Source: Novosphingobium olei (lineage in GTDB: Bacteria; Pseudomonadota; Alphaproteobacteria; Sphingomonadales; Sphingomonadaceae). Taken from it: 64,000 nucleotides of DNA. The notes below the pieces were generated by a model. It was not told the DNA's origin and searched no databases. It saw only the letters and a program-made list of their open reading frames with translations. The position numbers and the translations under genes are program-made. Every line of letters starts with the position of its first letter. Position 1 is the first letter of the stretch. Positions 1-64,000 of this stretch are shown in pieces. The stretch is taken from contig NZ_JABBGM010000009.1 in the NCBI RefSeq assembly GCF_012927405.1, positions 1-64,000 of the forward strand, written 5' to 3'.

Positions 1-166
1 GCCGATCCGGGATAGCCAACGCCCCGCCGGCCACTCGCCACAGCGTTCCTCTTGCCCTCCACGCGCAAGCGCCACGCATGGCGCCCGCGCCGGTCGCGCA
101 GGTCCGTATCTTCCCCACGGCGTTATCGTCCGGGCTCGCCGCCGGATGCGCTTCCATGTCTTGCGG
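1..166. other. Left-edge stretch without a supportable gene
   Basis: No reading frame here has convincing codon use or a recognisable product; the frames that cross it are shadows of the membrane glycosyltransferase that ends at 167. A short inverted repeat, GCGCCA at 69-74 and TGGCGC at 79-84, could form a small hairpin and may be part of that gene's 3' untranslated region. The neighbour to the left lies outside the window. Confidence 0.4.
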
Positions 167-1453
167 TCAGTCCGCGCGTCGCCGCTCCAGCCAGAACACC
201 ATCGCGCTCGCCGCCGCCATGAACAGGAAGGGCATGGCGGGGAAGTGGAAGCGCGACTGGCCCGAAAAGACCATCGCGATCGCGCTCGGGTAGGCGGCGA
301 TGGCATAGGGCAGGCACCACCAGTCGACCGCACCCAGCCCCGCGCCCCCTCCGGCCCGTAGCCGCGCCAGCAGGGTCAGCGGAATCGCCAGCAGGGCCAG
401 CGCCAGCACCGCCCAGTAGAGCGCCTGGTTGACGGCGCGGATCAGCAGGAAGGCGCGCGGGTCGTAGTGCTTCGCGCCGGTTTCATAGGCCCAGACGCCT
501 TCGCCGTCGCTGACCCACAACTTGGCGAGCTTCAGCGGCATCAGCACGGCAAAGCGCATCGGGTGGGCCCTGATCCATTCGAGGCCGAGCCGCTTCGCCT
601 CGTCGTCGTAGGTCAGTTCGGTCAGGTCGCGCTGCGCATCGAGCGCGCGCACCACCGGGTCTTCGGGGGTGAAGCCGCCGCGCGCGCTGTCGTTGTTGCC
701 GGTCAGCAGGGTGATCCCGCCGTTGGTCGACACCGCGACGAAGCGCCCCAGCTCGCGCTCGTTGCGCATCGACCAGGGCAGCACAACCGCCCCCGCCAGA
801 GCCAGCACGGCAAGCCCGCGCCCCAGCGTGCGGGGCAGGCGGGGCAGGATCGGCCGTTCGCGCAGCAGCGCGATGCCCAGCACCAGCGGCACCACGATCA
901 GCGTCTGCGCCTTGACCAGCGTGGCCATCCCCAGCACCAGCCCGCCCGCCAGCGTGCGCCAGGCCCCGGGCCGCGCCAGCAGCCAGCAGCTCGCCAGCAG
1001 CAGCAGGGTGTAGAACACCTCGGTCAGCGCGAGCGGGGTGTAGAGCACCGCGTTGGGGTAGACCGCATAGCCGAGCAGCGCGAGGCTGGCGGCGCTTTCC
1101 GATCCGGTCACCTGCCGTGAGAGATCGAGCAGCAGCCAGCCCGACAGCGCCGCGGCGGCAAGGTTGGCAAGCCCCACCGTCCAGATCGAGGTGCCGAGCA
1201 GGCGGAAGGCGACCGACAGCGCCATCGGCCAGCCCGGCGGCCAATAGGCGGTGGCATGGCCATCGTTGGCAAGATAGCCGAGCCCGGCGGCAAGGCTCGC
1301 CGCGCGCGAATAGTAGAAATCGGCGTCCGAAGTCGGCGTCACCGCCAGCGCGATCGCGCCCAGCCGCAGCAGCACGAGCAGCGCGAACGCCACCAAGATG
1401 AAGCGCCGGTGGAGCAGCAAGCGCTGGAGCAGGGCAGGGGGCGAAGGGTTCAC
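167..1453 (-). CDS. Membrane glycosyltransferase, GT39/ArnT-like
   Basis: Predicted 428-aa polytopic inner-membrane protein of the GT-C type, the family that moves sugars from polyprenyl-phosphate donors to lipid or protein acceptors on the periplasmic face. The first hydrophobic segment (about residues 18-38) is followed by the loop motif TSDADFYYSRA, which puts Asp residues where GT-C enzymes carry their catalytic acid, and then by YWPPGWP, typical of PMT_2-type proteins. About ten further membrane segments follow. A longer frame opens at ATG 1537, but that would overlap the start of the divergent hydrolase gene at 1521, so I prefer the GTG at 1453. Fold is fairly secure; donor and acceptor cannot be told from sequence. 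Confidence 0.75.
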   Translation of the reverse strand: MNPSPPALLQRLLLHRRFILVAFALLVLLRLGAIALAVTPTSDADFYYSRAASLAAGLGYLANDGHATAYWPPGWPMALSVAFRLLGTSIWTVGLANLAAAALSGWLLLDLSRQVTGSESAASLALLGYAVYPNAVLYTPLALTEVFYTLLLLASCWLLARPGAWRTLAGGLVLGMATLVKAQTLIVVPLVLGIALLRERPILPRLPRTLGRGLAVLALAGAVVLPWSMRNERELGRFVAVSTNGGITLLTGNNDSARGGFTPEDPVVRALDAQRDLTELTYDDEAKRLGLEWIRAHPMRFAVLMPLKLAKLWVSDGEGVWAYETGAKHYDPRAFLLIRAVNQALYWAVLALALLAIPLTLLARLRAGGGAGLGAVDWWCLPYAIAAYPSAIAMVFSGQSRFHFPAMPFLFMAAASAMVFWLERRRAD

Positions 1454-1520
1454 AAGGGTGGTGTCTCGCAGCTTGGCGTAAACATAGCGTTGTCCCGCCA
1501 AAGCCGATAGGCAAGCGGCC

Positions 1521-2279
1521 ATGACCGCCGATGCCATTGCCCCTGTCGCCCACCATACCGGCCCTGACGGCCTGCGCCTTGCCCACCGCTTCCTTTCCGG
1601 CGCGGAGCCGGCGCTGGTGTTCCTGCCCGGCTACATGTCCGACATGGCGGGATCGAAGGCCGAAGCGGTGCTCGCCCATGCTGCGGCGCAAGGGCGCGCC
1701 TGCCTGCTGCTCGATTATTCGGGCTGCGGCCTGTCCGAAGGCGATTTTGCCGATGGCACGCTGTCGCGCTGGCGCGACGAGGTGGTCGACCTGATCGCGG
1801 CCAGCGGCATTGCCCGCGCGGTGCTGTGCGGATCGTCGATGGGCGGCTGGCTGATGCTGCTGGTCGCCCGCGCCATTCCGGACAGGACCGCCGCGCTGGT
1901 CGGCATCGCCGCCGCGCCCGACTTCACCGACTGGGGCTTCAGCGAGGCGCAGAAGGCGCAGCTTGCCGCTGGGCGCACCATCTTCGAAGACAATCCCTAT
2001 GGCCCCGAACCCACGCCGACCCACGCCACGTTCTGGCAGGATGGAGAGGCGCAGCGCCAGCTGGGGGGCACGATCCCGTTCGATGGCCCGGTGCGCCTGA
2101 TCCACGGCCAGGCCGATCCGGACGTGCCGTGGGACGTTTCGCTGCGCCATGCCGCCGCCCTGCGTTCAGCCGATGTGCAGGTCCACCTGATCAAGGACGG
2201 CGACCACCGCCTGTCGCGCGAGCAGGACATCGCCCTGCTGCTGCGCACCCTCGATGCCTTGCCCGCGGACGGGGGCTGA
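1521..2279 (+). CDS. Alpha/beta hydrolase
   Basis: A 252-aa cytoplasmic serine hydrolase with the alpha/beta hydrolase fold. The nucleophile elbow is GSSMGGW (Ser near residue 112), an oxyanion-type FLPGYMSDM loop lies near residues 34-42, the acid is probably the Asp in HGQADPDVPW, and the catalytic His is in DGDHRLSR near the C terminus, so the triad looks complete. The length is usual for small carboxylesterase or thioesterase-like members. It leads a plus-strand cluster: the TPR gene begins 21 bases downstream. The natural substrate is unknown. Confidence 0.85.
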   Translation: MTADAIAPVAHHTGPDGLRLAHRFLSGAEPALVFLPGYMSDMAGSKAEAVLAHAAAQGRACLLLDYSGCGLSEGDFADGTLSRWRDEVVDLIAASGIARAVLCGSSMGGWLMLLVARAIPDRTAALVGIAAAPDFTDWGFSEAQKAQLAAGRTIFEDNPYGPEPTPTHATFWQDGEAQRQLGGTIPFDGPVRLIHGQADPDVPWDVSLRHAAALRSADVQVHLIKDGDHRLSREQDIALLLRTLDALPADGG

Positions 2280-2300
2280 GATGCTCCCCGCCCACGGCGC

Positions 2301-3275
2301 ATGAAGGATGCTGACACGCCGATGATCCTGACCCTGCCCCTTCTCGCCGCGATGGCGATGCCTGTTCCGCTGACCCAGCCCGCCCATCTGCAGGTCGGCC
2401 CCAATCCTTCGCCGCAGCAGGCATCGCCCCTGCCGATTCCGCGCCGCCGCCGCGTGGTCGAAACCGCGCCGGGCACCGATGGCGCCGCGTCCGAGGAGAA
2501 GAAGCAGATGCCAGACCGTCTTGCCGCCTGCCTCGCCACCGGGCGACAGGACCTGACCGCCGGACTCGCTTCGGCGCGGCTGTGGCGCGATGGCGCCAAG
2601 ACCGATTTCGAGCGCACCCGCGCCAACCAGTGCCTGGGGCTGCTGCTCAACGAAAGCGGCGACTATGCCGGGGCCGAAGGGGCCTTTGCCGCCGCCGTGG
2701 CGACGATCCCGCCCGAACAGGCGGCATCGTCGTTCCAGCTGCTCGGCATGGCCGGGAACGCCGCGCTGGCGGGCGGCCATGCCGACAAGGCGGTCGACTG
2801 GTTCGACCAGGCGCTGGCGTTGAAAGGCGTGGGCGACAACGCCGCGCGCGCCTCGCTCCAGACCGATCGCGCCCGCGCGCTGGTGGCCGCCGGGCGGATG
2901 GCCGAAGCCGGTGGCGCGCTCGATGAAGCGCACCGCCTTGCACCCGAGGACGCCGAAGGCTGGCTGCTGTCGGCAACGCTCGCCCGCCGGGGTGGCGATC
3001 TCGACCGGGCCCAGCGCGATATCGAGGTGGCCGCCGCCAAGGATCCGCGCGATCCCGCCATCGGGCTCGAAGCCGGGGTCATCGCCGTGCTGGCGGGGCG
3101 CGACGTCGCCGCGATGAAATCGTGGGATTCGGTGATCAAGGCCGCGCCGAACAGCCCGGAGGCAAAGACCGCGCGCGGCTATCTTGAACAACTCGGGCCT
3201 GTTCCCACATCCTCTGCAACGGCATCGGCCCCCGCACCGGGTGGCCCCGCAGCGGAAAAGAAGGCCACGCCATGA
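2301..3275 (+). CDS. Exported TPR-repeat protein
   Basis: A 324-aa protein with an N-terminal hydrophobic stretch ([15 protein letters not shown], starting at the second Met, base 2322) that looks like a signal peptide, then a Pro/Arg-rich linker and several degenerate tetratricopeptide repeats spanning roughly residues 85-300 (for example [42 protein letters not shown]). TPR arrays mediate protein-protein contact; no catalytic motif is present. The C-terminal 25 residues are Pro/Ala/Ser-rich. Its last codon overlaps the ATG of the next gene by four bases, implying translational coupling. Location is probably periplasmic; partner unknown. Confidence 0.8.
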
Positions 3276-4264
3276 AGCTATCCGTCCTCGATCTGGTCCC
3301 CGTGGTCGAGGGCGGCACGGTCGGCCAGGCGCTCGCCGATGCGGCGGCGCTGGCGCAGACCGCCGAGGCCTGCGGCTACAACCGCTACTGGGTGGCCGAA
3401 CATCACGGCATGGAAGGCATCGCCAGCGCCGCGGTCGCGGTCACGCTGGCGCACGTCGGGCACGCCACCAAGACCATCCGCATCGGCGCGGGCGGCATCA
3501 TGCTGCCCAACCACAACCCGCTGGTGATCGCCGAACAGTTCGGCACGCTGGACGCGCTGTTTCCCGGCCGCATCGATCTGGGGCTGGGCCGCGCGCCCGG
3601 GGCTGACCAGCGCATCGTCCAGGCGCTGCGCAAGGACGTGAACCGCGCGGCCGAGCACTTCGCCGACGACGTGTTCGAACTCCAGCTGCAGTTCGCCGGC
3701 GACAGCCGCCTGCATCTGCAGGCAACGCCGGGGCTGGGCTCTGCGCCGCAGATGTGGATCCTGGGATCGAGCCTGTTCGGCGCGCAGCTCGCGGCGATGC
3801 TGGGCTTGCCCTATGCCTTCGCCTCGCACTTCGCGCCCGATCACCTCGATGCCGCGCTCAAGATGTATCGCGAACGGTTCACCCCGTCGGCCACCCTCGA
3901 CAAGCCTTACTGCGCCGCCGCGATCAACGTGATCGCCGCGCCCACCGACGAGGAAGCGGTGCTGCTCGCCTCGTCGATGGACCAGAGCTTCGTGCGGCTG
4001 CGCAGCGGCAATCCGGGCAAGCTGCCGCCGCCGGTGCCGGGCTATCGCGATACGCTGCCGCCGCAGGCCGAAGCCATGCTGGCCCACATGCGCCAGGTTT
4101 CCGCGATCGGCAGCCCGCGCACCGTGCGCGAACGGCTCGAAGCGTTCCAGGCGCGCACCGGCGCGGACGAACTGATCGTTTCAGGATCGACCTTCGATCC
4201 GGCGCTGCGTCGCCGCTCGCTCGAACTGACGATGGAAGCGGTCTCGGGCCCCGTTCCCGCTTGA
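3272..4264 (+). CDS. LLM-class flavin-dependent oxidoreductase
   Basis: A 330-aa TIM-barrel flavoprotein of the bacterial luciferase-like superfamily, closest in style to the YhbW/MsnO8 group: it opens with [10 protein letters not shown], has the [10 protein letters not shown] motif near residues 38-47 and [13 protein letters not shown] near 73-85, all hallmarks of that group. Such enzymes use reduced FMN supplied by a partner reductase to oxidise small molecules; members are often of unknown substrate. It is coupled by a four-base ATGA overlap to the TPR gene. Full length, with no sign of damage. The 206 bases after it carry no gene but several regulatory-looking motifs. Confidence 0.88.
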
Positions 4265-4294
4265 AGGCCTGGCTGCGCGACTAAGCATTCGCGC

Positions 4295-4319
4295 GGAACG
4301 GACTCGCCCGCACGCTGTT
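4295..4319 (+). promoter_or_regulatory. Possible EcfG-type (general stress) promoter upstream of gdhZ
   Basis: GGAAC at 4295-4299, a 16-base spacer and TGTT at 4316-4319 approximate the alphaproteobacterial EcfG consensus GGAAC-N16/17-CGTT, with one mismatch at the first -10 base. It lies about 150 bases before the gdhZ start. A second, sigma70-like pair (TTGAAG 4362-4367, 17 bases, TATCAC 4385-4390) sits closer to the gene in an unusually A+T-rich patch. Both are sequence matches only. Confidence 0.35.
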
Positions 4320-4397
4320 AACGCGGCCAAGTCTAGCGTGGATTCGCGGGCGACGAGCATCTTGAAGTTGCGTAACGAAAAGAATATCACGCGTACG

Positions 4398-4413
4398 ATT
4401 GCAACAGTGCAAT
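4398..4413. promoter_or_regulatory. Perfect 16-base palindrome, candidate operator of gdhZ
   Basis: ATTGCA-acag-TGCAAT is a perfect inverted repeat 57 bases before the gdhZ start codon and just downstream of the sigma70-like hexamers at 4362-4390. It sits in an A+T-rich island within very G+C-rich DNA, which is how transcription-factor sites often look in such genomes. The bound regulator is not identifiable. Confidence 0.4.
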
Positions 4414-4470
4414 GACATAAAATTATAACGACGCGACATCGCATCGCGCCGGTCCAGCGGGAAGAACGCC

Positions 4471-7400
4471 ATGGCCACGAGTTCCATCGACCCCACCGCC
4501 GCCCCAGCCACGGGCATCGATCCGTCTGGCGCGCTGGCGACCACGCTTGCCAGCCGCTTCGCCGCTTCGCTCCTCCCCGCCGAAAAGGCCGATTTCGACA
4601 GCCAGCGCCTGGCCGAGGCGGCGCGCTTTGCGATGATCGCCGCGCACCGCCGGCGCGGCAGCGAAGCATCGATGGCGATCGAGAGCGTGGGCGGCAGCGA
4701 AACCAGCGCGCGGTACCTGCGCATCGCGGTGGTCAACGACGACATGCCGTTCCTGGTCGATTCGATCACCGCGACGATTGCCGCGCAGGGCCTGTCGATC
4801 GACCGGCTGGTCCACCCGGTGGTGGCCGTCCGGCGCGATGGCGATGGCCACCTGGTGGCGCTGCCCGATGGCGATGCGCCGGGCGAAAGCCGCGAATCGA
4901 TCGTCTATCTCGAAACCGAACGCGCCGATGCCAAGGCCCGGCGTGACCTGACCAGCGCGCTCGCCGCCACGCTCGACGATGTTCACGCCGCCGTGGCCGA
5001 CTGGCCGCGGATGCAGGCGGCGATGCAGGAAGATGCGCGCCGCCTGGCCGATCCGGAGGGCGCCGCGCTGCTGCGCTGGCTGGCCGATGGCATGCTGACG
5101 CAGCTGGGCCACGTCACCCGCCGCCGCGATGGCAGCGAAGGCGAAAAGCTCGGCATCTGCCGCGCCAGCGACCAGCCGCTGCTCGCCGCTGCCTCGTACG
5201 AACGCGCCTTCGCCTGGTTCGACCACGTGGGTGCTGATGGAGCCGGCCGTGCGCCGCTGATCGTCAAGGCCAACCGCATCGCGCGCGTCCACCGCCGCGT
5301 GCCGCTAGACTTGTTCATCGTGCCCGTGATCGAACAGGGGCAGGTGGTGGCGATCTCGATCCACGCCGGGGTGTGGACCAGCGCCGCGCTGGCCGCCGCG
5401 CCCGATCGCATCCCGCGCATGCGCACCCAGCTTGCCGACCTGATGGACAAGTTCGACTTCGCGCCGCAGGGCCATGCCGGCAAGGCGCTGGTCCATGCGC
5501 TGACCGCGCTGCCGCACGACCTGCTGATCGGCTTCGACGACCACGATCTGGAACGCATCGCCACCACGATGATGAGCCTGGTCGACCGACCGCGCCCGCG
5601 CCTCGCGCTGGTCCGCGCCCCGCTCGCCCGCCATCTCTTCGCCTTCGTGTGGCTGCCGCGCGACGTGCAGTCGACCGAGGTGCGCCTGCAGGTGAAGGCG
5701 ATGCTCGAGGCCGAGACCGGCGCGCAAGTGCTCGACTGGAGCCTGCAGGTCGAAGGCAGCACGCTCGCCATGATGCGCTTCGTGCTCGACATTCGCGACG
5801 GGCAGGACGTGCCCGACGAAGCCGCGCTGGATGCGGCGCTGCAGGCGATGGTGCGCGGATGGGCCGGCGCGGTCGAGGCCGAGCTTGCCCGCACCGAGGA
5901 GCCGTCGCGCGCCGCCGCGCTCGCCACCCGCTATGCCGAAGCGTTCCCGGTCGGCTATCGCGCCGCGCAAGGCGCAAGCGAGGCGGCGGACGACATCCGC
6001 GTGCTGCGCGGCCTCAACGGCACCAACGCCCCGCGCCGCGCCGCGCGCCTCCACCGTCTGGCGGGTGAGGAAGGGCTGCGGCTCAAGCTCTACCAGCGCG
6101 AAGGCGCCATCGTCCTGTCGGACGCGGTGCCGGTGCTGGAAAACTTCGGCTTCCGCGTGCTGGAAGAAGTGCCCACCGCGCTCGACAAGGGGCGACTGGG
6201 CTTCATTCACGATTTCCTCGTCGGCACGCCCGTGGGCAGCAACCCGGACGACCTGCTGGCGCGCGCAGGCGCGATCGAGGCCTCGCTTGCCGCCGTGCTC
6301 AACGGAGGGGCCGAGGACGATGCGTTCAACCGCCTGATCGTGGCGGTGGGCCTGTCCGCGCCCGAGGCGAACTGGCTGCGCGCGTGGTTCCGTTACCTGC
6401 GCCAGACGGGCCTCACCTTCACCATCCAGACCGTGGTCGATGCGCTGCGCAATGCGGGTGCGGTCACGCGCGGGCTCGTCGCGCTGTTCGCCGCCCGGCA
6501 TGATCCGAAATTCGCCGGCGACCGTGCCAAGGCCGAAGGCGATGCGGCCGAGGCGATCCGCGCCGGGCTTGCGGGCGTGGCCGCGATCAACGACGACCGC
6601 CTGCTGCGCGCCTTCCGCGCCGTGGTCGAAGCGGTGCTGCGCACCAATGCCTTTGCCCCGGCGGCGGAGGAAGCGCTGGCCTTCAAGATCGATTCGTCGC
6701 TCGTACCCGGCCTGCCCCGGCCGGTGCCGTGGCGCGAGATCTTCGTCTATTCGCCGCGCGTCGAAGGCATTCACTTGCGCGCCGGGCCCGTCGCGCGCGG
6801 CGGCCTGCGCTGGTCGGACCGGCGCGACGACTTCCGCACCGAAATCCTTGGCCTGATGAAGGCGCAGCGCGTGAAGAACGCGGTGATCGTGCCGACCGGG
6901 GCCAAGGGCGGGTTCTATCCCAAGCAGCTGCCCGATCCTGCGACCGACCGCGAAGGCTGGCTGGCCGAAGGCAAGGCCAGCTACCAGGTGTTCATCCGCA
7001 CGCTGCTGTCGATCACCGACAACATCGTCGAAAACAAGGTGGTCCATCCGGCCGGCGTGGTCATCCGCGATGGCGAGGATCCGTACTTCGTGGTCGCCGC
7101 CGACAAGGGCACCGCGACCTTCTCCGACGTTGCCAACGCCATCGCCGCCGAACGCGATTTCTGGCTCGACGACGCTTTCGCCAGCGGCGGCTCGAAGGGC
7201 TATGACCACAAGGCGATGGGCATCACCGCCAAGGGCGCGTGGCTGTCGGTGCGGCGCCATTTCCTGGAAATGGGCGTCGACGTGCAGTCCGAACCGGTGC
7301 GCGTGGCGGGCTGCGGCGACATGTCGGGCGACGTGTTCGGCAACGGCATGCTGCTCAGCCAGTCGATCAAGCTGGTCGCCGCGTTCGACCACCGTCACGT

Positions 7401-9174
7401 GTTCCTCGATCCCGATCCCGATCCGGCGGCAAGCTGGACGGAACGCGCGCGCATGTTCGCGCTGCCCCGGTCGAGCTGGGACGATTACGACAAGAGCCTG
7501 ATTTCCGAAGGCGGCGGCGTCTTCCCGCGCACGATGAAGGCAATTCCGCTGTCGCCGCAGGTGCAGGCGCTGCTCGGCGTTGCGCTCGACGAGATCGACC
7601 CCGACACGCTGATCTCGCTGATCCTGCAGAGCCCGGTGGACCTGCTGTGGTTCGGCGGCATCGGCACGTATGTGCGGGCAAGCCACCAGAACAACGTCGA
7701 AGTGGGCGATCCCGCCAACGACACCGTTCGCGTCGCTGCCAACGAAGTGCGCGCCAAGGTGATCGGCGAAGGCGCCAACCTTGGCACCACGCAGGCCGCC
7801 CGCATTGAATTCGCTCTCCACGGCGGGCGCATCAACACCGACTTCATCGACAATTCGGCCGGCGTCGATTGTTCGGACAACGAGGTCAACATCAAGATCG
7901 CGCTCGCTGCGGCCAAGCGCGCCGGCCACCTCGACGAGGACGGCCGCGTCGCGCTGCTGACCGAGATGACCGACGCGGTCGCGCACCTGGTGCTGGAAGA
8001 CAACCGGCTGCAGGCGCTCGCCCTGTCGATTGCCGAGCGCGGCGGTGCCGGTGCGGTGCCGGCGCAGTCGCGGGTGATCGACGTGCTGGAAGAAGGCGGC
8101 GATCTCGACCGCAAGACCGAGGGCCTCGCCAGCGCCGAGGACTACGCCCGCCGTGCGGGCGCCGGGCTGGGCCTCACCCGCCCGGAACTCGCCGTGCTGC
8201 TGTCGAGCGCCAAGCTGGTGCTGCAGCGCGCGCTGGAAGACAGCCCCGTGGTCGACGATCCGGTGATGGAAGTCGAACTTGTCGCCGCGTTCCCGCCGCA
8301 GATGCAGGAACGCTTCGAAACCGAGATCGTCCACCACCGCCTGCGCCGCGAAATCATCGCGACCAAGCTCGCCAACCGCATCATCAACCGCATGGGCCCG
8401 GTCCATCCGTTCGAACTGATGGAAGAGGAAGGCTGCACGCTGGCGCAAGTCGCCGCCGCCTTCGTCGCCGCCGAACGGCTGCTCGACCTGCCCGAAACGT
8501 GGGCGCTGCTCGATGACACGGCGATGGCCGAAGACCAGCGCATCGCCATGTTCGAACGCGTGGCGCGGGGCCTTCGCGGCCATGTCGCCGATGTGCTGCG
8601 CGCCGGGCGCGGCACGCTTTCGCCCGATGCGCTGATCGAGGATCTGGCCGGCGGTGTCGGCCTGCTGTCGCACACCGCGGCCGAACTGCTGCGCGGCGAA
8701 GCGCAGGCGCAGGCGGCGCGGATGCGGCAGGACCTTGCGGCCCAGGGCGTGCCCGATGCGATCGTCGATCGCGTGGCGCACTTGTTCGATCTCGACGGTG
8801 CGATCGGCCTGGCCCACCTTGCGGGCGAGCTGAACGTCGATGCGGCGCGGCTTACGGGCGCGTTCGCCGATCTGGGCGCGGGGCTGGGGCTCGACTGGGC
8901 GCAGCAGGCGGCCAGCCGGTCCAACCCGTCGGACACGTGGGAACGGCTGCTGGTTTCGGGCCTTGCGCGCGATTTCCAGCAGATGCGCTTGGACTTCCTT
9001 GCCCGCAACGGCGGCGGCGATCCCGATGGCGGCGTCGCGCGCTGGTTCGCCGCGCACGAAGTGCCGGTGCGCCAGTTCCGCGCGCTGATCACCCGGGCGC
9101 AGGCGAATCCGGTGCCCGCGCCCGCCATGCTCGCCCAGATCGCCAGCCAGGCGCGCACGCTGCTGATGCGCTGA
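4471..9174 (+). CDS. gdhZ: NAD-dependent glutamate dehydrogenase, 180-kDa class
   Basis: A 1567-aa enzyme of the very large bacterial NAD-GDH family (Caulobacter GdhZ/Pseudomonas GdhB type) that deaminates glutamate to 2-oxoglutarate, mainly for amino-acid catabolism. The first ~700 residues form the family's regulatory N-terminal part, including ACT-like segments (for example the MPFLVDSITATIAAQGL stretch near residue 91). The catalytic domain follows: GGLRWSDR, then PTGAKGGFYPK near residues 808-818 with the substrate-binding Lys, and GCGDMSGDVFGNGML near 948-962 for the nucleotide-binding part. A long helical C-terminal domain completes it. Length matches the family. It stands alone behind a 206-bp upstream region with candidate promoters and an operator. 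A 1667-aa antisense frame across it is a codon-bias artefact. Confidence 0.96.
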   Translation: MATSSIDPTAAPATGIDPSGALATTLASRFAASLLPAEKADFDSQRLAEAARFAMIAAHRRRGSEASMAIESVGGSETSARYLRIAVVNDDMPFLVDSITATIAAQGLSIDRLVHPVVAVRRDGDGHLVALPDGDAPGESRESIVYLETERADAKARRDLTSALAATLDDVHAAVADWPRMQAAMQEDARRLADPEGAALLRWLADGMLTQLGHVTRRRDGSEGEKLGICRASDQPLLAAASYERAFAWFDHVGADGAGRAPLIVKANRIARVHRRVPLDLFIVPVIEQGQVVAISIHAGVWTSAALAAAPDRIPRMRTQLADLMDKFDFAPQGHAGKALVHALTALPHDLLIGFDDHDLERIATTMMSLVDRPRPRLALVRAPLARHLFAFVWLPRDVQSTEVRLQVKAMLEAETGAQVLDWSLQVEGSTLAMMRFVLDIRDGQDVPDEAALDAALQAMVRGWAGAVEAELARTEEPSRAAALATRYAEAFPVGYRAAQGASEAADDIRVLRGLNGTNAPRRAARLHRLAGEEGLRLKLYQREGAIVLSDAVPVLENFGFRVLEEVPTALDKGRLGFIHDFLVGTPVGSNPDDLLARAGAIEASLAAVLNGGAEDDAFNRLIVAVGLSAPEANWLRAWFRYLRQTGLTFTIQTVVDALRNAGAVTRGLVALFAARHDPKFAGDRAKAEGDAAEAIRAGLAGVAAINDDRLLRAFRAVVEAVLRTNAFAPAAEEALAFKIDSSLVPGLPRPVPWREIFVYSPRVEGIHLRAGPVARGGLRWSDRRDDFRTEILGLMKAQRVKNAVIVPTGAKGGFYPKQLPDPATDREGWLAEGKASYQVFIRTLLSITDNIVENKVVHPAGVVIRDGEDPYFVVAADKGTATFSDVANAIAAERDFWLDDAFASGGSKGYDHKAMGITAKGAWLSVRRHFLEMGVDVQSEPVRVAGCGDMSGDVFGNGMLLSQSIKLVAAFDHRHVFLDPDPDPAASWTERARMFALPRSSWDDYDKSLISEGGGVFPRTMKAIPLSPQVQALLGVALDEIDPDTLISLILQSPVDLLWFGGIGTYVRASHQNNVEVGDPANDTVRVAANEVRAKVIGEGANLGTTQAARIEFALHGGRINTDFIDNSAGVDCSDNEVNIKIALAAAKRAGHLDEDGRVALLTEMTDAVAHLVLEDNRLQALALSIAERGGAGAVPAQSRVIDVLEEGGDLDRKTEGLASAEDYARRAGAGLGLTRPELAVLLSSAKLVLQRALEDSPVVDDPVMEVELVAAFPPQMQERFETEIVHHRLRREIIATKLANRIINRMGPVHPFELMEEEGCTLAQVAAAFVAAERLLDLPETWALLDDTAMAEDQRIAMFERVARGLRGHVADVLRAGRGTLSPDALIEDLAGGVGLLSHTAAELLRGEAQAQAARMRQDLAAQGVPDAIVDRVAHLFDLDGAIGLAHLAGELNVDAARLTGAFADLGAGLGLDWAQQAASRSNPSDTWERLLVSGLARDFQQMRLDFLARNGGGDPDGGVARWFAAHEVPVRQFRALITRAQANPVPAPAMLAQIASQARTLLMR

Positions 9175-9184
9175 GTTTGGCCCG

Positions 9185-9214
9185 ATCCGACTTTTTGCCC
9201 AATCCGACTTTTTG
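9185..9214. repeat. Tandem direct repeat before the ferredoxin reductase gene
   Basis: ATCCGACTTTTTG occurs at 9185-9197 and again at 9202-9214, a 17-base period, immediately after the gdhZ stop codon. The spacing is between one and two DNA turns. It could be part of a regulatory site for the reductase gene that starts at 9280 or a replication-slippage product; no T-run terminator hairpin accompanies it. Confidence 0.45.
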
Positions 9215-9279
9215 ACCGGGATTAGTTGACGCGTCCGTCTTTTCTGCCAATTCGGCCACCAAACGTGGAGGATCGTGGC

Positions 9280-10506
9280 ATGGATAAGGCGGACGTTGTC
9301 ATTGTCGGGGCCGGGCACGGCGGGGCGCAGGCGGCGATCGCCTTGCGGCAGAACGGGTTCGAAGGCTCGATCCTGGTGCTGGGACGCGAACCCGAGCTGC
9401 CCTATGAACGCCCGCCGCTGTCCAAGGAATACCTGGCCCGCGACAAGACCTTCGACCGCATCCTGATCCGCCCGGCGCAGTTCTGGGAAGACAAGAAGGT
9501 CACCATGGCCCTGGGCCGCGAAGTGACCAAGGTCGATGCCGTGGCCAAGGTCCTGACCCTGGCCGATGGATCGAGCGTCGAATACGGCTCGCTGATCTGG
9601 GCAGCGGGCGGCGATCCGCGCCGCCTGTCGTGCGCCGGGGCCGATCTTGCCGGCGTCCACGCCGTGCGCACGCGCGCCGATGTCGATACGCTGATGGGCC
9701 AGCTCGATGCCGGCGCGAAGACCGCGGTGGTGATCGGCGGCGGCTACATCGGGCTGGAAGCGGCAGCGGTGCTGACCAAGTTCGGCGTGCACGTGACCCT
9801 GCTCGAAGCGCTGCCGCGCGTGCTGGCGCGCGTCGCGGGCGAAGCGCTGTCGACCTTCTACCAGGACGAACACCGCGCCCACGGCGTGGACCTGCGCACC
9901 GAGGTCGCGGTCGACTGCATCGAGGGCGACGGCGCCCAGGTGACCGGCGTGAAGCTGGCCGATGGCAGCGTCCTGCCGGCCGAGATCGTGATCGTCGGCA
10001 TCGGCATCATCCCCTCGGTCGGCCCGCTGCTGAGCGCGGGCGCGGCGGGTGGCAATGGCGTCGACATCGACGAATACTGCCGCACCTCGCTGCCCGACGT
10101 CTACGCGATCGGCGATTGCGCGGCCCATGCCAACGATTTCGCCGATGGCGCGGTGATCCGCCTCGAATCGGTGCAGAATGCCAACGACCAGGGGACCACC
10201 GCGGCCAAGGCGATCTGCGGCAATCCGGTGCCGTACAAGGCAACCCCGTGGTTCTGGTCCAACCAGTATGACCTGCGCCTGCAGACCGTGGGCCTGTCGA
10301 CCGGGCACGATGCCACGGTGCTGCGCGGCGATCCGGCAACGCGCTCGTTTTCGGTGATCTACCTCAAGGGCGGCAAGGTGATCGCGCTCGACTGCGTGAA
10401 CATGGTCAAGGACTATGTGCAGGGCAAGAAGCTGGTCGAAACGCGCGCCGCCATCGCGCCGGAAAAGCTCGCCGATGCCGCCGTGCCGCTCAAGGAACTT
10501 GTCTAG
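9280..10506 (+). CDS. FAD-dependent NAD(P)H:ferredoxin reductase, ArR/RedA2-like
   Basis: A 408-aa flavoprotein that passes electrons from NAD(P)H through FAD to a small ferredoxin, in the class serving P450s and ring-hydroxylating dioxygenases. The N-terminal FAD site is [24 protein letters not shown] is diagnostic of this reductase group; the NAD(P) site is [14 protein letters not shown] near residue 150; the second FAD segment is [10 protein letters not shown] near residue 275. From memory it closely resembles ArR, the reductase that supports cytochromes P450 in Novosphingobium aromaticivorans. I chose ATG 9280 because GGAGGA (9267-9272) lies seven bases upstream; a TTG at 9226 opens the longer frame without a site. 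No ferredoxin gene is adjacent; a P450 lies 3.5 kb downstream. Confidence 0.92.
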
Positions 10507-10537
10507 ATCCTCGCTCTGATCTCACAGTTCCGTCCGT

Positions 10538-10621
10538 CCTGAGCTTGTCGAAGTACCGCTCTTGTTCTTCGCGGGTTGCGCTGCGTTGCAAGGGGAAGGA
10601 CAGCCCTTCGACAAGCTCAGG
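10538..10621. repeat. REP-like inverted repeat between convergent genes
   Basis: CCTGAGCTTGTCGAAG at 10538-10553 and its exact reverse complement at 10606-10621 flank 52 bases. The 16-base unit is of the kind found in many copies in sphingomonad genomes (established from memory, not checked here). It sits between the convergent ferredoxin reductase and queG, so it may end transcription from both sides. The right arm runs into queG: the gene's TGA (10619-10617 on the minus strand) lies inside it, so the element has supplied the stop codon and last residues. Confidence 0.7.
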
Positions 10622-11684
10622 GCAGGCGGGGTTGGGGTGATGCGAGCCGCGCGAGCGCCCAGCGGGCGGCTTCGGCCACCGCGGGGTCGGGGTCGTTGAG
10701 CAGGGCGGTAACGGGGCCTGCCAGCGCCGCATCGCCGCTGTTGCCGGCGGCGTAGAGGCAGTTGCGCACCATCCGGTCGCGGCCGATGCGCTTGATCGGG
10801 GAGCCGGCGAACACCCGGCGGAAGGTCGCATCGTCGAGCGCGAGCAGTTCGGCCAGCTTGGGCGCCACGAGTTCGGCGCGGGGGAGGTAGGCGCGGTTGG
10901 CCTGCGCCGCCCTGGCGAACGAGTTCCACGGGCACACCGCCAGGCAATCGTCGCAGCCGTAGATGCGGTTGCCGAGCCCGGCGCGTAAGGTTTCGGGCAC
11001 CGGGCCCTTGTGCTCGATGGTGAGGTAGGAGACGCAGCGCCGCGCATCGAGGCGGTAGGGCGCGGGGAAGGCCTGCGTGGGGCAGGCATCCTGGCAGGCG
11101 CGGCACGATCCGCAGCGGTCCGCGTGGGGGGTGTCGAACGGCAGGTCGATCGTGGTGAACACCGCGCCCAGGAACAGCCAGCTGCCGTGGGTGCGGCTGA
11201 CCATGTTGGTGTGCTTGCCCTGCCAGCCTAGCCCCGCCGCCTGTCCCAGCGGCTTTTCCATCACCGGGGCGGTGTCGACGAAGACCTTGACCTCCGCCCC
11301 CGGCACTTGCGCCACCAGCCAGCGTGCCAGCGCCTTGAGCGCGCGCTTCACCACGTCGTGATAGTCGGCCCCTTGCGCATAGACCGAGATGCGGCCCCGG
11401 TCTGGCACGTCCGCCAGCGCCAGCGGATCGTGCGCGGGGGCATAGCTCATGCCCAGCGCGATCACGCTTTTCGCTTCGGGCCAGAGCGACTGCGGCCCGC
11501 GCCGGTGGTGCAGGCGGGTTTCCATCCAGTCCATGGTGCCGTGCGCGCCTTCGCCCAGCCACTGCTCCAGCCGTTCGCCGCGCAACGGATCGTCGGCGGC
11601 GGGCGCAATGCCGCAGGCGGCAAAGCCCAAAGCCTCGGCCTCGGCCCTGATCTTTTGGGCAAGTGCTGCGTGCGCGTTAACCAA
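10617..11684 (-). CDS. queG: Epoxyqueuosine reductase
   Basis: A 355-aa cobalamin- and [4Fe-4S]-dependent enzyme for the last step of queuosine synthesis, reducing epoxyqueuosine to queuosine in the wobble position of tRNAs. Two ferredoxin-type clusters are complete: [12 protein letters not shown] (Cys 191, 194, 197, 201) and CDDCLAVCP (Cys 244, 247, 251) with Cys 217 between them. The proposed catalytic acid is the Asp in VFVDTAP (about residue 137). HEAT-like helices form the C terminus. The only usable start is TTG at 11684, preceded by GCGGGA. The stop codon is inside a REP-like repeat. A queuosine-precursor transporter gene at 42270 belongs to the same pathway. Confidence 0.95.
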
Positions 11685-11731
11685 ACTTGCTGTCCCGCTC
11701 GTTCATCGCCTAGGGTTAACGCCTCGCAGTC

Positions 11732-12766
11732 ATGAAGATCCAGCTAGGGGAATGGGCGGTGTCGGGCAATCATGGCGATGCTGCCGCTGTTGACGCTTGC
11801 GGAGCGGAACTGGCCATCGAAGCGCGCGCGCTGGTCAAGCGGTTCGACGATTTCACCGCGGTCGACGGGGTCGACATCAGCGTTCCCAAGGGCGCGATCT
11901 ACGGCATTCTCGGCCCCAACGGCGCGGGCAAGACCACCACGCTGCGCATGCTGCTGGGCATCATCGATCCCGATTCGGGCACCCGCCGCGTGCTCGGCTC
12001 CGACCGGCCGACCGAGGTTGCCCGGCGCATCGGCTACCTGCCCGAAGAGCGCGGGCTGTACCCGGCGATGAAGGCGACCGATGCCATCGCCTTCCTCGCC
12101 GCGCTGCGCGGGGTGCCGCTGGCGGAAGGGCGGCGCAAGGGGCGCGAACTGCTCGAAGCGCATGGCCTTGGCTATGCCGCCGACCGCCAGATTCGCCAGC
12201 TTTCCAAGGGCATGGCGCAGCAGGTGCAACTGCTCGGCACGCTGGTCCACCAGCCCGATCTGGTGGTGTTCGACGAACCGTTTTCGGGCCTCGACGCGCT
12301 CAACCAGGGCAAGCTCGAACGCACGATCCGCGATCTGGCGGCGCGTGGCACCACGGTGATCTTTTCGACCCACGTGATCGCCCACGCCGAGCGGCTGTGC
12401 GACCAGGTGGCGATCATCGCCGGGGGCAAGGTGCCGTTTGCCGGGCCCGTGGACGCCGCGCGCGATCGGCTGCGCCCGCAGGTGCGGCTGGAAACACGTG
12501 TTGCAGATGGGCCGTGGCGCGCCGCACTGCCCGCCGATGCGCGGCACGAAGGCGCGTTCTGGTACTTCACCCTGCCCGAAAGCGGGATCGAGCCGCTGCT
12601 GCGCGCGCTGATCGAAGGGGAGGCGGGGATCCTCAGCCTGTCGATCGAGCGGGCCGGCCTGCACGATGCCTTCGTCGCCATCGCGGGCGAAGCGGCGGCC
12701 AGGGCGCTGGAGGAAAGCGCGGCCGAAGCGGCGCAAGGACGCCAAGCGAAAGGAGGGCGCCGCTGA
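11732..12766 (+). CDS. ABC exporter ATP-binding subunit (NatA-like)
   Basis: A 344-aa cytoplasmic ATPase that powers the membrane subunit encoded next. Walker A is GPNGAGKTTT, the signature is LSKGMAQQ, Walker B is LVVFDEPFSGLD, and the H-loop is STHVIAHAE; the C-terminal ~80 residues are a DUF4162-type accessory domain as in NatA proteins. The first ~25 residues before IEARALVKRF do not resemble the family; a GTG at 11759 with AGGGGA seven bases upstream is a credible alternative start to the ATG at 11732. The stop TGA overlaps the permease ATG at 12766. Family members export sodium, antibiotics or lipids; the cargo is unknown. Confidence 0.88.
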   Translation: MKIQLGEWAVSGNHGDAAAVDACGAELAIEARALVKRFDDFTAVDGVDISVPKGAIYGILGPNGAGKTTTLRMLLGIIDPDSGTRRVLGSDRPTEVARRIGYLPEERGLYPAMKATDAIAFLAALRGVPLAEGRRKGRELLEAHGLGYAADRQIRQLSKGMAQQVQLLGTLVHQPDLVVFDEPFSGLDALNQGKLERTIRDLAARGTTVIFSTHVIAHAERLCDQVAIIAGGKVPFAGPVDAARDRLRPQVRLETRVADGPWRAALPADARHEGAFWYFTLPESGIEPLLRALIEGEAGILSLSIERAGLHDAFVAIAGEAAARALEESAAEAAQGRQAKGGRR

Positions 12767-13983
12767 TGCTGCCTGAAAAACTGCGCGCGGCCTTCGTCGT
12801 CGCCCGGCGCGATTTCGTCGCGGTGATCTTTTCCAAGACCTTCATCTTCTTCCTGCTGGGGCCGCTGTTCCCACTGGTGATCGGCGCGATGGCGGGGTCG
12901 ATCGGTGCGCAAGTGCAGCGCGATCTCGACAATCCGTCGATCGGCGTTGCCATGCCCGCGCACCAGGGTGACCGGCTGGTTCGTGCGCGCAACGCCATGG
13001 CCGACCGCATGGCCGGGCAAGTGCCCGATTTCGTCGTGCTGGACCGCCTGCGCGATGGCGAGACGTTCGATGCGCGCGCCGAACTCGCCAAGGGCAGCGG
13101 CGTTGCGGCCGTGGTCACCGGCACGCTCGATGCGCCGGTGCTGACCGGCCCGCAGGGGCGCATCGGCGATTGGCAGGGAATGATCTCGACCTTCGCCGCC
13201 CGCGCCCGCACGGCGAGCCCGACCGCCTTTCCCGAAGTGCGCGGCGACGTGGTGCAGACCACCGCCGCCAGCCAGCGCAACGGCCGCATCGCCACCGCGC
13301 AGGGCGGGCAGGTGCTGCTGTTCCTGCTGACCATGCTGCTCGCCGGCATGGTGCTGTCCAACCTGGTGGAGGAAAAGGGCAACAAGATCATCGAGGTGCT
13401 GGCCGCGGCCATCCCGATGGACGCACTGTTCCTGGGCAAGCTGTTCGCCATGCTGGCGGTCAGCCTTGTCGGCATCGCCGTGTGGGGCACGGCCTATGGC
13501 GCGCTGGTGATGGCCGGCATGCGATCGATGCCCGAACTGGCGACGCCGGCGGTGGGCTGGCCGGTGTTCCTGGTGCTGGGCTTCCTCTACTTCGCCATGG
13601 CCTACCTGCTGCTGGGGTCGCTGTTCCTGTCGATCGGCGGCATGGCGACGACGGTGCGCGAAGTGCAGACGCTGTCGATGCCGGTGACGATGATGCAGCT
13701 GATGGTGTTCTTCTTCGCCAGCTTCGCGCTGGCTCGGCCGGGCACCTGGATCGAATGGGCGGCCATCCTGTTCCCGGTCAGCTCGCCCTTCGCGATGATC
13801 GCGCAGGCCGCGCAGAAGCCGGCGCTGTGGCCGCATCTGCTGGCGCTCGGCTGGCAGGCCACGTGGGTGCTGCTGATCGTGCGGATGGGCGCGCAGCTGT
13901 TCCGCCGCACCGTGCTGAAATCGGGGGCGAGTGGGCGTCCGGCGCGGCGTTCGATCTTCGCGATGTTGCGAAAACCGGCCTAA
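12766..13983 (+). CDS. ABC-2 family permease (NatB-like)
   Basis: A 405-aa inner-membrane partner of the ATPase just upstream, overlapping its stop codon by one base, with AGGAGGG ten bases before the ATG. Topology is that of NatB proteins: one N-terminal membrane helix (about residues 22-42, FIFFLLGPLFPLVIGAMAG), a periplasmic domain of ~150 residues, then five or six helices from about residue 182 onward (GGQVLLFLLTMLLAGMVLS and later segments), including the LVEEKGNKIIEVL cytoplasmic motif characteristic of ABC-2 permeases. The two genes probably form the whole transporter. Substrate unknown. Confidence 0.88.
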   Translation: MLPEKLRAAFVVARRDFVAVIFSKTFIFFLLGPLFPLVIGAMAGSIGAQVQRDLDNPSIGVAMPAHQGDRLVRARNAMADRMAGQVPDFVVLDRLRDGETFDARAELAKGSGVAAVVTGTLDAPVLTGPQGRIGDWQGMISTFAARARTASPTAFPEVRGDVVQTTAASQRNGRIATAQGGQVLLFLLTMLLAGMVLSNLVEEKGNKIIEVLAAAIPMDALFLGKLFAMLAVSLVGIAVWGTAYGALVMAGMRSMPELATPAVGWPVFLVLGFLYFAMAYLLLGSLFLSIGGMATTVREVQTLSMPVTMMQLMVFFFASFALARPGTWIEWAAILFPVSSPFAMIAQAAQKPALWPHLLALGWQATWVLLIVRMGAQLFRRTVLKSGASGRPARRSIFAMLRKPA

Positions 13984-14012
13984 TTGACACTCGTGTAGGT
14001 TGCGCGGATAGT
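13984..14012 (+). promoter_or_regulatory. Sigma70-type promoter for the P450 gene
   Basis: A consensus -35 TTGACA (13984-13989), a 17-base spacer and GATAGT (14007-14012) lie directly after the stop codon of the ABC permease and 55 bases before the P450 start. This suggests that the P450 is transcribed on its own rather than from the transporter operon. Confidence 0.5.
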
Positions 14013-14066
14013 ACGCGCACAAGGCGGCCGTCGGACGGGCGAGTCGCCGCGCATGAGAGGATCCGC

Positions 14067-15404
14067 ATGGCCACGCAACTCGCGCCCGAGGCACCTGCTT
14101 TCACCTATCGCCGTTCGCCCACCGCCAACGAAGCGTTCGAGGAATGGCTGCGCAGCAATCCGCAGGCGCTGCCGACGCACACCCACCCGTGGGACGTCAG
14201 CCGCTCCGACATCTACGTCAACGACACCTGGGGCCCGATCTTCCGCGAAATGCGCGAGAAGGCGCCCGTCAACAAGGTGACCGGCACGCCCTATGGCGAT
14301 TACTGGAACGTGGCGAGCCACCAGGCGATCAGCCATGTCGAGGCGCTGCCCGAGCTGTTCTCCTCGTCGTGGCGCCATGGCGGCATCACCATCGGCGATC
14401 CGCCGGCCGACATTGATCCCGAAGTGCTCGCCGAACGGCAGCTGCCGATGTTCATCGCGATGGACCGGCCCGAGCACACCGGCCAGCGCCGCACCGTGGC
14501 GCCCGCCTTCACGCCCGCCAAGATCGTGGAGATGGAGGCGGAAATCCGCCGCCGCACCGCCACCGTGCTCGATTCGCTGCCGGTCGGCGAAAAGTTCGAC
14601 TGGGTCGACAAGGTTTCGATCGAGCTGACCACGGGCATGCTCGCGATCCTGTTCGGCTTCCCGTGGGAAGACCGCCGCCTGCTGACGTTCTGGTCGGACT
14701 GGGCGGGCGATGTCGAGCTGACGCTGGCGCGCGATCTGGCCGACGACCGCCACGCGATCCTGATGGAGATGGCGCACTATTTCCAGCGCCTGTGGATGGA
14801 GCGGATGGGGGCGGCGCCGACGCCCGACCTCATCTCGATGATGATCCATTCCGAGGCGATGAGCCACATGAGCCCGCAGGAGTTCATGGGCAACCTGGTG
14901 CTGCTGATCGTGGGCGGCAACGATACCACGCGCAACACCATGTCGGGCATCGTCCACGCGCTGCACACCTTCCCGGACCAGCGCGCGATCCTGGAAGCCG
15001 ATGCATCGGTGATCCCCAACGCGGTGCAGGAATGCATCCGCTTCGTGACGCCGCTTGCCCACATGCGCCGCACCGCCACCGCCGATACCGAGCTGTTCGG
15101 CAACCAGATCAAGGCCGGCGACAAGCTGGTGATGTGGTACCTTTCGGCCAACCGCGACGAAGCCGTGTTCCCCATTGCCGACAAGCTGCTGGTGGAGCGC
15201 GAGAACGCCCGCCGGCACCTGTCGTTCGGCTATGGCATCCACCGCTGCGTGGGCGCGCGCCTTGCCGAACTGCAGCTGCGCGTGCTGCTCGAGGAAATGC
15301 GCGAACGCCGCATGCGCGTGCACGTGACGGGCGAGGTCAAGCGGGTGCGCGCGAACTTCGTCCACGGCTTCCGCAAGCTGGAAGTCGAAGTCGAACGCTA
15401 CTGA
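14067..15404 (+). CDS. Cytochrome P450, CYP153-like
   Basis: A 445-aa soluble bacterial P450. The heme-binding loop FGYGIHRCVG places the thiolate ligand at Cys 394; the I-helix motif GGNDTTRN spans residues 283-290 with the oxygen-activating Asp-Thr pair; the K-helix Glu-x-x-Arg is ECIR. The strings VGGNDTTRNTMSG, FIAMDRPEHTGQRR and the ARLAELQLRVLLEE tail match my recollection of CYP153 alkane terminal hydroxylases more closely than CYP101 or CYP108, so oxidation of a medium-chain alkane or other hydrophobic chain is likely but unproven. Class I electron transfer from ferredoxin is expected; no ferredoxin gene adjoins it. Start ATG 14067 has GAGAGGA upstream. Confidence 0.88.
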   Translation: MATQLAPEAPAFTYRRSPTANEAFEEWLRSNPQALPTHTHPWDVSRSDIYVNDTWGPIFREMREKAPVNKVTGTPYGDYWNVASHQAISHVEALPELFSSSWRHGGITIGDPPADIDPEVLAERQLPMFIAMDRPEHTGQRRTVAPAFTPAKIVEMEAEIRRRTATVLDSLPVGEKFDWVDKVSIELTTGMLAILFGFPWEDRRLLTFWSDWAGDVELTLARDLADDRHAILMEMAHYFQRLWMERMGAAPTPDLISMMIHSEAMSHMSPQEFMGNLVLLIVGGNDTTRNTMSGIVHALHTFPDQRAILEADASVIPNAVQECIRFVTPLAHMRRTATADTELFGNQIKAGDKLVMWYLSANRDEAVFPIADKLLVERENARRHLSFGYGIHRCVGARLAELQLRVLLEEMRERRMRVHVTGEVKRVRANFVHGFRKLEVEVERY

Positions 15405-15413
15405 GAAAAGCGG

Positions 15414-15454
15414 CCCTGAACGCGCGCGTGATCCCGGTCATCGCGCGTTCAGGG
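15414..15454 (+). terminator. Hairpin after the P450 gene
   Basis: CCCTGAACGCGCG (15414-15426) and its exact complement CGCGCGTTCAGGG (15442-15454) form a 13-bp stem with a 15-base loop, starting ten bases after the P450 stop codon. There is no T-run on the plus strand, so it may act as an mRNA 3'-end stabiliser or Rho-assisted terminator rather than a classic intrinsic one. Confidence 0.5.
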
Positions 15455-15481
15455 ACGAATCGCTAGCCAGACTGTGTCCGG

Positions 15482-15524
15482 CGGCGGTTTATCCCTCCCC
15501 CACCACAGCCGGATCGAACCGCCG
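15482..15524 (+). other. Leader hairpin with a C-rich loop before msrB
   Basis: CGGCGGTT (15482-15489) pairs perfectly with AACCGCCG (15517-15524), leaving a 27-base loop that contains CCCTCCCCC. It lies in the 243-base gap between the P450 and msrB. C-rich loops able to pair with Shine-Dalgarno sequences are a feature of several alphaproteobacterial small RNAs, so a regulatory RNA or leader is conceivable; the rest of the gap shows nothing else I recognise. Confidence 0.25.
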
Positions 15525-15647
15525 GAGGCGGGCACCCAGCCCCCCCTAGCCCGTCTCCGGCAAGGTTCCATTGCTTCCCGGCAAGCGCTTCCCATATCCG
15601 GCCGGGCCACCAGGCCAGACCTCAGGCCGAACATCAGGAAAGCTGCG

Positions 15648-16154
15648 ATGCCCCACGCGCCCTTGTCCGCTCCCGCCAGCCGCCGCCAGATCCTTGGCGG
15701 GATCGCCGCGGTTTCGACGCTGGCGCTGGCCAGTGCCTGCGGTGCGACGCCGGTGGCGCAGGGCAACTTCCCGGTGCGCTTCAGCGATGCCGAATGGAAG
15801 AAGCGGCTGACCCCGGAACAATACTATATCCTGCGCCAGGCCGGCACGGAGCGGCCGTTCACTTCGCCCCTGCTCAACGAACACCGCAAGGGCACGTTCG
15901 TCTGCGCGGCGGACGGCAATGCGCTGTTCGCCTCTGCCACCAAGTTCGACAGCGGCACCGGCTGGCCCAGCTTCTGGAAGCCGCTCGACCGCGCGGTGGC
16001 GACGACCACCGATCGCAGCTTCGGCATGAACCGAACCGAAGTGCACTGCACCCGCTGCGGCGGGCACTTGGGCCACGTGTTCGACGATGGCCCGAAGCCG
16101 ACCGGGCTGCGGTATTGCATGAACGGCGATGCGATGAAGTTCCGGCCGGGCTGA
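15648..16154 (+). CDS. msrB: Peptide-methionine (R)-S-oxide reductase, Tat-exported lipoprotein
   Basis: A 168-aa enzyme that reduces methionine-R-sulfoxide in oxidised proteins. The N terminus reads SRRQILGG then a hydrophobic stretch ending LASAC, i.e. a twin-arginine signal with a lipobox, so the protein should be folded in the cytoplasm, exported by Tat and lipid-anchored in the envelope. The catalytic Cys is in RYCMNGDAMKF. Two features are odd: the first zinc-ligand pair, normally CxxC, reads CAAD, while the second (CTRC) is intact; and the position of the usual recycling Cys (FDSGCGWPSF in E. coli) is Thr (FDSGTGWPSF). Start ATG 15648 is preceded by AGGAA; the frame's earlier start at 15474 is not supported. 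Confidence 0.92.
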   Translation: MPHAPLSAPASRRQILGGIAAVSTLALASACGATPVAQGNFPVRFSDAEWKKRLTPEQYYILRQAGTERPFTSPLLNEHRKGTFVCAADGNALFASATKFDSGTGWPSFWKPLDRAVATTTDRSFGMNRTEVHCTRCGGHLGHVFDDGPKPTGLRYCMNGDAMKFRPG

Positions 16155-16243
16155 CGCTTCGGCCAGGTCTGCATCGTCGGGCGGCGTAGCCCTTTTAGGT
16201 TGCCGCCCGCCGGCAACGCTATCGCCGCACGCGGCGCCGTGCC

Positions 16244-17284
16244 ATGAGGCGCCTCGCGATGCGCCTCATCAAGCTGTTCCTGCTGTTGCCGCTGCTGGTG
16301 CTCCTGCTGGTGGCGGGCGTCATCCGCGATCGCGATCCGCTGCGCCAGCTCCGGCTCGAGCCGCAGGGCGCGCTGGGGCTCACCGATCTGCTGGGGGCAT
16401 CGGGCCCGATCGCGGTCGGCCCGGACGTGCAGATCGTCGGTGCCTGGGCGATGCGGGGCGGGTTCCCCCTGTTCGGCAACTATTCGGCGCTGACCTTCCT
16501 GCCCGATGGCCGCCTGTTCGCGCTGGGAGACCGCAACAGCTACCTGGTGATGCAGACGCCCGATCGCGGTACGGGGCCGGTCGCCGTGGGGATGCCGTTC
16601 CCGGCGACCTGGCCAGACCTGCACATTTCGACCGACGCCGAATCGGTCAGCGCGATTGCCGGCACGGGGCAGCTGCTGGTGGGGCGCGAAGGCACCGATC
16701 GCCTGGCGGTGTTCGATCCCGACATGACGCGTTTCCATGAAATCCGGGCGCGCGAGTTGCGCGAATGGGGCTTCAACCAGGGGCCCGAAGCAATGCGCCA
16801 GCTCGCCGACGGGCGGCTGGTGCTGATCGCCGAGATGCGGCAGCACTGGTACGACCGCAGCCGCTATCCCGGCTTCGTCTTCCGCGGCATTCCGCAGCCG
16901 GGCGAACGTCCGGGGCGCTTCGTGCTCGACATGCCCGAAGGTTTCCGCCCGACCGAGCTGGCGCAGTTGCCCGATGGGCGGGTGCTGGTGCTGGGCCGCA
17001 AGTTCACCGTCACCGGCTTCTACAGCGTGATCGTCACCGCCGAACCCAAGGACATCCGCGCCGGGGCCGAAGTGCGCACGCAGGAAATCGCGCGGATCGG
17101 CGATTCGCGGGTGCGGGAAAACTACGAAGGGATGGCGGTGCGGCCCGAACGCGATGGATCAGCCACGATCTGGCTGGTTTCGGACAGCAACACGATGGTC
17201 TGGCTGCAGCGAACGATCCTGCTCAAGCTGCATGTCCGAAAGGCGGGGGAAGCCGCCGGTCGGAGCGATCCCCGGGTGGGCTGA
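16244..17284 (+). CDS. Phytase-esterase-like beta-propeller protein
   Basis: A 346-aa protein with one N-terminal hydrophobic helix (IKLFLLLPLLVLLLVAGVI), therefore secreted or membrane-anchored on the periplasmic side. The rest matches the family annotated as esterase-like activity of phytase (PF13449): repeated blades such as FLPDGRLFALGDRNSY, ISTDAESVSAIAGTG, GFNQGPEAMRQLADGRLVLIAE and ENYEGMAVRPE. The QGPEAM and NYEGMAV segments are the family's hallmark. Substrate and true activity of such proteins are poorly known. An alternative start is ATG 16259. It converges on rpmB across a strong hairpin at 17310-17336. Confidence 0.8.
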   Translation: MRRLAMRLIKLFLLLPLLVLLLVAGVIRDRDPLRQLRLEPQGALGLTDLLGASGPIAVGPDVQIVGAWAMRGGFPLFGNYSALTFLPDGRLFALGDRNSYLVMQTPDRGTGPVAVGMPFPATWPDLHISTDAESVSAIAGTGQLLVGREGTDRLAVFDPDMTRFHEIRARELREWGFNQGPEAMRQLADGRLVLIAEMRQHWYDRSRYPGFVFRGIPQPGERPGRFVLDMPEGFRPTELAQLPDGRVLVLGRKFTVTGFYSVIVTAEPKDIRAGAEVRTQEIARIGDSRVRENYEGMAVRPERDGSATIWLVSDSNTMVWLQRTILLKLHVRKAGEAAGRSDPRVG

Positions 17285-17309
17285 GCCACCCCTGGGACCG
17301 TTCGGGAAA

Positions 17310-17336
17310 GGCCGGCTGCGCCCGTGCGCGCCGGCC
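17310..17336. terminator. Strong hairpin between convergent genes, rpmB terminator
   Basis: GGCCGGC (17310-17316) pairs with GCCGGCC (17330-17336), and inside them GCGC pairs with GCGC, leaving a CCGT loop and a single bulged T. On the minus strand the stem is followed by TTTCCC, a modest T-run, so it most likely ends rpmB transcription, and it may also block read-through from the opposite side. A smaller hairpin, GGGTGG/CCACCC (17274-17291), straddles the stop codon of the preceding plus-strand gene. Confidence 0.6.
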
Positions 17337-17348
17337 CGTTGTCCCGGA

Positions 17349-17639
17349 TCAGGCGGCGGTGGCGACCGCCTTGACCAGCTCGCGCTTCACCTTGAGCGCG
17401 CGCGGGGAAAGCTTCGTGTCCGACTGCTTGAGCAGCCAGTTGTCGAGGCCGCCGTTGTGCTCCACCGAGCGCAGGCCGTGGGTCGAGACGCGGAACTTGA
17501 AGCTGCGGTCCAGCTTCTCGCTCATCAGCGTGACGTTCTGCAGGTTGGGCAGGAACAGACGCTTGGTCTTGTTGTTGGCGTGGCTCACGTTGTGACCGAC
17601 TTGGCGGCCCTTACCGGTCAGTTCGCAGATACGCGACAT
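17349..17639 (-). CDS. rpmB: 50S ribosomal protein L28
   Basis: A 96-aa ribosomal protein of the large subunit, opening [24 protein letters not shown], which is the conserved bL28 N terminus with the family's usual Asn-Asn-Lys-Thr-Lys segment. Alphaproteobacterial L28 proteins are longer than the ~78 residues of E. coli, as here. It has no CxxC zinc knuckle, so it is the zinc-independent form. I use ATG 17639; a start at 17645 in the same frame adds two residues. It is monocistronic, ending at a hairpin terminator, with tadA diverging on the other side. Confidence 0.97.
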
Positions 17640-17772
17640 GGTCAAAACTCGCTTCGTGTGTTCGATAAACCTATCGGGAAGGCGCGGCCTTTATCGATTC
17701 AGGGCGCGAAGTCAAGGATTCGCGGGCGCAGATTGCGTTGCACGGGGCAGGCGGTGCCGCTAGCCCCGCAGC

Positions 17773-18228
17773 ATGACCCGCTGGCCGCTTCCCGAACCCA
17801 TGCAGGCCGCGCTGGAACAGGCGCGCTGCGCCGCCGATGAAGGCGAAGTGCCGATCGGCGCGGTGATCGTCAAGGACGGCGCGATCATCGCCCGCGCCCG
17901 CAATGCGCCGCGCGGCACGTGCGATCCCACCGCCCATGCCGAAGTGCTGGCGATTCGCGCCGCCGCCGCCGCGCTGGGGCAGGAACGGCTCGAAGGCTGC
18001 GACCTGTGGGTGACGCTGGAACCGTGCGCAATGTGTGCCGGCGCCATCGTCCATGCGCGGATCGCGCGGGTGTACTACGCCGCGTCAGACCCGAAGGGCG
18101 GCGCGGTGGAGCACGGCGGGCGGATCTTCGACCAGCCGACCTGCCTGCACCGGCCCGAAGTCTATTCCGGCATGGGCGAGGGCGCGGCGGCGGCCCTGCT
18201 GCAGGATTTCTTCAGGGCGCGGCGATAG
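17773..18228 (+). CDS. tadA: tRNA-specific adenosine deaminase
   Basis: A 151-aa zinc deaminase that converts adenosine 34 of tRNA-Arg(ACG) to inosine, essential in most bacteria for reading CGC and CGA codons. The catalytic motif is HAE (TAHAEVLAI, Glu as proton shuttle) and the other two zinc ligands are in PCAMC. The tail YYAASDPKGGAVEHGG is typical of TadA rather than cytosine or guanine deaminases. Length matches the family. Its 3' end overlaps the convergent RNase T2 gene by 17 bases, so each mRNA carries antisense to the other's end. Confidence 0.96.
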   Translation: MTRWPLPEPMQAALEQARCAADEGEVPIGAVIVKDGAIIARARNAPRGTCDPTAHAEVLAIRAAAAALGQERLEGCDLWVTLEPCAMCAGAIVHARIARVYYAASDPKGGAVEHGGRIFDQPTCLHRPEVYSGMGEGAAAALLQDFFRARR

Positions 18229-18925
18229 AAACGGGCGCGTCGTTCCCCGGTCCGTCGCGGCCCCTGGGACACGCGACGTAGCCCTTGCTGCGGCCCAGGC
18301 AGAGGTGGACTTCCTTCAACTGCCCCTCGCGCCCCAGCAACAGGCGGATGCCGCGCATCGGCAGGCCCGGATTGGCGGCGACGAAGGCGCGGCGCAAGGT
18401 GCCGGCATTGAGCGCGGGCCGGCGTGCCAGCCCGGCCATATCGGGCAGGTGGACGCGGGCCCAGGCCTTCTCCGCCTCGCCGAAATAGACCGCCGGGGTG
18501 GCGCTCATGCAGGCGCCGTGCTTGGCCCATTCGTGGGTCAGCAGGTCGAGGCTGGGCGTCATGCACAGATGGCGGCGCAGCGTGGCGACATCGGGCATCG
18601 TGCGCGCGGGGCACCACTGAGGCCAGCCGCCGCCGCGCGCCTCGGGCCACAGGCCGTGGAGGACGAAGCCGAAGCGCCCCATCGTGCCGCACTGCATCGA
18701 TTCGCCGCCATCGGCGCGGCGCGTGCGGCAGAATTCGGGCGACCAGCTGAGCGCCAGGGTATAGCCCGCGATGGCGGTGCGCCGCATCGGGCCATCGGGC
18801 GCGGGCGCGGGCGGTTGGGCAAAGGCCGGGGGCAGGCGGCACGAGGGCGCATCGGCCCAAGCGGCGGTCGAAGTGGCGGTGACAGCGAGCGCCAGCGCCA
18901 CCAGCGGGGCGCGGCGCGCGGGCAT
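18212..18925 (-). CDS. Secreted RNase T2-family ribonuclease
   Basis: A 237-aa protein with a signal peptide (APLVALALAVTATSTAAWA) that should act in the periplasm or outside, cutting single-stranded RNA through a 2',3'-cyclic phosphate. Both catalytic segments are present: CAS1 in FVLHGLWPE with its His, and CAS2 in HEWAKHGACM with His, Glu, Lys and His in the expected spacing. Several Cys residues suggest disulfides. It is the last gene of a minus-strand unit after nadC and a membrane protein; the upstream stop and its ATG share a base (TGATG). A longer frame exists upstream but belongs to the neighbour's shadow. Confidence 0.9.
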   Translation of the reverse strand: MPARRAPLVALALAVTATSTAAWADAPSCRLPPAFAQPPAPAPDGPMRRTAIAGYTLALSWSPEFCRTRRADGGESMQCGTMGRFGFVLHGLWPEARGGGWPQWCPARTMPDVATLRRHLCMTPSLDLLTHEWAKHGACMSATPAVYFGEAEKAWARVHLPDMAGLARRPALNAGTLRRAFVAANPGLPMRGIRLLLGREGQLKEVHLCLGRSKGYVACPRGRDGPGNDAPVSIAAP

Positions 18926-19311
18926 CAGCGCTTGGCCAGCCATTCGCCGGTTTCGCGCCGGAACAGGAAGACGAGCGCTGCCACCTCGATCGACAGCGCG
19001 GCAAGGCTCAGCAGCGCGAAGACCGGGCTGATCGCCTTGGCCAGCGCGGGGATGCCGGCAATGCCGATCAGATCGAGCACGGCGAGCGCGACGACGAACC
19101 AGCGTGCCAGCCCCATCCGCCCGCGCGAGACGACGAGGGCAAGCCCGGTCGAGACAGCGGCATTGGCAAAGGCACCGGTCATGATCGTGGGCGGGGCGGC
19201 CTGGGTGAAGGCGGCAAGCGCGCCCATGAAGGCGGCCACGTTGCCAAGGCGCAGCGCCTGCGCGGCAAGGAACAGGCGCTCGAACCATGTGACCGAAACG
19301 GGGCGGTTCAT
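18925..19311 (-). CDS. Small multi-pass membrane protein of unknown function
   Basis: I do not recognise this 128-aa protein. It is strongly hydrophobic with about four membrane segments (near residues 25-42, 45-60, 68-90 and 95-115) and a short Arg/Glu-rich cytoplasmic tail. Its ATG overlaps the nadC stop by four bases and its stop overlaps the RNase T2 start by one, so it is co-translated between them. Codon use matches the neighbours. No motif suggests transport or catalysis. Confidence 0.75.
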   Translation of the reverse strand: MNRPVSVTWFERLFLAAQALRLGNVAAFMGALAAFTQAAPPTIMTGAFANAAVSTGLALVVSRGRMGLARWFVVALAVLDLIGIAGIPALAKAISPVFALLSLAALSIEVAALVFLFRRETGEWLAKR

Positions 19312-20195
19312 GCGGCTGCTCCTGCGGTTGATCCAAGCGGGGTGAAATCGAGCCCGATATCGGCGGCGGGTGCCGACTGGGTGAGGCGGCCGACCGAAAC
19401 GTAGTCGACACCGGTGGCGGCGATGGCGGCGATGGTGTCGAGCCGGACCCCGCCGCTCGCCTCGCACGGCACGCGCCCGGCGACGACGGCGAGCGCTTCG
19501 CGCAAGAGGTCGGGGCCCATGTTGTCGAGCAGCAGGCGGGTGGCCCCGGCGGTGAGCGCGGGTTCGATCTGGTCGATGCGGTCGACCTCGCAGATCACGT
19601 CCTTCACACCCGCCGCCAGCGCCCGGCGCACCGCTTCGGCCACGCCGCCGGCAACGAGGACGTGGTTGTCCTTGATCATCGCCGCGTCCCACAGCCCCAT
19701 GCGGTGGTTGTGGCCGCCGCCGGTGCGCACGGCATACTTTTCGAGGTGGCGCAGGCCGGGGATGGTCTTGCGCGTATCGAGCAGCTTCGCCTTGGTTTCG
19801 CCCATGGCGGTGACATAGGTGCGGGTGAGCGTGGCGACGCCCGAGAGGTGCTGCACCGTGTTGAGCGCGGAGCGTTCGGCGGTGAGCATGGCGCGGGCAT
19901 TGCCTTCGAGCCGCATCAGCTCGCTGCCCGCCGGAACCTGCGCGCCTTCCTCGACAAGGATGTCGATTGTCATGTCGGGATCGAGCGCGCGGAAGAAGGC
20001 CGCCGCGATCGGCAGCCCGCAGACCGCGATGGCATCGCGGCTGTCCATCACGCCCGAAAAGCGCGCGTCGGCCGGGATCACGCTGTCGCTGGTGACGTCG
20101 ACGCCGCCGCCGGGCAGCCCGTGGCCGAGGTCTTCGGCAAGCGTGGCGGCGACGAAGGCGTCGAGATCGAAACCGGTGAGGGTAAAGCTGCTCAT
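19308..20195 (-). CDS. nadC: Nicotinate-nucleotide diphosphorylase (carboxylating)
   Basis: A 295-aa enzyme that joins quinolinate and PRPP to make nicotinate mononucleotide with loss of CO2, the entry of the de novo NAD pathway. Diagnostic motifs are DTRKTIPGLRHLEKYAV and GGGHNHRMGLWDAAMIKDNH (quinolinate and PRPP contacts), with ALNTVQHLSGVAT before them and the C-terminal SGGVRLDTI and TGVDYVSVG loops. Length is normal. An in-frame ATG at 20207 is an alternative start. nadA and nadB are not in the window. A REP-like hairpin separates it from the response-regulator gene upstream. Confidence 0.95.
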   Translation of the reverse strand: MSSFTLTGFDLDAFVAATLAEDLGHGLPGGGVDVTSDSVIPADARFSGVMDSRDAIAVCGLPIAAAFFRALDPDMTIDILVEEGAQVPAGSELMRLEGNARAMLTAERSALNTVQHLSGVATLTRTYVTAMGETKAKLLDTRKTIPGLRHLEKYAVRTGGGHNHRMGLWDAAMIKDNHVLVAGGVAEAVRRALAAGVKDVICEVDRIDQIEPALTAGATRLLLDNMGPDLLREALAVVAGRVPCEASGGVRLDTIAAIAATGVDYVSVGRLTQSAPAADIGLDFTPLGSTAGAAA

Positions 20196-20222
20196 GGCCT
20201 GCGCCATACCACCCCGGCGCAC

Positions 20223-20277
20223 CGTGTCGAGCGGGAGTCGCCGCACGGTGCGCGGTGTCTCCACTTCGCTCGACACG
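20223..20277. repeat. REP-like palindromic unit between the LytTR gene and nadC
   Basis: CGTGTCGAGCG (20223-20233) and its exact complement CGCTCGACACG (20267-20277) enclose 33 bases with further GC-rich self-complementarity. The right arm with its surroundings (ACTTCGCTCGACACGAGCGG) resembles a short repeat I associate with many sphingomonad intergenic regions; copy number could not be checked. It lies 23 bases after the response-regulator stop codon on the minus strand and just upstream of nadC, so it may insulate the two transcription units. Confidence 0.55.
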
Positions 20278-20299
20278 AGCGGGATTTAAGGTTCAGCGA

Positions 20300-21097
20300 T
20301 CAGTGGACGAAGCGCGCCACCACGTCGCGGTAGGAGCGGCTGACCTTCACTTCCGCGCCGCTTTCCAGCACGAGGAAGCATTCGCCGTTGGTGTGCGGGC
20401 GGACCTGGCGGACCTGATCCAGGTTGACGATCTTCGAACGGTGCACCCGCTGGAACACGCGCGGATCGAGCCGCCGTTCGAGATCCTTCATCGTTTCGCG
20501 CAGGATCAGCGAATTGTCGCCGGTGTAGATGCACATGTAGTCGCCCGCCGCCTCGATCCGTTCGATCGAATCGACATCGACCCGGAAGATCTGGCCGCGA
20601 TCCTTGATGTTGATCAGCTTTTCGAAGCGGCCGGCGGCAGGTTCGCCATCATCGACCATTTCGGGCATCGCATCGGGGGCCACTTCGGCGAGCACGTTCT
20701 TGAGCTTTTCCGCCTCTTCCAGCCCGCGCTTTTCGGCAAGACGGGTGCGCGCGCGATCGAGCGCGTCGGCGAGGCGGTCCTCCTCCACCGGCTTGAGCAG
20801 GTAGTCGACGGCGTTGGCTTCGAACGCCTTGATCGCGTGTTCGGAAAAGGCGGTCACGAACACGAACAGGGGCGGATCGATCTCCATCACGCCCTTGACC
20901 ACCGAGAAACCGTCGAAGCCGGGCATCTGGATGTCGCAGAACACGAGGTCGGGCTTTTCGGTCTTGATCTTGCGAATGGCCTCGCGCCCGTTCGAGCAGG
21001 TGTCGATCACCTCCACGTCGGGGAAGGCCTGAAGCCGAAGCTGAAGGCCCTGGATGGCGAGCTTCTCGTCATCGACGAGGATCGTACGGATGGTCAT
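20300..21097 (-). CDS. LytTR-family response regulator
   Basis: A 265-aa two-component regulator. The receiver domain (residues ~3-125) has the acidic pair in LVDDEK, the phospho-acceptor Asp in VFCDIQMPG, the Thr/Ser switch in FVTAF and the conserved Lys in LLKPVEE. After a ~40-residue linker the LytTR DNA-binding domain runs from about residue 165 (IEAAGDYMCIYTG, FQRVHRSKIVNLDQVRQVRPHTNG, VKVSRSYRDVV). It acts in the cytoplasm as a transcription factor. The cognate sensor kinase gene ends 70 bases upstream on the same strand. LytTR targets differ widely; none can be named here. Confidence 0.93.
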   Translation of the reverse strand: MTIRTILVDDEKLAIQGLQLRLQAFPDVEVIDTCSNGREAIRKIKTEKPDLVFCDIQMPGFDGFSVVKGVMEIDPPLFVFVTAFSEHAIKAFEANAVDYLLKPVEEDRLADALDRARTRLAEKRGLEEAEKLKNVLAEVAPDAMPEMVDDGEPAAGRFEKLINIKDRGQIFRVDVDSIERIEAAGDYMCIYTGDNSLILRETMKDLERRLDPRVFQRVHRSKIVNLDQVRQVRPHTNGECFLVLESGAEVKVSRSYRDVVARFVH

Positions 21098-21167
21098 GCG
21101 CTACCCTTGTTATGTCTAGAGCAACCGCGACAGAAATGCGTGCCGGGCTCGAGGTTCCCGAACATGG

Positions 21168-22361
21168 TCAATTTACAGCGAGCCGCGGCGCGCCCGACGA
21201 AGCAGCCGATCGCGTGCCAACCGGCAAGGGAGCGGGTTCGCGGGCCTCGAACGGGAGTTCGATGGTCACCACGAAACCGCCCTCGGGCCGGTTGCCGATG
21301 TCGAAGCGCTGGTTTTCCCCGTAGGCCTGCGCCAGCCGGTCGCGGATGTTCGCAAGGCCGACGCCGGTCGAGACATGTCCCGACGAGATTGTGTCGCTGC
21401 TGTCGCTGGTCACGCCGAACAACTTCGACGGGTCGGTGCCCGCTGGCAACCCCGGCCCCGTATCGGACACGGTAACGCGAAGCATCGAGCCGACGAGTTG
21501 CGTCGAAATCGTTATTTCAGCACCATATTCCATCGGGCTGACCGCATACTTGATCGCGTTTTCGACCAGCGGCTGCAGCAGCAGCGAAGGCATCAGCCCG
21601 GCGCGGGTATCGTCGTCGATGCGGAATTCGGTGCGCAGCCGTTCTTCGAAGCGCATCCGCTCAATATCGAGATAGAGCTTCAGCGTCTCGATCTCCTGCG
21701 CGACCGTGACCCGCGCGGTGGGTTCGTTGACCAGCGTGTAGCGCAGGAACGAGGACAGCCTGCTGAGCATCGCGTTGGCGGGCTCGGTCTGCTTGAGCAG
21801 CACCAGCGTGGAGATCGAATTGAGCGTGTTGAACAGGAAGTGCGGATTGAGCTGGTAGCGCAGCATGGCGAGCTGCGCGCTGGTCGCCTGGTTTTCCAGC
21901 CGCATCAGCTGGTCGTTCTGTTCTTCGACCTGGATGTAGAAGTTGATCGCGTAATAGAGCGCCGACCACGCGCCGAGCAGCGTCAGGTCAAGGTAGAACA
22001 CGCCCAGGAACAGCTGCGCGAACCCCGCATCGCTGTTGGTGCGATAGAGGCTGATCACCCACGAATCGATGAAGGCGTACAAGCCCACCGCGATGGCGAG
22101 GACGAAGGCGGTGACGCCCCAGGTGATCAGCGGCCGCCGGTTGATCAGCGCGCGATAGATCACCGACAGGATCAGCGAGATCGAAAAGCCGGTGATCGTG
22201 GCGATCAGCACGATGATCAGGAACGACCATGGCTGGGCGTTGGCGATGCTCGACAAAGCGCGCAGCGCCAGCGCGCCGCCCCAGCCGAGGAACTGAAGGC
22301 GCCAGAAAGCGCGGTTCTTGTTGCCGAAGAACGGCGCGGGAGTCAGCGGCAGCACGGCCAT
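21168..22361 (-). CDS. LytS/AlgZ-type sensor histidine kinase
   Basis: A 397-aa membrane kinase that would phosphorylate the LytTR regulator encoded next. Four membrane segments occupy about residues 12-145 without a large periplasmic sensor, so it may sense a membrane state. The His_kinase motif LRYQLNPHFLFNTLNSIS carries the phosphorylated His; the N-box is LLLQPLVENAIKYAV; the G-boxes are VSDTGPGLP and GVGLANIRDRL. A TTG at 22397 opens the frame earlier, but ATG 22361 is a better start. Divergent from the HD gene at 22454, so the 92 bases between them should hold both promoters. Confidence 0.92.
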   Translation of the reverse strand: MAVLPLTPAPFFGNKNRAFWRLQFLGWGGALALRALSSIANAQPWSFLIIVLIATITGFSISLILSVIYRALINRRPLITWGVTAFVLAIAVGLYAFIDSWVISLYRTNSDAGFAQLFLGVFYLDLTLLGAWSALYYAINFYIQVEEQNDQLMRLENQATSAQLAMLRYQLNPHFLFNTLNSISTLVLLKQTEPANAMLSRLSSFLRYTLVNEPTARVTVAQEIETLKLYLDIERMRFEERLRTEFRIDDDTRAGLMPSLLLQPLVENAIKYAVSPMEYGAEITISTQLVGSMLRVTVSDTGPGLPAGTDPSKLFGVTSDSSDTISSGHVSTGVGLANIRDRLAQAYGENQRFDIGNRPEGGFVVTIELPFEAREPAPLPVGTRSAASSGAPRLAVN

Positions 22362-22453
22362 CGGCAGGGTTGTAGCCCCAAGCGGGCCATTGCGCAAAGC
22401 CCTGGGAAGCGTCAGGCTCTGCGCAACAACGACAACGATCGAGGAGAGGGGCC

Positions 22454-23056
22454 ATGAGCCACGATTCGCACGCAGAGGTGGAAGATCGCGCCGTGTTCCG
22501 TTCGATGATGGAAGGCACGGCCGAGGACTGGGCGATCATTTCGCGCGATTACAACGCCTTTGCCAGCACGCTGGCGGACCGCGTGCTGACGCACTTGCGG
22601 CTGCTCGATGGCGATTTCGGCGGATTTCCGGTCGACCGGCTGACGCACAGCCTGCAATGCGCGACGCGCGCGCACCGCGATGGCCGGGGCGAAACCTATG
22701 TGATCATGGCGCTGCTGCACGACATCGGCGACACGCTTGGCACCTACAACCACCCGGAGGTGGCGGCGGCGATCGTCAAGCCCTTCGTGACCGAGGAGGA
22801 GCACTGGATCTGCCAGAATCACGGGGCATTCCAGGGTTATTACTACTTCCACTTCCTGGGCATGGACCGCAACATGCGCGACCGGTTCCGCGACGATCCG
22901 CACTATGCCGCCTGCGCCGAATTCTGCGAGAAGTACGACCAGTCGGCGTTCGATCCGGACTACGACACGCTGCCGCTGTCGTTCTTCGAACCGATGCTGC
23001 GACGGGTGATGGCAAAGCCGCTGAAGCGCCAGCCGACCTCGGCGGTGGCCGCCTGA
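22454..23056 (+). CDS. HD-domain protein, PhnZ/MIOX-like mixed-valent diiron oxygenase candidate
   Basis: A 200-aa HD-superfamily protein. Metal ligands line up with those of PhnZ-type diiron oxygenases rather than with nucleotide phosphohydrolases: His in RLTHSLQ, the His-Asp pair in LLHDIGD, His in YNHPEVAAAI, His in QNHGAFQ, and Asp in KYDQSAFDPDYD, which is the family's full set of six. The CEKYDQ...FDPDYDTLPL string is typical of that branch. In PhnZ a Tyr and Glu seven to ten residues before the first His contact the aminophosphonate; here those positions are Phe (FGGF), so the substrate is probably different. ATG is preceded by GAGGAGAGG. Known relatives act on organophosphonates or inositol; the reaction here is not known. 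Confidence 0.8.
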   Translation: MSHDSHAEVEDRAVFRSMMEGTAEDWAIISRDYNAFASTLADRVLTHLRLLDGDFGGFPVDRLTHSLQCATRAHRDGRGETYVIMALLHDIGDTLGTYNHPEVAAAIVKPFVTEEEHWICQNHGAFQGYYYFHFLGMDRNMRDRFRDDPHYAACAEFCEKYDQSAFDPDYDTLPLSFFEPMLRRVMAKPLKRQPTSAVAA

Positions 23057-23065
23057 AGCGACGTT

Positions 23066-23977
23066 TTAGGGCTGGATCTCGCGGCGGAAGCGCAACGGCC
23101 AGTCGCGGTCGGGCGCGGCGTTCAGCACGGCGATCTCGCGTTCGATATCGGCCGCGCGGGTGCGCCAGCCGCCGTGCGTGGCCGATACGAAGATGAATTG
23201 CTTGCGCGACAGCACGGTGCGGGCAAGACGGGCCTCCGCTTCCGGCGGATAGCCCGCGTTGGCGAGCAGCCAGACGGCAAGGCGATCGGCCTCGCGCTCG
23301 GTCTTGCGCACCACCGCGACCGAATCGTTGGCTTCGAGCACGCTCTGGTGATCGAGCGCGGCGTGGGCGAGTTCGTGCGCGGCGAGCGCGGCCACGAGCG
23401 TTTCGTCGCCATGTGCATCGTCGAACAGGCCGCGCCCGATGCGCACGTCGTCGCGCCCGGAACTGGCGTTGCCGCCACCATCGTCGAGCATGAAGCGCAC
23501 GCGGCAGGCGGGCTCGCCATGGACGGTGACGGTTCGCCCGCCGGCCAGCATCAGCGCCACTTCGCCCTTGTTTGCCACGGTGGTTTCGAGCGTGGTCTGC
23601 AGCGCCAGGACGCGCGCCCAGCGATCCTTGCGCGCCATCGGCACGGTGGTGACGGGCGTGCCCGCGATGGCGACGATTGTGTCGTTCGCATCGAGCCCGG
23701 CCCGTGCGGCGGGGCCACTGGCGGCGACCGCGGCGATGGCGATATCGCCGGTCAGGCCATAGGCCGCGCGCGCGCCGGCAGGATCGTCAAATGTCTGCGC
23801 ATCCTGCAGGATCAACCCGATGCCCGGCGCGGCGCGGGTGCAGAAACGCGCGTTGGCGTGCGAAAGCTTCCAGCCCACCGTCTGCACCAGCGCATCGGCG
23901 CGCTGCAGATCATCGAGCGGCTTGGCGAATGCCGGCCCACCGGCCAGCGCCAGCGCGGCGAGCAAGGTGGCTCGCAT
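23066..23977 (-). CDS. Exported PDZ-metalloprotease (M48-like)
   Basis: A 303-aa protein with a signal peptide (ATLLAALALAGGPAFA), a PDZ domain around residues 80-165 (GPAARAGLDANDTIVAIAG) and a gluzincin-type site: HELAH (two zinc His and the catalytic Glu) with the third ligand in EREADRLAVWLL about 34 residues later, as in M48 peptidases. It is shorter than YfgC/BepA and lacks TPRs. Gene order DsbA then this gene with a 16-base gap, and a convergent HD gene nine bases from its end, fix its place as last in an envelope-maintenance operon. An upstream Met at 24013 would overlap the dsbA-like gene and was not used. Confidence 0.85.
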   Translation of the reverse strand: MRATLLAALALAGGPAFAKPLDDLQRADALVQTVGWKLSHANARFCTRAAPGIGLILQDAQTFDDPAGARAAYGLTGDIAIAAVAASGPAARAGLDANDTIVAIAGTPVTTVPMARKDRWARVLALQTTLETTVANKGEVALMLAGGRTVTVHGEPACRVRFMLDDGGGNASSGRDDVRIGRGLFDDAHGDETLVAALAAHELAHAALDHQSVLEANDSVAVVRKTEREADRLAVWLLANAGYPPEAEARLARTVLSRKQFIFVSATHGGWRTRAADIEREIAVLNAAPDRDWPLRFRREIQP

Positions 23978-23993
23978 GGCTTTGGGCGCGCGT

Positions 23994-24728
23994 TCAGCCC
24001 TTGCGCGCGGCATCGATCGCCTGCTGCAGCCGTTCCGGCCCGACCGCGCCGGCGATCATGTCCTTGCCGATCAACCACGCCGGGGTGCCGTTGATGCCAA
24101 GCTGGCGCGCGAAGCCCAGATTGCGCTCAAGCTCCTGCTGCACGTCGCCGCGCGCGGCGAAGGTCTGCGCGGCGGCAAGGTCCACGCCGGCGGCCCTGGC
24201 TGCGGCGGCGATGCTTTCGCTGCTCGGCCGGGCGCCAGAGAACATGGCCTGGTGGAAGGCGGCGTACTTGCCCTGCGCCGCGGCGGCGAGGCCCATGCGC
24301 GCGGCAGGTTCGCTTTCGGGGGCGATGATCGGCAGTTCGCGCACCACCACGCGCAAGTCCGGATTGGCGCGGATCAGCGCGGCGACGTCGGCCACGCTCT
24401 TGCGGCAATAGGTGCAGGCGAAATCGGTGAATTCGACCAGCGTCACCTTGCCCTGCGGATTGCCGAGCACCGCGCCGGGGAAGGGGGTTTCGAGCGCGCC
24501 GCGCATCGGCGCGATGCGCGCCTGGTTCTCGCGCGCCTGCAGCCGGTCCATCGCTTCCGGCAGGATTTCCGGGTGATCGAGGATGTAGTCGTGCACGACG
24601 CTTTCCATCGCCGCGCGGTCGCCGGCGCCAAGCGCGGAGCGCCCTTGCAGCCACCATCCGGCGCCAAGGCCGATGAGCAGCGCGGGGAGCGCGAAAAGCA
24701 GGGTCGAGCGAAGGGCGGGGGACGTCAT
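23994..24728 (-). CDS. DsbA-family thiol oxidoreductase, membrane-anchored
   Basis: A 244-aa thioredoxin-fold protein tethered by an N-terminal helix (LLFALPALLIGLGAGWWL) with its catalytic domain in the periplasm. The redox motif is CTYC within VEFTDFACTYCRKSV, and the cis-Pro loop is NGTPAWLIG, both typical of the Com1/ScsC/BdbD-like branch of DsbA proteins. A helical segment before the domain (residues ~35-70) could drive oligomerisation, as in related copper-resistance isomerases. It may form or shuffle disulfides in secreted proteins such as its protease neighbours. It starts 11 bases after the BepA-like gene. Confidence 0.9.
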   Translation of the reverse strand: MTSPALRSTLLFALPALLIGLGAGWWLQGRSALGAGDRAAMESVVHDYILDHPEILPEAMDRLQARENQARIAPMRGALETPFPGAVLGNPQGKVTLVEFTDFACTYCRKSVADVAALIRANPDLRVVVRELPIIAPESEPAARMGLAAAAQGKYAAFHQAMFSGARPSSESIAAAARAAGVDLAAAQTFAARGDVQQELERNLGFARQLGINGTPAWLIGKDMIAGAVGPERLQQAIDAARKG

Positions 24729-24739
24729 CGCTGCCAGCG

Positions 24740-26098
24740 CTACTTCTTCTTGCGCTGCCGCTCAATCATCGCGCGGGCGGACATGGCAATATCCTGTGCG
24801 CGCAGCCAGTCGGGCGATCCCTTGGGCAGGCCCATCTCCGCGGCTTCGGCGCTGCGCACCGCTTCGGGTAGTTGCAGTTCCATCAGTTGCTGTTCGGCGC
24901 TGGCAAGGCGGGCGCGGGCGGTATCGCCGCGCGCTTCGTAGACGACGCCCAGCTGGTACCACGCGAAGGGATTTTCGCGATCGCGCGCGACCGCGTTGCG
25001 CAGCACCTTCTCCGCCTCGGCAAAATTGGCCTTGTCCTCGGTCGCCAGCAGGGCGTGGCCGAAGGTCGTGGCGATCAGCGGCGCATTGTCGCTGAGCTGC
25101 GTCGCGCGGCGCAGGGGATCGAGCGCATCGGCCGGCTTGCCCGATTCGAGCAGGATCTGGCCCTTGAGTTCCAGCGCATAGGGATCGTTCGGCGTCTGCT
25201 GCAGCAGCGCGTCGGTTTCAGCCAGCGCCTTGTCGAGGAACGCCTCCTTGTGGAAGGCATAGGCGCGGGCGTAGTGCGCGGGGCCGTCGGTCAGGTATTC
25301 GGGATAGGCGGCAAGCGTCGAGGCCGGTTCGGCAAGGTAGCCGTAGAGCTTGGCCTTGACCCTGAGGAAGCGCGCCTGCAGCGCGGCGTCCTCGGGCTTG
25401 TTCCACGCCGGGTCCTTTTCGTAGGTGTCCTGCAGCGTGGTCAGGCGGTCCGACGTCATCGGGTGGGTGCTGTAGAATTCGGCGTCGGCATCGCGCTTGA
25501 AGCCGTAGCGGAATTCCTGGTTCTGCAGCTTCTTGAAGAAATCGAGCGAGCCGCGGCCGGAAATGCCCGCCTTGGACAGGTACTGCGCGCCGGCGGCGTC
25601 CGCGCTCGATTCCTGCGAGCGGCTGAAGGCGAGGTACTTGCCGAGCGCGGCCTGTTGCCCCGCCATGAAGATGCCCATGCCGGCATCGCCCGCGCCCGCC
25701 ACGGCGGCTGCCGCGCCCAGCAGCAGGCTGAGCAGGGTGATGTTGGTGGCAGGCTTCACCCCGGCATCGCTGATCACGTGGCCGCCGGTGATGTGGCCCA
25801 GTTCGTGCGCGATCACGCCCTGCACTTCGCTGACATGGTCGGCCGCGCCGATCAGCCCTGAATGGATATAGACCGCCTGCCCGCCGGCGACGAAGGCGTT
25901 GATCGTGCCATCGTTGAGCAGGACGATGTCGACATTCTTGGGATCGAGCCCGGCAGCGGCGATGATCGGGGCCGACATGTCGCGAAACAGCGCTTCGGTT
26001 TCGGCATCGCGCAGCACCGATTGCGCGGCGACCGGCTGGATCGTCAGCGCGACCGCCGCCAGCACGGCGGCAAGGCGGGACAGGAGCGAGGGCTTCAC
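24740..26098 (-). CDS. BepA/YfgC-like M48 metalloprotease with TPRs
   Basis: A 452-aa periplasmic zinc protease. After a signal peptide (LLSRLAAVLAAVALTIQPVAAQ) comes the M48 domain with HELGH and the third ligand Glu in SQESSADAAGAQYL, then the STHPMTSDRLTTL segment, and a C-terminal TPR array (about residues 270-430, e.g. AETDALLQQTPNDPYALELKGQILL). This is the BepA/LoiP-type layout, which in E. coli degrades stalled LptD and BamA. The frame continues upstream to 26218 but GTG 26098 avoids overlap with the hydrolase gene ending at 26109 and starts exactly before the signal peptide. Part of a four-gene operon. Confidence 0.92.
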   Translation of the reverse strand: MKPSLLSRLAAVLAAVALTIQPVAAQSVLRDAETEALFRDMSAPIIAAAGLDPKNVDIVLLNDGTINAFVAGGQAVYIHSGLIGAADHVSEVQGVIAHELGHITGGHVISDAGVKPATNITLLSLLLGAAAAVAGAGDAGMGIFMAGQQAALGKYLAFSRSQESSADAAGAQYLSKAGISGRGSLDFFKKLQNQEFRYGFKRDADAEFYSTHPMTSDRLTTLQDTYEKDPAWNKPEDAALQARFLRVKAKLYGYLAEPASTLAAYPEYLTDGPAHYARAYAFHKEAFLDKALAETDALLQQTPNDPYALELKGQILLESGKPADALDPLRRATQLSDNAPLIATTFGHALLATEDKANFAEAEKVLRNAVARDRENPFAWYQLGVVYEARGDTARARLASAEQQLMELQLPEAVRSAEAAEMGLPKGSPDWLRAQDIAMSARAMIERQRKKK

Positions 26099-26108
26099 GG
26101 CCGCCACG

Positions 26109-27119
26109 CTATCGACCCGCCGCCTGAACCGCAGGTGAAGCGGCAGGTGCGGTGACCTTGTCGAGAAAGGCGGTGACGGCATCGAGCGGGCGGGCATCGC
26201 GGGTGAAGGGGCGGGCAAAGGCCATGATCATGCCTTCGTGGCTGACGTCCTTGAGCAGCACGGCATGGGTCGGCGCCCCTGCTGCGGTCAGCGCGCGGGC
26301 GAGCGCGACCGAATTGCGCGGGCGCACCCGCGTGTCGGCGCTGCCGTGGACCAGCAGCATCGGCGGCGCATCGCCGCGCACATGGGCGATGGGCTGGGTG
26401 TCTTCCGGATTGGCGGCATGGCCGAAGGCATCGATCGTGGCCGAATCGTCGAAGGGGTAGAAATCGTACGGGCCCGACAGGCCCACCACGCCGCGCAGGG
26501 CATCGGCCGAAAGCCTCTGGTGCGCCAGCCAGCGCCGGTCGAGCGCGAGCATCGCGGCGTTGTAGGCCCCGGCGGAATGGCCCATCAGCACGATTCGCGC
26601 CGGGTCGCCGCCGTGGGCGCGGGCATGGTCGCTGACCCAGCGCAGCGCCGCCGCGCCATCTTCCAGCATGGCGGGGTAACGGCCGTTGGCGCCAAGGCGA
26701 TATCCGGCGAGGACGACGGCATAGCCCTTGGGTGCCAGCGCGCGGGCGATGAAGCGGTAGTCGTGCGGATCGCCGGTGCGCCACGCGCCGCCCGGGATGA
26801 ACACCACGATCGGCAGCGGGCCCTGCGCGCCTGTGGGCACGAACATTTCGACCTTCTGGTTGTCTTGCGCGCCATAGCGCTCTGCCGCGACCAGGCGGAT
26901 GCCGCCGTCCCCCCCGCGCAGCAGCCGGTCGGCGCTGTCGAGCACCGCCACCGCGTTGGTTTCCATCGCATGGCGCAGCGCGACGAAGCCGGTGAGCGCG
27001 AGCGCCAGCAGCGCCACGGCCGTCCAGCCCAGCCATCCGATCTGGGGCCAGCCGTTCTGAAGCCAGCCGACCTGCGAAATGCCCACGCGCCGCCGTTCCT
27101 GCCTGCTGCCTGCCGCCAT
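26109..27119 (-). CDS. Membrane-anchored alpha/beta hydrolase (HSL/BD-FAE-like)
   Basis: A 336-aa esterase-type enzyme with an N-terminal membrane helix (about residues 30-50). The oxyanion motif is FIPGGAWRTGDP (the GGxW variant of HGGG), the nucleophile elbow is GHSAGAYNAA, the acid is probably the Asp of GSADTRVRP and the His is in DVSHEGMI, so the triad is complete. The family includes carboxylesterases and kynurenine-formamidase-like enzymes. It begins the minus-strand operon that continues with the BepA-like protease (10-base gap). The 267-bp palindromic element begins 12 bases upstream of its ATG, so its promoter and leader must lie in or beyond that element. Confidence 0.86.
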   Translation of the reverse strand: MAAGSRQERRRVGISQVGWLQNGWPQIGWLGWTAVALLALALTGFVALRHAMETNAVAVLDSADRLLRGGDGGIRLVAAERYGAQDNQKVEMFVPTGAQGPLPIVVFIPGGAWRTGDPHDYRFIARALAPKGYAVVLAGYRLGANGRYPAMLEDGAAALRWVSDHARAHGGDPARIVLMGHSAGAYNAAMLALDRRWLAHQRLSADALRGVVGLSGPYDFYPFDDSATIDAFGHAANPEDTQPIAHVRGDAPPMLLVHGSADTRVRPRNSVALARALTAAGAPTHAVLLKDVSHEGMIMAFARPFTRDARPLDAVTAFLDKVTAPAASPAVQAAGR

Positions 27120-27130
27120 GATGCGGAGTT

Positions 27131-27397
27131 AGGCGGCGTGGACAAATTCCGCAACGCCACGGTTACCCTGTAAGAGGCCCCGGCAAGGAGCGAGGCCGCA
27201 GGTGGAGTGAGCCTCCATCAAGGCTGAGCGACGCCGCAGGGGCCTCTTAAAGGGTAACCCCGAAGGGGCTGGAGGCAAAAAGCGCCATCGCAGCGTCGGC
27301 TCGGCTCGCAATATTCCCGATATTGCTCCACCTCGCCTCCTCGCGCTGGCGCTTTTTGCCTCCAGCCGTGGCGCTGTGGAATTTGTCCACGCCGCCT
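27131..27397. repeat. Nested palindromic element forming a three-way junction
   Basis: This 267-base element fills most of the 320-base gap between two minus-strand genes. Outer arms 27131-27162 and 27366-27397 are complementary at 30 of 32 positions (both begin or end with the string GGCGTGGACAAATTCC). Directly inside them are two separate hairpins: stem A, 27161-27181 with 27239-27259 (20 of 21 pairs, 57-base loop), and stem B, 27267-27287 with 27347-27367 (21 of 21 pairs, 59-base loop). Each loop has a smaller palindrome: TGGAG/CTCCA at 27203-27217 and GCAATAT/ATATTGC at 27308-27326. The strand can thus fold as a long stem bearing two arms. No flanking target duplication is visible. Frames across it (such as 27129-27407, minus) look like by-products. 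It may be a MITE-like or structured-RNA element. Confidence 0.8.
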
Positions 27398-27439
27398 GAC
27401 AGGCCATTGCCGGTTGGAACAGGCGCTTATCCGTCCGGA

Positions 27440-28852
27440 TCAGCCGACGAGACGGCGGGCTGCCCTTTCGAACAGGGCGTGGTCTTCGGGCACTTCGCCG
27501 ACCAGCGCGATTGAGCCGTCGGGCAGGCGACGCACCATCACCAGTGCGAATTCAGCGCCGTCGCCGGGCAGGTCGGCCAGCGTTTCGGTCGGCAGCGCGC
27601 GCAGTTCCTCGGCGAGCAGGGCGTGCGGGTCGCGCCGGTCGCGGCCGATCTCGTCGCGCCGCAAGCGGCGTTCGAGCGCGACCACGCCCTTGAGGCCGCC
27701 GGGCGCTTCGGACAGGAACCGCCCGAGTTCGCCGCGCCCCAGGCCAAGGCGCTGGGCATGGCCGAGCGCGGTGGCATATTCGGTGATCCGCGTCTTGTCG
27801 TAATCCGCGCCGAACACGAGCTTGACCAGCGGGGTCAGCGGCGCGCGTTCCTGCATGGTCAGGCCGGCTTCTTCGACCATGCGGCGATAGTCCGCAGGGC
27901 TTGCCTGCGCGGCGAGCGCGAAGTCCCACGCGCGCCCGATCGCGGTGTAGAGCGCGTTGCGGGTGCGATCCTCGCTCGAATTGGCAAGCGTTGCCATTTC
28001 GCGCGCGACGGCGAGCCAGTCGGCGAGCGAGACAGGCGCAGGCGCGGCCGCATCGGCGCCGAATGCCGGCCCGGGAAGATCCGTGCCGGGCAGCGACAGC
28101 GCATCGGCGGGGTCTGGAAAGGCGAGGATCTCCGCGCCGAAATCGGCCAGGTCGAGCGGGCCTGCATCGATCAACCCGTTGGCCGGGGCATCGTCCATCG
28201 CATCGAGCATGGAGGGGCCATCGGCCCAGTCGGCCAGCATCTGGCTCGCCCGTTTGGGCTTAGGCTTGGGCGTGGGTTCGAGCGCCTGTCCGATCTCGAG
28301 CAGGAGTTCGTCGGTCGTGGCCTGGTCGGCCACTTCCTTCCAGTTGATCGCGCCGTAGATGTAATCGATCGAGGTGCCGTTCGAGGTGAAGGGCAGCAGG
28401 ATGCCGCGATAGAGGATGGTCGACCCGCGCTGGTTGACGAATTCGGCCTCGAACCCGATCGGGGCCTGGTTGGCGATGATCTGGAGATAGTGATCGGTAA
28501 TGCGCGAGAGCAGCGACCGGCCAGGGACGTCGCTCAGCCGCTTGAGCGAGGCGTGGGTGCCGCATTCTTCGGCCAGCGCGCGCCCGAGATAGGCGATCGC
28601 CGGATCGTCCATGCCGCGATCGAAGCGCAACAGCACCGAATTGGCGGCAAAATCGGGCAGCTTGCCATCGAGCAGCGTCGCCACCGACGGATAGGGACCA
28701 CTGCCCAGCAGGCTCGCCCAGAAATTGTAGGCGCGCACCTGCATGCGGCGCTCGTCCTGCCCCACGGCAAGCGGCGGCGGCTCGATCGGGTGATCGTCGT
28801 CCGCGAGGTCTAGGTCGCTGCGGTCGCTGTCGAAGCCGCGATAGGTATCCAT
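27440..28852 (-). CDS. PAS-domain protein (PAS_5-like), sphingomonad type
   Basis: A 470-aa soluble protein. Residues ~35-190 (RAYNFWASLLG, LLRFDRG, IGRALAEECG-like region, FEAEFVNQRGSTILYRGILLPFTSNG, YIYGAINWKE) match the PAS_5 type of sensory fold found as single-domain proteins in alphaproteobacteria. A low-complexity Asp/Ala/Pro linker (about 190-270) leads to a helical C-terminal part (270-470) that I do not recognise, with no kinase, cyclase or DNA-binding motif. The protein is acidic and lacks a signal peptide. It may sense a small molecule and act through protein contact. Monocistronic, with the palindromic element 42 bases after its end. Confidence 0.78.
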   Translation of the reverse strand: MDTYRGFDSDRSDLDLADDDHPIEPPPLAVGQDERRMQVRAYNFWASLLGSGPYPSVATLLDGKLPDFAANSVLLRFDRGMDDPAIAYLGRALAEECGTHASLKRLSDVPGRSLLSRITDHYLQIIANQAPIGFEAEFVNQRGSTILYRGILLPFTSNGTSIDYIYGAINWKEVADQATTDELLLEIGQALEPTPKPKPKRASQMLADWADGPSMLDAMDDAPANGLIDAGPLDLADFGAEILAFPDPADALSLPGTDLPGPAFGADAAAPAPVSLADWLAVAREMATLANSSEDRTRNALYTAIGRAWDFALAAQASPADYRRMVEEAGLTMQERAPLTPLVKLVFGADYDKTRITEYATALGHAQRLGLGRGELGRFLSEAPGGLKGVVALERRLRRDEIGRDRRDPHALLAEELRALPTETLADLPGDGAEFALVMVRRLPDGSIALVGEVPEDHALFERAARRLVG

Positions 28853-28947
28853 GCGAAGGTGTCCCTGATCCAGTCAGGCACTCTTGTGGCGCAACGTGGT
28901 AAAGGAGTGTTTAAGTTGCGCCGCGACTTCTGCTTGGACAGTCCGGT

Positions 28948-29850
28948 TCAGCGCGCCGCGATCGCATCGGCCTTGGCGATCAGCTTGCTGGCGATGTCGC
29001 GGTGGAGCAGTTCGGCCATCTTGCCGTTGACGCGAAGCGCGCCTTTCCCGGCGTTTTCCGGCGCATCGAAGGCATCGACGATGGCGCGCGCCTCGGCCAG
29101 TTCGGCTTCGGACGGGGCGAACACGGCGTTGGCGGTGTCGATCTGGCTGGGGTGGATCAGCGTCTTGCCGTCCATGCCGAAATCGCGCGCCTGGGTGCAT
29201 TCGGCTTCGAGTCGCGCCGGATCGTCGATCGCGTTGCACACGCCATCGAGCAGGACGAGCCCGTTGGCGCGCGCGGCCATCACCGCCTGGCTCAGCACCG
29301 GCACGAACACCGCGCGGCCCGGTGCCTGCGCCATGCCGGTTTCCTTGGCCAGATCGTTGAGGCCGAGGACGAAGCCCGCAAGCCGGGTGGTGGCGGCGCA
29401 GGCGGCGATTCGTTCGAGCGCAAGGATCGCGCGCGGGGTTTCGATCATCACCCACAACGCGACATTGGCGCCATAGCCCGCCTGATCCATCGCCTGCGAC
29501 AGCGCGGCCACGTCTTGCGCATCGTCGACCTTGGGCGCAAGCAGGGCATCGAGCGGTGCGGCGGCGAGGGCCGTGAGGTCATCATGCCCCCAGGGCGTTG
29601 CCAGCGCATTGATCCGGCCGACCATGCGGCGGTGGCCGAAGCCGCCCGTCGCCAGCTCCTCGATCAGGATGGCGCGCGCCTCTTCCTTCATCTCGGGCGC
29701 GACGGCGTCTTCCAGATCGAGCGCGACCGCGTCGCAATCGAGCGCGCGCGCCTTGTCGATGGCGCGGCGGTTGCTGGCGGGCATGTAGAGCAGCGAGCGC
29801 AAGGGGCGCGCATCGGCGCTGGCGGCTTCAGTTGCTGGCGAGCTTGGCAT
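28948..29850 (-). CDS. CoA-ester lyase (HpcH/HpaI, citrate-lyase beta-like)
   Basis: A 300-aa TIM-barrel enzyme of the citrate lyase beta-subunit/malyl-CoA lyase family, which cleaves or forms C-C bonds in 3-hydroxyacyl-CoA esters with Mg2+. Motifs: RSLLYMPASNRRAIDKA at the N terminus, DCDAVALDLEDAVAP (metal-binding Glu-Asp), MIETPRAILALERIA and GLNDLAKETG, DGKTLIHPSQI. Length fits the single-protein lyases rather than the citrate-lyase complex, whose other subunits are absent. Start ATG 29850 lies inside the MFS gene's end (23-base overlap) with GAGGAA ten bases upstream. Exact substrate (malyl-, citramalyl- or methylmalyl-CoA) is not resolvable. Confidence 0.9.
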   Translation of the reverse strand: MPSSPATEAASADARPLRSLLYMPASNRRAIDKARALDCDAVALDLEDAVAPEMKEEARAILIEELATGGFGHRRMVGRINALATPWGHDDLTALAAAPLDALLAPKVDDAQDVAALSQAMDQAGYGANVALWVMIETPRAILALERIAACAATTRLAGFVLGLNDLAKETGMAQAPGRAVFVPVLSQAVMAARANGLVLLDGVCNAIDDPARLEAECTQARDFGMDGKTLIHPSQIDTANAVFAPSEAELAEARAIVDAFDAPENAGKGALRVNGKMAELLHRDIASKLIAKADAIAAR

Positions 29851-31105
29851 GGCCTTGCGGTTCCTCCACCGAATCGATCCGTCCTTCTTCGCGGGTCGGC
29901 ATAGGGGCGAGGATGCGCAGCGCAAGAGTCGCCGCAGTCCAGGCGGCAGCAGTGCGCAGCGCGAAGGGCTGGCCCGCCATGTCGGCCAGGCTGCCCCACA
30001 GCCACGCCCCGAAGGCCATGCCGCCGAACGTGACGGCCTGATAGATCGACAGGCAGCGGCCGAGGATCGCTTCGGGCGAGCGCAGCTGCATCGCGACGTT
30101 CAGGCTGGTCATCGCCGAGACGAAGCCCGCGCCGCCGAGGAAGGCCGATGCCATCGCGTGCGGCAGGTTCTGCGCGGCCGAAATCGACAGCAGCGCTAGG
30201 GCAAAGGCGATCGTGGCGACGGTGACGACGTTTTCGCTGCCGAATCGGCGGCGCGCCTTGCTGACCCACAGTGCGGTGACGATCGAGCCGATCCCGAACG
30301 CGCCCAGCATCAGGCCATAGTCGATCTCCGTCCCGTGCAGCATGCCGCGCACCACGGTGGGCATCAGCGCCTGGAATCCGGCAACGCCAAGGCCGAAGCA
30401 CAGCCCGCGCAACAACACCTTGCGGATCGGTGCCGAGCTCCAGCAGAACACCACGCCGACGCGGATCGAGGCAAGGATCGGCTGGCGCTGCGGCGGCGGC
30501 GCGCCCGGCTTCCAGCGCATCAGCACCACGATCATGCCGATGTAGCTGATCGCGTTGAGCGCGAAGGCCAGGCTGACGCTCCAGATCGACAGCAGCATTC
30601 CGCCGAGCGCAGGCCCCACGCTGCGCGCCAGGTTGAACGAGATGGAATTGAGCGAAATCGCCTGCGGCAGATCCTCGCGCCCCACCTGCAGCCGCACCGA
30701 GGCCTGCCAGGCGGGGCCGTTGAGTGCGGTGCCCATGCCGACCATCAGCGTCAGCGCCAGCAGGACGTAGGGATTGATCCACCCCGCATACGCCAGCGCG
30801 GCGAGCACCGCCGAGACCAGCAGCATGCCTGTCTGCGCGAGCAGCATCACGCGGCGCCGGTCGAAGTTGTCGGCTATGGCGCCGGCGAGCACGCCCAGCA
30901 GGAGGATCGGGATCGTGGCCGAAGCCTGGATCAGCGCCACGAGCACGTGGCTCTGCGTCAGGTCGGTCATCAGCCATGCGGCGGCGACCGACTGGATCAT
31001 CGAGCCGATGTTGGAGAACAGGTTGGCCGTCCAGATCGACCGGAAGGCGGGATACTGGAACGGCGCAAGCGCACTTCCTGCGCGGCGTTCCGCTGGCGCG
31101 GTCAC
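29828..31105 (-). CDS. MFS transporter (EntS/MFS_3-like)
   Basis: A 425-aa inner-membrane secondary transporter with twelve predicted helices. N-terminal FRSIWTANLFSNIGSMIQSVAAAWLM and the helix 2-3 loop ADNFDRRRVML are typical of the MFS_3 group that includes the enterobactin exporter EntS and many uncharacterised exporters. The start is GTG 31105, sharing GTGA with the stop of the DUF2141 gene, so it is translationally coupled; its own end overlaps the CoA-ester lyase start. No siderophore genes are near, so another cargo, perhaps the product of the hydroxylase two genes upstream, is possible but speculative. Confidence 0.88.
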   Translation of the reverse strand: MTAPAERRAGSALAPFQYPAFRSIWTANLFSNIGSMIQSVAAAWLMTDLTQSHVLVALIQASATIPILLLGVLAGAIADNFDRRRVMLLAQTGMLLVSAVLAALAYAGWINPYVLLALTLMVGMGTALNGPAWQASVRLQVGREDLPQAISLNSISFNLARSVGPALGGMLLSIWSVSLAFALNAISYIGMIVVLMRWKPGAPPPQRQPILASIRVGVVFCWSSAPIRKVLLRGLCFGLGVAGFQALMPTVVRGMLHGTEIDYGLMLGAFGIGSIVTALWVSKARRRFGSENVVTVATIAFALALLSISAAQNLPHAMASAFLGGAGFVSAMTSLNVAMQLRSPEAILGRCLSIYQAVTFGGMAFGAWLWGSLADMAGQPFALRTAAAWTAATLALRILAPMPTREEGRIDSVEEPQGHAKLASN

Positions 31106-31551
31106 AGCAGGTAACGCACCTTCACCGCGGTGCGCAGCTGCGTCGTCCCCACGGTGAAGGCGGCCGCACGGAAGGTCGGCGGGCCGAAGCGCACCGGGGC
31201 ATCGCGCGAAAAGCCGTAGCCTTCCTTGGGGACCATCATCATCTTGTCCATCCGTCCGTTGCCGTTTTCATCGTGGAACAGCGCGACTGCATAGCGCCCC
31301 GGCATAACGTCGTGGAAGGTCAGGGTTTCCCCGTCGTGCGCAGGCACGGTCAGATGCTGCGCGGCCGGGTCCTTCTGGCAATCGGGGAAGGTGACGGGAT
31401 CGGCGGTAAGGCAGGCCTGGACGAGCCCACGGGTCGAGCGCAGGCCGTCGACTTCGACCAGCACCGAGGTGGGCGTGGGCAGCGCCGTGCCCAGCAGCAG
31501 GGGCAGCGCTGCGCCCAGCAGCAGGACGGGCGCGTAAGGCATTCGGTTCAT
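31102..31551 (-). CDS. DUF2141 exported protein
   Basis: A 149-aa secreted protein with a signal peptide (PVLLLGAALPLLLGTALP) and a single DUF2141 domain: VLVEVDGLRSTRGLVQACL, the YAVALFHDENGNGRMDK segment, which looks like a calcium-binding Asp/Asn loop, and EGYGFSRDAPVRFGPPTF. The function of the domain is unknown; in sphingomonads and bacteroidetes it often neighbours fatty-acid hydroxylase/sterol-desaturase genes, as here. It shares four bases (ATGA) with the end of the hydroxylase gene and four (GTGA) with the MFS start, so expression is tightly coupled. Confidence 0.9.
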   Translation of the reverse strand: MNRMPYAPVLLLGAALPLLLGTALPTPTSVLVEVDGLRSTRGLVQACLTADPVTFPDCQKDPAAQHLTVPAHDGETLTFHDVMPGRYAVALFHDENGNGRMDKMMMVPKEGYGFSRDAPVRFGPPTFRAAAFTVGTTQLRTAVKVRYLL

Positions 31552-32291
31552 GGCGCGCTAAGCCCCTTGTCGGTGCCGCACAGGCGATCCCAGAAGCGGA
31601 AGTACAGCCCGTAATTGCAGCGATAGAGTTCGTGATGACGGTGATGGTGGCTCGCCGTTATCAGCCATTGTCCTGCTCTGGAATGAACGAGCCAGTGCGG
31701 AAACATCTCCCATCCCATGTGATTGGTCACGCCCATCACCGTCATCACCAGCAGCACGAGGCCAAGCATGCCGGCGTGGATCGGGATCACGAAGACGAGG
31801 GCGGGGATGAGCAGGCCGACGATGGCCGCTTCGACCGGGTGGAAATTCATCGCCGCCCAGGCCGTGGGCGGGCGGCTGGCGTGGTGGATCGAATGGATGG
31901 CGCGGAACACTGCCGGGCGATGCATCCAGCGGTGCGTCCAGTAGAACCAGCTATCGTGCAGGAACAGGTAGACGAGCAGCGACACCGGCAGCCACCACAA
32001 CGGATAGGCGCGCGGATCAGTGTAGATCTTCGTCCAGCCGTGCTGCTGCCAGCCCCAGGCGACAACGCCTGCGGGCAGGCCGTAGATCAGGCAGGAGACG
32101 AGGCTCCAGCCGATCTCGCTGCGCATCTGCTTGTCGAGGCCCCGGTAATGGCCCGGCCGCACCCGGCCGGTGATCGCGGCGAACAGGCCGCTGGTCATGA
32201 CGTAGCGCACCGCGACGATCGCGGTCATCGCCAGCGCGGAGAGCACGAGGCCGGTCCATCCGGCGGCGGCAGGCATGGCGTGCGCGGGCAT
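31548..32291 (-). CDS. Fatty-acid hydroxylase/sterol-desaturase family membrane oxygenase
   Basis: A 247-aa inner-membrane diiron enzyme that hydroxylates or desaturates a lipid. The histidine boxes are all present: HDSWFYWTHRWMH, HSIHHAS and HHRHHELY, plus the conserved NFHPVEA and the Asn-His of TNHMGWE. Four or five membrane helices carry them. Related bacterial proteins hydroxylate carotenoid rings or sphingolipid/ceramide chains; no carotenoid genes are near, and sphingomonads make glycosphingolipids, so a lipid role is reasonable but unproven. First gene of a coupled operon with DUF2141, MFS and CoA-ester lyase. An alternative start is Met at 32276. Confidence 0.88.
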   Translation of the reverse strand: MPAHAMPAAAGWTGLVLSALAMTAIVAVRYVMTSGLFAAITGRVRPGHYRGLDKQMRSEIGWSLVSCLIYGLPAGVVAWGWQQHGWTKIYTDPRAYPLWWLPVSLLVYLFLHDSWFYWTHRWMHRPAVFRAIHSIHHASRPPTAWAAMNFHPVEAAIVGLLIPALVFVIPIHAGMLGLVLLVMTVMGVTNHMGWEMFPHWLVHSRAGQWLITASHHHRHHELYRCNYGLYFRFWDRLCGTDKGLSAP

Positions 32292-32355
32292 GCCGGCCGC
32301 TATGCCAAGGCCGTGGGGACGGGCACAAGGCCTTTCGTCCCCACGCGATCCATCG

Positions 32356-34617
32356 TCAGCCCGCGATGCCCGCCGCGGCGAGCACGGCCAGCGTCAGGAT
32401 GTCGGGCGCGATCGAGGTCATCGGCGCGATCTGCACCGGCTTTTCCATGCCCAGCAGCATCGGCCCGATCACCGCGTTGCCTGCGAGTTCGCGCAGCAGC
32501 TTGGCCGAGATGTTGGCCGACTGCAGCCCGGGCATGATCAGCACGTTGGCCGGCCCCGACAGGCGGCTGAACGGGTAGTTGGCCATGACCTTGGGGTTGA
32601 GCGCGGCGTCGGGCGCCATTTCGCCTTCGTATTCGAAGCCGGGGTTCTGCGCATCGAGGATGGAGACCGCGCCGCGGATGCTGTCGAGCCAGCGGCCCGA
32701 AGGGTTGCCGAAAGTGGAGAACGACAGGAACGCAACGCGCGGATCGTGGCCCATGCGCTTGGCGACCGCGGCGGTTTCGGTGGCGATATGGGCCAGGTCT
32801 TCGGCCGAGGGGCGTTCGTTGACGGTCGTGTCGGCCAGGAACACGGTGTAGTTCTTGGCCACCATCATGTGGATGCCGAACGGCAGGTGGCCCGGCTTGG
32901 GATCGAGCACCTGGCGCACTTCCTTCATCGTCTGCGAGAAGGTGCGCGTCATGCCCGAGATCATCGCATCGCCATGGCCCAGCGCGACGAGCAGCGAGGC
33001 GAAGACGTTGCGATCCTGGTTGACCATGCGCTTGACGTCACGTTCCAGGAAGCCACGGCGCTGCAGGCGCTGGTAGAGGAACTCGACCATTTCGGGCACC
33101 AGCGGCGAAACGTTCGAGTTGTGGATCTCGTAGCTTTCGGGATCGGCAACGCCCAGTTCGTTGAGCTTGTCGAGCACCGGCTGGGTGCGGCCGACCAGCA
33201 CCGGCGTGCCATAGCCGAAATCACGGAACTGGATCGCGGCGCGGAGCACCACTTCGTTCTCGGCTTCGGCGAACACCACCCGCTTGGGGTTTTCGCGCAC
33301 CAGCGAGTAGACGTTGGCGAGCGCGGCGGTGGTGGGGTTGAGGCGCGCCTTGAGGCCCTGGCGATAGGCGTCGAAGTCCTCGATCGGCTTCTGCGCCACG
33401 CCGGTTTCCATCGCCGCGCGGGCGACGGCGGACGACACGATCTCCATCAGGCGCGGATCGAACGGCGCGGGGATGATGTAGTCGAGCCCGAAAGTGTGGT
33501 TGCGGCCATAGGCGGCGGCCACTTCCTCGGGCACCGGCTCGCGCGCCAGTTCGGCGATCGCGGTGGCGGCGGCGATCTTCATCTCTTCGTTGATCGCGGT
33601 CGCCTGCACGTCGAGCGCGCCGCGGAAGATGAACGGGAAGCCCAGGACGTTGTTGACCTGGTTGGGATAGTCCGAACGGCCCGTGGCGACGATCGCATCG
33701 GGACGCACCGCCTTGGCTTCGGGCGGGGTGATTTCGGGATCGGGGTTGGCCATCGCGAAGATGATCGGCTGCGGGGCCATCGAACGCACCATGTCCTGCG
33801 TCACCGCGCCCTTGACCGACAGGCCGAGGAAGATGTCGGCACCTTCGAGCGCTTCGGCGAGCGTGCGCTTGTCGGTGGTGACGGCATGGGCCGACTTGAA
33901 CTGATCGACGTTTTCGCGGCCGCGATAGATCACGCCCTTGGTATCGCACATGATCACGTTGTCATGGCGCACGCCCATTGCCTTGATCAGCGCAGTGCAG
34001 GCGATGGCCGCGGCGCCCGCGCCATTGACCACGACCTTGACGTCTTCCAGCTTGCGGCCGGTCAGGTGGCAGGCATTGAGCAGGCCGGCGGCCGAGATGA
34101 TCGCGGTGCCGTGCTGGTCATCGTGCATCACCGGAATCTTGAGGCGTTCCTTGAGCGCCTGTTCGATGATGAAGCATTCGGGCGCCTTGATGTCTTCAAG
34201 GTTGATGCCCCCGAAGCTCGGCTCCATCAGCGCCACCGCGTCGATGAACGCCTGCGGATCTTCGGTGGCGAGTTCGATGTCGATCGAATCGACGTCGGCG
34301 AAGCGCTTGAACAGCACCGCCTTGCCTTCCATCACCGGCTTGGAGGCCAGCGCGCCGAGGTTGCCCATGCCGAGGATGGCGGTGCCGTTCGAGATCACCG
34401 CGACGAGATTGCCCTTGGCGGTGTAGTCATAGGCGGTTGCCGGATCGTCGGCGATGGCCCGGACCGGAACCGCGACGCCGGGGGAATAGGCCAGGCTGAG
34501 ATCGCGCTGCGTCGCCATCGGCTTGCTGGCGATGATCTCGATCTTACCGGGGCGGATCGTGTTGTGGTAGAAAAGCGCCTCGCGCTCGGTGAAGCGGACG
34601 TTGCTTTCCTCGGACAT
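32356..34617 (-). CDS. maeB: NADP-dependent malic enzyme with phosphotransacetylase-like domain
   Basis: A 753-aa cytosolic enzyme that decarboxylates malate to pyruvate with NADP+ reduction. The malic domain starts with the Tyr of ALFYHNTIRPGKIEI; the catalytic Lys is in VLFKRFADVDSIDIEL, metal ligands in INLEDIKAPECF and MHDDQHGTA, and the nucleotide fold in VVNGAGAAAIA. From about residue 430 a phosphotransacetylase-like domain follows (RVVFAEAENEVVLRAA, ILDAQNPGFEYEGEM), which in MaeB proteins is regulatory, sensing acetyl-CoA, not catalytic. The start has GGGGAGGA upstream. An inverted repeat GTTGC-N7-GCAAC lies ~100 bases before it. Monocistronic. Confidence 0.96.
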   Translation of the reverse strand: MSEESNVRFTEREALFYHNTIRPGKIEIIASKPMATQRDLSLAYSPGVAVPVRAIADDPATAYDYTAKGNLVAVISNGTAILGMGNLGALASKPVMEGKAVLFKRFADVDSIDIELATEDPQAFIDAVALMEPSFGGINLEDIKAPECFIIEQALKERLKIPVMHDDQHGTAIISAAGLLNACHLTGRKLEDVKVVVNGAGAAAIACTALIKAMGVRHDNVIMCDTKGVIYRGRENVDQFKSAHAVTTDKRTLAEALEGADIFLGLSVKGAVTQDMVRSMAPQPIIFAMANPDPEITPPEAKAVRPDAIVATGRSDYPNQVNNVLGFPFIFRGALDVQATAINEEMKIAAATAIAELAREPVPEEVAAAYGRNHTFGLDYIIPAPFDPRLMEIVSSAVARAAMETGVAQKPIEDFDAYRQGLKARLNPTTAALANVYSLVRENPKRVVFAEAENEVVLRAAIQFRDFGYGTPVLVGRTQPVLDKLNELGVADPESYEIHNSNVSPLVPEMVEFLYQRLQRRGFLERDVKRMVNQDRNVFASLLVALGHGDAMISGMTRTFSQTMKEVRQVLDPKPGHLPFGIHMMVAKNYTVFLADTTVNERPSAEDLAHIATETAAVAKRMGHDPRVAFLSFSTFGNPSGRWLDSIRGAVSILDAQNPGFEYEGEMAPDAALNPKVMANYPFSRLSGPANVLIMPGLQSANISAKLLRELAGNAVIGPMLLGMEKPVQIAPMTSIAPDILTLAVLAAAGIAG

Positions 34618-34715
34618 GTGTCCTCCCCTTGGTGTCTGGCGGCGTAACGCTCGCGCCCTGTCCGACCTGAACCGCTACGTCAAGGCGGCGACGTTACGCA
34701 TTTATCGATAGCTGG

Positions 34716-34732
34716 GTTGCGGTAATTGCAAC
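34716..34732. promoter_or_regulatory. Inverted repeat upstream of maeB, operator candidate
   Basis: GTTGC-N7-GCAAC lies about 100 bases before the maeB start and nine bases beyond the end of the neighbouring membrane-protein gene, inside an A+T-enriched stretch (34695-34740). It could be a regulator site for maeB. Its half-sites resemble those of the gdhZ palindrome (TTGC...GCAA), but five-base half-sites recur by chance. Confidence 0.3.
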
Positions 34733-34740
34733 TCGAAAAA

Positions 34741-36378
34741 TCAGAAGTCCTGCGGCTTCCAGTTGGGGATGCTCAGGCGGCGGACCTGAAACAGCAGGCT
34801 GCGCCCTTCCTGCCAGACGAGCTGGAGGCGTGGGTCGGGATTGCTGGGCAGGCCGGTGTCGATCAGCCAGACATAGTCCACACGCTCGATCGGCGCCTTG
34901 CTCAGCGCGTAATCGACCGTGCGCATCCGCCGCCCGGCGCAGCGCGGCGACCAGACGAATTCCGACGGATCTGCGGCGAAATTGCGGCCCGGGCGGAAGC
35001 GCGGGATCACCATGTGCAGGCCCGGCACCGCCCAGTTGTCGTTGACCCAGGCCTGGCGATAGAGGCTCGACAGGCTGGCGAGATGGTCGCGCCGGGTGTT
35101 GCGCCACGATTCCTCGAGGCAGGAATGTTCGACGAAGGCGAGCACGCGGCTGCCCGGTTCGACATGGTGCAGCGCGGCCAGCTGCTTGCGGTAATCGTCG
35201 GCGTAGTCGGCAAAGCTTGCGCCCGTCACCACGAGGCGGACGGCCAGCAGCAGCATGCCGGCGGTGGCCACGATGCGCGCGCGCTTGTCGCCCGCCTGGC
35301 TCCAGTCCTGCAGCCCGAGCGCGAGCATGGCCGCGACCGGGAGCAGGCGCACGTCGACGAAGGCGCTGCCGTTGATGTCGCTGGGGATGGCGATGAACAG
35401 CAGGAACACCAGCAGGCCGGGCATGCCCAGCTGCCACTTCCAGCGCGCGCCGAAGGCCCAGCCGAACGCGATCAGGACGAAGCACAGGAACGTCGTGGCG
35501 CCATCGAGCAGCAGCGACTGGTCGCGCAGCGTGAGCACGAGGTACCAGGCCTTCTGGTCCCAGCGCCAGCGGTTGAGACTGCGCACCGGCTCGGGCGACA
35601 GGTACTTCCACAGCACGATGGTGATGACCGTGGCGAGCAGCGGCCAGCACAGGATCCACAGGCGCAGGGCGATCGCCTTCCAGTCCAGCTCTTTTGCAAG
35701 CTGGCGCGCGTTGGCGGGCTTCCACCAGCCGGCGGGCAGGCGGTCGATCTCTCGCCCGAAGGCATTGGCGGCGACCAGCAGCGCCAGCAGCATGCCGCCG
35801 ATCGCGTGGCACAGCATCGCCACCGGCTGCGCCACGATCAGCAGGATCGCGCGGTTGCGCGGCTGCTTTTCGAGCCACACCGCAGCGGCGAAGGCGCTGA
35901 GGGAAAGGCCGGTGGCCAGGATGTAATTGAGGAAGCCCGTCAGCAGCGGGAAGCTGAACACGAACATCAGCGCCCAGGCCGCGCCATGCCCGCCCTTGGG
36001 GTTGAGCATGCGAATCGTGGCGAGCCCGCCGCCCGCGAACAGGCCGGTTGCCAGCACCGTGCTCCACCAGCCGGCGGCCAGAATGCCGAACTGCGCGCCC
36101 AGCACCTTCATCAGCACACCGCCGCCGATGTTGAGCGTGAACACCCACTTCCAGCTGAAGTACTTTTCCAGCGGGCTGTTGGGGCCGGCAGCCTCGATCG
36201 CGGCGGCGCCCATGTGGCCGGGCACGTCGATCAGCGGCGGCACTTCGACCAGCGCGAAGGGCAGGCAGATCGCGAGCACGAGCAACACGATTCCCGGACC
36301 ACTGAGCCAGGGCAGGGTGCCGGCGCGGTCCCACAGGGCACGTATCACCGACGAGAAGGATTTGTCGCGGACTTGCAT
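34741..36378 (-). CDS. Polytopic membrane protein, GT-C-like
   Basis: I cannot name this 545-aa protein with confidence. It has about eleven membrane helices in the first ~400 residues and a soluble C-terminal domain of ~140 residues outside the membrane. The first periplasmic loop, VPPLIDVPGHMGAAAI, with an acidic residue soon after helix 1, and the following SPLEKYFSWKW segment resemble GT-C-type polyprenyl-sugar transferases of exopolysaccharide loci. The frame reaches GTG 36468, eight bases from divergent mutS; I prefer ATG 36378. If it is a glycosyltransferase, its acceptor is unknown. Confidence 0.7.
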   Translation of the reverse strand: MQVRDKSFSSVIRALWDRAGTLPWLSGPGIVLLVLAICLPFALVEVPPLIDVPGHMGAAAIEAAGPNSPLEKYFSWKWVFTLNIGGGVLMKVLGAQFGILAAGWWSTVLATGLFAGGGLATIRMLNPKGGHGAAWALMFVFSFPLLTGFLNYILATGLSLSAFAAAVWLEKQPRNRAILLIVAQPVAMLCHAIGGMLLALLVAANAFGREIDRLPAGWWKPANARQLAKELDWKAIALRLWILCWPLLATVITIVLWKYLSPEPVRSLNRWRWDQKAWYLVLTLRDQSLLLDGATTFLCFVLIAFGWAFGARWKWQLGMPGLLVFLLFIAIPSDINGSAFVDVRLLPVAAMLALGLQDWSQAGDKRARIVATAGMLLLAVRLVVTGASFADYADDYRKQLAALHHVEPGSRVLAFVEHSCLEESWRNTRRDHLASLSSLYRQAWVNDNWAVPGLHMVIPRFRPGRNFAADPSEFVWSPRCAGRRMRTVDYALSKAPIERVDYVWLIDTGLPSNPDPRLQLVWQEGRSLLFQVRRLSIPNWKPQDF

Positions 36379-36475
36379 CAACGCTTGCGCGGGCCTCTGT
36401 GCGCTGGCCGGAACTTGTCGATATCCGGCGTCGGTGGTTTGAGAAACGGGCGCGTCTGGTCTAGCCACCAGCGTC

Positions 36476-39070
36476 GTGACCCCTCATGCCCCAACTCCGA
36501 TGATGGCGCAATATCTTGCGCTTAAAGAGCAGGCTGCCGACTGCCTGCTGTTCTACCGCATGGGCGACTTCTTCGAGCTGTTCTTCGACGATGCGAAGAC
36601 CGCCGCGCAGGTGCTCGACATCGCGTTGACCAGCCGGGGCGAACATGGCGGCGCGCCGATCCCGATGTGCGGCGTGCCGGTCCATTCGGCCGAGGGCTAC
36701 CTCGCCCGGCTTATCAAGGCCGGCTGCCGCGTCGCCATCGCCGAACAGACCGAAAGCCCCGAGGAAGCCAAGAAGCGCGGCGGATCGAAGGCGCTGGTCG
36801 CGCGTGACATCGTCCGCTTCGTCACCGCCGGCACGCTGACCGAAGAAGCGCTGCTCGAACCGCGCCGCGCCAACGTGCTCGCCGCGATCTGTCCGGTGCG
36901 CGATGGCATCGGCATTGCCGCCTGCGATATCTCGACCGGGCGCATGGAGCTGGAAGAGTGCGCGCCCGAAGCGATGGGTGCCGCGCTGGCCCGCCTTGGC
37001 GCCAGCGAAGTGGTGGCGCCCGAAGACTGGGCGGACGCGCCGTTCGAGATGGTGCCGCGCCCGGCCCGCAGCTTCGATTCCGCGCGCGGTGAAAGCCGGC
37101 TGAAGGACCTGCACGCCGTCGCCACGCTCGATGGCTTCGGACGCTTCAGCCGCGCCATGCTGGCCGCGGCCTGTGGTCTTGTCGACTATCTCGACCATGC
37201 GGGGCGGGGCAAGCTGCCGTTCCTGCTGCCGCCGGTGGTGCGCGAGGCGGGCGGCCACATGGCGATGGACGAGGCGACGCGGGCGAGCCTCGAAATTCTG
37301 TCGAGCACCACCGGCGGGCGGCGCGGCAGTCTGGTCGAGGCGATCGACCGCTGCGTTACCGGGGCGGGCGCGCGCCTGCTGGCCGAGGACCTTTCGGCGC
37401 CGCTGACCGATCCTGCGGCGATTCGCGAACGGCTGGAACTGGTGAGCTGGTTCCATGACGATCCGCTGCTGCGCGGCGACGTGCGCGCGATCCTGCGCGC
37501 GGCGCCCGATGTTGGCCGCGCGCTCGGCCGTGTGGTGGCGGGGCGCGGAAGCCCGCGTGATCTCGGCCAGTTGCGCGATGGCCTGTCCGAAGCGCTGCGC
37601 CTGCGCGACCTGCTGTTCGCCCGCGCCGATCGCCCCGCCCTGGCCGATGGGCTGCTGCCATCGCTGGGCGGCCACGGCGCGCTGGTCGATCTGTTCGCCC
37701 GCGCGCTCGTTCCCGCGCCGCCGACCGAGCGGGGGCAGGGCGGCTTCATCGCCGAAGGATATGACGCCGCACTGGACGAACTGCGCCGCTCGGCGGGCAA
37801 TTCGCGCCGCGCGATCGCCGCGCTGGAGGCGAAGTACCGCGACGAAACCGGCGTCGCGGCCCTCAAGATCCGGCATAACGGCGTGCTCGGCTATTTCATC
37901 GAAGTGCCGGCCAAGCACGCCGACCGGCTGATGCAGCCCGATTCGGGCTTCACCCACCGCCAGACGATGGCGGGGGCGGTGCGCTTCAACGCGCTCGCCC
38001 TGCACGAGGAGGCGAGCCGCATCGCCGAATCGGGCGGCCACGCGCTCGCCGCCGAAGAGGCGCATTTCGAGGATCTGGTGGGCCAAGCCGTCGCCCGGCG
38101 TGAAGCGATTGCGGCGACCGCTGCGGCGCTTGCCCGGCTCGACGTTGCCGCAGGACAGGCGGAACGCGCGGCCGAAGGGGGCTGGAGCCTGCCCCGGGTG
38201 GTCGATGAACCCTGCCTCGATATCGTCGGTGGGCGGCACCCGGTGGTGGAAGCCGCGCTGGCCGCCAAAGGCGAGCGTTTCGTGGCCAACGACTGTGCGT
38301 TGTCCAGCCATGACCGGCTGTGGCTGATCGGCGGGCCCAACATGGGCGGCAAGTCCACCTTCCTGCGCCAGAACGCGCTGATCGTACTGCTGGCGCAGGC
38401 GGGCGGCTTCGTCCCGGCGACGAGCGCGACGGTGGGCCTGGTCGACCGCCTGTTCAGCCGGGTCGGCGCGGCCGACAACCTCGCGCGTGGGCGCTCGACC
38501 TTCATGGTCGAGATGGTCGAGACGGCGGCGATTCTGGCGCAGGCGACCGAGCGCAGCTTCGTGATTCTCGATGAAGTGGGGCGCGGCACGTCGACCTACG
38601 ACGGCCTCGCGCTCGCCTGGGCCGTGGCCGAGGCGGTGCACGAGGTGAACCGCAGCCGCTGCCTGTTCGCCACGCACTACCACGAACTCGCGCGGCTCGC
38701 AGAAACCTGCCCGGCGCTTTCGCTCCACCACGTGCGGGCGCGCGAATGGAAGGGCGATCTCGTCCTGCTGCACGAACTGGCCGAAGGGCCCGCCGACAAG
38801 AGCTACGGCCTTGCCGTGGCGCGGCTGGCCGGGGTGCCCGCGCCCGTGGTCAAGCGGGCGAAGGCGGTGCTCGACAAGCTGGAGAAAGGGCGCGCGGCGA
38901 CCGGCGGGCTGGCCGCAGGGCTGGGCGAGCTGCCCCTGTTCGCCGCCGCGATCGAGGCGGCCGAGGAAAAGGTCGATGCGCTGCGGGAGAAGCTCGACGC
39001 TGTCGATATCGATTCGCTTTCCCCTCGCGCGGCGCTCGATCTGCTGTACGAACTGAAGCGGGACATCTGA
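36476..39070 (+). CDS. mutS: DNA mismatch repair protein MutS
   Basis: An 864-aa mismatch-recognition ATPase. The DNA-reading motif is in the N-terminal domain (LLFYRMGDFFELFFDDAK, with the Phe-x-Glu that stacks on the mispaired base). The lever and clamp domains follow, then the ATPase: Walker A GGPNMGGKST near residues 619-628, Walker B VILDEVGRGTSTYDG near 695-709, and the helix-turn-helix dimer tail. Length is standard. The start is GTG 36476; the next Met is at 36500. It begins next to a divergent membrane gene and is followed three bases later by another membrane gene. mutL is not in the window. Confidence 0.97.
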   Translation: MTPHAPTPMMAQYLALKEQAADCLLFYRMGDFFELFFDDAKTAAQVLDIALTSRGEHGGAPIPMCGVPVHSAEGYLARLIKAGCRVAIAEQTESPEEAKKRGGSKALVARDIVRFVTAGTLTEEALLEPRRANVLAAICPVRDGIGIAACDISTGRMELEECAPEAMGAALARLGASEVVAPEDWADAPFEMVPRPARSFDSARGESRLKDLHAVATLDGFGRFSRAMLAAACGLVDYLDHAGRGKLPFLLPPVVREAGGHMAMDEATRASLEILSSTTGGRRGSLVEAIDRCVTGAGARLLAEDLSAPLTDPAAIRERLELVSWFHDDPLLRGDVRAILRAAPDVGRALGRVVAGRGSPRDLGQLRDGLSEALRLRDLLFARADRPALADGLLPSLGGHGALVDLFARALVPAPPTERGQGGFIAEGYDAALDELRRSAGNSRRAIAALEAKYRDETGVAALKIRHNGVLGYFIEVPAKHADRLMQPDSGFTHRQTMAGAVRFNALALHEEASRIAESGGHALAAEEAHFEDLVGQAVARREAIAATAAALARLDVAAGQAERAAEGGWSLPRVVDEPCLDIVGGRHPVVEAALAAKGERFVANDCALSSHDRLWLIGGPNMGGKSTFLRQNALIVLLAQAGGFVPATSATVGLVDRLFSRVGAADNLARGRSTFMVEMVETAAILAQATERSFVILDEVGRGTSTYDGLALAWAVAEAVHEVNRSRCLFATHYHELARLAETCPALSLHHVRAREWKGDLVLLHELAEGPADKSYGLAVARLAGVPAPVVKRAKAVLDKLEKGRAATGGLAAGLGELPLFAAAIEAAEEKVDALREKLDAVDIDSLSPRAALDLLYELKRDI

Positions 39071-39072
39071 CC

Positions 39073-40065
39073 GTGCGTGCGCTGCGCCTGATCCTGCTGG
39101 CCCTGTTTGCGGCCCTGGCGGTTCCGGCCAGCGCGGCGCCCCCTGCCACGAACGGCGTGCTGGTCGACCAGGAACTCTATCGCGCCGTCACCGAACGGGT
39201 GCGCCACGGCGAGGGCTTCTATCCCGCCACGATCACCGAACAGCGGGCGCGCAGCTACCCGGTGCGTCCGGCGCTGGCGGTGCGGCCGCCGACGCTGGCC
39301 TATGCGCTCGCGCTGCTGCCTTCGACGCCGGCCCGCACCGGGGCGCTCGTGCTGCTGCTGTTCGCGACGCTCGTCGTCCTGCGCCGCACCCTGGCGGATC
39401 GACCGGCGCCCGATGCGCTGGCGACGATCGCGCTGACGCTGACCGGGCTGTTCGGTGCCTTCTTCCCCGGTGCCGCTTATCTCCACGAACAATGGAGCGT
39501 GTTGCTGCTGCTGCTGTCGCTGTGCGCGTCGCGAAAGCCGGTATTGATGGTCGGCCTCGCCTTTCTCGCAGTGCTGGTTCGCGAAACCGCGCTCGCCTGG
39601 CTTGCGGCGATGGTGCTGGTGGCGCTGTGGCGGCGCGACTGGCGGCTGGCCGGCCTTGCCAGCGGCGCGATCGCGGCAGCGGGCGGACTGTGGCTGGTCC
39701 ATGCCCACTTCGCTGCAGCGCAGGTGACCGCCGCCGACGTCGCCTCGCCCGGCTGGGTCCGGTTCCAGGGGCTGACGCTGGTGATCGACGCACTGCGCCG
39801 CAACCTTGCGCTCTATCCGCTGCCCGGCTGGCTGCTGCTCGGCGTGGTGGCCGCCTCGCTGCTCGCCATGCTGCGCTGGGGAGAAGCGCGCGAGCGCATC
39901 GCGGCTGTCGGCAGCGCCGGCTTCATCGCTGCGCTGACCGTCTTCGGGCGCGAGGACAACGGCTACTGGGGCTTCATGATTGCTCCGTTCGTGCTGTGGG
40001 GCGTGCCGCTGATGGTCCGTTCGGTCGCGGCCCGGCTGCTGATGCCGACGCCGGATCGCGCCTGA
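39073..40065 (+). CDS. Polytopic membrane protein, GT-C/DUF2029-like
   Basis: A 330-aa membrane protein beginning at GTG two bases after the mutS stop, so probably co-transcribed with it. A signal-anchor-like N terminus (LILLALFAALAVPASA) is followed by a loop containing DQELYRAVTERVRHGEGFYPA and YPVRPALAVRPPTLAY, a pattern common in GT-C/GT87-like sugar transferases with an acidic residue early in the first periplasmic loop, and then about eight helices. No catalytic proof is possible. Like the protein on the other side of mutS it may act in cell-surface glycan assembly. Confidence 0.72.
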   Translation: MRALRLILLALFAALAVPASAAPPATNGVLVDQELYRAVTERVRHGEGFYPATITEQRARSYPVRPALAVRPPTLAYALALLPSTPARTGALVLLLFATLVVLRRTLADRPAPDALATIALTLTGLFGAFFPGAAYLHEQWSVLLLLLSLCASRKPVLMVGLAFLAVLVRETALAWLAAMVLVALWRRDWRLAGLASGAIAAAGGLWLVHAHFAAAQVTAADVASPGWVRFQGLTLVIDALRRNLALYPLPGWLLLGVVAASLLAMLRWGEARERIAAVGSAGFIAALTVFGREDNGYWGFMIAPFVLWGVPLMVRSVAARLLMPTPDRA

Positions 40066-40139
40066 CGCCCTTTTTGCGCCGCGGTTGACGGCACAGGCGA
40101 TGTGACCGACACTCGCGTGCGATTTCGGGGGGAATCGCC

Positions 40140-40895
40140 ATGCACACCGCTATCCTGCCTCGCCGTGCCCTTCGGGCCGAGCGCGACTACTTTCTGGCTT
40201 TCATCATTCTGGGGGTGATCGGCGTCCTGCTCGGATTTGCGCCGCCAAGCTGGCTGCGTTTCCAAGGCCAAGCCGATTATCCCGCACCGCTCGCGCTGCA
40301 AATCCACGCCGGGCTGTTCCTCGGCTGGGTCGCGCTCATCACCACGCAGGTGCTGTTCGTGCGGCAAGGCCAGATCGGGCTGCATCGGCGGTTGGGCGCG
40401 TTCGGCGCGGCACTCATCCCGGCTATGGCGATCAGCAGCGTCTTTGCCGAAACCTATAGCGAGAAGTTCGCTGCCATCCACGCACCCGGCCAACAGCGGT
40501 TCCTGATCATACCGATCTTCTCGCTGGGCCTGTTCCTCGTCTTCACGATCGCCGGCCTTGTCCTGCGACGCGACGCCGAACTGCACCGCCGTCTGATCTT
40601 TCTCGGCACCGCCCTTCTGTTCGGCGCGGCATAGTCGCGAGTGACCGGTCCCTTGCTCAAGCCGTACATGGCGTATCACGGCATGGGGTTCTTCATCCGC
40701 CGCTTCCTGATGACCGATGTCCTGCTGGTACTGCTGGCGGTCATGGACTGGCGCGTGAAGGGCAGGCTCCAGCCGGTGACCGCCATCGGCATCACGGTGA
40801 TCGTTGCGGCCGAGATCGTCATCACGCCGCTTTACTTCACCGACTGGTGGCTTGGCGTCACCGACACCATCCTCGCCGCATTCCCGGGGCCTTGA
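40140..40895 (+). pseudogene. Multi-pass membrane protein gene interrupted by an in-frame amber codon
   Basis: Two consecutive stretches in the same frame, 40140-40634 and 40635-40895, together encode a plausible ~250-residue protein with about seven hydrophobic segments and the charged loop GQIGLHRRLGAFGA followed later by DAELHRRLIFLG, a repeat typical of small cytochrome-b-like or DUF2306-like membrane proteins. TAG at 40632-40634 splits it after FGAA. Downstream codons (SRVTGPLLKPYMAYHGMGFF) continue the membrane-protein character, so this is not a natural end. A C-to-T change of CAG, a sequencing error or rare readthrough would all explain it. Its end lies six bases from the convergent transporter gene. 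Confidence 0.7.
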
Positions 40896-40901
40896 GGCAG
40901 G

Positions 40902-42173
40902 CTAGACGCTGAGGAATATCCCGGCGAGCGCGGCGCTCATCAGGTTGGACAGCGCGCCCGCGATCAGCGCACGCATGCCGAGGCGGGCGATCACCGGGCG
41001 CTGGTTCGGCGCAAGGCCGCCGGTCACCGCCATCTGGATCGCTATCGAGCTGAAGTTGGCAAAGCCGCACAGCGCGAACGTGACGATGGCGACGGTATGC
41101 GGCGACAGCCCTTGCGCATTGCCGAGATCGATGAAGGCGACGAATTCGTTGAGCACCAGCTTGCTGCCGAACAGGCCGCCCGCCTGCATCGCTTGCGACC
41201 AGTCGGGCGCGCCGAGCAGCAGGAACACCGGCGCGAAGACATAGCCGAGCACCTGCTGGAACGAGAGTTCCGGATGACCGAACCAGCCGCCGATCCAGCC
41301 GAACATGCCGTTGGCAAGCGCGACCAGCGCGACGAAGGCGAGCACCATTGCGCCCACCGCCACGGCCAGCCGCACGCCGGTCTGCGCGCCCTGGCTGGCG
41401 GCCATGATGATGTTGGCGGGGCGCTCTTCCTCGGGCTCGACCGCGCCGGGAAGGGCTTGCGGGGCGAGCGGGTGGGGATCGGGCAGGTCGCCATCGGCGA
41501 TGGCGGCGGGGGCGGGCGGTTCGTCGGGCATGACGATCTTGGCCATCAGCACGCCGCCCGGCGCGGACATGAAGGCCGCCGCGACGAGGTAGTCGATGCG
41601 GATGCCCATTGCGGCATAGGCGGCAAGGATCGTTCCGGCGACGCCGGCCATGCCCACGGTCATCACGCAGAACAGCTGCGAAGGGGCGAGTCCTGCCAGA
41701 TAGGGCCGGATCACCAGCGGCGCTTCGCTTTGCCCGACAAAGATGTTCGAGGCCGCGCACAGCGCTTCGACCTTGCTGATCCCGGTGATCTTCTCCAGCG
41801 CGCCGCCGATCCAGCGGATCACCAGCTGCATCACGCCGATGTAGTAGAGGATCGAGATCAGCGCCGCGAAGAACACGATCGTCGGCAGTGCCGAGATGGC
41901 GAAGCTGTGACCGCCGATTTCGGGCGCGGCGAGCGGGCCGAACAGGAACTGCACCCCGGCGCGGGCGAAGCCGAGCAGGCTTTCGACGCCGTGCGCCGCA
42001 CCCTGCAACGCGGCATTGCCCGGCGGGAAATAGAGCACCAGCGCGGCAAGCCCTGCCTGCAGGGCAAAGGCGGGCGCCACCACCCGCAGCCGGATGGCGC
42101 GGCGGTTGGAGGACAGGACAACGGCGATGAGCAGGATGAGGACCATCCCGGCGAGGCTGAGGATCACGCGCAT
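40902..42173 (-). CDS. Concentrative nucleoside transporter (NupC/CNT family)
   Basis: A 423-aa inner-membrane symporter that takes up nucleosides with H+ or Na+. CNT signatures are clear: GVQFLFGPL near residue 76, ALPTIVFFAALISILYYIGVMQ, and FVGQSEAPLVIRPYL, part of the substrate-binding core, then AFMSAPGGVLMAKI. A variable acidic/proline loop (DEPPAPAAIADGDLPDPHP) lies mid-protein. The two re-entrant loops and eight core helices fit the family; length is usual. Divergent from the queuosine-precursor transporter gene; the 96 bases between should carry both promoters. Confidence 0.94.
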   Translation of the reverse strand: MRVILSLAGMVLILLIAVVLSSNRRAIRLRVVAPAFALQAGLAALVLYFPPGNAALQGAAHGVESLLGFARAGVQFLFGPLAAPEIGGHSFAISALPTIVFFAALISILYYIGVMQLVIRWIGGALEKITGISKVEALCAASNIFVGQSEAPLVIRPYLAGLAPSQLFCVMTVGMAGVAGTILAAYAAMGIRIDYLVAAAFMSAPGGVLMAKIVMPDEPPAPAAIADGDLPDPHPLAPQALPGAVEPEEERPANIIMAASQGAQTGVRLAVAVGAMVLAFVALVALANGMFGWIGGWFGHPELSFQQVLGYVFAPVFLLLGAPDWSQAMQAGGLFGSKLVLNEFVAFIDLGNAQGLSPHTVAIVTFALCGFANFSSIAIQMAVTGGLAPNQRPVIARLGMRALIAGALSNLMSAALAGIFLSV

Positions 42174-42269
42174 CGGCGGAACGGAAGCTCCGAAGCAAAA
42201 AGGGAAACTGGTTTCACCCGGTCCTAAACGGGATTTGGCAGAGGGTCAAAACATGGGTATCGGGCAGCG

Positions 42270-42977
42270 ATGAAGGACAACGTTTCAGGCCTCGCTGCCG
42301 CTTCGCCCGCTGTTGCTTCGGGCGTGCCCCGCTCGCTTTTCGCGTTCGCGCTGCTCTACGGCGGGCTCGTCGTGCTGGCGGGCGTGCTTGGCACCAAGAT
42401 CGCCTCGCTCGGCCACTGGCCGCTGCTGGGAGACCTCGCGGTTGAATCGGGTATCTTCGCGTTCCTGCTGCTGGTGGTGCTGGCGAGCGCGGTTGCCGAA
42501 CTGTTCGGACAGGATACCGCCAACCGGCTAGTGCGCTTCGGCTTCGTGCCGCTGATCCTGTCGATGTGCCTGCTGACGTTCGTCATCCGCGTCGTTCCGC
42601 CGGCGCCGTTCTGGAGCGATCAGGACGCGTTTGCCCGGCTGCTCGGGCAGGGCGCGCGGATGCAGTTCGCGGGCCTCATCTCCTATGGAACGTCGCAGAC
42701 GCTCAACGTCTATGTCTTTTCCCGGCTGGCCGGCGGGCAGGGGAACCTGCTGATGGTGCGCGCCTGGATCGCCAGCATGTTGAGCCAGGTCGTCGACACG
42801 CTGATCTTCATCACCATCTCGTTCTGGGGCGTGGCGGATGCCTCGGGCCAGCCGCTGCCACTGGGGGCGATGATGGAGGGGCAGATCATCGCCAAGCTGG
42901 TGCTTTCCACGGTGATGGTGCCACCGCTGATCTGGCTGTTCGTCCGCCTTGCCCGACGGCTCGACCGCGCATCCTGA
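42270..42977 (+). CDS. yhhQ: Queuosine precursor transporter (YhhQ/VUT family)
   Basis: A 235-aa inner-membrane protein with six helices of the YhhQ/QPTR family, which imports preQ0/preQ1 for queuosine synthesis. Family marks: the NxxGTKI-like [10 protein letters not shown] in helix 1, [16 protein letters not shown] (normally EVYG...R) in the first loop, and [24 protein letters not shown], the conserved Ser-Gln-x-x-Asp segment. A salvage transporter fits with queG at 10617; no queC, queD, queE or queF is present in the window. It starts a plus-strand run leading to argB. Confidence 0.92.
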
Positions 42978-43029
42978 ATCACGATTCCGCTTTGATTTCG
43001 CCGCAGAGGGCGTAAGGGCGCGGGCCATT

Positions 43030-43950
43030 ATGGCCACGAACATCGACCAGACCGACGCCTATCGCCAGTCCATGCTCGACAAGGCGGAAACGCTTATCGA
43101 AGCGCTGCCCTACCTGCAGCGATACGCCGGGCGCACCTTCGTGGTGAAGTACGGCGGCCACGCGATGGGCGATCCCGAGCTTGCCGAGGACTTCGCGCAG
43201 GACATCGTCCTGCTGAAGGCCTGCGGCATCAATCCGGTGGTGGTGCACGGTGGCGGGCCGCAGATCGGCCGGATGCTCAAGGCACTCGGCATCGAATCGC
43301 AGTTCGTCAACGGCCTGCGCGTGACCGACAAGCAGACCGCCGAAGTGGCCGAGATGGTCCTGGCCGGCGCGATCAACAAGGAACTGGTCAGCTGGATCAG
43401 CCGGGCCGGCGGCAAGGCGATCGGCATTTCGGGCAAGGACGGCGGCATGGTGCTGGCGCGCAAGGTCCAGTCCAAGGCGCCCAAGGCGATCGAAGAAGAA
43501 GGCGAGCCACTCGTCGTCGACCTGGGCTTCGTGGGCGAACCGGACCGGATCGACACCACGGTGATCGACACCGTTTGCGCGGCGGGCATGATCCCGGTGA
43601 TCGCGCCGATCGGCGTTGGCCCGGATGGCGAAACCTACAACATCAACGCCGACACGATGGCCGGCGCGATTGCCGCCGCGCTGGGGGCATCGCGCCTGTT
43701 CCTGCTGACCGACGTTCCCGGCGTGCTCGACAAGGACAAGAATCTGCTCACCGACCTCAGCCCGGCCGACATTGCCATGCTGGCCGAAGACGGCACGATC
43801 CAAGGCGGCATGATCCCCAAGCTGGAAACCTGCGTCCACGCGGTGGAAGCAGGCTGCGAAGCCGCCGTGGTGCTCGATGGCCGGGTGCCGCACGCGATGC
43901 TGCTCGAAATCTTCACCTCGCGCGGCGCGGGCACGCTGATCCGCGCGTGA
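43030..43950 (+). CDS. argB: Acetylglutamate kinase
   Basis: A 306-aa amino-acid-kinase-fold enzyme that phosphorylates N-acetyl-L-glutamate, the second step of arginine synthesis. Motifs: [11 protein letters not shown] (phosphate-binding Lys and Gly loop), [48 protein letters not shown] and [14 protein letters not shown]. The N-terminal ~20-residue helix before the core is typical of arginine-inhibitable hexameric kinases. A frame opens earlier at 42949 inside yhhQ, but ATG 43030 matches the family start. Other arg genes are not adjacent. Confidence 0.97.
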
Positions 43951-44003
43951 TCGCGGCGCGGCGGCAGGCGGGAACCAATCCCGGCGCTGCTCGTCGCTGG
44001 CGC

Positions 44004-44567
44004 ATGATCCGCGCAACCCTAGCCGCCGTCCTCGCGTCCGCGCTCGCCATCAACCTGTCGGGCTGCGATCGCCCGGTGCACGAACCGTCGCCGACCGATG
44101 CGCCTGACATCGCGGCGAGCATGGCGGCCCCGCCGACAATGCCGGCAAGCGCCGCCGACGCGGCCGCGCCCGTCCCTTCGGCCACGCCCACCGCCGAGAT
44201 CGCCGCCCCGGGGCAGCCTTCGGCCTCGCGCGATCCGGCCGAAGTGCTTTCGGCCTGGGCCAAGGCCGTCGAGACGCGCGACTGGGCGACGGCGCGCGCC
44301 TACTGGGGCGATTACGGCAAGGGCAGCGGCCTTTCCGACAAGGCCTTCGCGGCCAAGTGGGCCAGCTTGCTCGATCCGCGCGTGACGATCGGCAAGGGCG
44401 AGCAGGAAGGCGCGGCCGGATCGCTCTACTACACCGCGCCCGTGCGGATCATCGACGGACCCCGCACCGTGCGCGGCAATGTCGTGCTGCGCCGGGTCAA
44501 CGATGTCGACGGGGCGAGCGAGGAACAGCTGCGCTGGCACATCGAAAGCACCACGCTGGCGCCCTGA
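44004..44567 (+). CDS. Putative lipoprotein of unknown function
   Basis: A 187-aa protein with an N-terminal lipoprotein signal (ATLAAVLASALAINLSGC, lipobox LSGC), so probably lipid-anchored. A ~55-residue Ala/Pro/Ser-rich spacer follows, then a compact domain (residues ~80-187: DPAEVLSAWAKAVETRDWATARAYWGDYG, YYTAPVRIIDG, VNDVDGASEEQLRWHIEST) with the look of an NTF2/SnoaL-type or DUF4440-like fold, which I infer only from the helix-strand pattern. Similar proteins are common in sphingomonads. It follows argB by 53 bases; whether they share a transcript is unclear. Confidence 0.75.
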   Translation: MIRATLAAVLASALAINLSGCDRPVHEPSPTDAPDIAASMAAPPTMPASAADAAAPVPSATPTAEIAAPGQPSASRDPAEVLSAWAKAVETRDWATARAYWGDYGKGSGLSDKAFAAKWASLLDPRVTIGKGEQEGAAGSLYYTAPVRIIDGPRTVRGNVVLRRVNDVDGASEEQLRWHIESTTLAP

Positions 44568-44680
44568 GCGCTTCCGAATTTCAGCTCATCCGTATTTTCC
44601 CAAAGGGCGGGTGTTTCCACGACGTGCGAAAATGCTCTAAGGGGCGCGGCATTCGCCCTGCGTGAAAGGACGCCTTGCGC

Positions 44681-44974
44681 ATGCTGCTCTACACTCTCGT
44701 CCAGATGATCGATTATCTGGTCAACATCGTCAGCATGGTGGTGATCGTGCAGTTCGTGCTCGGCCTGCTGATCGCCTTCAATGTCGTCAACATGCAGAAC
44801 AACGCGGTTGCGGCGATCTGGAAGGCGCTCAACGCCATTCTAGAACCGCTGCTCGCCCCCATCCGCCGCATGATGCCCGATACCGGGCAGATCGACTTTT
44901 CGCCGATGGTGCTGATCGTCCTGCTGAACCTGCTGTCGATCCTGCTCCGTGGCATCGCCGCGTCGGGCTACTGA
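44681..44974 (+). CDS. yggT: YggT-family membrane protein
   Basis: A 97-aa inner-membrane protein with two hydrophobic hairpins (residues ~5-30 and ~70-95) and the family's central [15 protein letters not shown] motif. YggT proteins are linked to osmotic or envelope stress and, in Gram-positives, to cell-division-site factors (YlmG). A TTG at 44675 is an alternative start; ATG 44681 is favoured because family members begin MLLYT. AAAGGA lies ten bases upstream. folD follows 16 bases later, so the two are probably co-transcribed. Confidence 0.92.
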
Positions 44975-44990
44975 TACAGGAACGAAATCC

Positions 44991-45884
44991 ATGACCGCTG
45001 CCGTCATCGACGGAAAGGCTTTTGCGGCCACCCTGCGCGCCCGCGTCGGCGAGCTTGCCCGTGCGTTCGAGCAGAAGGCCGGCCGCAAGGCAGGCCTCGC
45101 CGTGGTGCTGGTGGGCGAGGATCCCGCAAGCCAGGTCTATGTCCGTTCCAAGGGCAAGAGCGCGCTCGAGGCCGGCATGGCGAGCTTCGAGCACAAGCTG
45201 CCGGCAGACACCGCCGAGGCCGACCTGCTGGCGCTCGTCGAACAGCTCAATGCCGATGCCGCGGTCGATGGCATTCTCGTGCAGCTGCCGCTGCCGCCGC
45301 ACATCGACGAGCAGAAGGTGATCGCGGCGATCGCGCCGGACAAGGATGTCGACGGCTTCCACGTGATCAACGCCGGGCGCCTTGCGGTGGGCCAGCCCGG
45401 CTACGTGCCGTGCACGCCGCTCGGCTGCCTGATGCTGCTCAAGGACAAGCTGGGCGATCTCTCCGGGCTCGATGCCGTGGTCATCGGCCGTTCGAACATC
45501 GTCGGCAAGCCGATGGCGCAGCTGCTGCTCGCCGAAAGCTGCACGGTGACGATCGCGCACAGCCGGACCAAGGACCTGTCCAGCGTTGTGCGCCGCGCCG
45601 ATATTGTCGTGGCGGCGGTGGGCCGGCCCGAGATGGTGAAGGCTGACTGGATCAAGCCCGGCGCCACCGTAATCGACGTCGGCATCAACCGCGTTCCAGC
45701 GGCCGAGGAAGGCAAGACCCGCCTGGTCGGCGATGTCGATTATCACGGCGTTGCCGAAGTCGCCGGCGCGATCACGCCGGTGCCGGGCGGCGTGGGGCCG
45801 ATGACCATCGCCGTCCTGCTGCGCAACGCGCTCGTCGCGGCCTATCGCCACGAAGGCATCGAACTCGCCGCCGACGCGATCTGA
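44991..45884 (+). CDS. folD: Bifunctional methylene-THF dehydrogenase/methenyl-THF cyclohydrolase
   Basis: A 297-aa cytosolic enzyme interconverting 5,10-methylene-THF and 10-formyl-THF with NADP(H). Diagnostic strings are [17 protein letters not shown] (with the catalytic Lys and Tyr), [30 protein letters not shown], the [17 protein letters not shown] nucleotide site and [18 protein letters not shown]. Full length. ATG 44991 is preceded by GGAACGAA; the frame's earlier TTG-type start in yggT is not used. Together with the neighbouring yggT this arrangement is ordinary for sphingomonads. Confidence 0.97.
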
Positions 45885-45955
45885 GCCGCAGAAGGGCGCT
45901 GGCGCCGGCGAAGCAGGGGTGGGCAGCGCGGTTCCTTTCGGTTAGGTTCCAGGCC

Positions 45956-46747
45956 ATGAAGCGCCTGATCCCGCTCGCCATTCCGGCCCTCCTGCTCGTC
46001 CTTGCCGTTGCCGGTCCCGCCGATGCGCAGCGCCCTCCGCGCGGGATGATGCGGCCGCTTGCCAATCCGAGCGCGCTGATCGCGGCGGACATCGCCTTTT
46101 CGCGCCTTGCGCAGGACAAGGGCAAGGCGAAGGCCTTCGCAGAGACTGCGACCAAGGAGGCCGAGATGTTCGGGCCGCAGCGCGTTCCTGTCGCCGAATG
46201 GCTCAAGCGCAACGACGATGGTGCCGCGCTCAAGTGGCAGCCGCACGGCGCCTGGATCAGCTGCGACGGCAGCGCGGGGGTGACGCGCGGCGCGTGGCAG
46301 TCGAACACCGCCAGTGGCTGGTACACCACCATCTGGCAGCAGCAGAAGAAGGGCGATTACAAGTGGGCGCTTGATCAGGGCAGCGCCACCGCAAAGCCGG
46401 TTGAGGCGCCCGATTTCCTTGAAGGCCGCATTGCCGACTGCCCCGCGCGGTCTGCTCCGCCGGGCGCCGGCGCCATCCCCGGTGGCGAGGGTCCGCCGCG
46501 CGGCAAGCGCCCGCCGCCGGGCGATGGCAAGGATGTGCCCCTGCCGCCGCTGGCCGGCCCGATCCCCGCGCTGTCGGCGGCTGCTGGCGCGGATGCCAAG
46601 GACGGCCGGTCGCGCGATGGTACGCTCGCCTGGCGGTCCGTCGTGCTGCCGGACGGCGCGCGCGACTTTACCGTGTGGTTGTGGAAGGATGGGGCGATGA
46701 CGCCGGTCATCCAGACCCATGCCGATGCGGCCAAGGCGGCGGGCTGA
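45956..46747 (+). CDS. Secreted protein of unknown function with proline-rich linker
   Basis: I do not recognise a named domain in this 263-aa protein. It has a clear signal peptide (IPLAIPALLLVLAVAGPADA), a first domain (residues ~30-165) with SALIAADIAFSRLAQDKGKAKAF and CDGSAGVTRGAWQ...WYTTIWQQQKKGDYKW, a Pro/Gly-rich linker (~170-205) and a short C-terminal strand region (RSVVLPDGARDFTVWLWKDG). The two Cys residues in the first domain could form a disulfide. Codon use is like its neighbours. It precedes marC by only four bases, so the pair are likely co-transcribed. Confidence 0.72.
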   Translation: MKRLIPLAIPALLLVLAVAGPADAQRPPRGMMRPLANPSALIAADIAFSRLAQDKGKAKAFAETATKEAEMFGPQRVPVAEWLKRNDDGAALKWQPHGAWISCDGSAGVTRGAWQSNTASGWYTTIWQQQKKGDYKWALDQGSATAKPVEAPDFLEGRIADCPARSAPPGAGAIPGGEGPPRGKRPPPGDGKDVPLPPLAGPIPALSAAAGADAKDGRSRDGTLAWRSVVLPDGARDFTVWLWKDGAMTPVIQTHADAAKAAG

Positions 46748-46751
46748 CGCG

Positions 46752-47372
46752 ATGCTCCAGCTGTTCGTCTCGGCCTTCGTCACGCTGTTCGTGGTGATCG
46801 ATCCACCCGGCTGCGCCCCGATCTACGCCGGGCTCACCGCCAATGCGAGCGCGCGCCAGGCGTTCTCGATGGCCCTGCGCGCCTGCCTGATCGCCACGGG
46901 CATCCTGCTCGTGTTCGCGTTGTTTGGAGAGGATCTGCTCGGCGCGCTGCATATCGAGCTCGACAGCTTCCGCATCGCGGGCGGCATCATGCTATTCCTG
47001 ATCGCGCTCGACATGGTGTTCGAAAAGCGCACCGAACGCCGTGAGGAGCGGGCCGAAAAGGTGCGCACCGCCCAGCCCCATGTCGAGGACGTGTCGGTGT
47101 TTCCGATGGCCATGCCGATGCTGGCCGGGCCCGGCTCCATCGCCTCGGTCATGCTGCTGACCGCGCGCGCCAAGGGCATCGAGGAAACCGGCGTGATCCT
47201 CGCCGCGCTGGCGCTGGTCATGGTGCTGAGCTTCCTGGCGCTGGTGGCCGCGCGCCCGATCATCCGCGTGCTCGGCGCGCAGGTGGAGGCGGTGGTGACG
47301 CGCCTGCTGGGCGTTCTGCTGGCAGCGCTTGCAGCGCAATTCGTGATCGACGGCATCCAGGCCCAGTTCTGA
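46752..47372 (+). CDS. MarC-family membrane protein
   Basis: A 206-aa inner-membrane protein with six helices of the MarC/SnatA/YchE family. Marks: FVVIDPPGCAPIYAGLT in the first re-entrant loop (family NPxGxxP motif, here DPPGCAP), FRIAGGIMLFLIALDMV, and PMAMPMLAGPGSIASVMLL (the P-x-x-x-P-x-x-x-GPG motif). One member, SnatA, transports small neutral amino acids; MarC itself proved unrelated to antibiotic resistance, so the role here is open. It starts four bases after the secreted-protein gene. Confidence 0.9.
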   Translation: MLQLFVSAFVTLFVVIDPPGCAPIYAGLTANASARQAFSMALRACLIATGILLVFALFGEDLLGALHIELDSFRIAGGIMLFLIALDMVFEKRTERREERAEKVRTAQPHVEDVSVFPMAMPMLAGPGSIASVMLLTARAKGIEETGVILAALALVMVLSFLALVAARPIIRVLGAQVEAVVTRLLGVLLAALAAQFVIDGIQAQF

Positions 47373-47465
47373 GCCACGCCGGCAGGTTGTCCCGTAACGG
47401 TGCAGCGCGCGGTCGGGCGCGGGAACCGGGATGACGGTTCGACCATTTGGCGATACCCCGGGGCA

Positions 47466-48473
47466 ATGCACCGGATACTTGCCATGCTGAGCCAGATCGA
47501 ATCCCGGATGAGCCGCCACCGCGCCGCGCGCGTGCAGCTGATGCTCCTTGGTGTCGCCATGCTTCTGGCGATCCCGGCGGGCGCGGTCTTCGCGCAGGCC
47601 GGGATGACGCCCTACACCCTCGTCGAAAGCGGCCAGCGCTTTGGAACGCTGCAGCAGGCGGTCAATGCCGTCGGCGAAGGGTCGGGCACCATCTCGATCG
47701 CGCCGGGCGCCTGGCGGGATTGCGCGGTGCAGACCACCGGCGACGTTGCGTACATCGCCGAAGTCCCGGGCAAGGTCGCCTTCGACGGGCAGACCTGCGA
47801 AGGCAAGGCGGCGCTGGTCATGCGCGGGCGTTCGATGCGCGTGGAAGGCGTAACCTTCCAGAACCTGCGCGTGCCCGAAGGCAATGGCGCGGGCATCCGG
47901 CTCGAACACGGCAACCTTACCGTGCGGCAGGCCTGGTTCCGCGACAGCGAGGAGGGCATTCTCTCCGCCGAGGACCCCACGGGCACCGTGCTGATCGAAA
48001 AGTCCACGTTTTCGCGCCTTGGCCGCTGCGACCGGGGCCTGTCGTGCGCGCACTCGGTCTATTTCGCCAATTACGGCAATGTCGTGATCCGCCGCAGCCG
48101 CTTCGAGGAGGGCCGCGGGGGCCACTACGTCAAGAGCCATGCGGCGCGGATCGAGGTGGTCGATTCGAGCTTCGACGACAGCCGGGGCAAGACGACCAAC
48201 TACATGATCGACCTGTCGGTCGGCGCGACCGGCCTCATTACCGGCAACTGGTTCGTGCAGGGCAAGGACAAGGAAAACTACAGCGCCTTCATCGCCAACG
48301 GCGCCGAAGGGCATAACCATTCCGCCGCCGGGCTGACGATCAAGGACAACGTCGCGCGCCTCGCCCCCGGTGTAGATCGCAACACTGTGTTTTTCGCAGA
48401 CTGGACCGGCGATGCCACCAAGCTTGGCGCAAATACGCTGGGGCCGGGCCTTAAGCCCTTCGAAAAGCGCTGA
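47466..48473 (+). CDS. Secreted right-handed beta-helix protein
   Basis: A 335-aa exported protein: signal peptide near residues 20-45 (VQLMLLGVAMLLAIPAGAVFAQ) and then a parallel beta-helix of about ten coils, seen in repeated Val-x-Ile/Gly-Asn-x-x spacing (RVEGVTFQNLRV, NLTVRQAWFRD, GTVLIEKSTFSRL, NVVIRRSRFEEG, RIEVVDSSFDDS, LITGNWFVQG). Such folds occur in polysaccharide lyases, epimerases and adhesins; no lyase catalytic set is recognisable. Two Cys pairs lie in the early coils. ATG 47466 was chosen because the signal peptide follows; the frame is open earlier. Sugar-polymer binding or processing is a guess. Confidence 0.82.
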   Translation: MHRILAMLSQIESRMSRHRAARVQLMLLGVAMLLAIPAGAVFAQAGMTPYTLVESGQRFGTLQQAVNAVGEGSGTISIAPGAWRDCAVQTTGDVAYIAEVPGKVAFDGQTCEGKAALVMRGRSMRVEGVTFQNLRVPEGNGAGIRLEHGNLTVRQAWFRDSEEGILSAEDPTGTVLIEKSTFSRLGRCDRGLSCAHSVYFANYGNVVIRRSRFEEGRGGHYVKSHAARIEVVDSSFDDSRGKTTNYMIDLSVGATGLITGNWFVQGKDKENYSAFIANGAEGHNHSAAGLTIKDNVARLAPGVDRNTVFFADWTGDATKLGANTLGPGLKPFEKR

Positions 48474-48513
48474 TCGGCTTGGCCTTTTGCGGCATCGTGC
48501 CTAGATTGACCGT

Positions 48514-48849
48514 GTGACCCGTCGCCGTCCCTTCCGCCTGTGGGCCATTCTGCTGGTCCTCGTCGTTGCGCTGCAGGCGCTGGCGCCGATGGGTGGTGGC
48601 CTGTCGCTGCGGTCGGGCTCTGCTTTCAGTGCCGACACGGTCGAGGTTGCGGTAGCGCCTGCGCGGCGGGTGGCAGAGGCTGCCGTAGCCCCGTTGCCGG
48701 CGCCCCTGCCGACTGTCGCGGCACTGGTGATTCCGCTTTCTCTCATGCTCGTCGCGACCTGGCGTCCCAAGCCCCGGCAGACCGCGCCCCCGCGTCTTGA
48801 TCCAGCCTTTCCGCAAAGGCTCGAACCCCGCGCACCGCCTCGCCCCTGA
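48514..48849 (+). CDS. Small membrane protein, hypothetical
   Basis: A 111-aa frame starting with GTG. Residues ~9-25 and ~70-85 are hydrophobic, with an Ala/Val/Pro-rich stretch between and a basic, proline-rich tail (WRPKPRQTAPPRL). No homologous family comes to mind. Codon preference is consistent with coding, but the composition is simple, so I hold this as probable rather than certain. It sits between the beta-helix gene and another short gene in the same direction. Confidence 0.45.
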   Translation: MTRRRPFRLWAILLVLVVALQALAPMGGGLSLRSGSAFSADTVEVAVAPARRVAEAAVAPLPAPLPTVAALVIPLSLMLVATWRPKPRQTAPPRLDPAFPQRLEPRAPPRP

Positions 48850-48909
48850 ACGATCCCGACTGCACCCTTCGCGGGGTGCCCCATGGACGTCTTTCAGGAT
48901 ACGAGACCG

Positions 48910-49209
48910 ATGAACGAACTGAATTCGAGCGCGATCGCGCTTGCCCGGCGCGCCCATGTCGAGGCGTTGCTGGCCGCTTACCCCGATGTCACCCCCACGG
49001 AACACACGCTGCTGGTGAACTGGTTCCGCAAGGAGGCAAGCTCGCTGGACATCGGAATGGTTGCCAGCAACCCGGACATCGCGCGCGGCTATCGCCTGTT
49101 CCGCCAGCAGCATGTCGACCGCTTCACGCTGGCTGACCTGGGCAAGGGCCTGGCCTTTGCCAGCGCGATGATCGTGCTGTGCGGACTGATGCTGTTCCGC
49201 GCGTTCTGA
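48910..49209 (+). CDS. Small single-pass membrane protein, hypothetical
   Basis: A 99-aa protein with a soluble helical N-terminal part (MNELNSSAIALARRAHVEALLAAYPDVT, then HTLLVNWFRKEASSLDIGMVASNPDIARGY) and one C-terminal membrane helix (LAFASAMIVLCGLMLFRAF), so a tail-anchored protein facing the cytoplasm. I do not recognise it. An in-frame ATG at 48883 is possible; GAGACC precedes 48910. Codon use and charge pattern argue that it is real. A hairpin terminator follows at 49220-49248. Confidence 0.6.
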   Translation: MNELNSSAIALARRAHVEALLAAYPDVTPTEHTLLVNWFRKEASSLDIGMVASNPDIARGYRLFRQQHVDRFTLADLGKGLAFASAMIVLCGLMLFRAF

Positions 49210-49219
49210 GCGGGCCTTG

Positions 49220-49248
49220 GGGAGGGGCGCTTTCCTAGCGCCTCTCCC
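49220..49248. terminator. Bidirectional hairpin between convergent genes
   Basis: GGGAGGGGCGCT (49220-49231) pairs with AGCGCCTCTCCC (49237-49248) at 11 of 12 positions around a five-base loop. It directly abuts the ribA stop codon at 49249-49251 and lies 11 bases after the end of the short plus-strand gene, so it probably terminates both. Confidence 0.6.
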
Positions 49249-50316
49249 TCACTTCAGGATGTGGCCGGTCCGGTCGCGCTTGGTCGCGAGATAGCGCGCG
49301 TTATGGGGATTGGCGGGCAACTGGTGCGCCACGCGCTCGATCACGTCGACGCCGACGGCCTGCAGGGCTGCCACCTTGGCCGGGTTGTTGGTCATCAGCC
49401 GGACGCGCTCCACGCCGAGCAGTTCCAGCATGCGCGCCGCGACCGGGAAGTCGCGCGCTTCGCTCGGCAGGCCCAGCCGCTCGTTGGCGTCGACCGTGTC
49501 GAAGCCCTGGTCCTGCAGCTCATAGGCGCGCAGCTTGTTGATCAGACCGATCCCGCGCCCTTCCTGCCGCAGGTAGAGCAGCACGCCCCAGCCTTCGTTG
49601 TCGCGCGCTTCGGCGGCCATCGCGCGCAGCGCTGCATCGAGCTGCGGGCCGCAGTCGCACTTCAGGCTGCCAAGGATGTCTCCGGTCAGGCATTCGCTGT
49701 GCAGCCGAACCAGCGGCGCGCGATCGCCGCGCTGTTCGCCGATCACCAGCGCCACGTGTTCGCGCAAGTCGTCACGCGCGCGGAAGGCGACGATCTGTGC
49801 TTCTTCGCAGGCATCGACCGGAAGCCGTGCCCGAGCCTGGATGGTAAGGTTGAGCGGATCCTTGAACCCGGCAAGATCGGACGCGGACACTTCCGCCGCG
49901 ATTTCCGCGCCGCTGGAAAGTAGGAATGCGGGCAGGATGCCGGCAAGCCGCGCCATTTCCATCGCCGCGACGGCGGCCTCGCGGGCCTCTATGGCCTCGG
50001 CACGGAAGGGGCCGCGCAAGGGGTTGGCCAGATCGCGCGCCGGATCGGCAAGCGCCCGCGCGGTGTTGAGGCTGAAGGGTTCCGCGCCGTGGATGATCAC
50101 CGGTGCTTCGGGCACGGCCGCGTCACGCTGGTTGGCGAGCTTGAGCGTCGCCGCGCGCGCGGCGGAGATCAGCAGCCGTGCCGCGTAAAGCCCGGGTTGC
50201 GCAAATCCCGTCTCGGCCGGCAGCAGATCGAGCGCGCCGCCATCGCCGTGGACGCGGATGGCCCAGCCGTGGCGCAGCGCATCCAGCGCGCGGGCAACGG
50301 CGCGCGCCTCGTTCAA
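49249..50316 (-). CDS. ribA: GTP cyclohydrolase II with N-terminal extension
   Basis: A 355-aa enzyme that opens GTP to begin riboflavin synthesis. The catalytic core (about residues 160-340) has the zinc cysteines in HSECLTGDILGSLKCDCGPQ, the RQEGRGIGL substrate loop and TNNPAKVAAL. E. coli RibA has 196 residues; here ~150 extra residues precede the core (for example the VIIHGAEPFSLNT region) without the acidic residues expected of a working DHBP synthase domain. The start is TTG at 50316, overlapping the xthA stop codon (TTGA) with GGAG seven bases before it. The frame's far upstream opening runs through xthA and is not used. Confidence 0.92.
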   Translation of the reverse strand: MNEARAVARALDALRHGWAIRVHGDGGALDLLPAETGFAQPGLYAARLLISAARAATLKLANQRDAAVPEAPVIIHGAEPFSLNTARALADPARDLANPLRGPFRAEAIEAREAAVAAMEMARLAGILPAFLLSSGAEIAAEVSASDLAGFKDPLNLTIQARARLPVDACEEAQIVAFRARDDLREHVALVIGEQRGDRAPLVRLHSECLTGDILGSLKCDCGPQLDAALRAMAAEARDNEGWGVLLYLRQEGRGIGLINKLRAYELQDQGFDTVDANERLGLPSEARDFPVAARMLELLGVERVRLMTNNPAKVAALQAVGVDVIERVAHQLPANPHNARYLATKRDRTGHILK

Positions 50317-51104
50317 AGCGACAGCTCCGTCACCAGTGGCACGTGGTCCGAAGGCTGGTCCCAGCGGCGCGTCTCCTCGACGAAGCGGTGCGAAAGCGAC
50401 TGTGCCGCCACGTCCGGCGAGGCCCACATGTGGTCCAGCCGCCGGCCCTGGTCCTTCTGCCGCCAGTACGAACGGTACGACCACCACGAATAGTTTCGCT
50501 CCGGCGCCGGGATATGCTTGCGGCCGAGATCGACCCAGCCGTGCGCATCGGCGAAGCGCTGCAACGTCTCTACCTCCAGCGGAGTGTGGCTGACGACCTT
50601 GAGCAGCGCCTTGTGGTCGTAGACGTCGCTTTCCAGCGGCGCGATGTTGAAATCGCCGACGATCAGCGTCGGCTTGTCGAGCTTGTCCGCCCAGCGGGTC
50701 ATGCGTTCGAGGAAATCGAGCTTCTGCCCGAACTTGGCATTCACCGTGCGGTCCGGGATGTCGCCGCCCGCCGGGATGTAGACATTCTCGAGGATCAGGC
50801 CCTGGCCCGGCCCGATCAGCTCTACGCCGACGTGGCGCGCCTCGCCATTGTCCTGCCAGTCGTGCCGGCCGATCTCGCGAAAGGGGATGCGGCTGACCGT
50901 GGCGACGCCGTGGTAGCCCTTCTGCCCGTGCACCGCGCGATGCGTGTAGCCGAGCCTTTCGAACACATCGTGGGGGAAGAGCGATTCGGCGGTCTTGATT
51001 TCCTGCAGGCAGAGGACGTCGGGCGCTTCCTGAGTCAGGAAGCGTTCGACCTGATCGGCGCGAAGGCGGACCGAATTGATGTTCCAAGTGGCGATGGAGA
51101 TCAT
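50313..51104 (-). CDS. xthA: Exodeoxyribonuclease III
   Basis: A 263-aa DNA-repair enzyme acting as AP endonuclease and 3'-5' exonuclease in the cytoplasm. Motifs of the EEP family are complete: ATWNINSVRLR (Asn), DVLCLQEIKT (metal-binding Glu), NVYIPAGGD (Tyr), VGDFNIAPLESDVYD (catalytic Asp and Asn) and QPSDHVPLV (Asp-His pair). The initiating ATG is at 51104; ribA starts inside its stop codon, so the two are co-translated. A terminator hairpin at 51171-51203 isolates it from lolA upstream. Confidence 0.95.
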   Translation of the reverse strand: MISIATWNINSVRLRADQVERFLTQEAPDVLCLQEIKTAESLFPHDVFERLGYTHRAVHGQKGYHGVATVSRIPFREIGRHDWQDNGEARHVGVELIGPGQGLILENVYIPAGGDIPDRTVNAKFGQKLDFLERMTRWADKLDKPTLIVGDFNIAPLESDVYDHKALLKVVSHTPLEVETLQRFADAHGWVDLGRKHIPAPERNYSWWSYRSYWRQKDQGRRLDHMWASPDVAAQSLSHRFVEETRRWDQPSDHVPLVTELSL

Positions 51105-51170
51105 GCGCGCGGCTTTAGGGGGGATGCTCGGCGCGCGTCAAATCGGAACGGTATCGCGCCCCAAAAGGAA

Positions 51171-51203
51171 AACCCTCGTCCCGGGGGCATTGGGACGAGG
51201 GTT
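51171..51203 (-). terminator. Intrinsic terminator on the minus strand
   Basis: AACCCTCGTCCC (51171-51182) pairs perfectly with GGGACGAGGGTT (51192-51203), a 12-bp stem with a nine-base loop. Read on the minus strand the stem is followed by TTTTCCTTTT, a good U-tract, so it ends transcription arriving from the lolA side. The strength of this signal, almost 200 bases after the lolA stop, hints at a longer 3' RNA or an independent small RNA. Confidence 0.75.
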
Positions 51204-51310
51204 CCATGTGCGTTCGTCACGCGGTGACAAGCGGCTGGATGGAGGCCAGGCAACAGGGGGGAAACCCGCCTCGACCGTCTTGTCGAGGACCCTTCTAGGC
51301 GGGCCCCGCT
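51171..51310 (-). ncRNA. Candidate small RNA or 3'-UTR RNA between lolA and xthA
   Basis: On the minus strand this stretch holds, in order, an alternative pair of stems (51297-51303 or 51282-51288 pairing with 51265-51275: AGGCGGG/CCCGCCT or GTCGAGG/CCTCGAC), an unpaired C-rich tract around 51253-51265, a small hairpin GTCAC/GTGAC (51216-51228) and the intrinsic terminator at 51171-51203. No protein frame fits. The pattern of stem, C-rich single strand and U-tract terminator is that of a bacterial sRNA. The 5' end is guessed; processing from the lolA mRNA is equally possible. Confidence 0.4.
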
Positions 51311-51399
51311 TGCTGGGGGATGAACGTAAACGTCAGGAAATTCGCAAGTTGTCGCAGATCAGCGGCAACCCAACCCGGGATGGCGACGAATCGCCGGAA

Positions 51400-52056
51400 T
51401 CAGTGGCGAACTTGCGGGCGGGGATCGTTCCAGCGGAAAGTGCTGTCCGGCACGGCGATGCCGTACTGCTGGTTCGACAGGCGCACGGTGGTGCGCTTGG
51501 CCTGTGAATCGAGCGCGATCCACGAATCGAGCTGCCATCCGCCCGGCGCACCCGCATTGCGGGTCATCACCAGCGTGATCGTGCCGTATTCGGGATGCTT
51601 GGGGTCCTTCACCGTCACGCTCAGCACATCGGGGTGCGACGTGGGGTTGAGCGTGGCGAACCGGGCCACGTCCTTGTTCGGATCGAGCAGGGCGCCCAGC
51701 GGGCTGTTGCGGATCGGCCAGCGTTGCACCTGCCGAACCTCGTAGTCGATCATGGTAAGCGCGCTGCCGTCCGACACGATCAGGAACGGCACGCCCTTCT
51801 GGTACTGGAAGCGGATGCGGCCGGGACGCTTGAGCGTCATCGTGCCCGAAATGCTCTGGCCGCCGCGGTCGGTCTGGACGAAGTCGGCACGCATCGTGCC
51901 AATCGCGCGCAAGGCGCCGACCGCCTGGTCGATCTGCGGGCTACGCGCGGCTTGCGCCAGCGCAGGGGTGGACAACGCAGAAAGGCCCGTGGCCGAAAGG
52001 GCCAGGGCCGTGCCGGCGAACGCCAGCGTGCGAAAGGATTTCAGGATCGTGTTCAT
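51400..52056 (-). CDS. lolA: Outer-membrane lipoprotein carrier protein LolA
   Basis: A 218-aa periplasmic chaperone that ferries lipoproteins from the inner-membrane LolCDE complex to the outer membrane. After a signal peptide (LAFAGTALALSATGLSALSTPALAQA) the single LolA domain shows IGTMRADFVQTDRGGQSISGTMTLKRPGRIRFQYQ-type segments (split here: FVQTDRGG, GTMTLKRPGRIRF) and LIVSDGSALTMIDYE, typical of the alphaproteobacterial form. Length is usual. ATG 52056 was chosen because the frame's upstream part precedes the signal peptide. It lies upstream of a candidate sRNA and terminator. Confidence 0.92.
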   Translation of the reverse strand: MNTILKSFRTLAFAGTALALSATGLSALSTPALAQAARSPQIDQAVGALRAIGTMRADFVQTDRGGQSISGTMTLKRPGRIRFQYQKGVPFLIVSDGSALTMIDYEVRQVQRWPIRNSPLGALLDPNKDVARFATLNPTSHPDVLSVTVKDPKHPEYGTITLVMTRNAGAPGGWQLDSWIALDSQAKRTTVRLSNQQYGIAVPDSTFRWNDPRPQVRH

Positions 52057-52188
52057 CGCCGCTCCTTGCAGTGCCGGCGTTGAACTCCCCCTTAACCCCA
52101 AGGTTCCTGAACAGTGGACCCCGGGGCGTGCGGGAAAGGTGCGGGGCGCGCGCGCAGTGAATGCGCAGTCGGCTGTCCCCGGCGCGCC

Positions 52189-52356
52189 TTACTTGATCTT
52201 GGCTTCCTTGAACTCGACGTGCTTGCGCACGACCGGGTCGTACTTGCGGAAGGTCATCTTCTCGGTCGTGTTGCGCGGGTTCTTCTTGGTCACGTAGAAG
52301 AAGCCGGTGTCGGCGGTCGAGACCAGACGGATCTTGACGGTGGTGGGCTTTGCCAT
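52189..52356 (-). CDS. rpmG: 50S ribosomal protein L33
   Basis: A 55-aa ribosomal protein of the large subunit: [51 protein letters not shown]. It lacks the CxxC pairs of the zinc form, so it is the zinc-independent bL33. L28 at 17349 is also the zinc-independent type. A GC-rich inverted repeat (GGCGGCG at 52380-52386 and CGCCGCC at 52396-52402) lies upstream and may be a leader hairpin. The start at 52407 offered by a longer frame does not match the family. Confidence 0.97.
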
Positions 52357-52441
52357 TGCTCGAAATCCTGAAACGAAAGCGGCGGCGCGTCGCCACGCCG
52401 CCTTCACAGGGCGCGGGCGTTGGGGGAGAATCGGGGGAAAG

Positions 52442-53221
52442 TCAAGGGGCGGGATAGGGGCAAAGCGGCTCGATCAGGCCGAACCGTTCCTTGCTTGGCG
52501 CCTCCTCCAGCGGCGCAAGCTCCAGCGGCTGTATCGGTAGCTGCGTGTCGGGCAGGCGATCCAGCAGGTCGCGGATCAACGTCAGGCGGCCGCGCCGCTG
52601 GTCGTTGAAGTCCACCAGCGTCCACGGCGCATGGGGCGTGTGCGTCGCCGCCAGCATCGCTTCGCGCGCCTTGGTATAGTCGTCGTAGTGCTTGCGCGCT
52701 TCCAGGTCGACCGGGGAGAGCTTCCAGCGCTTCATCGGATCGTCGCGCCGCTCGGCAAAGCGCTCCTCCTGCTCTTCCTGGTCGCAGCAGAGCCAGTACT
52801 TGAACAGCAGCAGGCCGTCCTCGGTCAGCAGCTTCTCGAAAACCGGGGCCTGCGACAGGAATGCGCGCACCTGCTCCTCGCTTGCGTACCCCATCACGCG
52901 CTCGACCCCGGCGCGGTTGTACCAGGAACGGTCGAACAGCACGATCTCGCCCGCGGCGGGCAGGTGGGGAACGTAGCGCTGGAAATACCATTGCCCCTGT
53001 TCGCGCTCGGTCGGCTTGGCGAGCGCGACGGTGCGCACCTGCCGTGGATTGAGCTTGGCCGACAGCGCGTTGATCACGCCGGTCTTGCCCGCGGTATCGC
53101 GCCCTTCCAGCAGGATCGCAATCCGCGCGCCCGTCCCTTGCGCCCAGCGCGCCATGGCGGACAGTTCCTCCTGAAGGTTTTCGAGAACGTCCTCATAGTC
53201 CTTGCGCTTCAGTTCGGTCAT
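52442..53221 (-). CDS. ppk2: Polyphosphate kinase 2
   Basis: A 259-aa PPK2-family kinase that transfers phosphate between polyphosphate and nucleotides, usually making GTP or ATP from polyP. Walker A is [10 protein letters not shown], the lid region has [12 protein letters not shown], Walker B is [19 protein letters not shown], followed by [17 protein letters not shown]. The layout is the short single-domain (class I-like) form. A longer frame to 53416 lacks homology; ATG 53221 gives the [10 protein letters not shown] start. It diverges from phhA with 64 bases between them. Confidence 0.94.
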
Positions 53222-53285
53222 GGCAGCCCTTCGTGATACGGGAAGCCCTGTTTGCACCAATCGCGTTCCGGTGTAAAAAGTTGCG

Positions 53286-54275
53286 ATGGAAACCGGTTTG
53301 GATGCCATCGACTCCGCCCGCCATGCTGGCCCTGAAGCTGGCAACGATGCTGGCCGCCACGCGGGCTTCACGCAGTTGCCCGATCCTTCGCCCGATGTGT
53401 TCACCGCGCCGCTCAAGCGGCCCGCCCATGTCGCCGCGGACTGGATCGAGCCTGCGCAGCATGCCTATGGCGCAGACGAGAACGCGGTGTGGGACGATCT
53501 GTTTGCGCGGCAGATGAAGGTCCTGCCCGGACGCGCGGCGAGCGCGTTCATGGCCGGCTTGGACAAGCTCGACCTCGGTCGCGGCGGCGTGCCCGATTTC
53601 GGCCGCCTGTCCGCGGAACTGGGCGCGCTCACCGGATGGAGCGTGGTGCCGGTGCCGATGCTGATTCCCGACCACGTGTTCTTCTGGCACCTTGCCAACC
53701 GTCGCTTTCCGGCGGGCAACTTCATCCGCAGCCGCGAAAATTTCGACTACATCGAAGAGCCGGACGTGTTCCACGACGTGTTCGGCCACGTGCCCATGCT
53801 GACCGATCCGACCTTTGCAGACTACATGCAGGCCTACGGCCGCGCCGGGTGGAAGGCGATGCGCCATAACCGGCTGAAGGCGCTCGGCGCGCTCTACTGG
53901 TACACGGTCGAATTCGGCCTGGTGGAAGAAGCGGGCGGGCTTCGCGCCTATGGAGCGGGCATTCTTTCGGGCCCCAGCGAGGTGGTCTTCGCGCTCGAGG
54001 CTCAGTCGCCCAACCGCATCTACCTCAACGTCGATCGCGTGATGCGCACTGATTACGTGATCGACGATCTGCAGCCGACCTATTTCGTGATCGAAAGCCT
54101 TGCCGATCTGTATCACCAGACCGTCGAGCGCGACTTCGACCGGCTGTATCGCGGACTGGGCCCGGGCTTTACCTATGCCAATACGGCGGTGATCGATATC
54201 GACAACGTCCACACGCGCGGCACGCTCGAATATCACCTGCGCGGCGGGAGAGCGTCGGGCGCGCGTCCGGTCTGA
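53286..54275 (+). CDS. phhA: Phenylalanine 4-monooxygenase
   Basis: A 329-aa non-heme iron, pterin-dependent hydroxylase turning phenylalanine into tyrosine, the first step of its catabolism. The iron ligands are the two His of DVFHDVFGHVPML and the Glu of YWYTVEFGLVEE; the RRFPAGNFIRSRE segment is part of the pterin/substrate pocket. It lacks the eukaryotic ACT domain, as expected. The N-terminal ~45 residues are longer than in Pseudomonas PhhA. phhB (pterin dehydratase) is not adjacent. A hairpin at 54285-54308 follows its stop. Confidence 0.95.
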   Translation: METGLDAIDSARHAGPEAGNDAGRHAGFTQLPDPSPDVFTAPLKRPAHVAADWIEPAQHAYGADENAVWDDLFARQMKVLPGRAASAFMAGLDKLDLGRGGVPDFGRLSAELGALTGWSVVPVPMLIPDHVFFWHLANRRFPAGNFIRSRENFDYIEEPDVFHDVFGHVPMLTDPTFADYMQAYGRAGWKAMRHNRLKALGALYWYTVEFGLVEEAGGLRAYGAGILSGPSEVVFALEAQSPNRIYLNVDRVMRTDYVIDDLQPTYFVIESLADLYHQTVERDFDRLYRGLGPGFTYANTAVIDIDNVHTRGTLEYHLRGGRASGARPV

Positions 54276-54284
54276 ACGCGAAAA

Positions 54285-54308
54285 CGGCGCCCGGTTGCCC
54301 GGACGCCG
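54285..54308. terminator. Hairpin between convergent phhA and lipoprotein genes
   Basis: CGGCGCCCGG (54285-54294) pairs with CCGGACGCCG (54299-54308) at nine of ten positions with a TTGC loop. On the minus strand it is followed by TTTTCGCG, a usable U-run for the lipoprotein gene that ends at 54339; it may also stop phhA transcripts. Confidence 0.55.
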
Positions 54309-54338
54309 CCTGCTTGCCGAAAGACAGTTGTCCCGGGA

Positions 54339-54623
54339 TCAGCCCGGGGTCTTGTCCATCTTGTCGGCCTGGTCTTCCATCTTGTCGGCCTTCTTTTCGC
54401 CCGCGTTGCGGACGGCGTCGGCCTTGTTCTCGAGCGCGTCCTCGGCAGCGCCGGTGGTCGCATCAGCCTGCGCGTCGATCGCATCGGCAGTGGCGTCAGC
54501 CGATTCGCGCACGGCGTCGGCCTTGTCCTCTGCGGCGTTTTCCTGCTTGGAATCGCAGGCGGCGAGGCTGAGGCCCATCGCGGCAACCGACGCGATCATC
54601 GCGCCCTTGATGAAGCTCTTCAT
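54339..54623 (-). CDS. Small acidic repeat lipoprotein
   Basis: A 94-aa protein with a lipoprotein signal (GAMIASVAAMGLSLAAC, lipobox LAAC) and then a mature chain made almost wholly of Ala, Asp, Glu and Lys in an 11-residue-like amphipathic pattern (ADAVRESADATADAIDAQADATT, ALENKADAVRNAGEKKADKMEDQADKM, written here in parts). It should form one long helix or coiled coil at the envelope, resembling stress or LEA-like proteins by composition only. It lies downstream of the GlsB-type gene on the same strand with a hairpin between, so stress control is likely. Confidence 0.75.
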   Translation of the reverse strand: MKSFIKGAMIASVAAMGLSLAACDSKQENAAEDKADAVRESADATADAIDAQADATTGAAEDALENKADAVRNAGEKKADKMEDQADKMDKTPG

Positions 54624-54644
54624 GGCATTGTCCCCTTCTTGAAG

Positions 54645-54671
54645 AAGGGCGGCCACTTCAGGGCCGCCCTT
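54645..54671 (-). terminator. Hairpin between the GlsB-type gene and the lipoprotein gene
   Basis: AAGGGCGGCC (54645-54654) pairs perfectly with GGCCGCCCTT (54662-54671), seven-base loop. It lies 24 bases after the GlsB-type stop and 22 bases before the lipoprotein ATG on the minus strand. There is no good U-run on that strand, so it may act as a partial terminator or processing site that sets the ratio of the two products. Confidence 0.5.
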
Positions 54672-54695
54672 TTGTGGTTGATCAGGAGTGGTGGC

Positions 54696-54962
54696 TCAGC
54701 GAACCGCGCCGCGACGGACGAGGTTGACAATCGCGAGCAGGATCACGGCGCCGAGGAACGAAACGATCAGGCTACCGGCCGAGATGCCGTCGGTGATCGA
54801 ACCGCCACCGATCAGCGGCGCAAGCAGGAAGCCGCCGAGCAGCGCGCCGACAATGCCGACGACGATGTTCAGGAAGATGCCCTGCTGCGCATCAGTGCGC
54901 ATGACGATGCTGGCCAGCCAGCCGAGGATGCCGCCGACGACGAGAAGAATGATAAGGCCCAT
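54696..54962 (-). CDS. GlsB/YeaQ/YmgE-family stress membrane protein
   Basis: An 88-aa inner-membrane protein with three hydrophobic segments and the Gly-rich family pattern LVVGGILGWLASIVMR, VGIVGALLGGFLLAPL and SFLGAVILLAIVNLVRR. Members (transglycosylase-associated Tgl-like proteins) are induced by osmotic and general stress in many bacteria; the biochemical role is unknown. A strong match to the EcfG promoter consensus lies 37 bases before the ATG, which fits. The frame extends to 54998 but ATG 54962 is the family start. Confidence 0.92.
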   Translation of the reverse strand: MGLIILLVVGGILGWLASIVMRTDAQQGIFLNIVVGIVGALLGGFLLAPLIGGGSITDGISAGSLIVSFLGAVILLAIVNLVRRGAVR

Positions 54963-54998
54963 GGTGATAATCCCTTCGAAATGCTGTCTTTCCCGCAA

Positions 54999-55023
54999 AA
55001 CCGGGATGACGGCCTTTGGTTCC
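54999..55023 (-). promoter_or_regulatory. EcfG-type general-stress promoter for the GlsB-type gene
   Basis: On the minus strand GGAAC (55023-55019), a 16-base spacer and GGTT (55002-54999) match the alphaproteobacterial EcfG consensus GGAAC-N16/17-CGTT with one mismatch. The -10 element is 37 bases from the start codon of a gene family known for stress induction, which makes this the best-supported promoter in the window. Confidence 0.65.
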
Positions 55024-55085
55024 GAAGGTGCGACGAACCGTTGTGATTGATGCTTGTCGCTACTTGAAGTCTACTTGGGCGGGAC

Positions 55086-55901
55086 TCAGGCGTTGAGCAG
55101 CCAGGCACCTGCGGCGAGACCCACCAAGATGCGGTACCAGGCAAATGGCGTGAACCCCTTGCGGCTGACATAGGCGACGAACAGCTTGATCACGCCCAGT
55201 GCGACGACGAATGACACGAAGGCGCCGATCGCGATCTCGTTCCAGCCAACGCCGGTGGTGCTGGCGGCAAGCGCGTGACGCTGGCCCAGCAGCTCGATCG
55301 TGCTCGCGCCCAGCATCGTCGGGATGGCAAGGAAGAACGAGAACTCGGCCGCCGTGCGGCGCTCGATGCCCATGGCGAGCGCGCCCATGATCGTCGCGCC
55401 CGAACGGCTCATGCCCGGGATCATGGCAAGGCACTGAACGAAACCGACGCCGATCGCCTGGCGCAAGGGCAGCTGGCCGATACCCGAAGGCTCGCCGCCC
55501 TTGGCAAAGCGCTCGACGATCAGGATGCCGATGCCGCCGACGATCAGCGCGCCGCAGACCACAAGCGGGCTGCCGAGCAGGCCTTCGATCTGGTGCTTGA
55601 AGATCAGGCCGATCACCGCTGCCGGCATGAACGCGGCAAGCAGGTTGCGCACGAAGCGCAGGGACAGGGGCTCCAGCCGGACAAGGCCCATGGCCACGGC
55701 CCAGAACGTGCGCCAGTACTGCACCACCACGGCCAGGATCGCGCCCAGCTGGATCACCACGTTGAACAGCGCCCATTGCGCCGCGTCATATCCGAACAGC
55801 TCGGTCGCGAGGATCAGGTGGCCGGTCGACGAGACGGGCAGGAACTCGGTGAGGCCCTCGACGATGCCGAGAAGAACCGCGGTGATGGTGGTGCTGTCCA
55901 T
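55086..55901 (-). CDS. uppP: Undecaprenyl-diphosphatase
   Basis: A 271-aa inner-membrane phosphatase (BacA) that recycles undecaprenyl pyrophosphate, the lipid carrier of cell-wall and O-antigen sugars. Both catalytic motifs are intact: GIVEGLTEFLPVSSTGHLIL (Glu-rich motif) and PGMSRSGATIMG (Arg and Ser). About eight helices; normal length. It bears on the many polyprenyl-sugar enzymes of the window, including the XrtA polysaccharide locus at the right edge. A hairpin at 55937-55964 separates it from the M13 peptidase gene upstream on the same strand. Confidence 0.96.
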   Translation of the reverse strand: MDSTTITAVLLGIVEGLTEFLPVSSTGHLILATELFGYDAAQWALFNVVIQLGAILAVVVQYWRTFWAVAMGLVRLEPLSLRFVRNLLAAFMPAAVIGLIFKHQIEGLLGSPLVVCGALIVGGIGILIVERFAKGGEPSGIGQLPLRQAIGVGFVQCLAMIPGMSRSGATIMGALAMGIERRTAAEFSFFLAIPTMLGASTIELLGQRHALAASTTGVGWNEIAIGAFVSFVVALGVIKLFVAYVSRKGFTPFAWYRILVGLAAGAWLLNA

Positions 55902-55936
55902 GGCGGCATGGAGTTGCCGCAGTGCAGCAAGGTGTC

Positions 55937-55964
55937 AAGGGCGGCAGCGCAGGCCGCCGCCCTT
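55937..55964 (-). terminator. Hairpin between the M13 peptidase gene and uppP
   Basis: AAGGGCGGC (55937-55945) pairs perfectly with GCCGCCCTT (55956-55964) around a ten-base loop. It lies 14 bases after the peptidase stop codon on the minus strand. It lacks a U-tract on that strand (the T-rich side faces the plus strand), so its terminating strength is uncertain. Confidence 0.45.
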
Positions 55965-55978
55965 AAATTTCTTTCACC

Positions 55979-58165
55979 TTACCAGATGCGCACGCGCTCG
56001 GCGGGCGGCAGGTACAGCTTGTCGCCCGGCTTGACGCCAAAGGCCTTGTACCATTCGTCGAAGTTCCGGACGATGCCGTTGATCCGGTACTGCGCCGGCG
56101 AGTGCGGATCGACCACCAAGTACTGGCGCGCGGTTTCGTCGCGGATCGCCTGACGCCACACCTGCGCGAAGGCCATGAAGAAGCGCTGGTCGCCGGTCAG
56201 CCCGTCGATCACCGGGGCGGGCTTGCCGCCGAGCGATAGCTTGTAGGCGCGATAGGCGACCGACAGGCCGCCAAGGTCGCCGATGTTCTCGCCCATGGTG
56301 AGCTGGCCGTTAACGCAGGCTTTGCCGCCGGGGCTCTTCTCGTCGAACGGGCAGTAGGCATCGTACTGCTTGCCAAGGCGCGCGGTCAGCGCCTCGAACG
56401 CGGCGCGGTCCTTGTCGGTCCACCAGTCGCGCATGTTGCCCTTGCCATCATAGGCCGCGCCCTGGTCGTCGAAACCGTGGCCCATTTCGTGCCCGATCAC
56501 CGCCCCGATCGCGCCGTAGTTGACCGCGGGATCGGCGTGGAGGTTGAAGAACGGCGGCTGCAGGATCGCGGCCGGGAACACGATCTCGTTGTAGGTGGGG
56601 TTGTAATAGGCGTTGATCGTTTCGGGCAGCATGCCCCACTCGCTGCGATCGACTTCCTGGCCCAGGCGCGCCGCCTCGAAACGGCTTTCCCAGTCCTGCG
56701 CGGCGATCACGTTGGCGAGCGGCGTCGCGCCCGACAGCGTCAGCCCGGCATAGTCCTTGTACTTGGCCGGCATGCCGATCTTGGGGGTAAAGGCATCGAG
56801 CTTGGCTTGGGCTTCCTTGCGCGTGTCGGGGCCCATCCACTTGAGATCGACCAGGTTGGCCGCCATCGCCTTGCGCAAGTTGGCAACGAGCTGGTCCATC
56901 GCGACCTTGTTCTCGGGCGGGAAGTAGCGTTCGGCGTAGAGCTTGCCGAGCTGTTCGCCGACCTGACCTTCAACCGCGCGGATGGCACGCTTCCAGCGCG
57001 GCAGCTGTACCTTCTGCCCGGCCAGCACCGTGCCGTAGAAGGCGAAGCGGGCATCGTCGATCGGCTTGGGCAGCACCCCGGCGTAGGAGGAGAAGAACTG
57101 GGTATCGAGCCAGGCCTTCCACACGTCGACCGGCTCGCTGCGGACCAGTTCGGCCAGCGCCGGAACGCCGCCGCCCAGCTTGGCAGCCATTTCGGGCGTG
57201 TACTTGGCGGCGGCGAGCTTTTCAGCCGAAGGCGGCATCTGGGCGACGACCGCGGCCTGCGCCTTGTCGAGTCCCATCTCGGTGAGCATGGCGTCAACCG
57301 GCAGGCCCGGCAGCGCCTTGGCGAAGTCGGCGCGAGACAGCTTGGTGTAGGTCAGCGAAGGATTGCGCGAAAGCGCGCGATCCCAGTGGGCGAGCGCCAT
57401 CTTTTTTTCGAGCGCATAGACCGCGTCGGCCGTCTTGGCCGGATCGGCATAGCCCGCCTGGCCCAGCGCGAAGCGCAGCCATTCCATGTACTTCTGTCGC
57501 ACGACCAGGTTGCGCGGATTGTCGACAAGGTAGAAGTCGCGGTCCGGCAGGCCCAGGCTGCCGGTGCCGAGGTAGAGGATGTAGTGATCGCTGTCCTTCT
57601 CGTCGGCCGTCACGCTGAAGCTGATCGGCGAGGCAAGGCCGGGCTGCGCGAACAGTTTGGCGAGATCGTCGGGCGTCTTTGCAGCAGCGATCTTGTCCAG
57701 CCAGGGCCTGGCCGGCGCGAGGCCGGCGGCATCGATCGCGGCAGTGTCGAGATAGGCCGAATAGGCCGCAGCGATCTTGCCTTCGGGCGTCGCCGGGTCT
57801 GGCTTCTTCGCGACCAACTCGTCAAGAATGCCCTTGAGCCGTTCCTGCGAAAGATCGTCGAGCACGTTGAACGAGCCGTAACGCGTCTTGTCCGCCGGCA
57901 TCACGAAGGCGTTCTGCCACTTGCCGTTCACATAGGCGTTGAAGTCGTCGCCCGGCTTCACGCTCTTGTCGACGTATTGCAGCTGGATACCAGCCCCCGG
58001 GAAATCCCGGCTCATCAGCGGCGCCGTCATCGGCGCGGGCGGAGTAGCCGTCGCACTGGCAGCCGGGGCGGCCGTGGGTTGGGCATGGAGGGCGGGGGCG
58101 AAAAGCGAAAGCGCCGACGCGGCGACGAGAAATGCGGTTTGCCTTGGCATCTGAATGCGTTCCAT
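55979..58165 (-). CDS. M13-family (neprilysin/PepO-like) zinc metallopeptidase
   Basis: A 728-aa exported endopeptidase. A signal peptide (AFLVAASALSLFAPALHAQ) and Pro/Ala linker precede the M13 N domain (from about residue 50) and catalytic domain with HEMGHGFDDQG (HExxH plus the conserved Asp), the third zinc ligand in GENIGDLGG, and NAYYNPTYNEIVFPAAILQ just before. The C terminus ends ERVRIW, matching the family's conserved CxVW-like end without the Cys. It acts on small peptides in the periplasm or outside. Met at 58150 is an alternative start. Full length, single gene. Confidence 0.94.
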   Translation of the reverse strand: MERIQMPRQTAFLVAASALSLFAPALHAQPTAAPAASATATPPAPMTAPLMSRDFPGAGIQLQYVDKSVKPGDDFNAYVNGKWQNAFVMPADKTRYGSFNVLDDLSQERLKGILDELVAKKPDPATPEGKIAAAYSAYLDTAAIDAAGLAPARPWLDKIAAAKTPDDLAKLFAQPGLASPISFSVTADEKDSDHYILYLGTGSLGLPDRDFYLVDNPRNLVVRQKYMEWLRFALGQAGYADPAKTADAVYALEKKMALAHWDRALSRNPSLTYTKLSRADFAKALPGLPVDAMLTEMGLDKAQAAVVAQMPPSAEKLAAAKYTPEMAAKLGGGVPALAELVRSEPVDVWKAWLDTQFFSSYAGVLPKPIDDARFAFYGTVLAGQKVQLPRWKRAIRAVEGQVGEQLGKLYAERYFPPENKVAMDQLVANLRKAMAANLVDLKWMGPDTRKEAQAKLDAFTPKIGMPAKYKDYAGLTLSGATPLANVIAAQDWESRFEAARLGQEVDRSEWGMLPETINAYYNPTYNEIVFPAAILQPPFFNLHADPAVNYGAIGAVIGHEMGHGFDDQGAAYDGKGNMRDWWTDKDRAAFEALTARLGKQYDAYCPFDEKSPGGKACVNGQLTMGENIGDLGGLSVAYRAYKLSLGGKPAPVIDGLTGDQRFFMAFAQVWRQAIRDETARQYLVVDPHSPAQYRINGIVRNFDEWYKAFGVKPGDKLYLPPAERVRIW

Positions 58166-58283
58166 CCGGTTACATCTGCGACCGGATCGTCCTTAACGCC
58201 TTGCTAGGCAGTGAACAGCCCCTGCTTGAAAGGCAAGGCCACCGCCCCCTGTCGTTGATCGGCCGGTGTATGCCGTTGGTCGA

Positions 58284-60074
<1,791 letters not shown>

Positions 60075-60148
60075 CGCGCTCGACTAGCCGATGCGGTGCG
60101 CTGCGGAAAGGGGAACCGAGAGGCAGCCGGCTCCCCCATCTTTCTGCT

Positions 60149-60162
60149 GCATTGCACAATGC
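60149..60162. promoter_or_regulatory. Palindrome upstream of phaZ, operator candidate
   Basis: GCATTG-ca-CAATGC is a perfect 14-base inverted repeat 73 bases before the phaZ start, in the intergenic region it shares with the divergent ABC exporter gene. I recall that PhaR regulators of polyhydroxyalkanoate genes in alphaproteobacteria recognise TGC/GCA-type inverted repeats, so a PhaR site is possible; the match is loose. Confidence 0.35.
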
Positions 60163-60234
60163 GCGAAAAGGGCGCATTTATGCGGCAATCGAATCCCGTC
60201 CGCCCCGCAGGGCGGAAGACGAAAGGTGCCGCAG

Positions 60235-61491
60235 GTGCTCTACAAGGCCTATGAAATCCAGCGCTCGCTGCTCAACGCAGGCAGCGCCTGGGCGTCGATG
60301 ACTGCCGACGTGCTCAACGATCCGCGCTCGCCGTTTGCCGGCCTTGGCGCCACGCAGATGATGGCATCCGCGCTGGACGTGTTCGCCCATGCCACCGCCC
60401 CGCGCGGCAAGCCCGCGTTCGGGATCAAGACCATTCAGGTCGATGGCGGGATCCATGCCGTCAGCGAATCCACCGAACTGCAGAAGCCGTTCGGCAAGCT
60501 CAAGAAGTTCACCCACGCCGGGCTGCCCGCCGATGCGCCCCGCCTGCTGATCGTGGCGCCGATGAGCGGGCACTTCGCCACGCTGCTCCGTGGCACGGTC
60601 GAGCGCATGCTCGAACGTTGCGTGGTCTACATCACCGATTGGGCCGATGCGAAGTTCGTGCCACTGGCCGACGGCAGCTTCGATCTCGACGACTACATCG
60701 ACTACCTGATCGAATTCCTCGAACACATCGGCCCTGGCGCGCATGCGATGGCCGTTTGCCAGCCGTCGGTGCCGATGTTCGCGGCAACCGCTGTCATGGC
60801 GGCAGCCGAGCATCCCTGTCGCCCGGTCACGCTGACGATGATGGGCGGCCCGATCGATACGCGTGAAAGCCCGACCGCGGTCAACGATCACGCGATCACC
60901 AAGCCTTACGTCTGGTTCAAGCACAACGTCATCACCGAAGTGCCTAGCAACTACCCGGGCGAGGGGCGCCGCGTCTATCCGGGCTTCGTCCAGCTCACCA
61001 GCTTCATGTCGATGAACCTCGGCAGCCACATGATGAGCCACTACAAGCTGTTCCAGCACATGGTGCAAGGCGCCGATGAAAGCGCCGAGGCGACCAAGGC
61101 GTTCTACGACGAGTACCGCGCCGTCTGCGATCTTCCCGCCGAGTTCTATCTCCAGACGGTCGACGTGGTGTTCCAGCAGCACCTGCTGCCCAAGGGCGAG
61201 TTTGTTCACCGCGGCACGCCTGTCGATCTCGGCGCGATCAAGGATACCGCCATCCTGTGCATCGAAGGCGAAAAGGACGACATTTCGGGCATCGGCCAGA
61301 CAAAGGCCGCGCTGAAGGTCACGCCCAACCTGCCCGAGGCGATGAAGCAGTATCACCTCGCGCCCGAAGTCGGGCACTACGGCATCTTCAACGGCACCCG
61401 TTGGCGCAGCCGCATCGCGCCGGTGGTCGACGAATGGATCGGCAAGTTCGAAAAGAAGGCCAAGGCGCGCAAGCTGACCGTCGTCGCCTGA
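60235..61491 (+). CDS. phaZ: Intracellular polyhydroxyalkanoate depolymerase
   Basis: A 418-aa cytoplasmic enzyme of the PhaZ family (TIGR01849-like) that hydrolyses stored PHB granules. It opens LYKAYEIQRSLLNAG, the family's start, and has the VCQPSVPMFAATAVMAA region (in this class the nucleophile is Cys in the VCQ motif), GGPIDTRESPTAVN, and a C-terminal EVGHYGIFNGTRWR holding the catalytic His. Start is GTG 60235 with AAAGG eight bases upstream; no ATG fits. No synthase or phasin gene is in the window. The convergent MaoC gene may feed the same metabolism. Confidence 0.93.
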   Translation: MLYKAYEIQRSLLNAGSAWASMTADVLNDPRSPFAGLGATQMMASALDVFAHATAPRGKPAFGIKTIQVDGGIHAVSESTELQKPFGKLKKFTHAGLPADAPRLLIVAPMSGHFATLLRGTVERMLERCVVYITDWADAKFVPLADGSFDLDDYIDYLIEFLEHIGPGAHAMAVCQPSVPMFAATAVMAAAEHPCRPVTLTMMGGPIDTRESPTAVNDHAITKPYVWFKHNVITEVPSNYPGEGRRVYPGFVQLTSFMSMNLGSHMMSHYKLFQHMVQGADESAEATKAFYDEYRAVCDLPAEFYLQTVDVVFQQHLLPKGEFVHRGTPVDLGAIKDTAILCIEGEKDDISGIGQTKAALKVTPNLPEAMKQYHLAPEVGHYGIFNGTRWRSRIAPVVDEWIGKFEKKAKARKLTVVA

Positions 61492-61554
61492 CGGGCAGGT
61501 CGCCGATGTGGCGACCCGCTGTTGAGCCAGATGCCGGCCCCGGCTGGCATCGCC

Positions 61555-62016
61555 TCAAACGAAGAACTGGGTGATCCACTCGCAGATCAGGGCGGGCTTG
61601 TCCTGCCCTTCGATCTCGACCGTGATTTCCATTGTCTGCTGCCACTGGCCGGGGCGCTTCTCGTCCAGCTCCAGCAGCTTGAAGACGCCGCGGATTCGCT
61701 TGCCCGAACGGACGGGGGAGAGGAAGCGCGTCTTGTTGCCACCATAGTTGACGCCCATCTTCACGCCCTCCGGGCGCGGGCAATCGCTTTCCATCGTCAG
61801 CAGCGGGATCAGCGACAGTGTCAGGAAGCCGTGCGCGATCGTGCCGTCGAAGGGAGTGTCCTTTGCGCGTTCCGGATCGATGTGGATGAACTGGAAGTCA
61901 CCGGTCGCTTCGGCGAACTGGTTGATCCGCTCCTGCGTCACTTCGACCCAGCTGGAGCTGCCGACCACTTGCCCGACAAGGCCCTTGATCTCTGCGGCCG
62001 GAATGAACCTGGTCAT
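61555..62016 (-). CDS. MaoC-family (R)-specific enoyl-CoA hydratase-like protein
   Basis: A 153-aa single-hotdog protein. The catalytic hydratase-2 motif is present as FIHIDPERAKDTPFDGTIAHGFLTLSLIPLL (catalytic Asp and His; written to show order: Asp in HIDPERA, His in IAHGFL). This is the form found in PhaJ and in NodN/MaoC dehydratases; it hydrates trans-enoyl-CoA to (R)-3-hydroxyacyl-CoA, a PHA precursor, or acts on other acyl-CoAs. Position convergent with phaZ is suggestive of PHA turnover, not proof. Full length. Confidence 0.9.
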   Translation of the reverse strand: MTRFIPAAEIKGLVGQVVGSSSWVEVTQERINQFAEATGDFQFIHIDPERAKDTPFDGTIAHGFLTLSLIPLLTMESDCPRPEGVKMGVNYGGNKTRFLSPVRSGKRIRGVFKLLELDEKRPGQWQQTMEITVEIEGQDKPALICEWITQFFV

Positions 62017-62097
62017 CTCGCTCTCCCATCAATTCTGGTTTGCGGACGACAATGGCGGGTCGGCGCAGCGTGGGCAAGCCCTTGCTTAATTGCTTGG

Positions 62098-63459
62098 TTA
62101 AGTTGCGGCGATTTCCGGCTTGCGCGCCGAGCGGAAGGGCGATGGGGCCGAGCGGCGGATCCGGCCGATATAGGCCGAAAGGCCGCATTGCAGCCCCACC
62201 AGCATGTAGCAGAATGGCTGGAACGCGATGCCGACGAAGGCGCCGCCGACAAGGTAGACGATCTGCGCCTGCTGCAGCGCATCGGCCAGCGGCGTGACCC
62301 ACGCGAAGCCTTCGGGCGGGTTCTTGGCGTACTGGCGGCGGATGATCTCCATGTGGATCACGCCCATCACGTGCAGCAGCAGCCACAGCGCCAAGCCCGG
62401 ATAGCCCTGTTCGCCCAGCATCTCGAAATAGCTGGAATGATAGGCGCGGCCGCGTTCCTCGATCCGCTCGGTCTCGATCACCGCGTTGTTGTCGCCGGCG
62501 TAGTCGGCCTTTTCGGTATCGTAGGACACCGTGTTCTGGCGGAAGGCATCGAAGCCGCCGCCGAACGGGTGATCCTTGGCGAACTCGATCGTCCACTGCC
62601 ACACCGCCACGCGCGTCGATGCCGACTGGTCCGCCTTGTGGTTCTTGATCGTGCTCATCCGCTCGTTGAAGCTCGACGGCAGCAGCGGAAGCGCGATCAT
62701 CGCGCCGGCACCCAGCAGAGAGACGTAGAGCAGCCGCCGCTTGGTGCTCCGCAGCATCATCACCAGCAGCACGCCGAAGCAGACAAGGCCGGTGCGCGCC
62801 TGCGTTCCCACGGGCATCAACACGCAGGCAAAGCACAGGCCGATGGCATAGGCCCAGACCATCCAGTTGGGCCTGAAGATCGTCCCGTGCCGCGCCAGCC
62901 AGATCGCGAGCGGGATCACGCAGATGGCCACGGTGGAAATGATCGAGCCTTCGTAAAGGCCGGTATTGTCGTTCACCAGCAGCTTCAGTTCGCCATAGCC
63001 GCCGCCCGAGGCGAGCGTCTTGATGCCGCCGCCGATCACGATCACCGACACCGACAGCACCATGACCAGCGCCAGCGCCTCGATCCGCAAGCGCGTCCGC
63101 AGCGTCAGCGGCAGGAACAGCGCGAAGATCAGCGCCTTCCACACCCAGCCCCACTTTTCGGCGGCCTCGACCGGGAAGTCGGCGGTGCGCGTGGTGAGCC
63201 CGCAATAGATCAGCAGCAGCAACAGCACGAACTGGCGCGGTGACAGGCGGATGCCGTTCTTGTCCTCGGCAACCATCCACGCACCGAAGGCACAGCAGAA
63301 CGCGATCAGCGATACGGGGACGCTTTGCAGGAAGCCCCAGGTCACCTTCTGCGGCGCCACGATGTCGATGTAGGCGTAGGCCAGCACGAACAGGAACGGG
63401 CGGCGCACCCCTGCGAGCAGGAACGCGGTGACGAACGCGGTGAGGAAGAGGTTGAGCAC
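62098..63459 (-). CDS. O-antigen-ligase-like protein of the XrtA (exosortase A) locus
   Basis: A 453-aa inner-membrane protein with about twelve helices of the Wzy/WaaL superfamily. The pattern matches the exosortase-A-associated ligase family (TIGR03097-type): RRPFLFVLAYAYIDIVAPQKVTWGFL at the N terminus and a large periplasmic loop with ERGRAYHSSYFEMLGEQGYPGL, which carries the conserved His-x-x-Tyr and the ligase core. It probably joins or polymerises the surface polysaccharide whose glycosyltransferases follow. The start is GTG 63459; the frame before it overlaps a small ORF. Sphingomonads use XrtA loci for exopolysaccharide export. Confidence 0.87.
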   Translation of the reverse strand: MLNLFLTAFVTAFLLAGVRRPFLFVLAYAYIDIVAPQKVTWGFLQSVPVSLIAFCCAFGAWMVAEDKNGIRLSPRQFVLLLLLIYCGLTTRTADFPVEAAEKWGWVWKALIFALFLPLTLRTRLRIEALALVMVLSVSVIVIGGGIKTLASGGGYGELKLLVNDNTGLYEGSIISTVAICVIPLAIWLARHGTIFRPNWMVWAYAIGLCFACVLMPVGTQARTGLVCFGVLLVMMLRSTKRRLLYVSLLGAGAMIALPLLPSSFNERMSTIKNHKADQSASTRVAVWQWTIEFAKDHPFGGGFDAFRQNTVSYDTEKADYAGDNNAVIETERIEERGRAYHSSYFEMLGEQGYPGLALWLLLHVMGVIHMEIIRRQYAKNPPEGFAWVTPLADALQQAQIVYLVGGAFVGIAFQPFCYMLVGLQCGLSAYIGRIRRSAPSPFRSARKPEIAAT

Positions 63460-63466
63460 CGCCCGC

Positions 63467-63622
63467 TCAGCGCTCGCTCTTGCCCGGCCGGTGCGAACGC
63501 CGCCATGCGATGGTCTGGCGCGGCAATGCCGGGTCTTCGTCCAAGTCATCGCGGTGAAGCAGGCGCCATACCGCCAGCGCCATCAGGGCGTGGGGCAGCA
63601 GGACCGTGAAAATGTCGATCAT
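63467..63622 (-). CDS. 51-aa protein upstream of the XrtA-associated ligase
   Basis: A short protein: a hydrophobic N-terminal helix (FTVLLPHALMALAVWRLL) followed by a charged cytoplasmic tail (HRDDLDEDPALPRQ, RRSHRPGKSER). It ends seven bases before the GTG of the ligase gene and has GAGAC upstream of its ATG, so it would be co-transcribed as the first gene of the unit. I do not recognise it as a named family. The single-helix-plus-charged-tail form suits a small membrane subunit. The frame continues upstream but codon use changes there. Confidence 0.6.
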   Translation of the reverse strand: MIDIFTVLLPHALMALAVWRLLHRDDLDEDPALPRQTIAWRRSHRPGKSER

Positions 63623-63712
63623 CGTCTCGGCCCTTGTGGCTTGGTTGCCTGATTGCGCATAAGCCGACGAGGTTGACGGCCTATTAAGGCTTTTCTTGGC
63701 ATCGGATCCTGC

Positions 63713-64000
63713 ATGACCCGCGTGCTCCACGTCCTCGACCACAGCCTGCCGCTGCACAGCGGGTACACCTTCCGCACCCGTGCGATCCTGAAGGCGCAGC
63801 AGCGCCTGGGGTTCGAGGTCGAAGGGGTAACCGGGCAACGCCACAATGTCGAGACGCGCGCGGCGCAGCCAGACGCGGTGGAAGCGGCCGACGGCATCCG
63901 TTTCCACCGCACGGCCGGCCTTCCGCAAGGACTGCCGCTGCTGCGCGAATGGGGAGAGGTGCGCGCGCTCGAAGCCCGGATCGTCGAAGTGGCGCAGGGT
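63713..64000 (+). CDS. Glycosyltransferase, exosortase-A-associated (N-terminal 96 residues)
   Basis: Open to the window's right edge, so partial. It begins MTRVLHVLDHSLPLHSGYTFRTRAIL, the signature start of the XrtA-associated GT4-type glycosyltransferases (Daro_2409-like), where the His-Ser-Gly-Tyr loop contacts the acceptor. Frame and codon use are clean through all 96 codons. It is divergent from the ligase unit, with 90 bases between that hold both promoters. It would add a sugar to the lipid-linked repeat in the cytoplasm. The catalytic C-terminal half lies outside the window. Confidence 0.85.
   Translation, partial: MTRVLHVLDHSLPLHSGYTFRTRAILKAQQRLGFEVEGVTGQRHNVETRAAQPDAVEAADGIRFHRTAGLPQGLPLLREWGEVRALEARIVEVAQG

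Follow-up and report, generated by a model that had tools for sequence, protein, structure and literature searches.

What kind of sequence fills the intergenic gap at positions 27131-27397 of the 64,000-nucleotide stretch of Novosphingobium olei DNA analysed here (the window) was examined by repeat finding, folding, copy searches and alignment. The first-pass annotation had described a nested three-arm palindrome and offered three candidates for it: a MITE-like palindromic element, a structured RNA in the leader of the neighbouring operon, and a substrate for a REP-associated transposase. It had proposed copy number, empty sites, folding and covariation as the features to check.

Architecture and copies of the element

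The features of the element are given in Table 1. The nested three-arm palindrome was recovered by the repeat finder, while all three arms proved slightly longer than the first-pass annotation had claimed: 35 nt with 91% matching for the outer arms (27128-27162/27366-27400), 24 nt with 92% for hairpin A (27161-27184/27236-27259) and 25 nt with 96% for hairpin B (27267-27291/27343-27367). A fourth small hairpin, absent from that description, joins the two large ones. Folding of the + strand gave -185.8 kcal/mol against a mean of -110.6 for shuffled sequences (z -15.8), with none of 200 shuffles as low; in this form of the proposed folding check the stretch was far more stable than its shuffles.

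Table 1. Features of the miniature element and its target duplicates in the window.
Feature	Coordinates	Strand	Basis
Whole miniature element, 267 bp	27131..27397	none	Full-length copies elsewhere share both edges
Left TA target duplicate, TTAG in the window copy	27130..27131		Aligned empty sites ..CTA^GCAGG in G033 and G109
Right target duplicate, TG in the window copy	27397..27398		TA in the genome's other 7 full copies
Left terminal inverted repeat / outer arm	27131..27162	+	First ~17 bp equal to IS5-family element ends
Right terminal inverted repeat / outer arm	27366..27397	-	Sequence
Hairpin A, read inward from the left end	27161..27259	+	Repeat finding, fold
Small CCCC-GAA-GGGG junction hairpin	27258..27268	none	Sequence
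Hairpin B (unit U), inward from right end	27267..27367	-	Repeats, fold, model
CGTC motif in hairpin B	27294..27297	+	Sequence
Short palindrome at the apex of hairpin B, CAATATTCCCGATATTG	27309..27325	none	Sequence

Covariance model R1 matched hairpin B on the - strand at 27270-27365. The hairpin B model also matched hairpin A in two of the eight copies of this genome (E 2.5e-8 and 5.6e-8), with no match to hairpin A of the window copy itself, and a sequence-only profile of the unit gave no second hit within any of 139 elements at E 1e-4. Hairpins A and B probably derive from a single unit that has since diverged and that lies in opposite orientations in the two; the blocks shared between their loops would be accounted for in this way.

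The search of the element's own genome (4.68 Mb, 44 contigs) with the 267-bp query revealed eight full-length matches with 90-100% identity and one partial, degenerate match of 78%. One element of a second end type is also present (L193, contig C43). A wider search covered 98 genomes, consisting of the own genome, 58 others of the genus and 39 of the order; seven candidates were scored per genome, so that the copy numbers are lower bounds. Matches of any kind were obtained in 13 of the 98, own genome included, all belonging to one of 27 genera, and full-length copies in eight genomes. A fuller search of eight genomes gave up to 32 matching pieces in a single genome. The 41 full-length rows, after removal of nine duplicate rows and one degenerate row, gave an alignment of 31 copies from eight genomes, in which the terminal inverted repeats have common ends; the edges read (C/T)T^AGG...CCT^AG in 16 of the 24 copies displayed. 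The element is multicopy, and the outcome that the first-pass annotation had named as adverse to its proposals, a single copy with no covariation, was not observed. In one aligned copy (L054:3965-4230) the tip of hairpin A is inverted relative to the others, as if flipped between the arms.

The window copy stops 11 bp short of an alpha/beta-hydrolase gene, on its upstream side, and an M48 peptidase gene and a DsbA-like gene follow further on. This location is compatible with the structured-RNA candidate of the first-pass annotation, but it is one among many insertion sites. A 470-codon gene adjoining the element (27440-28852) had no Pfam match at E 0.001. No tRNA or tmRNA was found in the window, and a promoter scan of the element found none.

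Insertion sites and the source of the ends

Empty sites were sought by joining 140 bp from each flank of the eight own copies, with one TA kept, and searching 149 genomes of the genus and then the three closest genomes (G109, G047 and G033). At six of the eight sites the insert was absent in two or three of these three genomes and a single TA was present, which indicates that insertion duplicated the TA. The orthologs without insert called for in the first-pass annotation thus exist for six insertions, one of which (L006) is weaker, having a BLAST match for the right flank only and a junction aligned by MAFFT alone. At L002, L003, L004 and L007 the BLAST alignment was continuous across the empty junction. 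The window site is also a good case: the two flank matches lay too close together in the relatives to hold the insert, the junction reading GGAGCTA^GCAGG in G033 and GCGCTA^GCAGG in G109. The window copy itself reads GGAGTTA[element]TGACAGG, so that its right target duplicate has decayed. For L005 and L008 no readable empty ortholog was found in the three genomes. Across the 15 aligned empty sites 12 conformed to YTAR, the remaining three being ATAA, ATAG and GTAT.

At position 1502 of both L004 and L008, mechanically found open frames (374 and 490 codons, respectively) terminate at a TAG that arises at the left edge of the element. Both frames would fit insertion into a stop codon with the stop kept.

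The ends of the element were also found on transposase-encoding elements. A 1.25-kb piece in genome G002 (L021) carries both ends and a transposase in two frames, with domains PF13340, PF01609 and PF13586 (DUF4096 and DDE_Tnp_1 being names among these). Between its left end and the transposase there is an extra 123-codon frame with hydrophobic stretches (L021:1580-1948). The last 65 residues of the G002 transposase were searched against 99 genomes of the genus, and 27 of the 30 loci returned were examined for paired ends, a match being defined as paired ends with no more than 2 mismatches in 16 to a MITE end type. Matching ends were found at 10 of the 27 loci, all in other genomes. Eight loci, 1158-1263 bp long, carry the end type AGGCSGCGTGGACAAAT or a close variant (L089, L090, L091 and L093-L097), while two (L111 and L118, the latter with weaker end pairing) carry the second end type AGGYYGTRRACYCATAA and are about 50% identical in the query region. 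A further seven loci of about 850-860 bp with paired ends (L103, L105, L107, L110, L113, L116 and L117) were not counted, their ends being 2-7 of 16 bases off the nearest MITE end; L116 and L117 have only 2 differences in 16 but are 850-bp elements. The other 10 of the 27 gave no convincing end pair. PF13586 was matched on short pieces of L094, L097 and L111, two of the three just below the cut-off.

The matching IS elements have TA at both ends, and their transposase occupies two frames in L021 and one frame of 282 codons in L094. In IS elements of the first type, the right end encodes the last residues of the transposase, ..KFVHAA-stop, and its MITE counterpart, the right outer arm read on the + strand, encodes ..EFVHAA-stop. 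Within loci L089 to L118 the hairpin unit was found only at L107, because a MITE sits directly behind the transposase gene there, and the MITE consequently shares only its ends with these IS elements. The L107 copy is complete and follows immediately on the end of the IS5-type gene (around position 1693, genome G015). In the own genome there was no close transposase match (best E 2.3e-10), and present mobility there is putative. The source of the ends is presumably the IS427 group. Elements of that group mostly have 2-bp duplications and ends of 13-21 bp according to Table 2 of PMC3281130, on which the group name is partly based.

The hairpin unit, its fold and competing explanations

Partial matches in other genomes revealed hairpin B, hereafter unit U, between different terminal repeats. 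A covariance model was built from 25 aligned units, giving E-values that are to be read as rough. Of 298 family genomes searched, 42 gave a match, representing 25 of 96 genera; this is a lower bound, as 14 candidates per genome were scored under strict filters. In the search of the class, 7 of 385 genomes matched, own genome included; the unit lies inside an inverted repeat in four of the six others (G615, G698, G561 and G725), while in G790 the match is weak and no inverted repeat surrounds it; the locus of G820 was left out. Unit U occurs in a few other alphaproteobacterial families as well. Two loci in the 1.5-Mb genome G698 (L328 and L334) are single-hairpin versions with yet other ends, of which only one has TAG ends. 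A 21-base apex pattern, derived from this lineage, was found in at least 120 stretches in named genomes. The 80 stretches listed belong to Sphingomonadales or unclassified proteobacterial MAGs, and the matches listed include Novosphingobium, Sphingopyxis, Altericroceibacterium, Tsuneonella, Sphingobium, Parasphingopyxis and other genera, with Sphingomonas sp. IC081 also among them.

Altogether 177 distinct units were obtained from 340 loci, collected by similarity and thus not a random sample. A terminal repeat pair with its left end 8-60 bases before the unit and its right end 40-260 bases after it encloses 150 of them; the other 27 have no terminal repeat at that geometry. The length of the 150 elements is nearly constant, 119 being 264-269 bp and 84 exactly 266 bp, and 105 have (C/T)TA...TA flanks. 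Shorter one-hairpin versions of about 166-175 bp also exist. The ends fall into 9 to 22 groups depending on the cut, some of these being trimming artefacts, with at least six clearly distinct groups of several elements: AGGCSGCGTGGACAAATTCC (33 elements), AGGYCGTAAACTCATAAA-like (41), AGGGTCAGGACCYATTAA-like (33), AGAGCGTCCTGCGATAAATC (6), AGAGCACCTTCCGACC (3) and AGGGCCAGACCCTGC-like (3). Only two end groups were matched to transposase-encoding elements, each to a different IS5-family kind. The second hairpin has a different consensus in the 65 elements that are 266 bp long but carry other ends. Across end types, sharing is demonstrated for unit U alone; the features in common are U, a mini-hairpin, a second hairpin of similar size and the overall length.

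The observations comprise multiple copies with sharp ends and terminal TA, empty orthologous sites and, in other species of the genus, transposase-encoding elements whose ends match. The best explanation, with a probability of about 0.83, is a non-autonomous type II MITE with IS427-like IS5-family ends, in which a conserved folded chassis has repeatedly been given different ends. This bears out the MITE-like candidate of the first-pass annotation through the copy number, the TA duplication, the empty sites and the IS elements with matching ends. As the terminal repeats that flank U in other lineages are different ones, the chassis would repeatedly have taken on the ends of various IS5-family elements or come to resemble them. 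MITEs are usually viewed as the decayed leftovers of one insertion sequence. Here that pattern is reversed, the core unit being conserved while the ends vary, and length and pairing are maintained across genera.

The conservation of the fold was examined with RNAalifold on the 31 copies, which gave 101 pairs, 36 of them changed on both sides, with 97.4% of cells paired. Double-changed cells numbered 233 compared to 59 in shuffles, and in four of five covariation measures none of 500 shuffles was as high; the fifth, the number of pair types, was matched by 48 of the 500. Controls with slid partners gave 2-12 double-changed pairs against the 36 real ones. The outer arm, the stems of hairpins A and B and the two apical stems all carry double changes, so that all three long arms covary, in line with the covariation check proposed at the outset. 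The small helices 4, 6 and 7 had no double change in the 31 copies, although helix 7, the junction mini-hairpin, is paired in 97.8% of cells. The apical palindrome of hairpin B has one double-changed pair in the 31 copies (helix 10) and three in the units compared across end types (helix 3), where 17 of 25 pairs are changed on both sides.

Such covariation could have other origins. The body could be a functional RNA, acting as a terminator, processing site or protein-binding RNA and transcribed from its neighbours, with mobility secondary. The compensatory changes in the long arms and the conserved internal-loop bases are compatible with this, as are the apical pair of the unit, which is G-T in 147 of 174 units, and the excess of G-T over A-C on the U strand (88 against 19 cells at 23 well-paired positions of 177 units). 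The long arms, however, show no G-U excess, with 25 G-T and 42 A-C cells in the 31 copies. Among the pairs predicted on both strands in the 65 elements the polarity of U is weak (G-T 17, A-C 10), that of the second hairpin is reversed (11 against 34), and the outer arms have 24 G-T and 32 A-C. This mixed polarity means that a single transcribed strand is not supported by the base-pair counts; each hairpin, if anything, would read inward from its own end. One terminator-like site was found, on the - strand, but this is about the number expected from shuffles (mean 0.5, sd 0.9), and no Rfam family exceeded its gathering score, the seven matches at E up to 1 all being below it. The functional RNA explanation is considered rather unlikely.

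Arm-to-arm copying, in which hairpin-templated repair or template switching would maintain the palindrome by mutation and produce double changes in one step, is a serious rival, if on balance an unlikely one. Between the copies of one genome (L001-L008) runs of neighbouring bases in hairpin A differ jointly on both arms, intermediates are few (25 G-T and 42 A-C of 2199 cells), and the inverted tip at L054:3965-4230 points in the same direction. Copying alone accounts neither for the conservation of unpaired internal-loop bases across genera nor for the length of 264-269 bp in 119 of 150 elements, and both were therefore counted against it.

The proposal of a REP-associated transposase substrate was not supported. 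That the element is of REP/REPIN type and mobilised by a tyrosine (Y1) transposase is highly improbable: the own genome has no match to PF01797 (Y1 transposase), and the ends, of the IS5-family DDE type, agree with those of DDE insertion sequences that have TA on either side. Single ends do occur by themselves and are able to fold into a small hairpin bearing a TAG foot, but those examined by eye diverge after about 22-38 bases and look like relics, and lone ends as REPs in their own right were rejected on this basis. At L061:3000-3030 and L083:2000-2030 (genomes G027 and G015) near-identical lone ends continue the reading frame of an ORF at its 3' end and supply the tail ..GVAEFVHPA-stop.

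Under the preferred MITE explanation, matching IS5-family transposases supplied in trans would move the element, which would insert at YTAR, typically CTAG, with duplication of TA, by means of ends of about 20 bp. The interior chassis comprises U near one end, the mini-hairpin and the second hairpin, with pairing kept by compensatory change and a length mostly of 264-269 bp. The TAG at each end may let the element sit in a stop codon with the stop retained. A putative role of the fold at the DNA level in joining the ends is favoured; in the most likely mechanism the folded body would bring the ends together, or hold their spacing, on single-stranded or supercoiled DNA. These elements allow the question of whether a folded body aids transposition to be asked directly.

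Relation to CGTC repeats and other known systems

The sequence ATTGCTTCGTCGCTNCGCTCCTCGCAATGACG, which we take to be a stand-alone CGTC-type repeat, was used as a query and was found within 3 mismatches in 15 of 240 genomes of the class, being absent from the own genome. In the region of hairpin B where the window copy has it, CGTC is present in 162 of 177 units. The two halves of ATTGCTTCGTCGCTNCGCTCCTCGCAATGACG recur on the strand complementary to the unit, separated in most cases (162 of 177) by 37-38 bases where the repeat has 5, and both halves match (at least 9/12 and at least 9/13) in 103 of 177 units against 0 of 177 when shuffled. The idea that stand-alone CGTC-type repeats are embedded in terminal repeats was rejected: among the 20 of 30 loci long enough for testing there were no strong terminal repeats, only two weak inverted repeats (scores 14 and 13), and no TAG ends.

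According to PMC3733652, CGTC REPs predominate in alphaproteobacteria, apparently have no transposase dedicated to them and may depend for their mobility on a wide range of other transposases. The stem is described there as 8-9 bp long with A and T paired at its start, followed by a 4-5-base loop and a CCA tail; the unit consensus has a longer, interrupted stem that departs from this description of stem, loop and tail, and unit U is therefore best regarded as related to CGTC REPs in motif and not as a member. Like the CGTC-tagged REPs of that text it is alphaproteobacterial and has the CGTC motif and two shared boxes; unlike them the element is about 266 bp, has terminal repeats and duplicates TA. 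The elements are concrete, testable candidates for the mobilisation of CGTC repeats by various transposases. A broader reading is a superfamily of miniature elements throughout the alphaproteobacteria, in which a selected, folded chassis of about 266 bp with a CGTC-related hairpin repeatedly receives the ends that belong to any IS5-family transposase available. This is put forward tentatively, at somewhat less than even odds. If true, the element would parasitise many transposases, and it would be clear how some CGTC-type hairpins, at least, can spread although they have no transposase themselves.

Searches of the open-licence literature yielded no account of the element, nor of a single MITE core combined with many kinds of ends; a term search of PMC12306157 gave nothing relevant. 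The nearest fixed-length parallel, to our knowledge, is provided by TIMEs. These are described in the accessible part of PMC4133298 as 262-bp elements with Tn3-family ends and 5-6-bp duplications, usually in single copy. Both have a near-constant size, the ends of a transposase-encoding family, conserved core stretches and a predicted stable fold, but here one core is combined with several end types, for which that part of PMC4133298 contains no TIME counterpart. The same source describes ISPsp10 as duplicating TA, with the target supplying a stop codon. The Chunjie, Correia and ERIC MITEs, as portrayed in the accessible part of PMC10969869, resemble the element in being small, palindromic and multicopy, a likeness by description only. 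Agreement in kind is also seen with MITEs that IS5-family (IS427 group) elements mobilise in trans, which likewise have ends identical to those of an IS, duplicate TA at CTAG-like sites and are non-coding and multicopy; what sets the present elements apart from these is the occurrence of the same hairpin unit between several unrelated end groups at near-constant length.
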